Shown one piece after another: positions 1-43,421 of a stretch of 43,421 bases of DNA. The stretch's first letter is position 1. Every line of letters begins with the position of its first letter. The DNA is taken from the NCBI GenBank assembly GCA_023212695.1, contig JALCCG010000180.1, positions 1 to 43,421 on the forward strand, in the 5' to 3' direction. Origin of the DNA: Sporisorium sorghi (lineage: Eukaryota > Basidiomycota > Ustilaginomycetes > Ustilaginales > Ustilaginaceae). The notes beneath the pieces are model-generated. The model was not told the DNA's origin and ran no database searches. It worked only from the letters and a program-made list of their open reading frames with translations. A program made the translations under genes and the position numbers.

Positions 1-38
<38 letters not shown>

Positions 39-55
39 CCCCCCCCCCCCCCCCC

Positions 56-96
<41 letters not shown>
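1..96. repeat. Near-pure poly-C tract at the window edge
   Basis: All bases are C except T at 36 and 56. It is not the TTAGGG/CCCTAA repeat of fungal telomeres. It is either a real homopolymer or an assembly or sequencing artefact at a contig or gap edge. The remaining bases up to the first gene (97-275) show no coding signal. Confidence 0.9.
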
Positions 97-97
<1 letters not shown>

Positions 98-275
98 CAA
101 CTTGCACTCTGGGGGTCACACACCGATACGAGATCTTCTCATCAACTAGCAGTGACATTCCCAAACAACAGTATGTACAGAGCAGATGATACAACAGGCA
201 TAGATACGCAAAAACAATCGCTATTTACAAGCTCGTTCTCCCCAAGCCCAGAGATGGCCGGCTTTACTCGCAAAC

Positions 276-1076
276 TCAGAAATCACCGCCGCCAAAGTCA
301 TCGCCACCGCCGAAATCGCCTCCACCGTAATCGTCCTGCTGCGCATCCTGATATCCATCCTGGTAGGCATCGTTCATCTCGTGCGAGAGCAGCGCGCCAC
401 CGAGCATACCGGCACCCAGACCGAGCGCTGCACCGCCCGCCATACCCATCCCACCTCCACCGCCGCCGAAGCGACCTCCGCCGCCTCCGAACCTCCCACC
501 CTGCTGCGCCATCATGGGCTGCTGGGCGTACATGGGCTGCTGGTGTTGCGGGTAGCCGCCGTACTGAGGCTGGCCGTACGGCTGCTGTTGTGGATAGTGC
601 TGTTGACCCCAGCCGCGATTGTCGCCACCAGGTGGACCCGAAGGCGGCGCGTAGCCTCCCGAGGGAGCCGAACCATTGTTCTCGTCGTCCGGATGCACCC
701 AGATGGACCGCGGCGGTGTAGCTTTGGTGTCGACGTAAAAGTAGCGGTTGTAGTTGCTGTCCCACTGCTTGACCCATCCGGCGGGGAGCGGACGGTCGTC
801 GTCCTTTGGTTTTTCGGAAGAAGTGTTTGCAGCTGCAGAAGGTGGTTGAGGAGAGGGAGCTGCGGCCTGGTGCGATGACGGCGGCTGTCCATACCCACCG
901 CCGCCGTAGCTTCCTTGGTTGTTATACCCGCCACCGCCGCCGTACTGGTTTTGCTGCTGCTGGTGATACGGTGGTTGCTGTCCGTAGCCTCCACCGCCAC
1001 CGCCGTACTGCTGCGAGTTGGGTCGACCGGAAGAGTTGCCGCCGACCTTGCTTGCGAGTTTATCCAAGAGACCCAT
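276..1076 (-). CDS. WW-domain, Gly/Gln/Tyr-rich protein
   Basis: Intron-less gene of 266 residues. The N-terminus (MGLLDKLASKVGG) could form a short amphipathic helix. It is followed by a Gly/Gln/Tyr-rich disordered stretch to about residue 90. One WW domain (about 97-130) is visible: LPAGW, then an RYFYVD strand, then the second Trp in SIWVHP. WW domains bind Pro-rich peptides, so an adaptor role is likely, but the partner is unknown. The remainder is Gln/Pro/Gly-rich, then a hydrophobic glycine-zipper-like segment (GAALGLGAGMLGGALL) and an acidic tail of repeated GGGDF/GGDDF units. The ATG at 1076 is the first Met and opens the conserved-looking segment. It shares a 763-bp divergent upstream region with the Skt5-like gene. 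Small WW proteins of this build are common in fungi; I know no specific function. Confidence 0.85.
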   Translation of the reverse strand: MGLLDKLASKVGGNSSGRPNSQQYGGGGGGYGQQPPYHQQQQNQYGGGGGYNNQGSYGGGGYGQPPSSHQAAAPSPQPPSAAANTSSEKPKDDDRPLPAGWVKQWDSNYNRYFYVDTKATPPRSIWVHPDDENNGSAPSGGYAPPSGPPGGDNRGWGQQHYPQQQPYGQPQYGGYPQHQQPMYAQQPMMAQQGGRFGGGGGRFGGGGGGMGMAGGAALGLGAGMLGGALLSHEMNDAYQDGYQDAQQDDYGGGDFGGGDDFGGGDF

Positions 1077-1601
1077 ATCCGAGATTTATTTACGTTGAGG
1101 ATGAGGGAAGAGCGTTGATGGTTGTCAGAACGAAAGCAGTGCGAGAGGCGCGACCGATTGCCAAGGTTGATAATTTACTGTAGACGTGCATGGAAAGAGG
1201 AGAACGGAAAAGGCTTGGCGTTTTGTCTTGACAGCTTTGGCCCACGTTGGGCTGTGCATTGGGTGGAGGCTGCTGCGCTTCGGTTGGGAAACACTGAAAA
1301 TGAGGCCACGTCCCGCTGCTGCCGATTGTGAACAAGCGACGGACGGACCACCACTGAGGCGCGAATCGCGGTCTGTCGGCTTTCGTCATTTTTTTTGCCA
1401 GCCAAGGAAAGAGAGTCTGGAACTGAATCAATCGCCGGTGAACACAGCCTCTTTCGATTTTTGTGATGATTGTGATGTTCAGCGGCGTAACAATCTGCAT
1501 TTTTTTTTTTTTTCTCGCAGCTCCAAAACGAGGAAACTCCGACGCTTGCAAAGTGCATTTCATACAATCACAGCAACAAAACACTTTTGAACAATCACAT
1601 C

Positions 1602-1635
<34 letters not shown>

Positions 1636-1839
1636 CAATCACTTGACTTGACGACAAGCAAGAAAGCTGCTTTCGGCTTCAGCTTTGCTTCTCAGAGATC
1701 ACACACCGCTATCTCGCTCAGAAATGTCGAGGTCTGTGCTGTGATTCATCACTTTTACTGCATCACACGAACGCACGGGCACCAAGGCACCAACCGCGCG
1801 CATCTTAGCGCATCTCACCCCTATTGCCAGCGATCAACC
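1077..1839. promoter_or_regulatory. Divergent intergenic region with (TC)15 tract
   Basis: 763 bp lie between the start codons of the WW-domain gene and the Skt5-like gene, so the region should hold both promoters. Visible features are a T-run at about 1500-1513 and a perfect (TC)15 run at 1603-1632. CT-rich tracts upstream of start codons are frequent in fungal promoters. An open frame continues upstream of the Skt5-like ATG from 1648, but its residues look non-conserved. No TATA box or factor site can be assigned with confidence. Confidence 0.5.
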
Positions 1840-4551
1840 ATGTCGATGCCCACAGCAGAATCACAAGAGTCGCTCTCGGCTGCATACGCCTTCTCCTACG
1901 ACTATGCTCATCCAGCACAACCACCGCCGCCTCAGTATCAAGATCACTATGCTCCACCACCTCAGCAGCAGCAGCAGCAGCAGCAGCAGCACAACTCTTC
2001 CTCTTCCTCAAACGCTGCTCCACCAACTCAAGGCTCATCATCGGCTTCCGGTTCCAACGCGGGTCTGTCGCGTACAGGTGGCAGCGTAGGCTCCTCTGGC
2101 TCTCAATCTTATTACTCGTCAGCCACCACTCAGCCCCACCACCAGCAGCAGCAGCAGCAGTATCCCGATTATCGCCAGTACCAGCAGCAGCATAGCCATC
2201 CTTCTCCCACAACATCTGCTTTCCGTCCACCTCGTCACATCAGCAGCAACTACCCGGAGCATGCCACTGCTGCCGCCTTGAATCCTGCCAACGCTGCTGC
2301 TGCCCACCTCGCTCCAGCTCCTCCCATCTCGTCCAACATGTACGCCCAATCCAACATCTCCATGCCTGCACTCGGTCCCGTAGCCCCAGATTCATCCGCG
2401 AGAGCGCCTCCTCTCGCGGACGACTTTGGCGACTCGTTTGCCAACATGAACCTCTACGGCACTCCCAGGCTTGGTCCACAACGCGCCAAGTCGCCGGCTG
2501 CCACTGCCAACGCTGACCGCCCAGCATCTACAAAGGGTGTCGCGAGTGCTGCTTCTGTACGAGCTAACGCAATCTACGCCAACCAGGAGATTCATCAGTC
2601 CGCAGCAGAGGTGCATCCCGATAACTCGCTGGCTGCCATCGCGGATCAAGTCGATCAAGCCGCCGCCGATCTCGATCCCAACGTGCCGAATTCGGCGAAT
2701 GCAGCGCCTTCCCAGACGGATCACTCCAGCAGCCATCACACCATGGGCAGCAGCAGCGCCTATCATGCTTCGCAAACACGACCAGGAGGCGGCGGCGGTG
2801 CTCCTCCGCCAGACTGGAATCCTCAACAAGCTTCATCCTACGCCGCCCATCACTATGCATCGGGCGTGCGTCAGCATTCCGCTCCTGGCGAGTATCCACC
2901 CGGTGCCGCTGCTCAATATCCAGCAGGTTCCACCGACAGCCACGGCCCTGGTGCTCCCGACGCAAGTCAGTTGCAGTGGGATCCCAACGCTGCCGCCGCT
3001 GCGGGCTATTACCCAAACAACGGAGGAGGTGCATTTCAGCCTCAGGCACTTCACCATGCTTCAGCAGGCTATCCTTTTGCCGCCCAAGGTGGTCACGCTG
3101 CATATCCACCTGCAGGCGGCCATTCGGCGTATGAATCCAATCCATACTTTGCTGCTGCCACTGGCTACCTCGGCTTCCCAGAAGGCGCTGCACCTGGCTT
3201 CCCTCCTGGTGCGGACCCCTACGGCTCGGCGGCTGCCGCGGCGGGAGCGGGTGCGCCCGGCATGATGGGCATGCTTCCTCCCGGTGGCGGCGTGCGTCCG
3301 TCGATGCTCTCGCGACAGGGAACTCAACTCTCAATGATGTCGACCAACTCGAACCCGCTTGCCGGCATGGCCACCAACAATCCACGTCGCAAGTCCAAAG
3401 ATGCCGCGCCCCAGCAGACCTTGCCCTTCAACAAATCCTTTGTCGCCGAGTATCGACAGCGCATGAAGGGCGATCCTGACCCCGAGGCGCAGTTTGCCTA
3501 TGCAAAGTATCTCATCGAAGCAGCCAAGAAAGTGCACGATCCCGCAGATGGACCCAAGCAGCAGCGCAAGTATCGCGACACGTTGCTGTCCGAGAGCCTC
3601 AAGCTCATCAAGCGGCTCGCGACGACGGGCATGGGACTCGGCAAGCCGCCGTACGCTGAAGCGCAGTTCTTCCTCGCCAACTGTTTCGGCAATGGCAGCT
3701 TGGGCTTGCAGGTCGACCACGAAAAGGCGTACAACCTGTACGTGCAGGCGTCCAAGCAGAACCACCCTGCTGCCACCTACCGCACTGCCGTCTGCAACGA
3801 GGTGGGCGCAGGCACGCGGCGCGACCACCATCGAGCCGTGCTGTTTTATCGTAAAGCGAGCGCGCTGGGCGATACGGCGGGCATGTACAAGCTCGGCATG
3901 GTGCTGCTCAACGGCATGCTGGGTCAGCCGCGCAATGTGCGCGAGGCGATTGTCTGGTTGAAGCGTGCAGCCGCGCAGGCGGACGAAGACAACCCGCACG
4001 CGCTGCACGAGCTGGGGCTGTTGCACGAGAAGCCGACCAACGGCGTGGTGCTGCACGACGAGGCGTATGCGCGTGAGCTGTTTACGCAGGCGGCGCAGTT
4101 GGGCTACTCGCCGTCGCAGTTCAAGCTCGGCTCGGCGTACGAGTATGGAAACTTGACATGCCCTGTCGACCCACGCCGCAGTATCGCGTGGTACACCAAG
4201 GCGGCGCAGCGCGGCGATGGTGAGTCGGAACTCGCGCTTTCCGGATGGTACCTCACCGGATCCGAGGGTGTTTTGAAGCAGTCGGACAGCGAGGCGTACC
4301 TCTGGGCCAGGAGAGCAGCGAGCAAAGGTATACCCAAAGCAGAGTACGCCGTGGGTTACTATTCGGAGGTGGGCATCGGCGTGGCGGCGAATCTGGACGA
4401 GGCCAAGAGGTGGTACATGCGTGCGGCCGCACAGGGGAACAAGAGGGCCATGCAGAGGTTGACTGAGCTCAAGAAGATGAAGGGCTTGGGTGGCAAGAAG
4501 GGTGCTAGGCCGACGAGGAAGGATGCCGAGAGCGAGTGTGTCGTGATGTAG
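1840..4551 (+). CDS. SKT5: Chitin synthase activator, Skt5/Chs4-type Sel1-repeat protein
   Basis: 903 residues from the ATG at 1840, chosen because the 64 in-frame residues upstream lie in leader-like sequence. Residues 1 to about 525 are low-complexity and disordered, rich in Gln, Pro, Ala and Ser (CAG tract near 1963-1990). From about residue 528 comes LPFNKSFVAEYRQRM and then a series of Sel1/TPR-like repeats to about residue 870 (for example AKYLIEAAKK, AQFFLANCFGNG, AAYWL/IVWLKRAAAQ and RWYMRAAAQGNKRAM types). The protein ends in CVVM, a CaaX box predicting farnesylation, as in yeast Skt5/Chs4, which activates and localises chitin synthase at the bud neck and septum. The long disordered N-terminus followed by Sel1 repeats and CaaX is diagnostic of this family. 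Paralogues exist in fungi, so the one-to-one orthologue is not certain. Confidence 0.88.
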   Translation: MSMPTAESQESLSAAYAFSYDYAHPAQPPPPQYQDHYAPPPQQQQQQQQQHNSSSSSNAAPPTQGSSSASGSNAGLSRTGGSVGSSGSQSYYSSATTQPHHQQQQQQYPDYRQYQQQHSHPSPTTSAFRPPRHISSNYPEHATAAALNPANAAAAHLAPAPPISSNMYAQSNISMPALGPVAPDSSARAPPLADDFGDSFANMNLYGTPRLGPQRAKSPAATANADRPASTKGVASAASVRANAIYANQEIHQSAAEVHPDNSLAAIADQVDQAAADLDPNVPNSANAAPSQTDHSSSHHTMGSSSAYHASQTRPGGGGGAPPPDWNPQQASSYAAHHYASGVRQHSAPGEYPPGAAAQYPAGSTDSHGPGAPDASQLQWDPNAAAAAGYYPNNGGGAFQPQALHHASAGYPFAAQGGHAAYPPAGGHSAYESNPYFAAATGYLGFPEGAAPGFPPGADPYGSAAAAAGAGAPGMMGMLPPGGGVRPSMLSRQGTQLSMMSTNSNPLAGMATNNPRRKSKDAAPQQTLPFNKSFVAEYRQRMKGDPDPEAQFAYAKYLIEAAKKVHDPADGPKQQRKYRDTLLSESLKLIKRLATTGMGLGKPPYAEAQFFLANCFGNGSLGLQVDHEKAYNLYVQASKQNHPAATYRTAVCNEVGAGTRRDHHRAVLFYRKASALGDTAGMYKLGMVLLNGMLGQPRNVREAIVWLKRAAAQADEDNPHALHELGLLHEKPTNGVVLHDEAYARELFTQAAQLGYSPSQFKLGSAYEYGNLTCPVDPRRSIAWYTKAAQRGDGESELALSGWYLTGSEGVLKQSDSEAYLWARRAASKGIPKAEYAVGYYSEVGIGVAANLDEAKRWYMRAAAQGNKRAMQRLTELKKMKGLGGKKGARPTRKDAESECVVM

Positions 4552-4964
4552 AGGAGGGGTCCGCCACATTCTCACAGAGAATTCAAGCGCCGTTTGCAGT
4601 GGCCAGCAGTGCAGCAGATTTTTGCGTGACGCTTTGACGATTGAGCGATGAAGTGAAGGGGGGGATGTCGATCAAGGTGTGCGTGTGAAGTTTGGACGTT
4701 GCTGCTGGTGAAGATTGAAGGTGCTTTCGTCGTGTGTAGCCTGAAACCGTTCGACTTGGCGCGAGGTCGATCAAAGCTTGTAAGAAGATGCGATGCTCCG
4801 TTTTGTCTCTGTCTCGTTTCACCCCTCTTCATCGATGCAACAATCTGTTTCTCACGCTCTCCTCACGCACACGGTGGCTGCGTTTGAATGTACACACTTT
4901 AGCATTCAACCATCTATCTCTGCCGCAAGAACCGCAGATCTACACTCTCTGTGCACAGTAAACA
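4552..4964. other. Convergent intergenic region
   Basis: 413 bp between the stop codons of the Skt5-like gene (+) and the FAD oxidase gene (-). It should contain both 3' ends. I see no RNA gene, repeat or further conserved reading frame here. Confidence 0.6.
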
Positions 4965-6470
4965 CTACAGCCTAGCCCTAGCGTTACCCTCCCCCTTCTC
5001 CCGCCTCTCCACAAACCGATTGCTATCCGCGCCCTTGACCTCCGCACCCCGTGCCTTGTCCTCGTGCAACCTCATCTGATGAGCGAACGTAAACCTGCTC
5101 AGATCCAGCCGTCTCGTGTTCGGCAGCATGCCCGCGACCGTCGCAAAAACGCTTCCGATCGTGGGCAAAAACTTGTACGCGTGGCCGGAGTCGCCGCTGA
5201 CGATCCAGACGTTTTTGCCCTTTCCCGCGGCGGTCAAGTTCGGGTGGTGGTCGAGGGTGTCGAGGATCCAGTTTTCGTCGAGGGTATCGCTGTACCAGCA
5301 CACGCGCGTCTCGACTACGCGGTCTCGCGAGGCGAGGTGCGGGAAGACTTGGGCTAGTTCGGCGAGCATTGTGTCCAGGTGCCGCGCGGGGATCGTGCGT
5401 TGCGCCATGCCGTACGCGTCTTCCGCGCCTTCGGTGCCGATCGCACGCGTGGGGGTGAGCGCCTCCAAAGCGGACGCTTCGAACGCCGGGTACTTGCCAG
5501 AACACTCGCGTGGCGGTTTAGGGTAGAGAAAGCCGTTCGAGTGGTACGCGATCTTCATCCTCCACTCTCCGTCCGCGAAAGTGGGCTCGAACTGGTAGAA
5601 CCCACTCGCAAAGTTGATCATCACCGGAACGCCTTTGATCGCAGCAGCTTCGGAAGCGGTGAGCCGCAGGACGGCGACGCACTGGGCGGAGGGGCGCGTC
5701 ATCCACCCCGCTTTTGACGGTACGAGCGTGGAGAGGAGGTCGCTCGTCCATGCGCCGGCAGCGAGGACGATGTGCTCGGCGTGGAACGAGCGACCGTCTT
5801 GCGTTTTGACTCCTACGATCTCGTTGGAGGAGGGGTGGGTGAGGAGGGAAGTGACGTTGGCGCGCGGGTGGACGGTGACGCCGAGCGAGATGGCGTGTTG
5901 CAGTAGAGCGCGGCAGGCGTTGTTCGCCTCGGCCCAGCCACCGCGTGGATTGATGTAGCCGGTTTGCGCGGTGCCCCACCCACGCAGCCCTTTGCCCAGC
6001 ACCACTTTATCGCCAAACAGCCCGCTGACCTGTTCATCGCTGTCCAGCACATACGCTCTCCCGGGCAACATCCCCTCCGCACCCAGCTCCAAATGCTTAT
6101 CGCTTTCCAGGTGCGCATGCTCCACCCCCTTCCTCACATACTCCTGCGCACTCCCCTCCCCTTCCCCCCACACCCTACCCCGGTCACTCGAGCGAAACAG
6201 CACCCCAACCTCGTGGTAGAACCGCCGCAGCACAGGATGCACGCGCCACACCGAAATCGCCTCTTTCGCGAGCGTGCAGTAGTTGGCGTCCGTATAGTCG
6301 GCACGGATGATCTTGTTCAGATCGTGCGACGCTCCGTCCGGTGCCACGAAGCCGTCCGCGGACCGGTCGAGGACGCTGACGCTGTAGCCGAGCGTGATGA
6401 GCGTGGTGGCGATGGAGGTGCCGTTTACGCCGGCGCCGACGATGAGGTAGTCGGTTTTGGGTGGGGTCAT
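4965..6470 (-). CDS. FAD-dependent amine/amino-acid oxidase, sarcosine/saccharopine oxidase type, with PTS1-like ARL end
   Basis: 501 residues from the ATG at 6470. The upstream in-frame extension to 6590 is Ser/Thr/His-rich leader-like sequence, whereas this ATG sits directly before the Rossmann fold. The dinucleotide-binding motif is YLIVGAGVNGTS (residues 8-19), with an acidic end of the second strand (VLDRS). Near the C-terminus are RVCWYSDTLDENWILD and GDSGHAYKFLPTIGS. Both are typical of the monomeric sarcosine oxidase, fructosyl-amino-acid oxidase and L-saccharopine/pipecolate oxidase family. The Cys in CWYSDT matches the residue that binds FAD covalently in that family. The last three residues, ARL, fit the PTS1 consensus, so peroxisomal import is likely, with H2O2 produced there. 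The substrate cannot be read from sequence alone; a secondary amino acid or glycated amino acid is the best guess. Confidence 0.85.
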   Translation of the reverse strand: MTPPKTDYLIVGAGVNGTSIATTLITLGYSVSVLDRSADGFVAPDGASHDLNKIIRADYTDANYCTLAKEAISVWRVHPVLRRFYHEVGVLFRSSDRGRVWGEGEGSAQEYVRKGVEHAHLESDKHLELGAEGMLPGRAYVLDSDEQVSGLFGDKVVLGKGLRGWGTAQTGYINPRGGWAEANNACRALLQHAISLGVTVHPRANVTSLLTHPSSNEIVGVKTQDGRSFHAEHIVLAAGAWTSDLLSTLVPSKAGWMTRPSAQCVAVLRLTASEAAAIKGVPVMINFASGFYQFEPTFADGEWRMKIAYHSNGFLYPKPPRECSGKYPAFEASALEALTPTRAIGTEGAEDAYGMAQRTIPARHLDTMLAELAQVFPHLASRDRVVETRVCWYSDTLDENWILDTLDHHPNLTAAGKGKNVWIVSGDSGHAYKFLPTIGSVFATVAGMLPNTRRLDLSRFTFAHQMRLHEDKARGAEVKGADSNRFVERREKGEGNARARL

Positions 6471-6723
6471 GGTTGGCGAGAGGGTGGATGATTGAGGTGA
6501 ACCCGTGTGGCTGTTTGGGTGTGATCGTGTGATCGTGTGATCGTGTGAAGCTGTGGTGGAAGTGAGCTGGAAAGCAGACACGCAGACCAAGAGGTTTAAA
6601 TCAGGTGGTGGGGCGCTGCCCAGCTGACTCGACTGCTTGACACCTCTTCGTCAAATGGTGGGATTGCGGTCAGTTGGTGGGACAGCTTGCCGAGGAACAA
6701 CTCTAATTGGTCCGAAAAGTGAC

Positions 6724-6725
<2 letters not shown>

Positions 6726-6787
<62 letters not shown>

Positions 6788-6790
6788 CTT

Positions 6791-6825
<35 letters not shown>
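6726..6825. repeat. 100-bp poly-T tract
   Basis: All T except C at 6788 and 6792, followed by a short TTCC-rich stretch. Such a long homopolymer could be a poly-A tail relic of a retroposed sequence on the minus strand, slippage, or an assembly artefact. No target-site duplication or retroelement body is visible beside it. Confidence 0.9.
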
Positions 6826-7059
6826 CCTTCCTTTCTTCTCGCCGAAAAGATAAGATTTCGTATAATAAATTCACCGACGAAGCCCGGCATTTTGCCGAGA
6901 CTTCCGAATGAACCCTCACTCACCATCTCCAACGACCATACCCACACTCCCACACACGCACACTGACGACCAACATACAAAAGAGATTCGGTCATCAGTC
7001 ACAGATACGGATCCAATGCCATTGTCACAGCATCACCAAACATGCTTGATCCACTTGCC

Positions 7060-7103
7060 AAAAAAAAAAAACAAAAAAAAAACCAAAAAAACCAAAAAAA
7101 AAA
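7060..7103. repeat. A-rich tract next to the PRP22 stop codon
   Basis: Runs of A interrupted by C or CC, ending 5 bases before the PRP22 stop complement at 7109. On the coding strand it reads as a T/G-rich stretch immediately after the stop, within the 3' UTR. Confidence 0.85.
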
Positions 7104-7108
7104 CCTTC

Positions 7109-10100
7109 TCACCCGAACGTCTGCGAGCTCTTGCCCACCCGCTTAACCTTGCTCAAGCGCCACTCGTCCTGGTGCTTAGCAAACCTGTCGTACAGCGGCG
7201 CCACCTTCTCCTGCCTCTTCCGCTTCGAGATATTCATCGCATCCGCCTGCCTGAAGAACCTGGGCGCGACCTCGACCAGCCATCTCGCCTCGATCGCCGT
7301 CACCTCCCGCATGTACTCGCGCGTCGTCAGCACCACCTCGTGGTAGACACAGTACTCCGGTGCCCGATTGAACAGCGATGAGCTCGGGTGGATGTACACC
7401 GTACCCCCCGATTCGGCTAACGACTTGTAGCCCTCCTGTGGATCTTTTTTGGCAGCATTCCTGAAGTACCCCGAGCAAATCGCTTTCCGGACCCGGTTGT
7501 AGTTCTTGCCACACGAAACAATGTCGTGCGAGTACCGGTCCATGATCCCGACCAGCTGCTTGCGTACATCCTGCGCACGTCGCAGCGATCGACCCTGCAC
7601 GAAATTGTCCATGCACCACGGCATGCTGAACTTGCTCGCCGCCCAGCCGTTGTACACGGTCAGCAGCGTCAGGTGGTCGCCCTCCGGCTGGAAGAACTTC
7701 GCCTTCTTCGCGTCTGCCTGCGTCTGCCTGTCTTTGGGTCGGTAGAAAACATTCTGCACCGACAGCATCGCAACGATCGAAAGCATCTCCTCCGAACACC
7801 CCAAGTCCACAGACGCGATCAGCATCTTGGACATCATCGGCTCCATGGGGAAATCCGCCATCTTGCGCCCCAACCGCGTCAGCAGCCCTTCGTCGTCCAG
7901 CGCAGACAGCGCGTACAGCGACTCGAGCGCCGTCAGCAGCGTCTGTGCCGGCGGCGGGTCCATGAAATCAAAGTTGACCAGGTCGTTGATGCCCATCGCC
8001 TTGAGCGCCAGGATGGTCGAGGCGAGGTTCTGACGCTGAATGTCCGGGATCGAGTTGGGCAGCATCTCGTTGCGGTACGCCGCCTCGGTGTACAGCCTGT
8101 AGCATTTACCTGGACCCGTGCGCCCGGCACGGCCCGCACGCTGCCGCGCCTGCGCCTGCGAGATGGGCGTCACCACCAGCGAGTCCATGCCCAGCCGAGG
8201 ATCGTATGCGTTCTGCTTGACAAAGCCCGGATCGACGACGTAGTAGATCCCATCGATCGTGATGCTCGTCTCGGCGATGTTGGTCGCAAGAATCACCTTT
8301 CTCGACCCCGCCGGCGTCGGTTCGAAGATCTTCGTCTGCATCTCGGACGGCAGTGCAGAGTAGACCGGCAGGATGATCAGCTCGGGCACACTGGGACCCA
8401 ACGCCTTCATGCGCTCGAACAGGATCTCGCAGCTCGTGTCGATCTCCTCTTGGCCCGTCAGGAACACCAGAATGTCGCCCGTGGGTTCCGAAAGGTGGAT
8501 CTGCATCACCGTGATCAGCGCCGCGTCCAAATAGTCGGGCTCTGGTTCTTTTGTGTAGAGAATCTCGACCGGATACGTTCGACCGGGGATCGTGAAGATG
8601 GGGCAGCCAAAAAAGTAGGTCGAGAACTTCTCGGCATCCAGCGTCGCCGATGTCACGATGAGCTTCAGATCCGGTCGGCGCTTGAGCGCCTTCTTGAGCA
8701 GACCGAAAAGCACGTCGGTGGCAATCGTACGCTCGTGCGCCTCGTCCAGCATGATGACCGAGTAGTTCGATACGTCCGGATCCACCAGACACTCTCGCTG
8801 CAGCATTCCATCCGTCATGTATTTGATCTTGGTTTCCGGGCTCGTGCAGTCCTCGAATCGGATCGTGTACCCGACCTCTTGCCCCACCCTACACCCGACT
8901 TCCTCCGCCACACGCTTGGCCACACTGACGGCGGCAACTCGACGTGGCTGCGTGCATCCGATCTTGCCGCGGTCCGCAAAGCCTTCTTCGGCTAGATACT
9001 GCGTCATCTGCGTCGTCTTGCCCGACCCCGTATCGCCAACCACGATGAGCACCTGGTTGTCGCGGATGGCCTGCACCAGCTGCTGACGCAGCTTGAAGAT
9101 GGGCAAACTCTGGCGCTGTTCCTGCATCGAGAGATTGGTGATGCGGCCGAAGGTGGTAGCCTTGTTGAACGTCTCTTTTTTCCAGGCGGGTTGGTCTTGC
9201 GCCTTTTGACCGAGGATGTTGCCCCTTCGATCCTGGGCAAACATGCGATCGCCTTGCTGCGCCATGGGATCGAGCCAGCCCGAAGTCATATCAGCTGCTT
9301 CGGCATCGGCCTGCTCCTCTGCTTCTTGCTTGCGCAGCTCTCTGCGTTCCTTGGCGAGGGTCGCACCCGCCATAGCAGCTCGGTTCAAGGTACCGTCGGG
9401 AGCCTTGACGATCTTGACGGGCGACATTTCGATCGAGGAGCTCGTCTGACCTTTGAGGAAAGGCGCCTCCTTCTCGTTGACCTCAATGTCGATCTCTTCG
9501 TCATCGTCATCCGCACCTGGCTGGGTGTTGGGCGTGCGCAGATCTTCTTCCATCAACTCGGGGTAGTCGCTCGCTTTGGCGACTCCACTGGCGATGAGCT
9601 GACGAAGTTCCCATCGTTCGGGACTGGTGAGTCGCTTGATGCTTCTGCCGCGTCCGTCTTCCTTGACAGTGACACCGCTGCCCGCTCCGTTGCCGTTGCC
9701 GTGGCCCCTCCCACCACCGAGGGGAGCGCTGTTGGCCCCGCTGGCCGAGCGTGCAGCATGTCGTTCGCGTTCCTCTGCCATCTCTGCCTCGCTCTTGATG
9801 CGCAGGTGAGGCGTAAGATCTCGGCCCGTGGCTTGGTCGACGTCCTTCATCGAAAGACCGATACGGTCGCCGACGACGGACATGACTTTGACTTTGACTC
9901 TTTGTCCTCTGGAGAGAAGATCGGAGGGATGGTTGACGCGTGTGCCTGCTGCAATTGATCCGATGTGGACCATACCTTCAAAGCGGCCGCGGAGCCCTTC
10001 CAGAGCGACAAAGGCACCGAAATCGCGCATGTTGCTCACTTTGCCGTCGTAGATCTTGTAGAGTTGCGGTCGGTCGTCGGGAGGTGGGCGGTCATCTCGA

Positions 10101-10687
10101 CCTCTGCGGGAGCTTGAAGATGATTCTTCTCGATCGTATCTGTTTGTGTGTCTCGAGTCGGTTGGTGTGCGGCTGCTGCTGCCTCCGTTTGCGGCGTTTG
10201 AGCCGGGTTTGGCAGCGGCCATGTCTTCGAACTGCTTCATGAAATCGTCGACAGCATTGCGGCCCTTCTCTTCGGAAGGCTGCCATTCCTGATCCTTGAT
10301 GGCAAGACCGGGAAACATTCGCGCTTTGCGTTGGCGCTGCTCATCCTCGATGGAAGCTTTCTGCTTGCCCTTTGCGGTAGGAGAAGACGAGCCTGCCTTG
10401 GCATTGGTGGAGGATGCCGTGGAAGCCGTGGCCTTCTTGTGTTTCGGGTGGAATCGCAAGATGAGACGATCGAGGTTGGTGACAAAGCTGTCGGGGAAGT
10501 CGGCGCCTACTTCGGAGAGCTTTGACTTGAAATCGGCGACCGAAGAGGCCGAGTCGTGGAGCGAAAGGATGAACTCTGCAAGGACGCGGTCGTTGATGCC
10601 GGTGTGGTTGAGCAGCTCCGTAGCGATCTTTCCTGTGAGGGAAAGAAGTTCGAGCTGATAGAGCTCGTCGTTTATTTTTGAAGCCAT
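7109..10687 (-). CDS. PRP22: Pre-mRNA splicing DEAH-box ATP-dependent RNA helicase Prp22 (DHX8 type)
   Basis: 1192 residues, close to the usual size of the Prp22/DHX8 family, with no introns. An S1 RNA-binding domain spans about 209-283 ([18 protein letters not shown] ... GLSMKDVD), which separates Prp22 from Prp2, Prp16 and Prp43. Helicase motifs in order: [10 protein letters not shown] (551-560, Walker A), [12 protein letters not shown] (648-651), SAT (680-682), [18 protein letters not shown] and [10 protein letters not shown] (849-858). After these come the winged-helix, ratchet and OB-fold regions ending in [23 protein letters not shown]. Prp22 acts in the nucleus, where it promotes the second splicing step and releases mature mRNA from the spliceosome. 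The N-terminal 200 residues and the 285-500 region are charged and disordered, as in homologues. The ATG at 10687 begins a helical N-terminal segment typical of DHX8. Confidence 0.95.
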
Positions 10688-11186
10688 AGCGGCCTTCTGC
10701 GCATAGAGCGGTGATGACGATGATGGTGGTTTGTGGAAGAGGAGGATCGAGCTGAAATGAATGGATGAATGGACCCATGCAGAGCCACAGAAAGCTCAGT
10801 TCAAAAGTCCAAAATTCCAACTCGGAAGTCGGTCTGCATCGCCAATTGATCTTGGGTCCAAAAAGCCCGATTCGACTCAAAAAGCGAGATGAGAATTTCA
10901 TTTTTTTTTCGATGTCAAAAAAATGCACAAGTCTGCGTGAAAGATGCAAGCGCGCAGCAAAAGCAACACAGCCACAAAAAAAAAAAAAAAGAAAAAGAAA
11001 AAAAAGAAAGGAGAAAAAGCACGAGCCAGCTGAGCCATCATTTCCCCACGCACACTTGACTCGCAGACCATTCACTCGAGAACCTCTCTTCCTCAACGAC
11101 GCTCAAAGCATTCATCGCTGCAACGACAACCACCGCCATCAATTCTCGCATCGAAGATTGATCGAACAGCAAGTCAGTTGCAAACC
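10688..11186. promoter_or_regulatory. Divergent region between PRP22 and the DGAT2 gene
   Basis: 499 bp separating two start codons. It contains a CAT-rich stretch near 10755, a T-run at about 10902-10909 and an A-rich tract at about 10977-11010 with interspersed G. No factor site is assigned. Confidence 0.5.
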
Positions 11187-12491
11187 ATGTGGTCTCGTCA
11201 TCCTGCCTCCGAAACAGCGGGGCAGAGGGCACAGGCTCACGACGTCGATGATCAGCCCGTCGAGCAGACCAACTCCACAACAGCAGCAAACGAAAAGACA
11301 CCAGCAGACGCTTCATCAAAAAGCAACCCCATCAACAACAAGGACAACGTCATTCGCTTTGCTCCACTCTCGATCCCACGCAGTCGCAGGATGCAGACCC
11401 TCGGCGTGCTCTTCTGGGCGCTGCTCCTCCCGCTCACCTTGAGCATCTTCTTCCTTCTCCTTTCAGTGCCCGTCCTGTGGCCTGTGTTGATACCCTACCT
11501 CGTCTGGATCAACTTTATCGACGATGCGCCCGAGAACGGCGGACGGCGCGTGTCGTGGGTTCGAAAGCTGCCCGTGTTTCGCTACTTTGCCGAATACTTC
11601 CCCATCTCGATGATCAAGACGACCAACTTGCCGCCCGATCGGCCGTACATCTTTGGCTACCATCCACACGGCATCCTCGGCGTGGCGGCGGTCGCCAATC
11701 TTGCGACGGACGCGACGGAGTTCCCCACGAGTTTCCCGGGCATCACGCCGCACCTGTTGACGCTGTCGACCAATTTCACCATTCCGTTGTTCCGCGACTG
11801 CATCATGGCCATGGGCATCTGCAGTGTGTCCAAGCGCAGCTGCGAGGCAATCCTCAAAAAGGGAAAGGGCAGTGCGATTGCCATCGTGGTCGGCGGAGCG
11901 AGCGAGAGTCTGGCCGCGCATCCAGGTACCGCGGACTTGACGCTGCGCAGACGCTTGGGATTCATCAAGATCGCCATCAGGAACGGCGCCGACCTGGTGC
12001 CCGTGTTTTCGTTTGGCGAGAACGACATCTACGAACAGCTTAGCAACGAGGAAGGCACCAAGATCTATGCGCTGCAGAAAAAGTTTCAGGCCCTGTTTGG
12101 ATTCACCCTGCCCTTGTTTCACGGTCGCGGGCTGTTCAACTACAGCGTGGGGCTCATGCCGTACAGGCATCCGATTGTTAGCGTTGGTAAGTGCGGAGCC
12201 GGCCATTTTGACAGAAGAAGGGGAAGAGGATTGCTGATCGTTTTTGTTCGAGAACAACAGTGGGCAAGCCGATACACGTCAAGCAAAACCCGAACCCGAC
12301 CAAGGAGGAGATTCAAGAGGTGCAGAGCAGGTACATTGAAGAGCTCATGAAGTAAGTTGTTGCGCGCCAACTTTATGCAAGCGAGGGTTGACGCTGACCA
12401 TGAAGTGATTTCCGAAACAAACAGCATCTGGGAGACGTGGAAAGACGCATACGCTGCCAACCGCACCAAGGAGCTCACGATTGTAGCTTAG
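11187..12491 (+). CDS. DGA1: Diacylglycerol O-acyltransferase, DGAT2 family
   Basis: Three exons read from splice signals: 11187-12186, 12261-12351 and 12425-12491, giving 385 residues. Intron 1 (74 bp) starts GTAAGT and has CTGAT at 12234-12238. Intron 2 (73 bp) starts GTAAGT and has CTGAC at 12394-12398. The spliced product reads smoothly through VVGKPIHVKQNPNP and IWETWKDAYAANRTKEL, both typical DGAT2 C-terminal blocks. A hydrophobic hairpin lies at about residues 68-110 (TLGVLFWALLLPLTLSIFFL then a second segment). The family's active-site YHPHG follows, in FGYHPHGILG, along with the EPHS-region equivalents and the glycine-rich VVGGASESL. The enzyme makes triacylglycerol from diacylglycerol and acyl-CoA in the ER and lipid-droplet membrane. 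The ATG at 11187 is the first true ATG of the frame. Confidence 0.93.
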
Positions 12492-12789
12492 CGCAGGTTT
12501 ATTCAACTTTGCCGGATTGTTTCTCAGGGATTTGAAGGTCGCGCCACTCAACGGGAAAGTGTGTCTGCAGCTTGGGTAAAGTTCGACGAGTGGGTCCCTT
12601 GCTGAGCTTGAGTTTGAGCTCTGCTCGTCGTCAGGTGGCTGTGAATGGCAGAGAGTGATCACAGACCATGGACACGCAATGCGAGGCTGAGTTTTTGGGT
12701 TGTGTGTTACAGTGTACAGCTTGGTAATTGCGCAAAGGCACTTGTGAGTGAATGAGGGGCCGTTTTGCTTCGATGCGAGAAGCACGCCT

Positions 12790-13044
12790 TTACTTGGCCT
12801 CCTCGCTGGCAGCACCGCCGGCAGCAGGGGCATCCTCGACATCGCCCTCGTCATCCTCATCGTCCTCTGCGCCAAAGTCAGGCATGCCACCCATACCGGG
12901 CAAGCCGCCCATTCCGCCGCCCATCTGCGCCATCATGCTCTGCAGATCCAAGCCTCCAGCACCGCCCATGCCCATCATCGAGGGGTCCATTCCGCCCATA
13001 CCGCCCATGCCGCCGCTGAGGCCCTCCTCGGCGTCGTTCTGCTC
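12790..13044 (-). pseudogene. Orphan C-terminal fragment of p23/Sba1 (displaced original 3' end)
   Basis: An in-frame 84-codon segment plus stop that resembles the last 74 residues of the complete p23 gene at 16503-17197. It starts EQNDAEEGLSGG, continues through GGMGGMDPSMM and GGLDLQSMMAQ, and ends in an acidic tail finishing ASEEAK. Across the first 39 residues, 33 match the complete gene apart from a two-residue gap; the ends then diverge. There is no start codon, CS domain or promoter of its own, and the similarity begins abruptly inside a coding sequence at 13044. It looks like the former 3' exon sequence of p23, pushed 3.7 kb downstream by the insertion next to it. Its acidic Gly/Met-rich ending resembles fungal p23 tails, so I infer that this copy is the ancestral one and the tail of the expressed gene is the newcomer. 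Confidence 0.8.
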
Positions 13045-15177
13045 TGTTCGGGGTGAGAGGGCCGTCGTCGTCCATGCCAGAGGAGTCCGTCGTGTAATGG
13101 GAGGAGGCCGACGAAGAGCGACTCGTTCCGCCGCCATTACCTTTCAAGTTGCCGTGCGAGGTAGAGGGTAGGCCGATGCCAAGACTCGCAGACTTGTCGA
13201 GACCATCGCACCCTCGGGCGCCCGAGGCGGATGCCATGTCGGACGAGTCGGTTGAGGGTGCCAGACCCTGGAGTCGGGTGGCAGCGGGGGCACGCGTTGA
13301 CAAGGCGACGGTGGAAGGACCGAGTTTGCGTCGCTTGTTGTCCAGTGTGGACTCGGTGTGGGGTGGCACGCCCGTGAAAGCCGACGGCAGGTAGCCCTCA
13401 CGAAGCGAGTGCCACTCGAACAGACCCGCGTTCAGATAGAACTCGGTCGGCAGGCGAGCAGGACGGCAGCGCACCTCAGAGCGGAGACGGTGGAGCGTGA
13501 GCGTCTGGTTGTCCGGGAGCGCCAAGGTTGCGTGAAGATCGAGAGGGAAGCAGACAGCGAGGACGTGCAAAAGGTCGCGTTTGGGAAAAGGCAGCGCGTA
13601 CATAGCCTCGTCCAGGTCGAGGTATCGCTGAATCTCTGCCTTCGCGACTGGGTCCTTGAGCGCGTCAACGAATCGCTGAAAGAGATCACGAGTCTCCGAG
13701 TCGAAGTCATCAGGAAAGCGGAGCCGGAACGATGTCGGCGGAGTGGCGTCGAGGTGCTCGTCCTCGTCCGAGTCGTGTTCGACGTACGGCGCTTTCCGCT
13801 TGCGGGGGTCCTTCGCAGGGCGATAGAGGCTGGCTCGACGGCTGCCACTAGCCTGTCCGTCCGGCATGTTGCCTCCACCCGAAGAGCCGCCTCCACCCAT
13901 GCCGCCATCGCTTCCGCCATCGGATCCTCCGTCGCCACCGCCGCCTCCGCCACCATTGCCTCCTGGCGGTCCACCTTGGTCATCCGGCGCGTCGTCGTCC
14001 GGGTTGTGAGGGGTCGGCAGAGATGGGAGGTGGAGGCCATATGTGTCGGCGACGCGTACGAGCGCGCGTTCGAATTCGGGAAGGGGAATGAGGCCTGCCT
14101 CAAGCTGGAGGGCACCGATGCCTGCGACGACGCCAAGAGCGCTTTGAGGGGCACCGACTGCGCCAGATGACGTGCGCTCTGGGATGGCGGTCGCATTCTC
14201 GCAATCATAGAACGAGATGTAGAGGTGGCGACCTGGTGCGATGGGGTCGTCCCAATCAAGGCGAAGGGTGATCCAGACACGACCTGTACCGAAGAGGCCA
14301 AAGGAAAGGCGGGCGAGGAACATCTGAGCACCCCTGCTTGCTGATGTTGTACAGCAGGCTGCGCAACCATGGCGCGTACGGGGCTGCAGAGTGCTGGCGG
14401 CCATCGGCGGTGAACATGCTTTCGACGTTCATCTTGTTGGTGTCGTCGTATTGAGCTGCCTCGTTGGCGTCGAGGGTGAAGTCGGGATACTGCAAGAAGA
14501 GACGACGAAGCTGCGCGGCGGTGATGGTGCGTGGGTCTTTGGCTTCGATGGAGATGAACGGGACTCCGCCATCAACCCGATCCGGATCGCCAGCGTGTCG
14601 CGGTACCCAGTTGAGGCAGAGGTCCGGAATGTGCCGGCCGAACCTCTTACGTGCAGCTGCGATGGCTGCAGGGGAAGGAGGCTCTTCGGCAGCCGGGGCA
14701 GGATCGGCCGGAGGAGCGGCAGCGAAGACGGCTTGCATGATGGCGTTGGTCTCGCGGTTGACGCGCATGTCACGGAGGAACGGACCCGTACGCAGGCGTT
14801 GTTGGGCCGTCAGCGCGTCGAAGAAGGGAGTGGGGGTCCTCCATGGTCGTGGTGGTCTCCTCTGCCAGTTGGAGTGCGCGGCGGAAGCGTTGATCGGGGG
14901 TGTCGTAGGCTGGAGGGAGGTTAGTGCGCGCGGTGCGCATGAGGCCGTCGAAGATCACGCGGCACTGATTTATGGTGGTGTTGCGGATGAAGACAACGGC
15001 GTCGCGTTCGGTGCGGATGAGGTCAGCGCGTTGAAAGCTGCCTGGATGGTCGAAGTTGACGTGACCGTGGCCGATCTCTCGCATCTGTCGCCAGATTGCG
15101 CCGAGACGGTCGTGCATTGTCTCGTCGACAGCGATCGTGATCGGGAACAGGCTCTTGCCGTTCTCCTTGGTCTCCAT
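12878..15177 (-). pseudogene. Element-borne gene with PD-(D/E)XK nuclease-like signature, two frameshifts
   Basis: Three overlapping open segments on the minus strand join into one product if one base is removed from each of two homopolymers: G5 at 14832-14836 and C4 at 14331-14334 (plus strand). From the ATG at 15177 to the p23 junction at 13045 this gives about 710 codons. The frame then continues 55 more codons through displaced p23 DNA, out of the p23 frame, to a stop at 12878. A nuclease-like block has HIPDLCLNW (Asp near 14624) and then FISIEAKDP (Glu near 14546, Lys near 14540). Further on are YNISKQGAQMFLARLSFGLFGTG and a strand-rich segment, an arrangement seen in fungal restriction-like domains. 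A Gly/Asp/Ser linker (13860-13965), basic clusters RKRKAP and NKRRKLG, and a second folded-looking region (about 13380-13760) follow. No close family is recognised. The frameshifts may be real decay or homopolymer sequencing errors. Confidence 0.6.
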
Positions 15178-15903
15178 GTCGAGTGACTTTGGAGGTAGGT
15201 CAGGGAACCATTCGCCGACGTCGGGGTCAGGGCAGTGCGTGAGCAGTGAAGGAAAAAAAAAAAAAAGGAGAGAAAGAAGAAAACGGAAGGAAGACGAGAG
15301 TGCGGCGCGCGTCGAGTGAAGATCAGCGCCGATCAAGGGGGCCCGATGCCAGCGGTGTGGGCGCGTCGTAAATTTATAAAGGGTGGCGCGCGTCGCGTTC
15401 GAGCAGAGGCGAGATGAGGGACGTGGCGGTCGTGTGGCGTGACGGCGATCGGGCCCAGCGAGAGCGTCAAGGTGAGCCCGCGGCGGTGGAGAACCGAAGG
15501 AAGAAGCAGAGTCGAGAAGAAGGCGCCAGCTGCCGGGTTGGGGAAGCGGTGCGGCGGGATGGACGCAGGGCTGGAGACGGGACAGAAGGCCGCGCCGTCG
15601 TCAGGTGAAGACAGGGTGATAAGCGGGATGAGGTTGGAAGAGACGCGACAGAACGGCGCAGGATGAAACGATGTTGGATCGTGCTAAGGCGGCGAGAGAG
15701 GTTGTGCGGTGATGGCGTAGAGAAAGGTGGAGATGGTGGATGGGAAGGGTCAGCCCGGTATCAGGTGAGTGTGGTGGGGAGGCATCCGTAGCGGGTGTGG
15801 GAGCCGCCGAGTTAGCATTTATATTTCCCGGCCGGGTGTGAAGAAGAGGGAAAAAGCGCACATCACACGTCAGGGGTGAGCGTGAGGTCTGGTGTAGGGG
15901 GGC

Positions 15904-15935
15904 TAAAGGGGGTTTCAAGAATCTGGGCAAATTCA
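15904..15935 (+). repeat. Left TAA duplication and terminal inverted repeat of the MITE-like element
   Basis: TAA followed by AGGGGGTTTCAA and a less conserved stretch containing GGGCAAATTCA. The partner repeat in inverse orientation is at 16250-16280. Confidence 0.7.
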
Positions 15936-16277
15936 CGGGACGGTTTACTCAAGAGGTTGGGTTTCCTGTGAATTTTGAGCACCCCATTTAAATTCGATTT
16001 TGGAGAGGCCTTTTTGTGTTATGAAGTAAAGGTCTAACCTTTTTAGGTAATTGAATTGCAAGAATCTAACATTTTCATCTATCTGAAATGCGAAAATCCA
16101 AATCAGGGTCTGGACATCTCAAAAAACACTGCTCCGAAGGCGGGTTTCCTGAAATGTCCGGACAAACCCTTTTTTGGCAGAGCTTACGTAATAAATTTTA
16201 CCCCAAACTGGGCTTCTGAAAAACCCGGCCGCAAATTTACTCGGGTAAATGACTTGCCCGAAAATTTGAAACCCCCT
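15907..16277. mobile_element. 371-bp MITE-like element with TIRs and TAA target duplication
   Basis: The ends are inverted copies beginning AGGGGGTTTCAA. The first 12 bases are identical at both ends, and similarity continues imperfectly through GGGCAA and a TCA. TAA stands directly outside both ends (15904-15906 and 16278-16280), the 3-bp TWA duplication typical of PIF/Harbinger and Tourist-type MITEs. The interior is visibly AT-richer than the surrounding DNA and has no coding content beyond a chance 74-codon frame. It is therefore a non-autonomous element whose transposase, if any, lies elsewhere. No second copy is visible in this window. It sits inside the larger insertion in p23, so it arrived after it or travelled with it. 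Confidence 0.72.
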
Positions 16278-16280
16278 TAA
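16250..16280 (-). repeat. Right terminal inverted repeat and TAA duplication of the MITE-like element
   Basis: Read on the minus strand it begins AGGGGGTTTCAA and continues to GGGCAAGTCA. The TAA at 16278-16280 lies just outside and mirrors the one at 15904-15906. Confidence 0.7.
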
Positions 16281-16502
16281 AGGTCCGATGACTCATGCAT
16301 GAGGCTGGTTGCCGCCAACTGTCCACACTCAGAGGGGCAACGGTGTGAGGACACGTATCTCAGTCTCAGAGCCGAGTCACGTGAGTGGATAAGCGGATGA
16401 TCGTTCTGGGGCGACAAGGATGTTCTCGAATCAGACCAAGATGCTAGGACAGGAGGGCTGTGGCGTCGGCTCGCCCATCTGTATGTTGAGAGCACCCGTC
16501 TG

Positions 16503-17197
16503 TCACACCGACCTTGCATCTTCCTCCGCCTCGTCAGCATCGATGCTCGTACCATCTTGGCTCTCCAGATCACCCAAGCCATTTCCCATATCCCCCTGAG
16601 CCAATGCCATCATGCTTTGCAGATCCAGCCCGCCGGCGCCGCCAGCACCCAACATGGCTGGATCCATGTTCATGCCGCCCATGCCACCAGCTCCGCCGCT
16701 AAGGTCCTCCTCGACATCGTTCTGCTCGTCCTCGTCGACCCACTTGTCGAAATCGGTCTTGACGTTGTGCAGGCGCACCTTGTCCTTTGTCAGGCGCGGC
16801 CAGTACTCGTCCTTGGCCTGCTTCTTGCGCAGTACGGCGTAGAGGCACTTGGAGTTGAGATGCGTCTTGCTCGCCTCGACGTCAATCTCGTCGAAAAAGT
16901 CGAGCGAAAACGAGTAGCTCTTGGAAGGGATGTTTTTCGACTCGTCGCCCACCGAGGCGTTGAAGGTGAAGCCGGTCGAGGTGAGGTCGAACTTGGTCGC
17001 TGGTGGAGCGGGCAGATTGGGCACGTTGATGGTGAGCATCACGACGTTCTTTCAGAAAAAGAGTAGATGTCAAGTGTCAGCCTTCGCTGTGTGTGTGTCG
17101 TTGATGTGATTACTGTTCTGCGCGGAGAACATACCTTTTCAGCCTCGTCAGCGGATGAGCGCTGAGCCCAAAGGATCTCTGGCACGACTGTCGACAT
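16503..17197 (-). CDS. SBA1: Hsp90 co-chaperone p23/Sba1 (CS domain) with replaced C-terminus
   Basis: Two exons: 17135-17197 (21 codons, MSTVVPEILWAQRSSADEAEK) and 16503-17048, joined by an 86-bp intron (GTATGT donor, CTGAC branch, AAG acceptor), giving 202 residues. The CS domain covers about residues 5-115 and ends in the p23 signature WPRLTKDKVRLHNVKTDFDKW, whose Trp and basic residues contact Hsp90. p23 stabilises the ATP-bound closed state of Hsp90 in cytosol and nucleus. From residue 129 (EQNDVEEDLSGG) to the end the protein is Gly/Met/acidic, ending EEDARSV. That tail matches the orphan tail at 12790-13044 only partly, and the two start at an identical 11-base word. I infer that the tail was replaced by the inserted element while the gene stayed intact. 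The start is fixed by the conserved N-terminal exon. Confidence 0.92.
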
Positions 17198-17636
17198 TTC
17201 GATAAAATCTCGAGTGTATATGTGTGTTGTTTCGAGAAGGAGAAGAGTGGATGTGGTGGAGGAGAAGGTGGGTTGAGAAGCTGAGTTGCTTTTGCGCACT
17301 CGCTGTCTCCACTTTGAGAAGAACAACTGAGAAAAGACAAACAGCGAGCGAGAGCCACAGTCTGTGCGCAGATGCTCTGAGAGTCGCGTGTCTGTTTTCC
17401 AGCGACTTCGATGGAAGTGGCTCAGGGCTTTCACTCTAACATTTTCCTCGCAAAACTTCTGTCGTGCGAAAAGAAGATTCTTCGAAAAACAAGGACCCTG
17501 ACAAGAAAAAGAGGAATTTTTGGCGAGTTTGCAGCGAATTTTTCAATTTTTAGCGGTCGTTTGGCAGTTTGTGTGGAGATTCGAACGCTCCTCGTCCTTG
17601 ACGTTCACCACCATCTAACCATATTCACAACTCGAG
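17198..17636. promoter_or_regulatory. Divergent promoter region between p23 and the Nop15-like gene
   Basis: 439 bp between two start codons. It contains G/A-rich sequence next to p23 and T-rich runs (GAATTTTTGG, CAATTTTTAG) upstream of the RRM gene. No specific site is assigned. Confidence 0.45.
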
Positions 17637-18737
17637 ATGGCGCCAAAGAAGACCACCGCCACCGCTGCTGATGCTGCGGCTACATCCACCAAGAGCACCA
17701 GGCCCACTAGAGCAGCCGCATCCAAAGCTGCTGCTGCTCCGGCTGCTCCAGCTGCTGCCACGACGAGCAAGGCCAACGGCAAGAAGCGCGCTGCTGCTGC
17801 TGCTGCTGCTGCTGACGAGGCTGATTCCACACCTGCCAAGAAGACCAAGCCACGCACCAAGAAGGCTGCTGCCCCTTCCCCTGCCCCTGCTGCTGCTGAG
17901 CAGGCCTCCAACGACGACAAAGATGAGCAGGACGCAGGAGACGTCAACGAGCGCGAGATCATTGCTTCTCTCTCCGACGTTTCCGCCGACTCTTCCGACG
18001 ACGACGCTTCGGACATCGAAGAAGAAGCCAACTCCTCTGACGAGGACGACGAGGACGACCGCCTCGCCACGTCGCAGCCGCGTTCCTCGCTCGCCTCTGT
18101 CAAGCTGCCCAATTCGAAAGACGACGCCGTAGTCCGCGCGCGTCTGGACAAGCTGCGCAAGTCCAAGTCTGCCTCCTCGTCGTCCAGCACCACCCCGGGC
18201 GTGCTGTACATCGGCCGTCTGCCCAAAGGATTCTTCGAGAAGCAGCTCAAGTCGTACTTCAGCCAGTTTGGCGATGTCACGCGCCTGCGTGTCTCGCGCA
18301 ACAAAAAGACGGGCGCGTCCAAGCACTACGCCTTCCTCGAGTTCGCCGACAGGGACGTGGCCGAGATCGTGCGCGAGACCATGCACAATTACCTGATCGA
18401 CGGCAGGCTGCTGCAGGTCAAGGAGGTGCCAAGGGACAAGGTGCACCCGGAGCTGTGGGTGGGCGCTAATAGGAAGTTTGCGAAAGTGCCGGGCGCGAGG
18501 CTCGAGAGGGTGGTGAGGAGCAGGAGCAAGACGGAGGAGGAGCAGAAGAGGACGAATGAGAGGGCGATCAAGAGGCAGGATGAGAGGAGGGCCAAGTTGG
18601 CGCGTTTGGGGATCGAGTACGAGTTTGAGGGGTACACTACGGATGGGAAGAAGGCTAGCAAGGCGACGGCAGCGGCTGGTGGGAAGGCGAAATCGACACC
18701 GGTTAAGGCGGCCAAGGCAAAGACGGCCAAGGCTTGA
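17637..18737 (+). CDS. NOP15: Nucleolar RRM protein, Nop15/NIFK type
   Basis: 366 residues, no intron. The N-terminal 170 residues are Ala/Lys-rich, then strongly acidic with Ser/Asp runs. One RRM lies at about 186-265: RNP2 is LYIGRL, RNP1 is KHYAFLEF, and the block GVLYIGRLPKGFFEKQLKSY is characteristic of the Nop15/MKI67-interacting (NIFK) family. The continuation, MHNYLIDGRLLQVKEVP with RDKVHPELW, is also family-specific. Yeast Nop15 is needed for processing of 27S pre-rRNA to 25S/5.8S and for cytokinesis. After the RRM a Lys/Arg-rich coiled segment (KTEEEQKRTNERAIKRQDERRAKL) and a Lys/Ala tail follow. GCT/GCC repeats encode the poly-Ala. It runs convergently into the Nudix gene 181 bp on. 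Confidence 0.88.
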   Translation: MAPKKTTATAADAAATSTKSTRPTRAAASKAAAAPAAPAAATTSKANGKKRAAAAAAAADEADSTPAKKTKPRTKKAAAPSPAPAAAEQASNDDKDEQDAGDVNEREIIASLSDVSADSSDDDASDIEEEANSSDEDDEDDRLATSQPRSSLASVKLPNSKDDAVVRARLDKLRKSKSASSSSSTTPGVLYIGRLPKGFFEKQLKSYFSQFGDVTRLRVSRNKKTGASKHYAFLEFADRDVAEIVRETMHNYLIDGRLLQVKEVPRDKVHPELWVGANRKFAKVPGARLERVVRSRSKTEEEQKRTNERAIKRQDERRAKLARLGIEYEFEGYTTDGKKASKATAAAGGKAKSTPVKAAKAKTAKA

Positions 18738-18918
18738 TTGCGATCCTCTACCCATACGAATGCATGCTGCACTTTTTGTACACTTCTACTTGTTCACAAT
18801 GCTTCTCATCTCTGGCTACATTCCGCAACAGACGCATCTCGTTTCACTCACACACGCTTGAACATCGTCCTCTGGGCATTCATCAACGCCATTGCTATTA
18901 CTGCTCTGTGAAAGACCT

Positions 18919-19890
18919 CTACACACTGACATCCTGCTCCAGCTCCTCCCTGCTCGCTCCTCTCTTTACTCCACCTCGCTGCTCCTCCTCCACCATCTCC
19001 TCATCGTACCCAACATGCGTCGCAAACGCCTCACTACTCGCCTGCTGATCGCCACTCTCTCCATCCCCCCAGCGCTGCTCGGCCCTCTGCGCACCCATAT
19101 ACTTGCTCACCACCAGCTCGACCATCTCCCGCCAGCTCCTCTGTCCCGCTGCCTCGACCGCGTATCTTGCTTTACGGCCGTACGCCTTTTGCGCGACACT
19201 GATGAGCACGTCGGCCGTCAAACCTTTGATCAGCTGGTGGGAGGAGCGGAAGCGGTGGAGGCGGTAGGTGGAGCCGAGCCAGGGGATGTCTGTGTACGTG
19301 CGGAAGGTGTGTTGCGGTGGGCGGTGGGTGTCTACGCTCTTCGGGTCTGACAACGCAATTCCTTCGGGAGCGGTGGACGAGAGAAAGGCTTCGAGGGGGA
19401 ACGTCCAGATATCGGCCACTTCGGACGGCGACGCTACGAGCTTCGCGAGCACCTCATCCCCCACTCCCTTGAGGAAGAACACGACGGGATGCACGAGCAG
19501 CCCCATCTTGCTCAAGAACGGGTAGCCGGTGTGTACGTGCACAGCCAGCTCGGAGGGTAGCGCGATCTCCTCCACGCTCTCCCGCAGCGCTGTCTCGATT
19601 ACGTCGGCGTCTGTGGAGTCCACTTTGCCGCCCGGCAGAGACGCCTGGCCCGGGTGCGAGCGCAGGTGCAGCGCGCGTGTCGACATGATCACCCGAAGGT
19701 GGTGTGGAGCGGAGGAGGATTCGTAGAGGATTGCGGCGACGGCGGCTTGCTTGCGCGTGGGGACGTGTGTGAATGAGGGAGCTGGTGGCAGGGCAAGCAG
19801 GCGCTGGATGCATGCTGCGTTGGAGGGGTGGAGGGATGCGAGCCATTCTGGTGGTGGGTGGCCGTTGGCGGTGGTGCTGGTGCTTGCCAT
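18919..19890 (-). CDS. PCD1: Nudix hydrolase, coenzyme A diphosphatase type (Pcd1/NUDT7-like)
   Basis: 323 residues, no intron. The CoA-specific upstream motif STRALHLRSHPGQASLPGGK runs directly into a Nudix box, GGKVDSTDADVIETALRESVEEIAL (about residues 102-126). The metal-binding REsvEE is intact. The usual Gly after EE-I is replaced by Ala. Homologues split CoA, oxidised CoA or acyl-CoA into 3',5'-ADP and phosphopantetheine, often in peroxisomes. The last residues (DVSV) are not a PTS1, so peroxisomal location is not supported here. The N-terminal 60 residues are variable. The first Met, at 19890, is followed by a Thr/Ser-rich segment. Confidence 0.87.
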   Translation of the reverse strand: MASTSTTANGHPPPEWLASLHPSNAACIQRLLALPPAPSFTHVPTRKQAAVAAILYESSSAPHHLRVIMSTRALHLRSHPGQASLPGGKVDSTDADVIETALRESVEEIALPSELAVHVHTGYPFLSKMGLLVHPVVFFLKGVGDEVLAKLVASPSEVADIWTFPLEAFLSSTAPEGIALSDPKSVDTHRPPQHTFRTYTDIPWLGSTYRLHRFRSSHQLIKGLTADVLISVAQKAYGRKARYAVEAAGQRSWREMVELVVSKYMGAQRAEQRWGDGESGDQQASSEAFATHVGYDEEMVEEEQRGGVKRGASREELEQDVSV

Positions 19891-20109
19891 TGTGTATATG
19901 CTGCAAAAGGAGAAGAGGAAGAGACGATGATGGATAGCAAAGGTGATGGTGGATGATGTTGATCAAGAGGTTGCGAATGCATACACGACGTCGCTGCTCG
20001 AGCTCTGTTTGTAGCCGACTTGCGCATGCAGAATTGTGGAGGCGAAAAGTAACACTCTTTCTTCGCTCACCACCACCACCACCACCATCACCACCACTAA
20101 CACCTCACC

Positions 20110-21558
20110 ATGACGTCGCAATACGTCATCGAGCCGCCCACCTCCGGCCTCATCGAGCTCACCACCTCCAAAGGCCCCATCCTCATCGAGCTCTTCGCCC
20201 ACCAAACGCCCCTCGCATGCCGCAACCTCCTCACCCTCGCCCTCGAAGGCTTCTACGACAACATCATCTTCCACCGCCTCATCCCCAACTTCATCGTCCA
20301 AACCGGCGACCCTTCCGGCACAGGTTCCGGGGGCGAGAGCATCTACGGCGCACCTTTCCCCGTCGAACCGCACTCGCGGCTCAAATTCAACCGCCGCGGC
20401 CTGCTCGGTATGGCCGCTGCCGAGGATCGGACGAACGAGTCGCAGTTTTTCTTGACGTTGGATGCGGCGCCGGAGCTGCAGGGGAAACATACGATGATGG
20501 GTAAGGTGGTGGGGAATTCGGTGTATACGTTGATGGAGTTGGTGGAGGGTGTGGAGATGGTGGAGGGTGGAGGGGATCGGCCGAGGTACCCGCCGAAGCT
20601 GATTGAGGTCAAGGTGGTGGAGAATCCGTTTGACGATTTGAAGCCGCGTGTGACGAAGGAGCAGAGGCGAGCAGAGGAGCGCAAGAGGCGCGAAGGGGCG
20701 GAGAAGAGACGAAGTCAAGAGGAGAAGAAGACGAAGGGGAAGGTCAAGAAGAATACGAGCCTGCTGTCGTTTGGCGCTCAGGAGGATGAGGATGCGGGGG
20801 AGGAGGTGGTGCTCAAAGGGCCAAAGAGCTCACACGACCTGTTGAAGGACGATAAGCGGCTGTCTAAGCAGAGCATCGAGTCAACGAGGGAGAGCAAGAA
20901 GGCCAAGAGAAGGGAAGCGGATCCATCACCACTACCGCCGCTACCGTCGGCTCCCGTCCAATCGCACGCCGAAGCCTCAACCTCACCACCAGCCCCGCTC
21001 CCGGCCATCACATCATCATCATCGACGCCGAAAGAACCCCGTCCTCCCACCACATCAATCACCTCCTCAAAACACACACCAACCACCACTTCCTCCTCCT
21101 CAGCCAAACACTACCTCACAGCCCAACGCGCCAAGTACTCCAGCAGCACCAAAACCGACGCATACGACGCCCTGCTCTCGTTCCAATCGCGTCTGCGCTC
21201 CTCCTCATCCACCACCCTGCCCATCTCCAAACCCATCCCCACCTCCTCCACCGACCAAGACGAAGAAGAGGCCAAAGAATACGGCGCATCCGACGACGAC
21301 ACCGACTGGCGCGCACATCGCCTCGACGCCGGCGGCGCTCCTCTGCTCGCCTCGGACCAGCGTGTAGACGACTACGAAGTGCTCGACCCGCGCGATCATT
21401 CCACCCGCAAACAAGACGAAAGGCCCCGCGGCAAAAGAGGCAGAGACTACGTCGACGATACACGCCGATACAAGGACGATCGCCGTCCTCGTCCCGAGAA
21501 ACACTCGTCTTCGTCATCCCGCTCTCATCACCATCACAATCGAAACCATCCCAACTGA
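20110..21558 (+). CDS. CWC27: Spliceosomal cyclophilin-type protein Cwc27
   Basis: 482 residues. A cyclophilin domain occupies residues 1 to about 170: FYDNIIFHRLIPNFIVQTGDPSG, FNRRGLLGMAAAEDRTNESQFFLTL and HTMMGKVVG. The length, the SGLIELTTSKGPILIELF start and the long charged C-terminal region are typical of Cwc27 (SDCCAG10), a component of activated spliceosomes. The position of the cyclophilin A tryptophan that shapes the active site and cyclosporin binding is Glu here (APELQGKHT). That substitution also marks Cwc27 orthologues and implies weak or absent isomerase activity. After residue 170 the protein is Lys/Arg/Glu-rich and coiled, then Ser/Thr/Pro-rich, ending in a His/Asn-rich tail. 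It pairs divergently with the Nudix gene across 219 bp. Confidence 0.92.
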   Translation: MTSQYVIEPPTSGLIELTTSKGPILIELFAHQTPLACRNLLTLALEGFYDNIIFHRLIPNFIVQTGDPSGTGSGGESIYGAPFPVEPHSRLKFNRRGLLGMAAAEDRTNESQFFLTLDAAPELQGKHTMMGKVVGNSVYTLMELVEGVEMVEGGGDRPRYPPKLIEVKVVENPFDDLKPRVTKEQRRAEERKRREGAEKRRSQEEKKTKGKVKKNTSLLSFGAQEDEDAGEEVVLKGPKSSHDLLKDDKRLSKQSIESTRESKKAKRREADPSPLPPLPSAPVQSHAEASTSPPAPLPAITSSSSTPKEPRPPTTSITSSKHTPTTTSSSSAKHYLTAQRAKYSSSTKTDAYDALLSFQSRLRSSSSTTLPISKPIPTSSTDQDEEEAKEYGASDDDTDWRAHRLDAGGAPLLASDQRVDDYEVLDPRDHSTRKQDERPRGKRGRDYVDDTRRYKDDRRPRPEKHSSSSSRSHHHHNRNHPN

Positions 21559-21666
21559 TACCCCCCACCCACACAGCAGCAATCAAAAACAAACCATTCA
21601 TCGCATCATTTACAATTGGAAACACATCAAGACACAAAAATTTGAAAATCTTCCTCCCGCTTCTTC

Positions 21667-24600
21667 TCACAGCTCATCCGGCGAAGGAGGCCTCGAGTAC
21701 GCATTCGAGAACGGCACACTGCCCGCCTCGGAGCGTCCATCTTCCGTCAGATGCTCGTCAAAGTAGTGCGCCGCCGTCGACTTGGGCGTCCTGGGCGTCT
21801 GCGCCAGTCCGTAGCTCGCACCCGTCGAGTAGATGGTATATGCAATCAACCCGGTCCATCCACACTGGTGCGAGGCGCCCAGACCTTTGCCCGTGTCGCC
21901 GTGGAAGAACTCGTAAAAGTGCACCAGGTCCCTAAACTCGGGCGCATAGTCGAGCATGGGGACACCACCGTTGTTGGCACGGCGGCCCTGGTCGTCGCGC
22001 AAGAAGATGCCCAGCAGACGGTGCGACAGCTCCTCGGCCACATGGCCCATGTGCATGTAGTCGCCGCTGCCCGTAGGACACTCGACCTTGAAGCTGTCGC
22101 CGTAGTACTGGTAGTACCTCTGCAGCGACTCGATCAGCAGGAAGTTGACGCAGATCCAAATAGGCCCACGCCAGTTCGAGTTGCCGCCAAACATGGGGCT
22201 GTGCGAATCGCCCGGCCAGTAACCAACCCCGAAATCCTCGCCGCCCACATTGACGTGGAACGGATTCTTCTTGTGATCCTTGCTGAGCGAACGCACGCCG
22301 TACTCGGACAAAAACTCGTTCTCGTCCAACATGCGCTTGAGGATGAGCTCCAGACGCTCGCGGCTCACCATCGACAGCAGACGTCGGTCGCCTCGTCCGC
22401 CCACCTTCATGTTGGCAATGTTGCGGTCCGCCATCTCGGGACGGTTGTCGAGGAACCACTGCATGCGCTTGGCAAAGCTCGGGAAGCGCTTGAGCGCCGA
22501 AGGCTCGATGGTCAACGTGGCGTACAGCGGGATGAGTCCCACCAGACTCTTGACCGGAATCACCTGGCTGTTGCCGGGACCCCACTGGATGGCGTCGTAG
22601 TAGAAGCCGTCCTTGTCCGACCACAGGCTGGTGCTCTCGTCGTCAAAGGTATCGTGGAACGACATGGCGTCCGAAATGAAGATAAAGTGCTCAAAGAACT
22701 TGGACGCAATGTCCTCGTACGTCGGGTTGTGCTTGGCCAGCTCGAGCGCCATGTTGAGCATGTTGAGCGCGTAGAAGGCCATCCAGGCGGTGCCGTCGGC
22801 CTGACGCAGCGTGCCGCCCGTTGGCAGGGGCTCGGAACGGTTAAAGGGACCGATGTTGTCGAGACCCAAGAAGCCGCCCTCAAACACGTTGGAGCCGCTC
22901 GAGTCCTTTCGGTTGACCCACCAGGTAAAGTTGATGAGCAGCTTCTGGAAGACACGCTCGAGGAAGTCGAGATCCTCGTGACGGTACATTTTTCGCTCGA
23001 TCTTGAACACCCGGAACGTAGCCCAGGCGTGCACGGGAGGGTTGACGTCGGAAAAGTTCCACTCGTAGGCCGGGAGCGCACCGTCGGGTTTCATGTACCA
23101 CTCGCGCGTGAACAGGTCGAGCTGCTTCTTGGCAAAGGCAGGGTCGACCATGGCGAGCGGGATGCAGTGGAAGGCGCTGTCCCATACGGCGCTGAAGGGG
23201 TACTCCCACTTGTCGGGCATCGAGAGGATGTCTTCCATGTGCAGGTGTCGCCAGTCGTGGTTGCGGATGCGCTTGCGCTCGGGCGGCGGCGCGGGCTGAC
23301 CGGGATCGCCGCGCAGCCACTCGGGCTGGACAAACATGTAGAACTGCTTGTTCCACAGCATACCGGCGAGCGCCTGACGCATGACGTTCTTCATGTCGTC
23401 CGACATGGGACCGCTGACGAGCTTGGCGTAAAACTCGTCGGCCTCGGAGCGTCGAGCCTCGACCGTGTTGTCAAACTGCTCGTCGTCGTCGATGGCAGGG
23501 TCCTGCGAGGGCGTCTTGGGGGTCAGCTTCATCCTCACGACGGCACATCCGCCAAAGGGCGGCACCTGGCGGAAGACGTAGTGGGCACCAGCCTTGGTAC
23601 CCTCCTTGTTGGGGTTGACATAGTCACGAGGAGGCTTGGACTCGTCGGCCTCCTCGAAGTAGGTCTCGTCCTCCTCGACCTCCTCTTCGATGTCGACCGT
23701 CTCCCACTCCTGCCCCCCGGTGGGACCGACGGTGCCAAACTGCTTCTCGGCAGCAGCAGCCTCGGGCTCGACCTCGGCGGAAGCGCCGTTGGCTTTGGGA
23801 GCCACCTCCTCGGGATCGCGCTGAACGGGGCGCCTCTCCTGACGAACGACCGTCTTTTTGATCTTGCGCGTCTTTTCGATGGCCTTGGGACGGTCCTTTT
23901 CCTGTCGATGCCAGGGGACAATGTGGTCGTGGAAGGCGTCCTTTGCGTAAATGTTGCGGTTGTTGCCGTTGTAGAGACGCTCAAAGTTGGTCTCGTTCTC
24001 GGTAAAGAGGAGTTCAGGCACCACCTCGTCGTCCGAGATGGGCTCCGGAGCCTGACCACGCTTGGCAGGGGGAGCACTGGGAGCGGGACTGGTGGAGCAG
24101 TAGAGGTGGTAGCGGCCGAGCTCGGGGTGGTCGGTTTGGATGACGTAGTCGCCGGTCTGCTTCATCTTGGGCTTGGGCGGCTCCTCCTTGGGCCAGAACC
24201 AGTAGTTGCGGAAGACGAGCTGCGGGATGATGTGGAGATCGGCAGGCTCAGGACCGCGGTTGTAAGCGCTGATGCGGATCGAGATGGCGTTCTCCTCGTC
24301 CTTGTCCTTGGCATACTCGACGAAGACGTCCCAGTATTTGTCATCGTCAAAGAGGTCAGTGTCGGTGACCTCGAATTCGGCGACATCGCGGCTTCGGTTG
24401 CGCGACTCGCGCACAAAGAGCTCGTAAGGGTACTGCTCCTGAGGATACTTGTAGAGCATCTTCATGTAGCTGTGGGTAGGGGTGCTGTCGAGGTACCAGT
24501 AGAGCTCCTTGACGTCTTCGCCGTGGTTGCCCTCGTTGTTGGCGAGACCGAAGAGGCGCTCCTTGAGCATGCGATCCTTGCCGTTCCAGAGAGCCAAGCT

Positions 24601-25830
24601 GAGGCCCATCCTGCAGTGGTTGTCCGAGAGGCCGGCGAGACCATCCTCGCCCCATCGGTAGGTGCGGCTGCGAGCCGACTCGTGCGGGAAGTGAGACCAG
24701 GCATCGCCGTTGGCCGAGTAGTCTTCGCGAACGGTACCCCACTGACGCTCGCTGAGGTAAGGGCCCCATCGCTTCCAGTGGCGCTTCTTTTCGACGTCTT
24801 GCTGGAGACGCTGGTCTTCGGTGGACATCCAGTGGCTTGCGGGGCCGCCGCGAGCTTCGACGGCGTTGTCGAGGTTGGCGGTGGGACCGCGAGCATGACC
24901 GATGTCGTGTTCGCTGGCCGACTGGCGACGCGAGCCAGTGGGGGTGTGTTCGCCGTGAGAAGGAGGAGCGCTGCTGAACGACTTGCGGTGGTAGGTGTCA
25001 GGACGAGCCGAGTAGTGGTTGGGATTTGCGTACTTGGAGGCGTTGTCCGGGTGGTAGTCAGCGCGGTACTGGTCTGCGTTGGTGCGCGAGTGGAAGGACG
25101 AGGTGTTGGAGACGCCGACGGGGGTGGGATCGTCCCGTTTGCTGTTGCCGTTGCCGTTAGCGTTGGTGTTGGTGGGGGACCTGGCTTCAGACTTGGGCTG
25201 CTTCTTGGGGAGCTCGGTGGCGGGCTGAGCGGCAGATTCCTGGTTGGCAGCAGGGATATTGATGCTGAGCGGTTTGGCAGGCTCGCTCATCTCGGAGGTG
25301 GGAGCAGCCTTGGCCTGCTCGGACGAATCGGTGCTGACTGGTGCAGGCGTGTTTGCGCTAGCAGAGGCAGGAGCAGCGGCAGCAGCAGGAACAGCAGCAG
25401 CTACGGGTGCTAGCTTAGGAGCAGCCGGTTCAGCGGTGGGAGTGGGAGCGGCCGAGGTGGGCTGGCTGGGCACTGGTGTGGTCTGCTTTTCGGTCTTGGC
25501 AGGAAGAGGAGGAGGAGGCTGAGGCGTGGCAGGCTGGGATGCAGTGCGAGCAGAAGGAGAAGGCGCCTGGGATGTAGAGGTGGTGTTCTTGGAAGGAGTG
25601 GTGGGTGGGAAAGGCGAAGAAGGAGCCGCCGAAGGGTTGGGCGAGGAGCCGCGGTCGGAACGTCCAAAGATCCTCGACGACGCTTTACCCAGCGAAGCAG
25701 GAGGCGTGCTTGGGTTGGAGCTGGGGCTCGACTGGTGATCTTCCTCGGATCGCACTCGGCCGTGGTTGGCGTTGGAAGCGGACGACTTTGTGCGGCCGGA
25801 GCCAAACACCTTGCGCAGCTGCGAAGCCAT
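21667..25830 (-). CDS. Large GH63-type glucosidase with disordered N-terminus
   Basis: 1387 residues without introns. Residues 1-330 are Pro/Ala/Ser/Thr-rich and disordered, with no signal peptide or membrane segment. From about 340 (RLQQDVEKKRHWKRWGPYLSER, then GTVREDYSANGDAW) the protein follows the GH63 mannosyl-oligosaccharide glucosidase/YgjK-like family. Recognisable blocks are FRNYWFWP, AVWDSAFHCIPLAM (about 905), FEGGFLGLDNIG, GVGYWPGDSHSPMFGG, NWRGPIWICVNFLLIESL and a terminal HGDTGKG ... CGWTGLIAY block. Family (alpha/alpha)6 barrels hydrolyse alpha-glucosidic bonds by inversion. An acidic insert near residues 690-770 is unusual. Without a signal sequence it is unlikely to be the ER processing glucosidase I; a cytosolic enzyme of the bacterial-like GH63 branch is more likely. 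Its substrate is unknown. It faces CWC27 tail to tail, 108 bp apart. Confidence 0.85.
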   Translation of the reverse strand: MASQLRKVFGSGRTKSSASNANHGRVRSEEDHQSSPSSNPSTPPASLGKASSRIFGRSDRGSSPNPSAAPSSPFPPTTPSKNTTSTSQAPSPSARTASQPATPQPPPPLPAKTEKQTTPVPSQPTSAAPTPTAEPAAPKLAPVAAAVPAAAAAPASASANTPAPVSTDSSEQAKAAPTSEMSEPAKPLSINIPAANQESAAQPATELPKKQPKSEARSPTNTNANGNGNSKRDDPTPVGVSNTSSFHSRTNADQYRADYHPDNASKYANPNHYSARPDTYHRKSFSSAPPSHGEHTPTGSRRQSASEHDIGHARGPTANLDNAVEARGGPASHWMSTEDQRLQQDVEKKRHWKRWGPYLSERQWGTVREDYSANGDAWSHFPHESARSRTYRWGEDGLAGLSDNHCRMGLSLALWNGKDRMLKERLFGLANNEGNHGEDVKELYWYLDSTPTHSYMKMLYKYPQEQYPYELFVRESRNRSRDVAEFEVTDTDLFDDDKYWDVFVEYAKDKDEENAISIRISAYNRGPEPADLHIIPQLVFRNYWFWPKEEPPKPKMKQTGDYVIQTDHPELGRYHLYCSTSPAPSAPPAKRGQAPEPISDDEVVPELLFTENETNFERLYNGNNRNIYAKDAFHDHIVPWHRQEKDRPKAIEKTRKIKKTVVRQERRPVQRDPEEVAPKANGASAEVEPEAAAAEKQFGTVGPTGGQEWETVDIEEEVEEDETYFEEADESKPPRDYVNPNKEGTKAGAHYVFRQVPPFGGCAVVRMKLTPKTPSQDPAIDDDEQFDNTVEARRSEADEFYAKLVSGPMSDDMKNVMRQALAGMLWNKQFYMFVQPEWLRGDPGQPAPPPERKRIRNHDWRHLHMEDILSMPDKWEYPFSAVWDSAFHCIPLAMVDPAFAKKQLDLFTREWYMKPDGALPAYEWNFSDVNPPVHAWATFRVFKIERKMYRHEDLDFLERVFQKLLINFTWWVNRKDSSGSNVFEGGFLGLDNIGPFNRSEPLPTGGTLRQADGTAWMAFYALNMLNMALELAKHNPTYEDIASKFFEHFIFISDAMSFHDTFDDESTSLWSDKDGFYYDAIQWGPGNSQVIPVKSLVGLIPLYATLTIEPSALKRFPSFAKRMQWFLDNRPEMADRNIANMKVGGRGDRRLLSMVSRERLELILKRMLDENEFLSEYGVRSLSKDHKKNPFHVNVGGEDFGVGYWPGDSHSPMFGGNSNWRGPIWICVNFLLIESLQRYYQYYGDSFKVECPTGSGDYMHMGHVAEELSHRLLGIFLRDDQGRRANNGGVPMLDYAPEFRDLVHFYEFFHGDTGKGLGASHQCGWTGLIAYTIYSTGASYGLAQTPRTPKSTAAHYFDEHLTEDGRSEAGSVPFSNAYSRPPSPDEL

Positions 25831-26126
25831 GTTGTGCTAGGCAAACAAGCGGAGAACAGAGGTGTGATGTGATGATGGAAGAAAGATGACAAGCCTTTGC
25901 GATGTCGGTCAAAAGCAGAAGAATGAGCAACAACAAGCAGCAGCCGAGCTGTGTGTGGATCAGCAGCGTTTTCTCTTGCTCGACCGAACAACGCGCGCGG
26001 TGTGCAGAAAGGAAGCGCCGAAGCAGAGCGCGATGGTGAGGGCAGATCCAGGAATCTCACTGCGGGATGACTCAAGGGCGTGGGAGAGAAGGGAAGAGAG
26101 AGGGAGACAAGGAAACCGACGGAGAT

Positions 26127-26148
26127 AGAGAGAGAGAGAGAGAGAGAG
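26127..26148. repeat. (AG)11 microsatellite
   Basis: Eleven perfect AG units within a wider purine-rich stretch, about 300 bp upstream of the GH63 start codon. On that gene's strand it reads as a CT tract. Confidence 0.9.
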
Positions 26149-26560
26149 CGAGGGAGCGGAGAGAGAGGAAGGCTTGAACTGCTTCTTCCCACGAAGAGAA
26201 GAAACCGGGTAAGCCGCCGTAAGCTTGCAAAGCGGATTCACCGACCACGGGCTGATCAAAAGCTCAGTCGTCTCTAACTTAGACGAAGAAAAAAGACACA
26301 GCGGGAAGAAAGGGGATCACGGCGATTTTGCACTCATTCCACTAAACGCAGCAAGAACAGAGATGATCAGCAAGCAGCAGCAGCAGCAGCAGCAAGCGCT
26401 CAAGAAGAAATCGAGTTTCGAAAGCCAGGCCAAGGCAGCTGTAGGTGAGGATCGATACAGTTGTGCGCTGCGCTCGGGCCTTCCTTCTCTTGCCCCAGAT
26501 CGGAGACAGATGCGAAATCAGAGGAGGAAAATGCGATGTGACGCTCAGACGCGGTCTCGA

Positions 26561-26562
<2 letters not shown>

Positions 26563-26623
<61 letters not shown>
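26563..26623. repeat. 61-bp poly-T tract
   Basis: Uninterrupted T run. As with the tract at 6726-6825 there is no neighbouring retroelement body or visible target duplication. Confidence 0.9.
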
Positions 26624-27364
26624 CCTGTTGAGGCTTGAGCTGCCTCCGCCTCCTGCGGCTGCTCGTTGCAGATCGACATATCCAATCAGACAGAGCAGCC
26701 ACTGCACACCAACCACATGCGCGTGGGCCCCCGACCAGAGACAAGAGACAGGCACGCACATGCGCCATTGATTTCCCAGAGTCGCCGTGTTGCCCTCATC
26801 GTCGTCCGGAATTTGGACTCTTCCTGCAAGCCCTGCAAGCCCTCGCCTGTGTCCATGTATCATCCATCTTTGCTTGTGAAGCAGAAACCACGACCTATTC
26901 ACAAGCAAGCCCGATGGCTACTCGAGGCGGCACAATCATCGAGTGCCGACACAAATGGTCGGGGTTTCCGAACTGATTGACAGCTCGTATGGTGTAAGCA
27001 GCTCAGCTCTGAGCAAAGGACGGTGATGATTGGCATCGATAAGAAAGTTCTCTTTGTGCTCTCTCTTGGTGACGTTGACGCGCTTGGTGCACTTCACACA
27101 ATGACGGACACATCCGTTTTCTTCCCCTTTGCTCTCTGTCTTCCCCCCCACTCTCCGCGCGAGAATTTTGCGAAACGACTTTTCTGGGTTTCATCTTGGC
27201 CGGACCCTGAAGTTTTGCTTTTTCTTTTCTTCTCGCATCGTCACACACTCTCTCGGAATCGATCTTGTAGCAAGCGAGCGTCGTTAGCAAAGCTGCGAGA
27301 CTCAGCTGTCGATCCCGCTCTGCACCGTTAGCGAGGACCGGAGTCGACGCGCAGGGTTGCTCTG

Positions 27365-28300
27365 ATGCCAGCCATCGATGATTCGCAACATCGTCTCCAG
27401 GCTGACCAACGCGATGATGGCGACGACGGCGACGTCAATCACGGCGACGAGCTGCCCGTGCCTCCGACTTCGATCCTCCGCCTAGCCCCGGCGCGACTCG
27501 TAGACGACGTCGACGAAGAGATCTTTCTCCTTTACACGCTCAACGCTAAATCTGAGCACGATGGCGGGCTGGGATACGTCAACCACACCCGAGACAAGAT
27601 CTACATTGCCATCGACCGTGGACAATGGACCTCTGCGCCGTCGGACCGCAACTTGAGCGGCCAGCTCGTCGTGCCCATCTACCAGCATGTCACCAGCCTG
27701 CGCTCGTCCAAGGGCGACACGGGCAGTGTTGTGTGGCGCTCCACTGTCGAGCTGGCGATCCGCTTCCATCGCGACGTCCTCTTTGATCTGTCGCTTCTCA
27801 AAGACGCTACCGTGCTCGAGCTGGGCGCGGGGACGGGCGCTCTGCCCGCCATGGTTGCTTCGCTGGCCAAGCAGTGGCTCGCAACGGATCAAGAGCAGCT
27901 GCTCCCACTCATGCGCAAAAACTTGGACTCCTGCGACAAGGTCAAGACAGCATCGCTCGACTGGTTCGACTTTCTCCATCCTCCCTCGCCGCACTCTGCC
28001 CAACTGCGCAAAAAGCACATCCTCGACCATTTTGCCCAGCAAGAAGCTCCAGCACCAGACGTCATCATCTGCTGCGACTGCATCTACAACCCAGGCCTCT
28101 TTGACGCTCTCATCGCCACCCTCAACGTCTTTACTCAGCCGCAGCATACGACAGTGCTCGTCTCTTGCGAGATGAGGAGCGATCAGAGTCTCTCCGATTT
28201 CTTGACAAAGTGGAAGGAGTCGGATCCGACTTGGCGCATCGTCAGCCTCGAGGATCGCTTCGACAAAGGGTTTGTAGCTCTCGCTGCTTGGAAAACTTGA
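27365..28300 (+). CDS. Class I SAM-dependent protein-lysine methyltransferase, Rkm5/METTL21-like
   Basis: 311 residues, no intron. The seven-strand methyltransferase core begins near residue 135: VVWRSTVELAIRF, then motif I ATVLELGAGTGALPAMVASL (about 152-171) and the post-I acidic end (ATDQEQLLPLMRKNL). Next come the LDWFDF strand and ViICCDCIYNPGLFDALIATL, in which DCIYN is a close match to the Rkm5 and METTL21 group's D-x-x-Y signature. The C-terminal block RFDKGFVALAAWKT resembles Rkm5. Yeast Rkm5 monomethylates ribosomal protein L1. Other members modify elongation factors or chaperones, so the exact substrate is uncertain. The N-terminal 50 residues are acidic. The ATG at 27365 is the first in frame. 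Confidence 0.8.
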   Translation: MPAIDDSQHRLQADQRDDGDDGDVNHGDELPVPPTSILRLAPARLVDDVDEEIFLLYTLNAKSEHDGGLGYVNHTRDKIYIAIDRGQWTSAPSDRNLSGQLVVPIYQHVTSLRSSKGDTGSVVWRSTVELAIRFHRDVLFDLSLLKDATVLELGAGTGALPAMVASLAKQWLATDQEQLLPLMRKNLDSCDKVKTASLDWFDFLHPPSPHSAQLRKKHILDHFAQQEAPAPDVIICCDCIYNPGLFDALIATLNVFTQPQHTTVLVSCEMRSDQSLSDFLTKWKESDPTWRIVSLEDRFDKGFVALAAWKT

Positions 28301-28501
28301 ACTCTCTCGCATTACATTGTCAACATCACGCACATTCATTTCATTCTTCAGGTCATACCATCGTCAAGGGAATCAAACAGGAAGATCAATTGTTCGCATT
28401 TGCTGATTCAAGTCCAGAAAGTGTGTCCCATAAGCAACGCGTATCGGCGACAGAGAATAAAGAGATCGAGAACGAGAGAAAGAGAGAAACAAGTCACGCC
28501 C

Positions 28502-31500
28502 TTAGGCACTGCCTCCTTGTCCGTTGGGCTTGCCAGAAGGCGATCGAGGCAACGGGCTCGTACCGCCGTTGGCACCGTTGAACTCAGACGGCGATGCGGC
28601 GCCGCCCATCGCAGACGGTGTCGTGAAGCCAGGGTAAGCCAAACCCATCATGCTCATGTGCGGGTTCGCCATGAACGGCATGCTGCCCATCGGCATGCCC
28701 ATCGTCGAAGCGGGAGCAGCGCCGGGCGAGCCGTGTCCCATCATGGATCCGTGACCCAGCGCCGATCCTTCTTGGTGAGCTTGCGAGAGCGCATTCATGT
28801 ACGCCATCTGCGCTGCCTGCATCGCCTGCTGCTGCGCCATCATCGGATCGAAGCCTCCGCCCATACCGCCAATCTGACTGCCGCCACCACCCATCTGCGA
28901 GCCGCCAAAGCCTCCCATCTGTGGCATACCCATTCCCATCATGCCCATGCCACCCATGCCACCCATCATGCCCGACATCATCATCTGCTGGTACAGCATC
29001 GGATTGAAGTACGCCATTTGCTGCATCTGCTGCTGCTGTGCCTGCTGCTGTTGCTGTCGGATCGCATCTTCTTCGCGCTGGCGTCGCTCGGCTGCAACGC
29101 GCTCACGCTCCCGCTCGGTGAGCGTGGCACCGAATCCTCCAGCACCCTTGCGATCGCGCTCGTGAGCCGTGATGGCGCCCAGAAGACCCGCCTGCGGAGG
29201 AGGAGGTTTGTTGGGAACATTGACCAGGTTCCTGCCCGTCGCCCTCGCTTCAGCCTCCTGCGTCTTGGCCGAGCGCTCGGCCTTGTCCTGCGCTCCCGCT
29301 TGCACGAGACCGTGAGGGGTAAACACGGTGGTCATGGCTCCAGGCTGCTCTTCCGGGTTGAGCTGCAGGAATGTCTGACGGTCGCGCACGATGGGACCCT
29401 GAGGTGGCGTGTTGGATCGAGAGTCGTCACCGTGAGCGGCAGCGAGATGGTTGTTGAACATCGACTGGCGCTGGTACGCCTGGATCGAAGGGTGAGTTGG
29501 CATAGCTCCGCGTGCAGGTGACTGACCGGGCGAGTCGGATCGCGAACCACCAACGACGCTTGCACCGTAGCCGGAGACGGATCGAGGGAAGGCGCCAGCA
29601 GCGCCTTGCGAAGCTGCTTCGTTGCTGCGGCCGAGACTGCCAACCGAGTCAGCCAAGTTGACTGGAGAGTCTGTACCTGGTGCACCCCGGCTGGAGCTGG
29701 CCGCAGAACGACCGGCACCAGCGGGTTGAACAGCACGACTCGAGGGACGAACGCCTTCACGACTTTCGTCTTCCTCGTCTTCGTCATCCTCCTCTTCCTC
29801 TTCTTCCTCCTCGCTGTCGTCTACCCAGCCAGGGCGGCGCAAGCCCTTGGGCTTGTTGGCGCCGGCACGGCCAGGTCGGGAGAGCGCCTCCTGGTGGGCT
29901 TGGGCCTGAAGCTGGGCGGCAGACTTGCGTTCAGCGGCCCGCTTGTTCTGGCCAAATGTGGAAGGGTACTGAACAGCCGAAGATCGCACACCGAAAGTGC
30001 TGTCGACAGACGTCTGAGGCACCGCAGTGGATACAGGCTGCACCGGCGCTGCGGCCGAAGGAGATGGAACGGAGCTGCGCTCGACCTCGTTGGTCTTGAC
30101 GACTACGGGCGCCTCCTGGGTCCTGAGGGCTGGCGAGGGAGGCTGCTCCAAGTAGGAGTAAGCAGCAAGCGCATCATCGTCGATGGTGTCGTCCTGCGTC
30201 GGGTTGGTCCTGCCAGCAGCCGCGGGCTCGGACTTGACGTGCCCATTCTGGACGGGCGCTGCAGTTGCTGGCTGTTGCTGTTGCTGATCCGACGACAGAC
30301 GCGTAGCATGCGTGCTTTCCGACTGGATGGCCGAGGTAGTGCCCGAAGCAGGCGCAAGGCTGTGAGGGCGAGAAGCCTGCGAGCTCTCCTTGGTGACGAC
30401 ATTGCGGCCAGGAGCAGGCATGACGACAGGCTGGGAGCTGGTGGCAGGCAGCTGGTCAGAGATGGAGGCCATGTAGAAGAGGGCACTCTCGTCGTAGTTG
30501 GTGGGCAGGTCCGAGTCGCGCTTGGTGGAGCGAGGCTGTTCAGAAGCCGTCTGCTCTGCACCTCGGCCAGATGGGCCAAAGACGGCAGCAGACCGAGGGG
30601 CAGCTGCGTCAAGCTCAGGAGCAGGCGACATGGCTTGAGTGGCGTTGGAAGGACTGAGGTAAGCGAGCGAAGATTCGTTGGTCGGTGCAGGCTGCAGAGC
30701 AGGTTGCACGCCTTGCGTTGGAGGGGGAACTGCACTCGTGGGGCTCGGGATGGCACGGATCTCGGAACGGTTGTCCTGCTGATCTCTCGAGTGTGGGACT
30801 GCGCTGAGCTGTGAGACGACAGGGGCGCGTGCAGGTTGAGGCGCGGCAACGACATTGTTGAGAGGGGCCGCGGCAATTGGGGCTGCAGATGTGGGCGCAG
30901 GGGCCGCCACGCTGGCTGTGGGTGCAGCCTGCATCGCGGGCGGTATCGTGGCAGACTGACCGGGACGGGCTTCACGAGGAGGACGCAACGAGTCGAAATC
31001 GGGTGATGCAGCACGTACAGACTCCTTGTCGGTGCCGTCACCTCTGGCAGAGTCTTTGAAGGCGTTCGAGACTGGGCCAATCTGCTCAGAGGAACGCGCT
31101 GAAGTGTTGGAGGTGTTGTGGACCATGGGAGCAGCGGAAACGGGAGGTTGGCTCTGAGCAGAGTCAAAGTTGAGGGGCGGCAACTGCGAGGCGGGTTCCG
31201 GGCCACTGGCTCGAGAAGATGTGCGAGGCTCGTCGTCGGCAAGGGAATCGGCTTTGGAGGTGGAGGCAACGGCGCTCTGCGAAGGGGGTGGAAGAGGTTG
31301 AAGGATCTTGGTGCGTTCGCCTCTCATGCGGGCAGCCATGATGCCGTGCAGTGAAGCACGAGTGGTGAGGTGATCTTCGCGAGCAATCTCGAGGAACTCG
31401 GCGAGCTCTCTGTCGAGGAAGAGACGATCTTTGAATGGACCGATGGGATAAGCAAAGAAGGGCGAGACAGGATCGCGTGCCTCCCAGACGAAAGTTTCGG

Positions 31501-33133
31501 GGCGACCATAGAGCTTGAAGGAATCCATAAAGGCGATGAGCCACTTCATCATCTCTGCATTTGCACCCTTGCTGCCGGCAGTGTCGAGTTCGGGCATGAG
31601 CATGACCCAGCCTGTAGTGCGGACGCGATGAGTAGCAGAGAGAACGGCGCTGGAGGGGAAGACACCCTCGATCTTGAAAAGACTCGAGCCTTCAACGAGC
31701 TCGGGGCGGGAAGGATAAACGGCAAAGGCGTGAGCAGCATAGATGAGCGTAGCAAAGGGCTTCTTGTCCTTTTTGGACTCGAAGAAGCTGGCGACACCAG
31801 GGGCGCCGTTGCTTCCCGGAGGAGGAGGCAGGTCGTTGCCATCGTTGGAGGGAGCGCCGGGAGCGGCAGTGGAGACGCTGTTGATGCTCATGAGGCTAGA
31901 GCGGTCGCCTGCAGAAGAGCCGATCTTCCAAAACTTCTTCTTGGCGCCAAACTCGGACTCGTCGGGCTTGTGATCGGTGAGGACCATCCAGACCTTTTTC
32001 CATTCAGTGGAGCCCATGAATCGAGCCTTGACCCAGCCTTCCATCTTGCCCTTGACGAGGGGAGACTTGATGGACATTTCGGCGGCGTTGACGGCAGGAG
32101 CATCCGGAGTGGAACTGCCTGGCGAGCCGACGGCGCCGAGTCGTGCACGGATGAGAGCACCAGTGTAGATCTCTTCGAGCCTGACCTTTTCCCAGGAAGC
32201 GAGACGGATGGCGTTGATCCAGGCCTGGAGATGACGGTGACCGAGGTTGAGCCAGCCGATGACGGTGCGGTGCTCTGGTTTCTGACGATGCTCGGGAGCA
32301 AGCCATTGCTCGAGCGACTCGGGTGGGAAAGGAGGCGGGTCGCGGAAGCAAAAGATGGTGCGGTTGTTGCCGGCCGAGTTGATGGCAAAGGCGTGGTGGT
32401 AGCGCCCACGGCTGCCTGGGATGAGTTTGGGATCTTCGATGAGGAGGCCGATAAAGTCGACAAAGGAGTCGGTGATGTTGATGTAAGTGGGAGGGACCTC
32501 TGAGCCGCGTCGAGCAGCTTGTTGCATCTGTTCGACATTCCATAGACTGAGAACGGTTCCAGAGAGTTGTACGAAGCATTCGGTCCAGCGACGCTTCTCG
32601 TCTGCAACGTGGAGAGGCCTTCCATCGGTGCCGAGATCGTCTCGTTTGAGGAGGTAGCCTTCCATGTAGAGCTTTTTCTGTTGAGATTCTTGGAGGCTGA
32701 GTGCACTGCGCAGATCCTGGCTTTTGAAGGTGAGAGGGGTTTGAGGGGTGGAGCGGATGGATCTGGCGGTGGAGCCGGTTGGAGAAGGCGGACGCTGGAG
32801 AGTAGGACTGGAGGCGCCACCGCCGGCAGCATAGTACTCGGGGTTGTCCAGAGGCTGGAAGGCAGACATGGGACGCATGCTAGCGGAACGATTTCCGCCA
32901 GCTGGATGCTGCTGTTGTGGTTTGTACATCTGGCGGGAAGAAGAGTTGAGGAGGACGCTGGTGGACTGGCTGTGATTGTGGGATGGTTGGAAGTTGCGAG
33001 AGGAAGCTGGTGGGGCTGCTTGACGGGCATCGAATGGCTGCATATTTTGACTAGCAGATGGTGGTAGGCGATCCTGATGTTGTTGCGAGTCGTAGGCGGG
33101 GCTGGAACCCGACTGTGGGAACGAGTTGTTCAT
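28502..33133 (-). CDS. CAF120: PH-domain protein of the CAF120/Skg3 family
   Basis: 1543 residues without introns. The N-terminal 145 residues are Gln/Ser/Pro-rich. A PH domain begins near 153 (KLYMEGYLLKRDDLG, then RRWTECFVQLSGTVLSLWNV). A second conserved PH-like segment follows at about 345-520 (LVKGKMEGWVKARFMGSTEWKKVWMVL ... FATLIYAAHAFAVYPSRPEL ... WVMLMPELD). This double arrangement is typical of the Skg3/Caf120 family, linked in yeast to the CCR4-NOT complex and to polarised-growth sites. The long middle part is disordered, with an Asp/Glu run and an ERERERVAAERRQREEDAIRQ coiled region. The C-terminal 170 residues are Met/Gly/Gln-rich. It converges on the methyltransferase gene 201 bp away. 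Yeast Skg3 and Caf120 are paralogues, so the symbol marks the family. Confidence 0.82.
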   Translation of the reverse strand: MNNSFPQSGSSPAYDSQQHQDRLPPSASQNMQPFDARQAAPPASSRNFQPSHNHSQSTSVLLNSSSRQMYKPQQQHPAGGNRSASMRPMSAFQPLDNPEYYAAGGGASSPTLQRPPSPTGSTARSIRSTPQTPLTFKSQDLRSALSLQESQQKKLYMEGYLLKRDDLGTDGRPLHVADEKRRWTECFVQLSGTVLSLWNVEQMQQAARRGSEVPPTYINITDSFVDFIGLLIEDPKLIPGSRGRYHHAFAINSAGNNRTIFCFRDPPPFPPESLEQWLAPEHRQKPEHRTVIGWLNLGHRHLQAWINAIRLASWEKVRLEEIYTGALIRARLGAVGSPGSSTPDAPAVNAAEMSIKSPLVKGKMEGWVKARFMGSTEWKKVWMVLTDHKPDESEFGAKKKFWKIGSSAGDRSSLMSINSVSTAAPGAPSNDGNDLPPPPGSNGAPGVASFFESKKDKKPFATLIYAAHAFAVYPSRPELVEGSSLFKIEGVFPSSAVLSATHRVRTTGWVMLMPELDTAGSKGANAEMMKWLIAFMDSFKLYGRPETFVWEARDPVSPFFAYPIGPFKDRLFLDRELAEFLEIAREDHLTTRASLHGIMAARMRGERTKILQPLPPPSQSAVASTSKADSLADDEPRTSSRASGPEPASQLPPLNFDSAQSQPPVSAAPMVHNTSNTSARSSEQIGPVSNAFKDSARGDGTDKESVRAASPDFDSLRPPREARPGQSATIPPAMQAAPTASVAAPAPTSAAPIAAAPLNNVVAAPQPARAPVVSQLSAVPHSRDQQDNRSEIRAIPSPTSAVPPPTQGVQPALQPAPTNESSLAYLSPSNATQAMSPAPELDAAAPRSAAVFGPSGRGAEQTASEQPRSTKRDSDLPTNYDESALFYMASISDQLPATSSQPVVMPAPGRNVVTKESSQASRPHSLAPASGTTSAIQSESTHATRLSSDQQQQQPATAAPVQNGHVKSEPAAAGRTNPTQDDTIDDDALAAYSYLEQPPSPALRTQEAPVVVKTNEVERSSVPSPSAAAPVQPVSTAVPQTSVDSTFGVRSSAVQYPSTFGQNKRAAERKSAAQLQAQAHQEALSRPGRAGANKPKGLRRPGWVDDSEEEEEEEEDDEDEEDESREGVRPSSRAVQPAGAGRSAASSSRGAPGTDSPVNLADSVGSLGRSNEAASQGAAGAFPRSVSGYGASVVGGSRSDSPGQSPARGAMPTHPSIQAYQRQSMFNNHLAAAHGDDSRSNTPPQGPIVRDRQTFLQLNPEEQPGAMTTVFTPHGLVQAGAQDKAERSAKTQEAEARATGRNLVNVPNKPPPPQAGLLGAITAHERDRKGAGGFGATLTERERERVAAERRQREEDAIRQQQQQAQQQQMQQMAYFNPMLYQQMMMSGMMGGMGGMGMMGMGMPQMGGFGGSQMGGGGSQIGGMGGGFDPMMAQQQAMQAAQMAYMNALSQAHQEGSALGHGSMMGHGSPGAAPASTMGMPMGSMPFMANPHMSMMGLAYPGFTTPSAMGGAASPSEFNGANGGTSPLPRSPSGKPNGQGGSA

Positions 33134-33922
33134 GGTTGATGAAGTGAGGAGGGAATCGGATCGTCACTGACAGAAGCCAAGACTTGAAATGAAGTCGGAT
33201 GCAATGGGCTGCAGTTGGTTGGGGATGAGGAAGAGGATGATGGAATGAAAGCAAGATGCAGAATGGACGTGGAGCAGCGAGTCGAAAAAAAGAAAGAGAA
33301 ACTGAGACCAACTTTGTGTCAAACAGAGCTCTTGTTGGCGGATGCAGCTGTTGGTGTTCGTTGCAACAGCACACGGGCGTCTAAGCACCACATCGTGCAG
33401 AAAAGACTGGAAATTCGGTAGCCAAGGTCGCACAGCCACGCACGATGGCAGCGACGACCGATTTCTCGATTTGTGCGACACTCGCATTTTTTGTTTTTTG
33501 TTTTTTTTTTAATTTTATTTTTTTGAATCAGCCCGATTCCAGCCCTCGACCTTGATTGAAATCGGCGATATTCTTATCATGAAGCGGCAAGGCTATCTCG
33601 CCGCAAGCGGTTGAGTGAAATAAATGATCCGAAAAACTGAGACGTGAAAGCGCCACATTTTTTTGGCGTGAGAACCGATCTGTTTTTCTGTTCAGATTGC
33701 GCTGTCAGTCTGTGCGCAGCAGCACAAGCAGCACAAGCAGCTTGCCTCTCGCTCTCTCTCGCGCGCGCTTTCGTCTCTTCCACAAACTCGCTTCCGCAAT
33801 CGCAATCGCAGCCGCGCATTCATCATCCATTACTACCATCATCATCATCTGGTCACACCTCACCACCCTTTCAACGCTGCTGCTCTGGATAGTCAAGCAG
33901 CGCATCACATCTCCTTGCTGCA
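33134..33922. promoter_or_regulatory. Divergent region between the CAF120-like and ABC transporter genes
   Basis: 789 bp between two start codons. It includes a T-rich stretch at 33488-33524 and a CATCATCAT-type run at about 33837-33849 near the transporter start. No conserved coding frame or RNA gene is visible. Confidence 0.5.
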
Positions 33923-35298
33923 ATGGCAGTCCAATCCAAGCTTCGCCACGATTCTGGCTGGCTTGCACACCTTCTCTCCCCGCACAACAGAGCAAAGCAA
34001 GGCCTCGGTCTCGTCGCTCTCCTCCTTCTCTTCTCCCTCCGCAAGCGACTCACTCACCTGCTCGACCAGCGCAATCTCGCAAACCTCGCACACTCTCGTA
34101 ACGACCCGGACGGCCTCGAAATCGCCGATGCTCTCAAGCAAGTATACCACCCCAAGCCGGATGGCTCGCGCGACTTGCTTGTCCCCAACCGCGGTCGCGT
34201 ATCCAAGGTCCCCATCAAGCCCACACCCACTCGCAAATTCGACGCAGACTATGCTGCTTTCCGCAAGCTTCCCCCAACCTCGGACGTCGGAGCAGCCAAC
34301 GCCAAGAACAAGCAGCTGAGCGAACAGGATCTCGAGCGATCTCAAATCGAAGATGCAAAGGCAATGCGCGCAGAGGGCGGCGCCGCTGCTGCCACCGCAA
34401 AAAAGGTCGGCGTCAACAAGGAATTCTTCCGTCAGCTCAAGGCCATCTTCCGCATCCTCGTCCCGCGAAGAAACAGCAAGGAGGTCTACATCTTTCTCCT
34501 ACACACCTCCTTCCTCGTCCTCAGAACCTACCTCTCCATGCTCGTCGCCCGCCTCGATGGTGTCATCGTTCGTGATCTTGTCTCGGCCAACGGTCGTGGT
34601 TTCCTCAGAGGTCTTGGTCTCTGGTTCTTGCTCGCCATCCCTTCCACCTACACCAACTCGATGATTCGCTTCCTCCAATCCAAACTCGCCATCGGCTTCC
34701 GCACTCGGCTCACCAGATACGTCCACGACCTCTACCTCAACGACAAGGCCAACTTCTACCGCATCATCAACCTCGACGGTCGTCTCGATGCTGCCGATCA
34801 GTACATCACCACCGACATCGCCCGCTTCTGCGAGACCCTCGCCGCCCTCTACTCCAACGTCTCCAAACCCGTGCTCGATCTCATCATCTTCAACTATGCT
34901 CTCAGTCGCTCCCTCGGTCCCATGGGCATCTTTGGTCTCTTCACCAATTACCTTTTCACCGGCTGGATCCTTCGCCAAGTCACCCCGGCCTTTGGCAAGT
35001 TGGCTGCCATCGAAGCAAAGCTCGAGGGCGACTTCCGCTCCGCCCACAGCCGACTCATCACAAACGCAGAAGAGATCGCTTTTTACAATGGCGCTTCCAT
35101 CGAAGCTGGCATCCTCAACCGCGCCTACATTCGCCTTGTGCGACACATCAACAGCATCTTTAAGATCCGCGTCGCCTTCAACATGACCGAGGATTTCGTG
35201 CTCAAGTACGCCTGGTCAGCCGCAGGATACGTCATCATCGCCGCGCCTTTCCTCTTTGGTCAAAAGAAGCCTCAGTCTGACTCGTCAGACGCCGCGCT

Positions 35299-35335
<37 letters not shown>

Positions 35336-36409
35336 GCAAAGCCAAAAGAATCCGACAGCACCGTCGCAGCAAAGACCGAGTCGTACGTCTCCAATCGTCG
35401 TCTCCTCTTGTCGCTCGCCGATGCTGGAAGTCGGCTCATGTACAGTTACAAGGAGCTCGCCGAATTGGCAGGTTTCACCAGCCGTGTCTACACGCTCATC
35501 TCGACTCTCCACCTGCTCAACAGGGAGCAGTACCAGGCCATGCCCCGTCCCGTCGATCTGCCAGCAGACAAGCCTTTCTACGATCTCGGTCACATCCAGG
35601 GCCAAGTGGTGATTGGTGCAGAGACGGTTGCATTCGACAAGGTGCCCATCGTTGCGCCAGCACCAGGCTTGGAGCGCGGAGGCGAAGAGCTGGTCAAGGA
35701 TCTCACACTCCGAGTCAAGCCAGGCGAGCACATTCTCATCACCGGTCCCAACGGTGTCGGCAAGACCGCCGTCGCCCGTGTGGTTGCTGGTCTCTGGCCC
35801 GTCTTCCAGGGTCGTTTGGAACGCCCTTCGATCAACGACATCATGTTCCTGCCGCAGCGACCCTACCTTTCCGTCGGCAGCCTGCGTGAACAGGTCATCT
35901 ACCCATTCACGTACCCCGAGCACGTGGCATCGGGCAAGACAGACGAGGATCTGCTTGCCATCCTCAAGGATGTCCATCTGGCCTACCTGCCCACCCGTGA
36001 AGGTGGTTGGGAGACGCGCAAGGAGTGGAAGGACGTGCTTTCGGGCGGTGAAAAGCAGCGCATGGGCATGGCACGTCTGCTCTACCACCGACCCAAGTTC
36101 GGCATCCTCGACGAGTGCACCAGTGCCGTCTCGACCGATGTGGAAGGTCTGATGTACGCCAAAGCCAAGGAGCTGGGTATCACGCTCATCACCATCTCGC
36201 ATCGACCGTCGCTGTTCAAGTATCACGAGGTGCTTCTGCGCCTCACGGGTGAAGATGGAGCCTGGGAGACCGACTTTATTGGAGCCGAGACGGAACAGCT
36301 CAGCATGGAAAACGAGATCGAAGATCTCGAGAAGAAAATGGCCGAAGTCGAGGGATGGAAGACGCGAATCGGCGAGATTCAGAAGGAGCTTTCGTTCAGC
36401 AAGAACTGA
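33923..36409 (+). CDS. Peroxisomal long-chain acyl-CoA ABC half-transporter (ABCD/Pxa type)
   Basis: 828 residues, no intron, close to yeast Pxa1 and Pxa2 in length. One membrane domain (about 180-430) contains the ABCD blocks FRILVPRRNSKEVYIF, RTRLTRYVHDLYL, DQYITTDIARFCETLAALYSN and the EAA-like loop ITNAEEIAFYNGASIE. One nucleotide-binding domain (about 545-790) has GPNGVGKTAVARV (Walker A), LSGGEKQRMGMAR (signature), FGILDECTSAVS (Walker B) and a switch His in TISHRPS. A poly-Ala stretch from a GCT run near 35299-35335 lies in the linker between the two domains. ABCD proteins dimerise in the peroxisome membrane and import fatty acyl-CoAs for beta-oxidation. The sequence does not let me say Pxa1 or Pxa2. 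A short coiled C-terminus follows the ATPase domain. Confidence 0.92.
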
Positions 36410-36482
36410 TCAGTCACATGCACGCAAAGCCCTTGCAATACGATGGCATGCTCGTTCCATCACCGACGTGACATACATGGTC

Positions 36483-37156
36483 TTAGCTGATGGTGATGAC
36501 CGCCCAGTTGCACGTGCCTGCGCGTTCGGCGTTCCAACGATCCGCACCGCGAGCTGCGGCACCTGCCAGCTCAATCTGCATCTTGAATTCTCTTCCTAAA
36601 CCTGATGCTGACTTGAGTTGCAGGTTCCACTCCATCCACACAGCGGGACCGGAGCGGTCTCCAGCTCCGCCGCCTTTGCGTTGCGGCTCGCCAAGGTCGT
36701 TGACCAGATCTTTGCCCCTTGAATTGTGTTTGATCGTGATCTCGGCTTCAGAGCTGGTGGCGTGTATTGATAGAGGGAGGGCTGGAAAGCATATCCACTT
36801 TCGGTCGTCCAAGCCCGAGTAAATGTCGATGGCGGCTAGACGTAGATCTCGAGGAGAGCATTTGGAAGCATTCGTACCGGATGAGGTGGCTTCATCTGTC
36901 AACATCAGAGTCAGACGGCAAGGCTCGTTCAGTTTCAATTTGAGCAGCTGATAGGCAAACATGCCGAGCCACACTCACACTGCAGGCTGAGCCCTAAGGC
37001 TTGGTAGTTATGGTAGACGACATCTGGATACGCCTTGATTTCTGGTTCGACTGTCCTCGCCGACGTGTTGCCCTGGATTTGATCAAGCATAGCCTGAACA
37101 TTAGCATGGCCAGGATGTGAGCCGAGCACACCAACGAGCTCATCGACTTCAAGCAT
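36483..37156 (-). CDS. Conserved protein of unknown function, two exons
   Basis: Two exons, 36979-37156 and 36483-36895, with an 83-bp intron (GTGAGT donor, CTGAC branch, ACAG acceptor) give 196 residues. The splice restores the frame across LSLQYEATSSG. The N-terminal part contains DVVYHNYQALGLSLQY, and LAAIDIYSGLDDRKWICFP follows. These look like strands of a small beta-rich domain conserved in fungi, with no enzyme motif that I recognise. The C-terminal half has PAVWMEWNLQLKSASGLG and FKMQIELAGAAARGADRWN and ends NWAVITIS. No signal peptide or membrane segment. It lies 73 bp from the transporter stop (convergent). I could not name a family, and a further intron cannot be excluded. Confidence 0.72.
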
Positions 37157-37473
37157 CTTGGCCCTGTGTGGGGAGATGGTGGTGATGTTGATGAGAAGAA
37201 GGGTTGTGCACCACGGCAATCTGTGAACCTTTCTTTTGTGGAGCAAGCGCCGAATTCCGTAAAAGTGACGATTGTGTGTAACTTTGTGATTGCTGATTGC
37301 GATTGAACCTCATTTCCATATCATCACATTGCACAACAGTCACGCAGCACAGCAGCTCAGCCATCTTACTCTCCATGACAGGGACGCCACACCACCCACA
37401 CGACTGAGTGGCAACTGACTCCCATCAGCCATCAGCCTCGCTGCTTTACCGCAGCCACAAACGCTTCGCCAAA
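37157..37473. promoter_or_regulatory. Divergent region between two uncharacterised genes
   Basis: 317 bp separating two start codons. An open frame extends upstream of the second gene to a GTG at 37408 but no ATG lies in that extension. No other content is seen. Confidence 0.45.
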
Positions 37474-39771
37474 ATGGACGCCTGGTCCAGTCCATGGGGT
37501 GACGACAACGTACAACCAAGTGCATCTACCTCCAAGCACACCGAGGATAACAAGGACAATTCTGATACGCTGTCCAAACCAGTCTCAGTGCCTTTCTCCT
37601 CCCTAAGTTCATTCGATGCATCCGATCCATGGTCCACCGATGCAGCAACGACGACACTAGATTCTGGTCCTTTGCCAGATGCTGACACGGCAGCACCCGT
37701 CAAGGAAGACTCAGCACTCGAGACAGCACCCCCGAGCTTTCAAAGCAGCGCCTATTCATCCGCAGCTTGGCGGGATGCCTCAAGCGACTCGCTACCTCAA
37801 GAGCCCGAGAGTCCCGTAGCGTCCACTTCGACTGCCCCTCCGCTTCCTGCTGCTGATTCAGAGACACAAACACCTCCTGCTCACCAGCAGTCTCTCTCGT
37901 CCTACGATCCATGGGCAGCCGACTCCGCTTCTGCAGGCTGGGGAGCTGAGCCAGTGGCCTCGTCGTCTGCGCTACCGACGTCAGACCCAGACACGCATTC
38001 CACAGCCTGGGGAGCCACGGACCTTCCACACAACCTCGAACACAGTCTCTCCTCGACACATCTTGATAGCACGCCATTCAGCTCGGATGCTGATCATGCG
38101 CAGTACGTGCCGCCAGCGACCGACACGACCGAGGATCAGGAAGGTTCAGCCACAAATCTAGACGTCTGGGCAGCAGAAGCCTCTTCGAGAGAGGAAAAGG
38201 CACGACGTTTGGACAGAGAGGAGATCGACAAACTCAAGGTGGATGCTCGCAAGCTCATCAGTAGCGTCAACACGGACAAAGATACTCAAGCTAGCTTCGC
38301 TCCACCCAGCATCAGCGAAGCAGGATGGACGGATCTCTTTGGCAGTCAAGGCTCGCAACGCGACAAGCTGCATCATCTTCGCACGCCTCCCTCATCGCTA
38401 ATGTCTTCCGATGGCGTTCTGCGTCCCGACGTCCTCAAGGCTAGCCCCGCTACGTTGGACCGCGTTCGCAGCTCCATCGCCAACACAGAGAATCGAGGCG
38501 TGAAACTCACCTCGTTGGACAACAATCCCAACTGGCAGAGAGGTTCTCGACCCACGACAAAAGCAGACTGGCTGCCAGATCAGTTGACAGCTCAAGCAGA
38601 TGGCCTTTCTTTTGCCAACTCAAGTACCGCTGCCAGCGCGACTGCCTCCAATACCATGTCTGGTCCCGGCTGGATGCAGACCTCGAGCAACGAGACGCGC
38701 TCTGCTTCGGGTCCCAGCTTTCTTGCTTCTTTCTTCAAGGGCCGCCAAGCAAGCGCAGCAAGTGCTGCTGCTGCTGCCACCGACAGAGCTGCGAGTCCCG
38801 CCGCATCTCAAGGACACGAATCAAGGAATTCCAGCTCGTCCTTCGAAGCCTCGCCAGGGCTTCCCGCAAACGCACAATTCGAACCATATCAAGATACAGC
38901 GGGGAGCAAGTACACTGATGACCCCACCGGACCCGATCTCATGTCGCTCGATACGGCTGCTGCTTCTGCTCCCGTTGCGCCTTCTAAGACTGCCTCACCT
39001 ACCGCACCTGCGCAAGGTCCTGGCCTGCTGAGCAGGTGGAGGAATAGCGGTCTGTTCAAGTCATCGACAAAGAAGCAGAATCCAAGTTGGGCTTCGACCT
39101 CCTTACGCGGCGACGATCTCGACTGGCTCGACGAACAGGACACTTCCGACTCTAAGGCGAGTCGTTATCATTATGATGACGACGCCGACGCCGACGATTC
39201 CTTTGACAGTTTTCAGAACAACAGCGCTCCACGACCGCCATCGCCTCCCGCCAAAACAGAGCCTGCACCAGCGACAGGCTCACTCGATCCGTTCGACAGT
39301 CTGTTTGGCCCGGCAGTTCAAACCAGCCTGCAGTCAGGTGCGAGTCCAGCAGCCACATCATCAGCACGTTCCAGCTTGTCCGCTAGCCGCATGAGCGGTG
39401 AGGGCGGCATGATGACCATCACCACCAATCTCGCAAGGACCAACAGCCTCGCGAGGAAGAGCGCTGCATCGCCATTACAGCCGCCGCCCCAGGCGCAGAA
39501 CAAGAGGATGTCGATCGCGCCACCACCGCGCACCAATGCTGCTTCGCCCAGATTGGCAAGTCCCGGCTCTGGGCCGGCGTCAAAGACCACGCAGTCGATG
39601 GCAGATCCTTTTGCCGGTTTTTTAACCGATGCGCCGTCGCAGCCGCAGATGTCCAACGCCAATACCGCCAAGCTACCTCCACCTGCATCAACACTCAAAC
39701 CTGCGCCAGCAGCAAACAGCAAAGGAGGCGGATTGACGGCCGATGACTTGCTCTTCTTTGACAACTTATGA
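37474..39771 (+). CDS. Disordered Ser/Ala/Pro-rich protein, function unknown
   Basis: 765 residues from the ATG at 37474, preceded by AAA. The N-terminus, MDAWSSPWGDD, and repeats of DPWSTD, DPWAAD, SAGWGAE and STAWGA type give many short W-containing acidic motifs. A likely folded or helical section is at about 235-320 (RREEIDKLKVDARKLISSVNTD, then ISEAGWTDLFGSQ). Later parts hold DWLDEQDTSDSK, DPFDSLFGP and DPFAGFLTD, and the protein ends LTADDLLFFDNL. Short acidic aromatic motifs (WxxF, DPF) of this sort occur in proteins that bind clathrin adaptor appendages. A trafficking role is therefore possible, but that is only inference. No enzyme domain or membrane segment is visible. Confidence 0.75.
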   Translation: MDAWSSPWGDDNVQPSASTSKHTEDNKDNSDTLSKPVSVPFSSLSSFDASDPWSTDAATTTLDSGPLPDADTAAPVKEDSALETAPPSFQSSAYSSAAWRDASSDSLPQEPESPVASTSTAPPLPAADSETQTPPAHQQSLSSYDPWAADSASAGWGAEPVASSSALPTSDPDTHSTAWGATDLPHNLEHSLSSTHLDSTPFSSDADHAQYVPPATDTTEDQEGSATNLDVWAAEASSREEKARRLDREEIDKLKVDARKLISSVNTDKDTQASFAPPSISEAGWTDLFGSQGSQRDKLHHLRTPPSSLMSSDGVLRPDVLKASPATLDRVRSSIANTENRGVKLTSLDNNPNWQRGSRPTTKADWLPDQLTAQADGLSFANSSTAASATASNTMSGPGWMQTSSNETRSASGPSFLASFFKGRQASAASAAAAATDRAASPAASQGHESRNSSSSFEASPGLPANAQFEPYQDTAGSKYTDDPTGPDLMSLDTAAASAPVAPSKTASPTAPAQGPGLLSRWRNSGLFKSSTKKQNPSWASTSLRGDDLDWLDEQDTSDSKASRYHYDDDADADDSFDSFQNNSAPRPPSPPAKTEPAPATGSLDPFDSLFGPAVQTSLQSGASPAATSSARSSLSASRMSGEGGMMTITTNLARTNSLARKSAASPLQPPPQAQNKRMSIAPPPRTNAASPRLASPGSGPASKTTQSMADPFAGFLTDAPSQPQMSNANTAKLPPPASTLKPAPAANSKGGGLTADDLLFFDNL

Positions 39772-39950
39772 TCGCATGTTGACCTGTCGCAGATAGAAAT
39801 TGCAACCATCGTCGTTGCAAGCTGGTTTGTTCGATCTGATCTCCGTTCGAGAGTCGCAATGGAAGGGAAGACTGTCAAAAGATGCATTGGAAATCGTGTG
39901 CGAGTGTAGCGAAACAGAGCCGTGGCTGAACATGATGATCGATTGAGGTG

Positions 39951-40328
39951 TCACTTGGATCCTTTTGTCTCCTTGAACAGGACGTGCTTTCGTACTGCAC
40001 GCGGAGTGAGATGTAGGACAGCAGCCGTTGTCAATCTGTGTCAGCAAGAAGAAGTCGCCAAATGGCCCTCTGGACAGATTCGAGATGAAGGCGACTTACC
40101 TTTGGGGTCATACTTCATCATGCTGAGTCGCTCCGCTACTCTTGTTCGGCGCGTTGTGTACATGAAACCCGTGCCTGCTGTCGAAACCAGGCGGGCGATG
40201 ACCACGCTGTTACGCAAAGGCAAAATGAACGTTCGCAATGAAGTCCTTTGGTCAGCACGTTGTATGCATTGCCAGATATGCGGAAGCTCCTCCACACATG
40301 CTTACCGAGCTTTGGACTTGGCCGCCAT
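39951..40328 (-). CDS. MRPL39: Mitochondrial large-subunit ribosomal protein bL33m (Mrpl39), three small exons
   Basis: Exons 40306-40328, 40100-40206 and 39951-39994 give 57 residues. Introns of 99 and 105 bp have GTAAGC and GTAAGT donors and CAG acceptors. The product begins MAAKSKARVVIARLVSTAG and continues TGFMYTTRRTRVAERL and SMMKYDPKVRKHVLFKE, ending TKGSK. This is the bL33 pattern: the K-S-K start, STAGTG(F/Y), then the KYDP(K/V)VxxHVLF finish. The protein belongs to the large subunit of the mitochondrial ribosome. Each exon is too short to be found as an open reading frame, so the gene is easily missed. The 3' splice site of intron 1 (CAG before CGTGG) was chosen because it gives the family sequence without an insertion. 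Confidence 0.9.
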
Positions 40329-40606
40329 CGTTGTCGAGAATAGGTGGAGAGAGTGATGGCAGGGTGGACGACGTCGGGAAGAAAGCAATGTGAAGCAAAG
40401 CCGACTTTTTCCTTGCAGCAGAAGAACCAGCAAAGCCGACTCCCGATTTTTTTCCCCTGTCTTGTACGACTCAAACCTCTCTTTCATGTTGCTCATCCCA
40501 CCTTCATCATCTGCACTCGTTACTTGACAGTCTTTCTCTGACACCTCATCTGCATTCTCTATTGGGAGACACCGTCTAGTTCTGTGTGTATCTATCTGCT
40601 GCGACA

Positions 40607-42382
40607 TCAAATCGTCAAAGGTCGCTGAAACCTGTATCGAGAGCGCAGCATCTCACCCGCGCGTGCGGCTCTGCGCAATTCCTCAACCTCAGCCAGGGCC
40701 GACGAGTTCGTGACTTTGTTGGGCGCATTCGTGGTGGTGTTGTAGGTCGCATCTGGCGGCAGCACCTCGAACTGCACCGTAGCGTTGCCCTCGCGGTAGG
40801 TGCTCTTGGCGGGTCCCGTAGTCGTGTAGCTGCTCCCCTGAGCGATCTTCTCCTTGCCCGTGGCCAGATCCGTGCTGTTCAATACCCTCTCGAACATCTC
40901 TAGTGCAGCCAGAGGCTGGTAGAAGGGGACCTCGTGCCCACTTTCGTAGATGCGAACAAACGAGAATTGTCCGCTCTGCTTCACCTGGCCGTGCGCAATG
41001 CCGTCCGACGTCTCGAGATCTTGGTAGCCTGCCTTGTCGAAGCCCTTGTGCTGCACCTGCTCGGCGATCACTTCGCCGCCCAGCCAGTTGCAGTTGTAGT
41101 CGGCATCGCCAGCGTACATGACCACCTGAACGCCTTGGTCCAGCAGCGAGCGCACATCCTCGATCGTGCCTTCCTCCCGACCGTCGTCGCCCGTGTTGCC
41201 GAACGCGTTCGCAACCGTCGACGAGCTTTCGCTGAAGTTTTGATATGCTCCGATCGCCTGCTGCACTGCTGGCGTGTTGAGGTAGTCTACGTAGAATGTG
41301 TACGGGAAAGGATCTGGTGACAGCTCGCGAATGTCGTACTCGTCGCGGTTGGCGTAGTTGTCCAGGATCGCCTCGACGTTGTTGGCGCAAAACGAGTCGG
41401 CAGTGCTGCACACCTGGTTGGTGCCCGTAGCGTAGCAGTCGCGGATCTGGTCCAGGCAGTTGCCAGGCCCAAACATGTTGTTGTACATCATCTCTTCCAC
41501 CGATGAGTTGAAAGGTCGGTAATCGTATGTGTTTCCGGGCGAGACGGTGAAGTTGTAGTAGGCGGCGTACTGCACCTCGGGCGAGTACCAGCCATTGCCG
41601 ATCATGACCGACTTGAGCTTGATCTTGTGTGCCTTGGACTCGCCGTGTGCGTTCTGCTCCTCGATGTACTTGTTGAAGATGGGTCCGTAGTGTCCACCGT
41701 ACGACTCGGTCGCGAACTGGAAGTCCTCGCGCGAGTATTGAGGGAACGCTCCCATGAAGCCCTGCAGAGTGCGGTAGAAGTTCTTGGCCGCCGACTCGGT
41801 CGTGTTGGCCGTCAGGGTGACGTTGGGCGCCGAGTAGGTTCCGCACGTTCCGTAGCCTTGGGCGTATTCTGGGCACGTCTCATCCGGAAGCACGATCAGC
41901 GATCCGGAACTGGGATCAACGTAGCCGGGCACCAGCTTGGTGTACGAGAAACCCGTCGTCGCAGGCTGGTCGATGAAGATCATGTTGCTGGCATTGTTCC
42001 ACGCATACGGGTTGTTGACCACGGTGCCGTTTGAGTTGACCGAGCATGGTCCAAGTTCCTGGAACAGTCCGATCATGGACGAAGAACCCGGTCCGCCGTT
42101 GATCCACACAGTGAGAGGCGCATCTCGAGGCTTGCCGTTGCGCGCCTCGAAGAACCAGAAGAAGATGTGCTCGTCCTCTTCGACGTCGACGTATCCGGAA
42201 AAGCTCTTGACGCTGGCGTCCGTCTCGCAAGTGCCCGTTGGGACCTCTTTGTATCGCACGGGGATGTCGAGGTATCCTGTAGCGGTCTTGAGATCGGTTG
42301 GAGGTGCTACGAATTGAGCGGCGACGTTGTTCAAGAGCAGGAAGGCCGCCAGCACTGCGGCGAGCAGGGATCGCGTCGCCAT
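40607..42382 (-). CDS. Secreted serine carboxypeptidase, S10 family
   Basis: 591 residues. A signal peptide is visible (MATRSLLAAVLAAFLLLNNVAAQ, cleavage probably after VAA). The S10 motifs are complete: WINGGPGSSSMIGLFQELGPC (oxyanion region), ESYGGHYGP with the catalytic Ser, VVMYAGDADYNCNWLGGE with the catalytic Asp, and YESGHEVPFYQPLAALEMFER with the catalytic His. Many N-x-S/T sites suggest glycosylation. The Cys pattern (TCETD, GPCSV, ETCPEYAQGYGTCG, GNCLDQIRDCYATG) fits disulphide-bonded secreted members. The enzyme removes C-terminal residues from peptides at acid pH, in the vacuole or outside the cell. With no vacuolar signal identified, secretion is the simpler reading. It starts at 42382 with no introns. 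Confidence 0.92.
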   Translation of the reverse strand: MATRSLLAAVLAAFLLLNNVAAQFVAPPTDLKTATGYLDIPVRYKEVPTGTCETDASVKSFSGYVDVEEDEHIFFWFFEARNGKPRDAPLTVWINGGPGSSSMIGLFQELGPCSVNSNGTVVNNPYAWNNASNMIFIDQPATTGFSYTKLVPGYVDPSSGSLIVLPDETCPEYAQGYGTCGTYSAPNVTLTANTTESAAKNFYRTLQGFMGAFPQYSREDFQFATESYGGHYGPIFNKYIEEQNAHGESKAHKIKLKSVMIGNGWYSPEVQYAAYYNFTVSPGNTYDYRPFNSSVEEMMYNNMFGPGNCLDQIRDCYATGTNQVCSTADSFCANNVEAILDNYANRDEYDIRELSPDPFPYTFYVDYLNTPAVQQAIGAYQNFSESSSTVANAFGNTGDDGREEGTIEDVRSLLDQGVQVVMYAGDADYNCNWLGGEVIAEQVQHKGFDKAGYQDLETSDGIAHGQVKQSGQFSFVRIYESGHEVPFYQPLAALEMFERVLNSTDLATGKEKIAQGSSYTTTGPAKSTYREGNATVQFEVLPPDATYNTTTNAPNKVTNSSALAEVEELRRAARAGEMLRSRYRFQRPLTI

Positions 42383-43421
42383 TCCGTTCGTCGTGATGGT
42401 GGTGTGAGAAGGCGTGTGTCTAAACCAGGACGACTCGAGTCTTCTATCTTGGGAGGGACAAGGCTCCGTCCGATGTGCGCAGAGGCCGCTGCTATCTATT
42501 TATACGCTCGTCACGGACCGCCTATCGCATATCGCGAGCCGTGGTGTACGTCAGACCGCCTTGCACTTGCAGTATGATGCAGTTGGAAAGGACCCCCGGC
42601 ATGCGACCCGACGGCAGTTGGTGTCGGTAGACTTTGCTCCGTAACGTTACGTCGCAAGACAAGGTTTGCGTCCCTCGCTTAGCCTGACTGTCACCCTGCA
42701 CAGACCTCGGCAACTCAGACCAGAAACCTTTCTCCGCGACCATAGACCCTGAGTTCTCATTGGACAAAGATGTGCTTGCTCCCCTCGATCGCCCCTATCT
42801 CCTCCTTATCTATCATACGAACGGATGATGGTAGCACTGCCTTGCTGCTTCATGACCAGTGCTTCTTGGAGACTGTGCAGACGAGCGGCTCCTTCACTGC
42901 CAGGCCCAACGACGAAGAGACCGTCGGCAGACGCACGCGACCAATGACCTCGATTTCAGCGAAGTCGCCAAAGGGGTGCATTAATGTGATTGGCCCATTT
43001 CGGAATCAGGCCCATTAAGGAATCATTTTTGCACATGCACATGATGATATTCATGATGGCTTCCACGGCCCATACACAGCTCATAGAAGGCCTGATTGCT
43101 ACCCAAGAAGGTCAATCTTGTCATCTGAGTACCAGGAAGCATTGGGAGAGGCTTGAAACCTGTCTACAGGGCTCTTGGACCTGTAAACTTGGCTCTCTTC
43201 CTCGAGACTTGCTGTAAAGCTCCATTGGCAGCCCAGACTTGACCCTGAGCTAGAATAGAGGCCCATGCTGGGTGCAGGGCTGGATTCCTGCACTGGACTT
43301 GAAGCTGGAGGGGCAGGTTGTTGCCTTGGAGCTCTTTTTTGACATTTTGAGGGTGTTTTGAGGGCATTTTTGTGTTGTATTGCCTCCCTGATTTCCTGAC
43401 TGTCGATGATCCGAGATTTGG
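42383..43421. other. Upstream region of the carboxypeptidase and CpG-poor terminal block
   Basis: 1,039 bp with no convincing gene. The first 500 bp look like ordinary genic flank. From about 42975 to the window end the base composition changes: TG, CA and CT are abundant, and only about half a dozen CpG dinucleotides remain in about 450 bp, whereas the rest of the window is CpG-rich. Short degenerate frames on both strands are without recognisable similarity. This is best read as decayed repeat DNA, possibly an old transposon edge. Confidence 0.5.

Follow-up and report, generated by a model that had tools for sequence, protein, structure and literature searches.

The window analyzed here is the whole of contig JALCCG010000180.1 of Sporisorium sorghi (43,421 nucleotides), and the features under study occupy its positions 12,790 to 17,197. 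On the minus strand lies a complete p23/Sba1 gene (17197 to 16503) with an intron of 86 bases (17134 to 17049) and a product of 202 aa, whose N terminus is near-identical to those of the relatives P0003, P0004 and P0008. The locus is flanked by a DGAT2-like gene (from 11178) and by an RRM gene (17637-18737). Exon 2 matched the CS domain PF04969 slightly below the cut-off (E 0.0013; 20.1 bits against 21.3) and the yeast Sba1 structure 2cg9 at E 2.2e-15; p23 had 1032 relatives at E <= 0.001, the best 120 of which were listed. A genome search with exon 2 returned three places, namely the p23 gene itself, a second tail (E 2.9e-8) and a weak match on contig C145 (E 0.045), and did not return four further CS-domain places present in the genome. 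This search confirmed the claim of an earlier note on this DNA that a complete p23 gene and a separate p23 tail lie on one strand, 3.7 kb apart, and it revealed no second complete p23. The same note had called the chaperone gene essential, which found no support, as an sba1 deletion strain of yeast serves as a working strain (PMC7864943).

Table 1. Features of the p23/Sba1 locus (positions in the window).
Feature	Position	Strand	Basis or remark
p23/Sba1 exon 1	17135..17197	-	splice model yielding the conserved p23 N terminus; a second, less likely donor is also open
p23/Sba1 exon 2, with CS domain, expressed tail and stop	16503..17048	-	CS domain match, relatives, yeast Sba1 structure
Expressed p23 tail (replacement), starting at codon E129	16506..16727	-	GLDLQSMMA retained, then unlike the 18 best tailed relatives
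11-base word common to both tails, left copy	16717..16727	-	tail comparison
MITE-like repeat, imperfect terminal inverted repeats	15905..16283	.	inverted pair I1; in the spacer that separates p23 from the nuclease-like gene
Nuclease-like gene, N-terminal piece (first frame)	14833..15177	-	open frame; third positions richer in G+C than those of the other two frames; without Pfam match
Nuclease-like gene, middle piece (second frame)	14338..14828	-	open frame; not singled out throughout by third-position G+C
PD...ExK motif	14538..14627	-	pattern match against shuffles
Nuclease-like gene, C-terminal piece (third frame)	13045..14341	-	reads on into the stranded tail in a different frame, with its stop at 12878
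C-terminal domain common to the C423 remnant	13319..13759	-	31% identity, reciprocal genome searches
11-base word common to both tails, right copy; junction 13044/13045	13034..13044	-	tail comparison
Stranded p23 tail, normal smut type, including stop	12790..13044	-	likeness to Ustilago trichophora and tail scores against relatives

As the earlier note had observed, both tails open with the same 11-base word in the same codon register, at E129 (16727-16717 and 13044-13034). The DNA similarity between them (12929-13044 versus 16606-16727; 74%, E 1.5e-17) ends exactly at 13044, the best match further on reaching only E 0.99, and it begins sharply at codon 129, within KWVDEDEQ. This stretch ranks first in conservation among all 8-residue windows of p23 when scored over 119 relatives, which had been chosen by similarity to this p23. 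A junction within the most conserved codons of p23 is as expected for a homing target.

An open frame of 84 codons plus stop makes up the stranded tail, which is 96% identical, in ungapped columns, to the tail of Ustilago trichophora. The expressed tail retains GLDLQSMMA, presumed to be the client-binding helix, and then falls to 30-48% in its last part when compared with the 18 best relatives that have a tail. After 13 of the 119 relatives had been left out because they lacked the motif or were short, the stranded tail, which is the longer one, was nearer than the expressed tail to all 106 remaining relatives by raw score and to 96 of them after correction for length, the 10 exceptions being distant (P0045 and below). 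It had been predicted that related species would show an empty site, and at the protein level this was borne out: in 18 of the 18 best tailed relatives p23 is uninterrupted and its tail lies nearer to the stranded type, although only weakly so in P0017 (Tilletia). The differences between the two tails fall mostly at third positions (18 of 39, against 5 first and 4 second positions) and 12 of 16 fourfold sites differ, indicating an old separation under constraint. By contrast, the intact state of the stranded copy indicates that it was stranded recently, and the deep synonymous divergence and the intact copy taken together indicate that an already diverged tail was recently installed. The tail comparisons thus support the proposal that an insertion at codon 129 brought a replacement 3′ end, behind which a normal-type smut tail is stranded.

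Between the tails, on the strand of p23, a gene of about 700 codons extends from 15177 to about 13045. It changes frame twice and is apparently decayed; as its frame is interrupted in the present sequence, this copy is expected to be inactive. Introns were not preferred as an explanation of the two frame changes, in view of the gapless joining of the frames; third-position G+C backs the frames only in part. The gene is a candidate nuclease gene, probably of the PD-(D/E)XK type, to judge from a PD...ExK motif in the middle piece, of which a strict pattern occurred in 7 of 20,000 shuffles of that piece and a loose pattern in 1083 of 20,000, both patterns having been composed after the sequence was seen. 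Searches of Pfam, NCBIfam, PHROGs and PDB sequences gave nothing convincing (best E about 0.04-0.1). No relatives were found in a large protein collection among the 8000 candidates sharing most words, a procedure that may miss distant ones. In bacterial and archaeal genomes there was a single 21-residue match, taken as chance, and viral contigs gave no match. Fold predictions were too poor for use, with pLDDT values of 42 (single-sequence model) and 50. In the earlier description of a same-strand, nuclease-like gene, the strand was correct, but the gene is not one open frame and "nuclease-like" refers to a motif, with no family match.

A diverged remnant of the C-terminal domain of this gene (31% identity) was revealed on contig C423, at a locus covered by 49.2-50.7 kb, through reciprocal genome searches (E 3.0e-10 and 1.3e-11). 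The remnant ends about 10 bases from the start of the C-terminal domain of a glutathione transferase (GST) on the same strand (GST_C, E 1.2e-8; GST_C_3 from residue 6), so that C423 shows a layout similar to that of the p23 locus, in remnant form. The 5′ half of the GST is absent there, as none of the 16 GST_N matches genome-wide fell on C423 and none was found in ten frames around the remnant. A replaced GST tail was not seen at C423, and the genome held no further copy of the C423 GST tail at E<=1. A partial match on C443, considered as the missing 5′ half, looks like an ordinary GST gene with an intron, and nothing was found on C154. Beyond C423, the genome contained no more copies of the gene at E <= 0.001; one place at E 3.6 was taken as chance. 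The remnant alone gave a weak C2H2 match below the cut-off (16 of 27 bits). We also considered that a MAPEG gene on C423, which lacks the start of its domain, might itself be a stranded tail.

Trees of the p23 body and of the tails were less simple. The body groups with P0002, P0006 and P0019, and its placement with P0003 or P0004 was rejected; for the stranded tail, placement with P0002 and P0006 was rejected. The expressed tail could be placed with P0002 and P0006 (p-AU 0.12) or, likewise at 0.12, with the stranded tail. The expectation that the stranded tail would follow the rest of the gene therefore failed, body and stranded tail falling in discordant clades. Consequently, either conversion extended past the cut in the upstream direction or the element carried the stranded tail in.

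We interpret the segment as an element of the homing type by which the host gene receives a new 3′ end, and give this reading a probability of roughly 0.6; cutting and homing are what we infer from the arrangement. A nuclease, probably of PD-(D/E)XK type, encoded by the now-decayed gene would have cut p23 near codon 129, and repair of the break from an element-bearing copy would have brought in the diverged tail and the nuclease gene together. The diverged tail would keep p23 working and would probably remove the cut site, while the previous 3′ end, or else a stranded end belonging to the donor, may have remained downstream as a homology arm.

Two same-strand p23 tails 3.7 kb apart, with a decayed gene between them, could also have arisen by local tandem duplication, if the 5′ part of the second copy had been lost, with an unrelated gene coming to lie between the two, and the expressed tail had drifted. 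This is the alternative that survives best, but we consider it unlikely. Beyond the tail there is no similarity better than E 0.99, and the odd tail belongs to the expressed gene and not to the fragment. Moreover, the divergence is old and constrained, yet the copy that is not expressed is intact; the stranded tail falls in another clade than the p23 body; and a relative of the intervening gene adjoins a GST tail elsewhere.

This second locus, where a relative of the gene is paired with the stranded tail of another gene, and the position of the breakpoint at the most conserved codons also argue against introgression or break repair without a homing nuclease. In such an event, p23-bearing DNA of another smut would have been joined in where a break happened to occur, with the intervening gene as a passenger. 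That the stranded tail has other nearest relatives than the p23 body would fit it, as would the intervening gene's want of a nuclease family match, and we rank it directly after duplication, as similarly unlikely. An assembly error fusing pieces of two genomes might be suspected in an assembly of 469 contigs, but one complete p23 was seen where a mixed sample should yield two, the junction falls at a common codon inside a 43-kb contig, and the layout is found again at C423; we regard such an error as very improbable. Least probable of all is that splicing removes the entire segment as one long intron, normal p23 still being produced with the stranded tail, for although that tail is intact, would continue p23 in register and has an AG near its start, no strong donor was seen by eye around the cut, the intron would measure about 3.7 kb as compared with the 86 bases of the one within p23, and the expressed tail is itself an open frame that ends in a stop.

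Intron-borne homing genes, like the orthodox inteins VDE and PRP8, also target conserved codons of conserved genes, and are removed by RNA or protein splicing. By contrast, in the homing-type element proposed here the 3′ end is replaced and no splicing is needed. To our knowledge, the only described elements that home by replacing the 3′ end of a gene are the WHO elements.

For these yeast elements, known from Torulaspora and Lachancea, a homing cycle with 3′-end replacement at FBA1 has been proposed, and that report (PMC7282813) offers several likenesses to the p23 locus: a conserved gene that has received a new 3′ end and is followed by a nuclease gene, a piece of the target's 3′ end behind the element, discordant 5′ and 3′ trees, as for FBA1, low identity among relatives of the gene, frameshifted copies, and stray copies by fragments of other genes. 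According to the same report, the WHO proteins are HO-related intein-zinc finger fusions with CxxC motifs, and FBA1 is their usual target, some copies lying elsewhere (PMC7282813). By contrast, the elements described here belong to another phylum and neighbor p23 and a GST tail, not FBA1; no piece of the protein gave a LAGLIDADG or Hint match, and CxxC is absent from the three pieces and from the remnant on C423, where a single C-x(2-4)-C pair occurs.

A precedent for the core suggested here by a motif is I-Ssp6803I, a homing endonuclease of the PD-(D/E)XK type from a cyanobacterium; unlike the present gene, it resides in a group I intron that splices itself out of a tRNA gene (PMC1995217). 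A homing gene within a nuclear smut gene has also been described in the Ustilago maydis RecQ helicase gene, where a mitochondrial GIY-YIG homing gene cut off the C-terminal part. That case (PMC7593156) is accidental, of mitochondrial origin, and leaves a truncated host gene, whereas p23 here has a working-looking new end.

The best reading of both loci is that these elements form a family of 3′-end-replacing homing elements, WHO-like in their working but not members of WHO. We propose more tentatively, at somewhat less than even odds, that they are smut homing elements of independent origin with a non-HO/WHO nuclease, that they have struck at least two genes (SBA1/p23 and GST), and that 3′-end replacement arose more than once and causes turnover in the tails of conserved proteins. 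Our literature search brought up no account of elements of this kind from Basidiomycota. A further case, from a different phylum and with a different nuclease and different targets, would make 3′-end replacement a general strategy and, if true, would explain sudden tail changes of conserved proteins such as that of p23. In yeast, the p23 tail modulates Hsp90 and clients (PMC7864943).

The segment contains no reverse transcriptase or transposase domain in Pfam and no terminal inverted repeats at the ends of the element, the clear inverted pair (I1) belonging to the 379-bp MITE-like insert. All nine genome DNA matches to positions 12700-17300 fell inside this MITE-like part, the remaining DNA being single-copy.

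Analysis of the contig, C94 of its assembly, confirmed that a complete p23/Sba1 gene and a separate p23 3′ end lie on the same strand, as the earlier note had described, and that both tails open with 11 identical bases, at codon E129. We refer to the 3′ end now read by the gene as the expressed tail and to the second one as the stranded tail. DNA similarity between the two ends at base 13044, past which the best match has an E value of 0.99. The p23 of the window resembles the p23s of Ustilago and its relatives. When p23 exon 2 was used as a query against the assembly (23.17 Mb, 469 contigs), the matches were the p23 gene, the stranded tail and one weak match on contig C145 (E 0.045); none of the four CS-domain places elsewhere in the genome was among them. 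The same search gave no sign of another complete p23 as the owner of the stranded tail, an origin that would have told against the earlier interpretation.

Features of the p23 locus in the window
Feature	Position	Strand	Remarks
p23/Sba1 exon 1	17197-17135	minus	followed by a short intron
p23/Sba1 exon 2	to 16503	minus	full protein 202 aa
379-bp repeat	15905-16283		imperfect 25-base terminal inverted repeats
Gene between the tails	start about 15177	minus	three successive open frames, two frame changes
Second p23 3′ end (stranded tail)	13044-12790	minus	84 open codons and stop

At protein level, the stranded tail outscored the expressed tail in 18 of 18 comparisons with the best relatives that have a tail, P0019 being left out because its sequence stops before the tail. 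Over ungapped columns, the stranded tail was identical at 96% of positions in U. trichophora and at 94% in U. loliicola; for P0017, from Tilletia, it was ahead by a small margin. From the best 119 relatives of a longer list, 13 were dropped (motif absent or sequence short) and 106 were scored. By raw score the stranded tail, which is also the longer one, was closer in 106/106; after correction for self-score it was closer in 96/106, and the 10 for which it no longer led are distant relatives (P0045 and below). GLDLQSMMA is retained in the expressed tail, which then closes with approximately 33 residues unlike those of the 18 best relatives. Matched by eye, GLDLQSMMA would be the counterpart of the yeast p23 tail helix, which, according to one report, touches Hsp90 and clients (PMC7864943). 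Over the 39 codons compared, the tails differed 5, 4 and 18 times at positions 1, 2 and 3, respectively, and 12 of 16 fourfold sites differed. By this pattern the tails parted long ago under protein constraint, yet the unexpressed, stranded one has not decayed. Local duplication followed by drift fits neither this old, constrained divergence nor an undecayed unexpressed copy. The comparison points to recent installation of a diverged tail in p23.

The p23 body and the stranded tail have different kin. The body clustered with P0002, P0006 and P0019 (96/97). In tests on short alignments, with groupings named after the trees had been seen, holding the body with P0003–P0005, with P0004 alone or with P0003 alone was rejected (p-AU 0.001, 0.0005 and 0.0015, respectively) and P0003–P0005 as a group without the window p23 was not (0.12); the stranded tail could be held with P0004 (0.29) or P0003–P0005 (0.51) without rejection, holding it with P0002 and P0006 was rejected (0.014), and those two on their own were not (0.40). 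This discordance between 5′ body and 3′ tail resembles that at FBA1, where homing by the WHO elements of yeasts yields discordant 5′ and 3′ ends (PMC7282813). Here, however, the body lacks the kin of the stranded tail: conversion would have extended past the cut in the upstream direction, or else the element would have brought the stranded tail with it. For the expressed tail, neither grouping with P0002 and P0006 nor grouping with the stranded tail was rejected (p-AU 0.12 for each). At p23 residues about 50–67, the window p23, P0002, P0006 and P0019 share a block, NASVGD...SK.YSF, where other Ustilago-type p23s have a HAKTGD...DKEY form; the block is possibly an older conversion tract.

Both frame changes of the gene between the tails sit at short single-base runs, and third-position G+C backs its frames in part only. 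Since open frames elsewhere on the contig reach 1543 codons, decay is likelier than poor sequence. The gene lacks its own stop before the junction, and its frame enters the stranded tail for approximately 55 codons, out of register. One stretch reads PD...ExK flanked by hydrophobic strands; of 20000 shuffles, 7 contained the strict pattern and 1083 the loose one, both patterns having been drawn up after the sequence was seen. The gene may have encoded a nuclease; profile and sequence database searches returned no convincing family match, and the fold model was unusable. The 379-bp repeat, seemingly a MITE-like insert in the element's spacer, has partial copies on C414 (91%) and on C2, C342 and C432 (73–74%).

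Within the genome, the C-terminal part of this gene has a single relative, on contig C423 (49750-50136; 31%, E 3.0e-10; reciprocal 1.3e-11). The frame of this relative comes to a stop, and about 10 bases further on, in the next frame, the C-terminal domain of a glutathione transferase (GST) can first be recognised; the stop is assignable to either part. The GST part comprises the last 104 codons (GST_C E 1.2e-8), which match GST structures over their C-terminal portions. A genome search at E≤1 gave no further copy of this tail, and C423 showed no N-terminal domain of a GST. Just upstream, next to the remnant, a MAPEG gene (4860-5459 of L015, the C423 stretch) seems to lack its start, about the first 41–44 domain positions being missing and none seen upstream; it could be a further fragment of a gene, or its first exon could lie far away. 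The simplest reading is a second insertion, into a GST gene, followed by deletion of the GST front and most of the element. Stray WHO10 copies in yeast likewise lie among fragments of other genes (PMC7282813). As the p23 duplication alone predicts nothing of C423, the strongest independent support comes from there.

Most likely, the protein of the gene between the tails made a cut in p23 close to codon 129; with a copy bearing the element as template, repair would have put in the diverged tail and the gene together, the stranded tail acting as homology arm. The new tail would probably destroy the cut site. The anatomy, the identities of the tails, their divergence and the second locus are observed, whereas cutting, repair, immunity and selfish spread are inferred. 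The earlier proposal of an insertion bringing its own 3′ end is partly supported, and the element would work in the WHO manner. By contrast, the intein–zinc finger protein was looked for and not found in the gene between the tails, the C423 remnant giving only a weak, below-cut-off C2H2 match, and the target is not the usual FBA1; for these reasons we do not class it as a WHO element. No report of such an element in Basidiomycota was found in the literature searched, whose coverage leaves out most subscription papers. If borne out, it would be a variant of the WHO-like strategy, probably of independent origin.

Homing nucleases prefer highly conserved sites. KWVDEDEQ, where the junction falls, showed the highest conservation of any 8-residue stretch of p23 among 119 listed relatives, themselves chosen by similarity to the window p23. 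By eye, a six-letter form, GAGC(A/T)G, lies at or near the start of both stranded tails (window 13039-13044 and L015 4098-4103, both minus); it may belong to a recognition site or be a coincidence.
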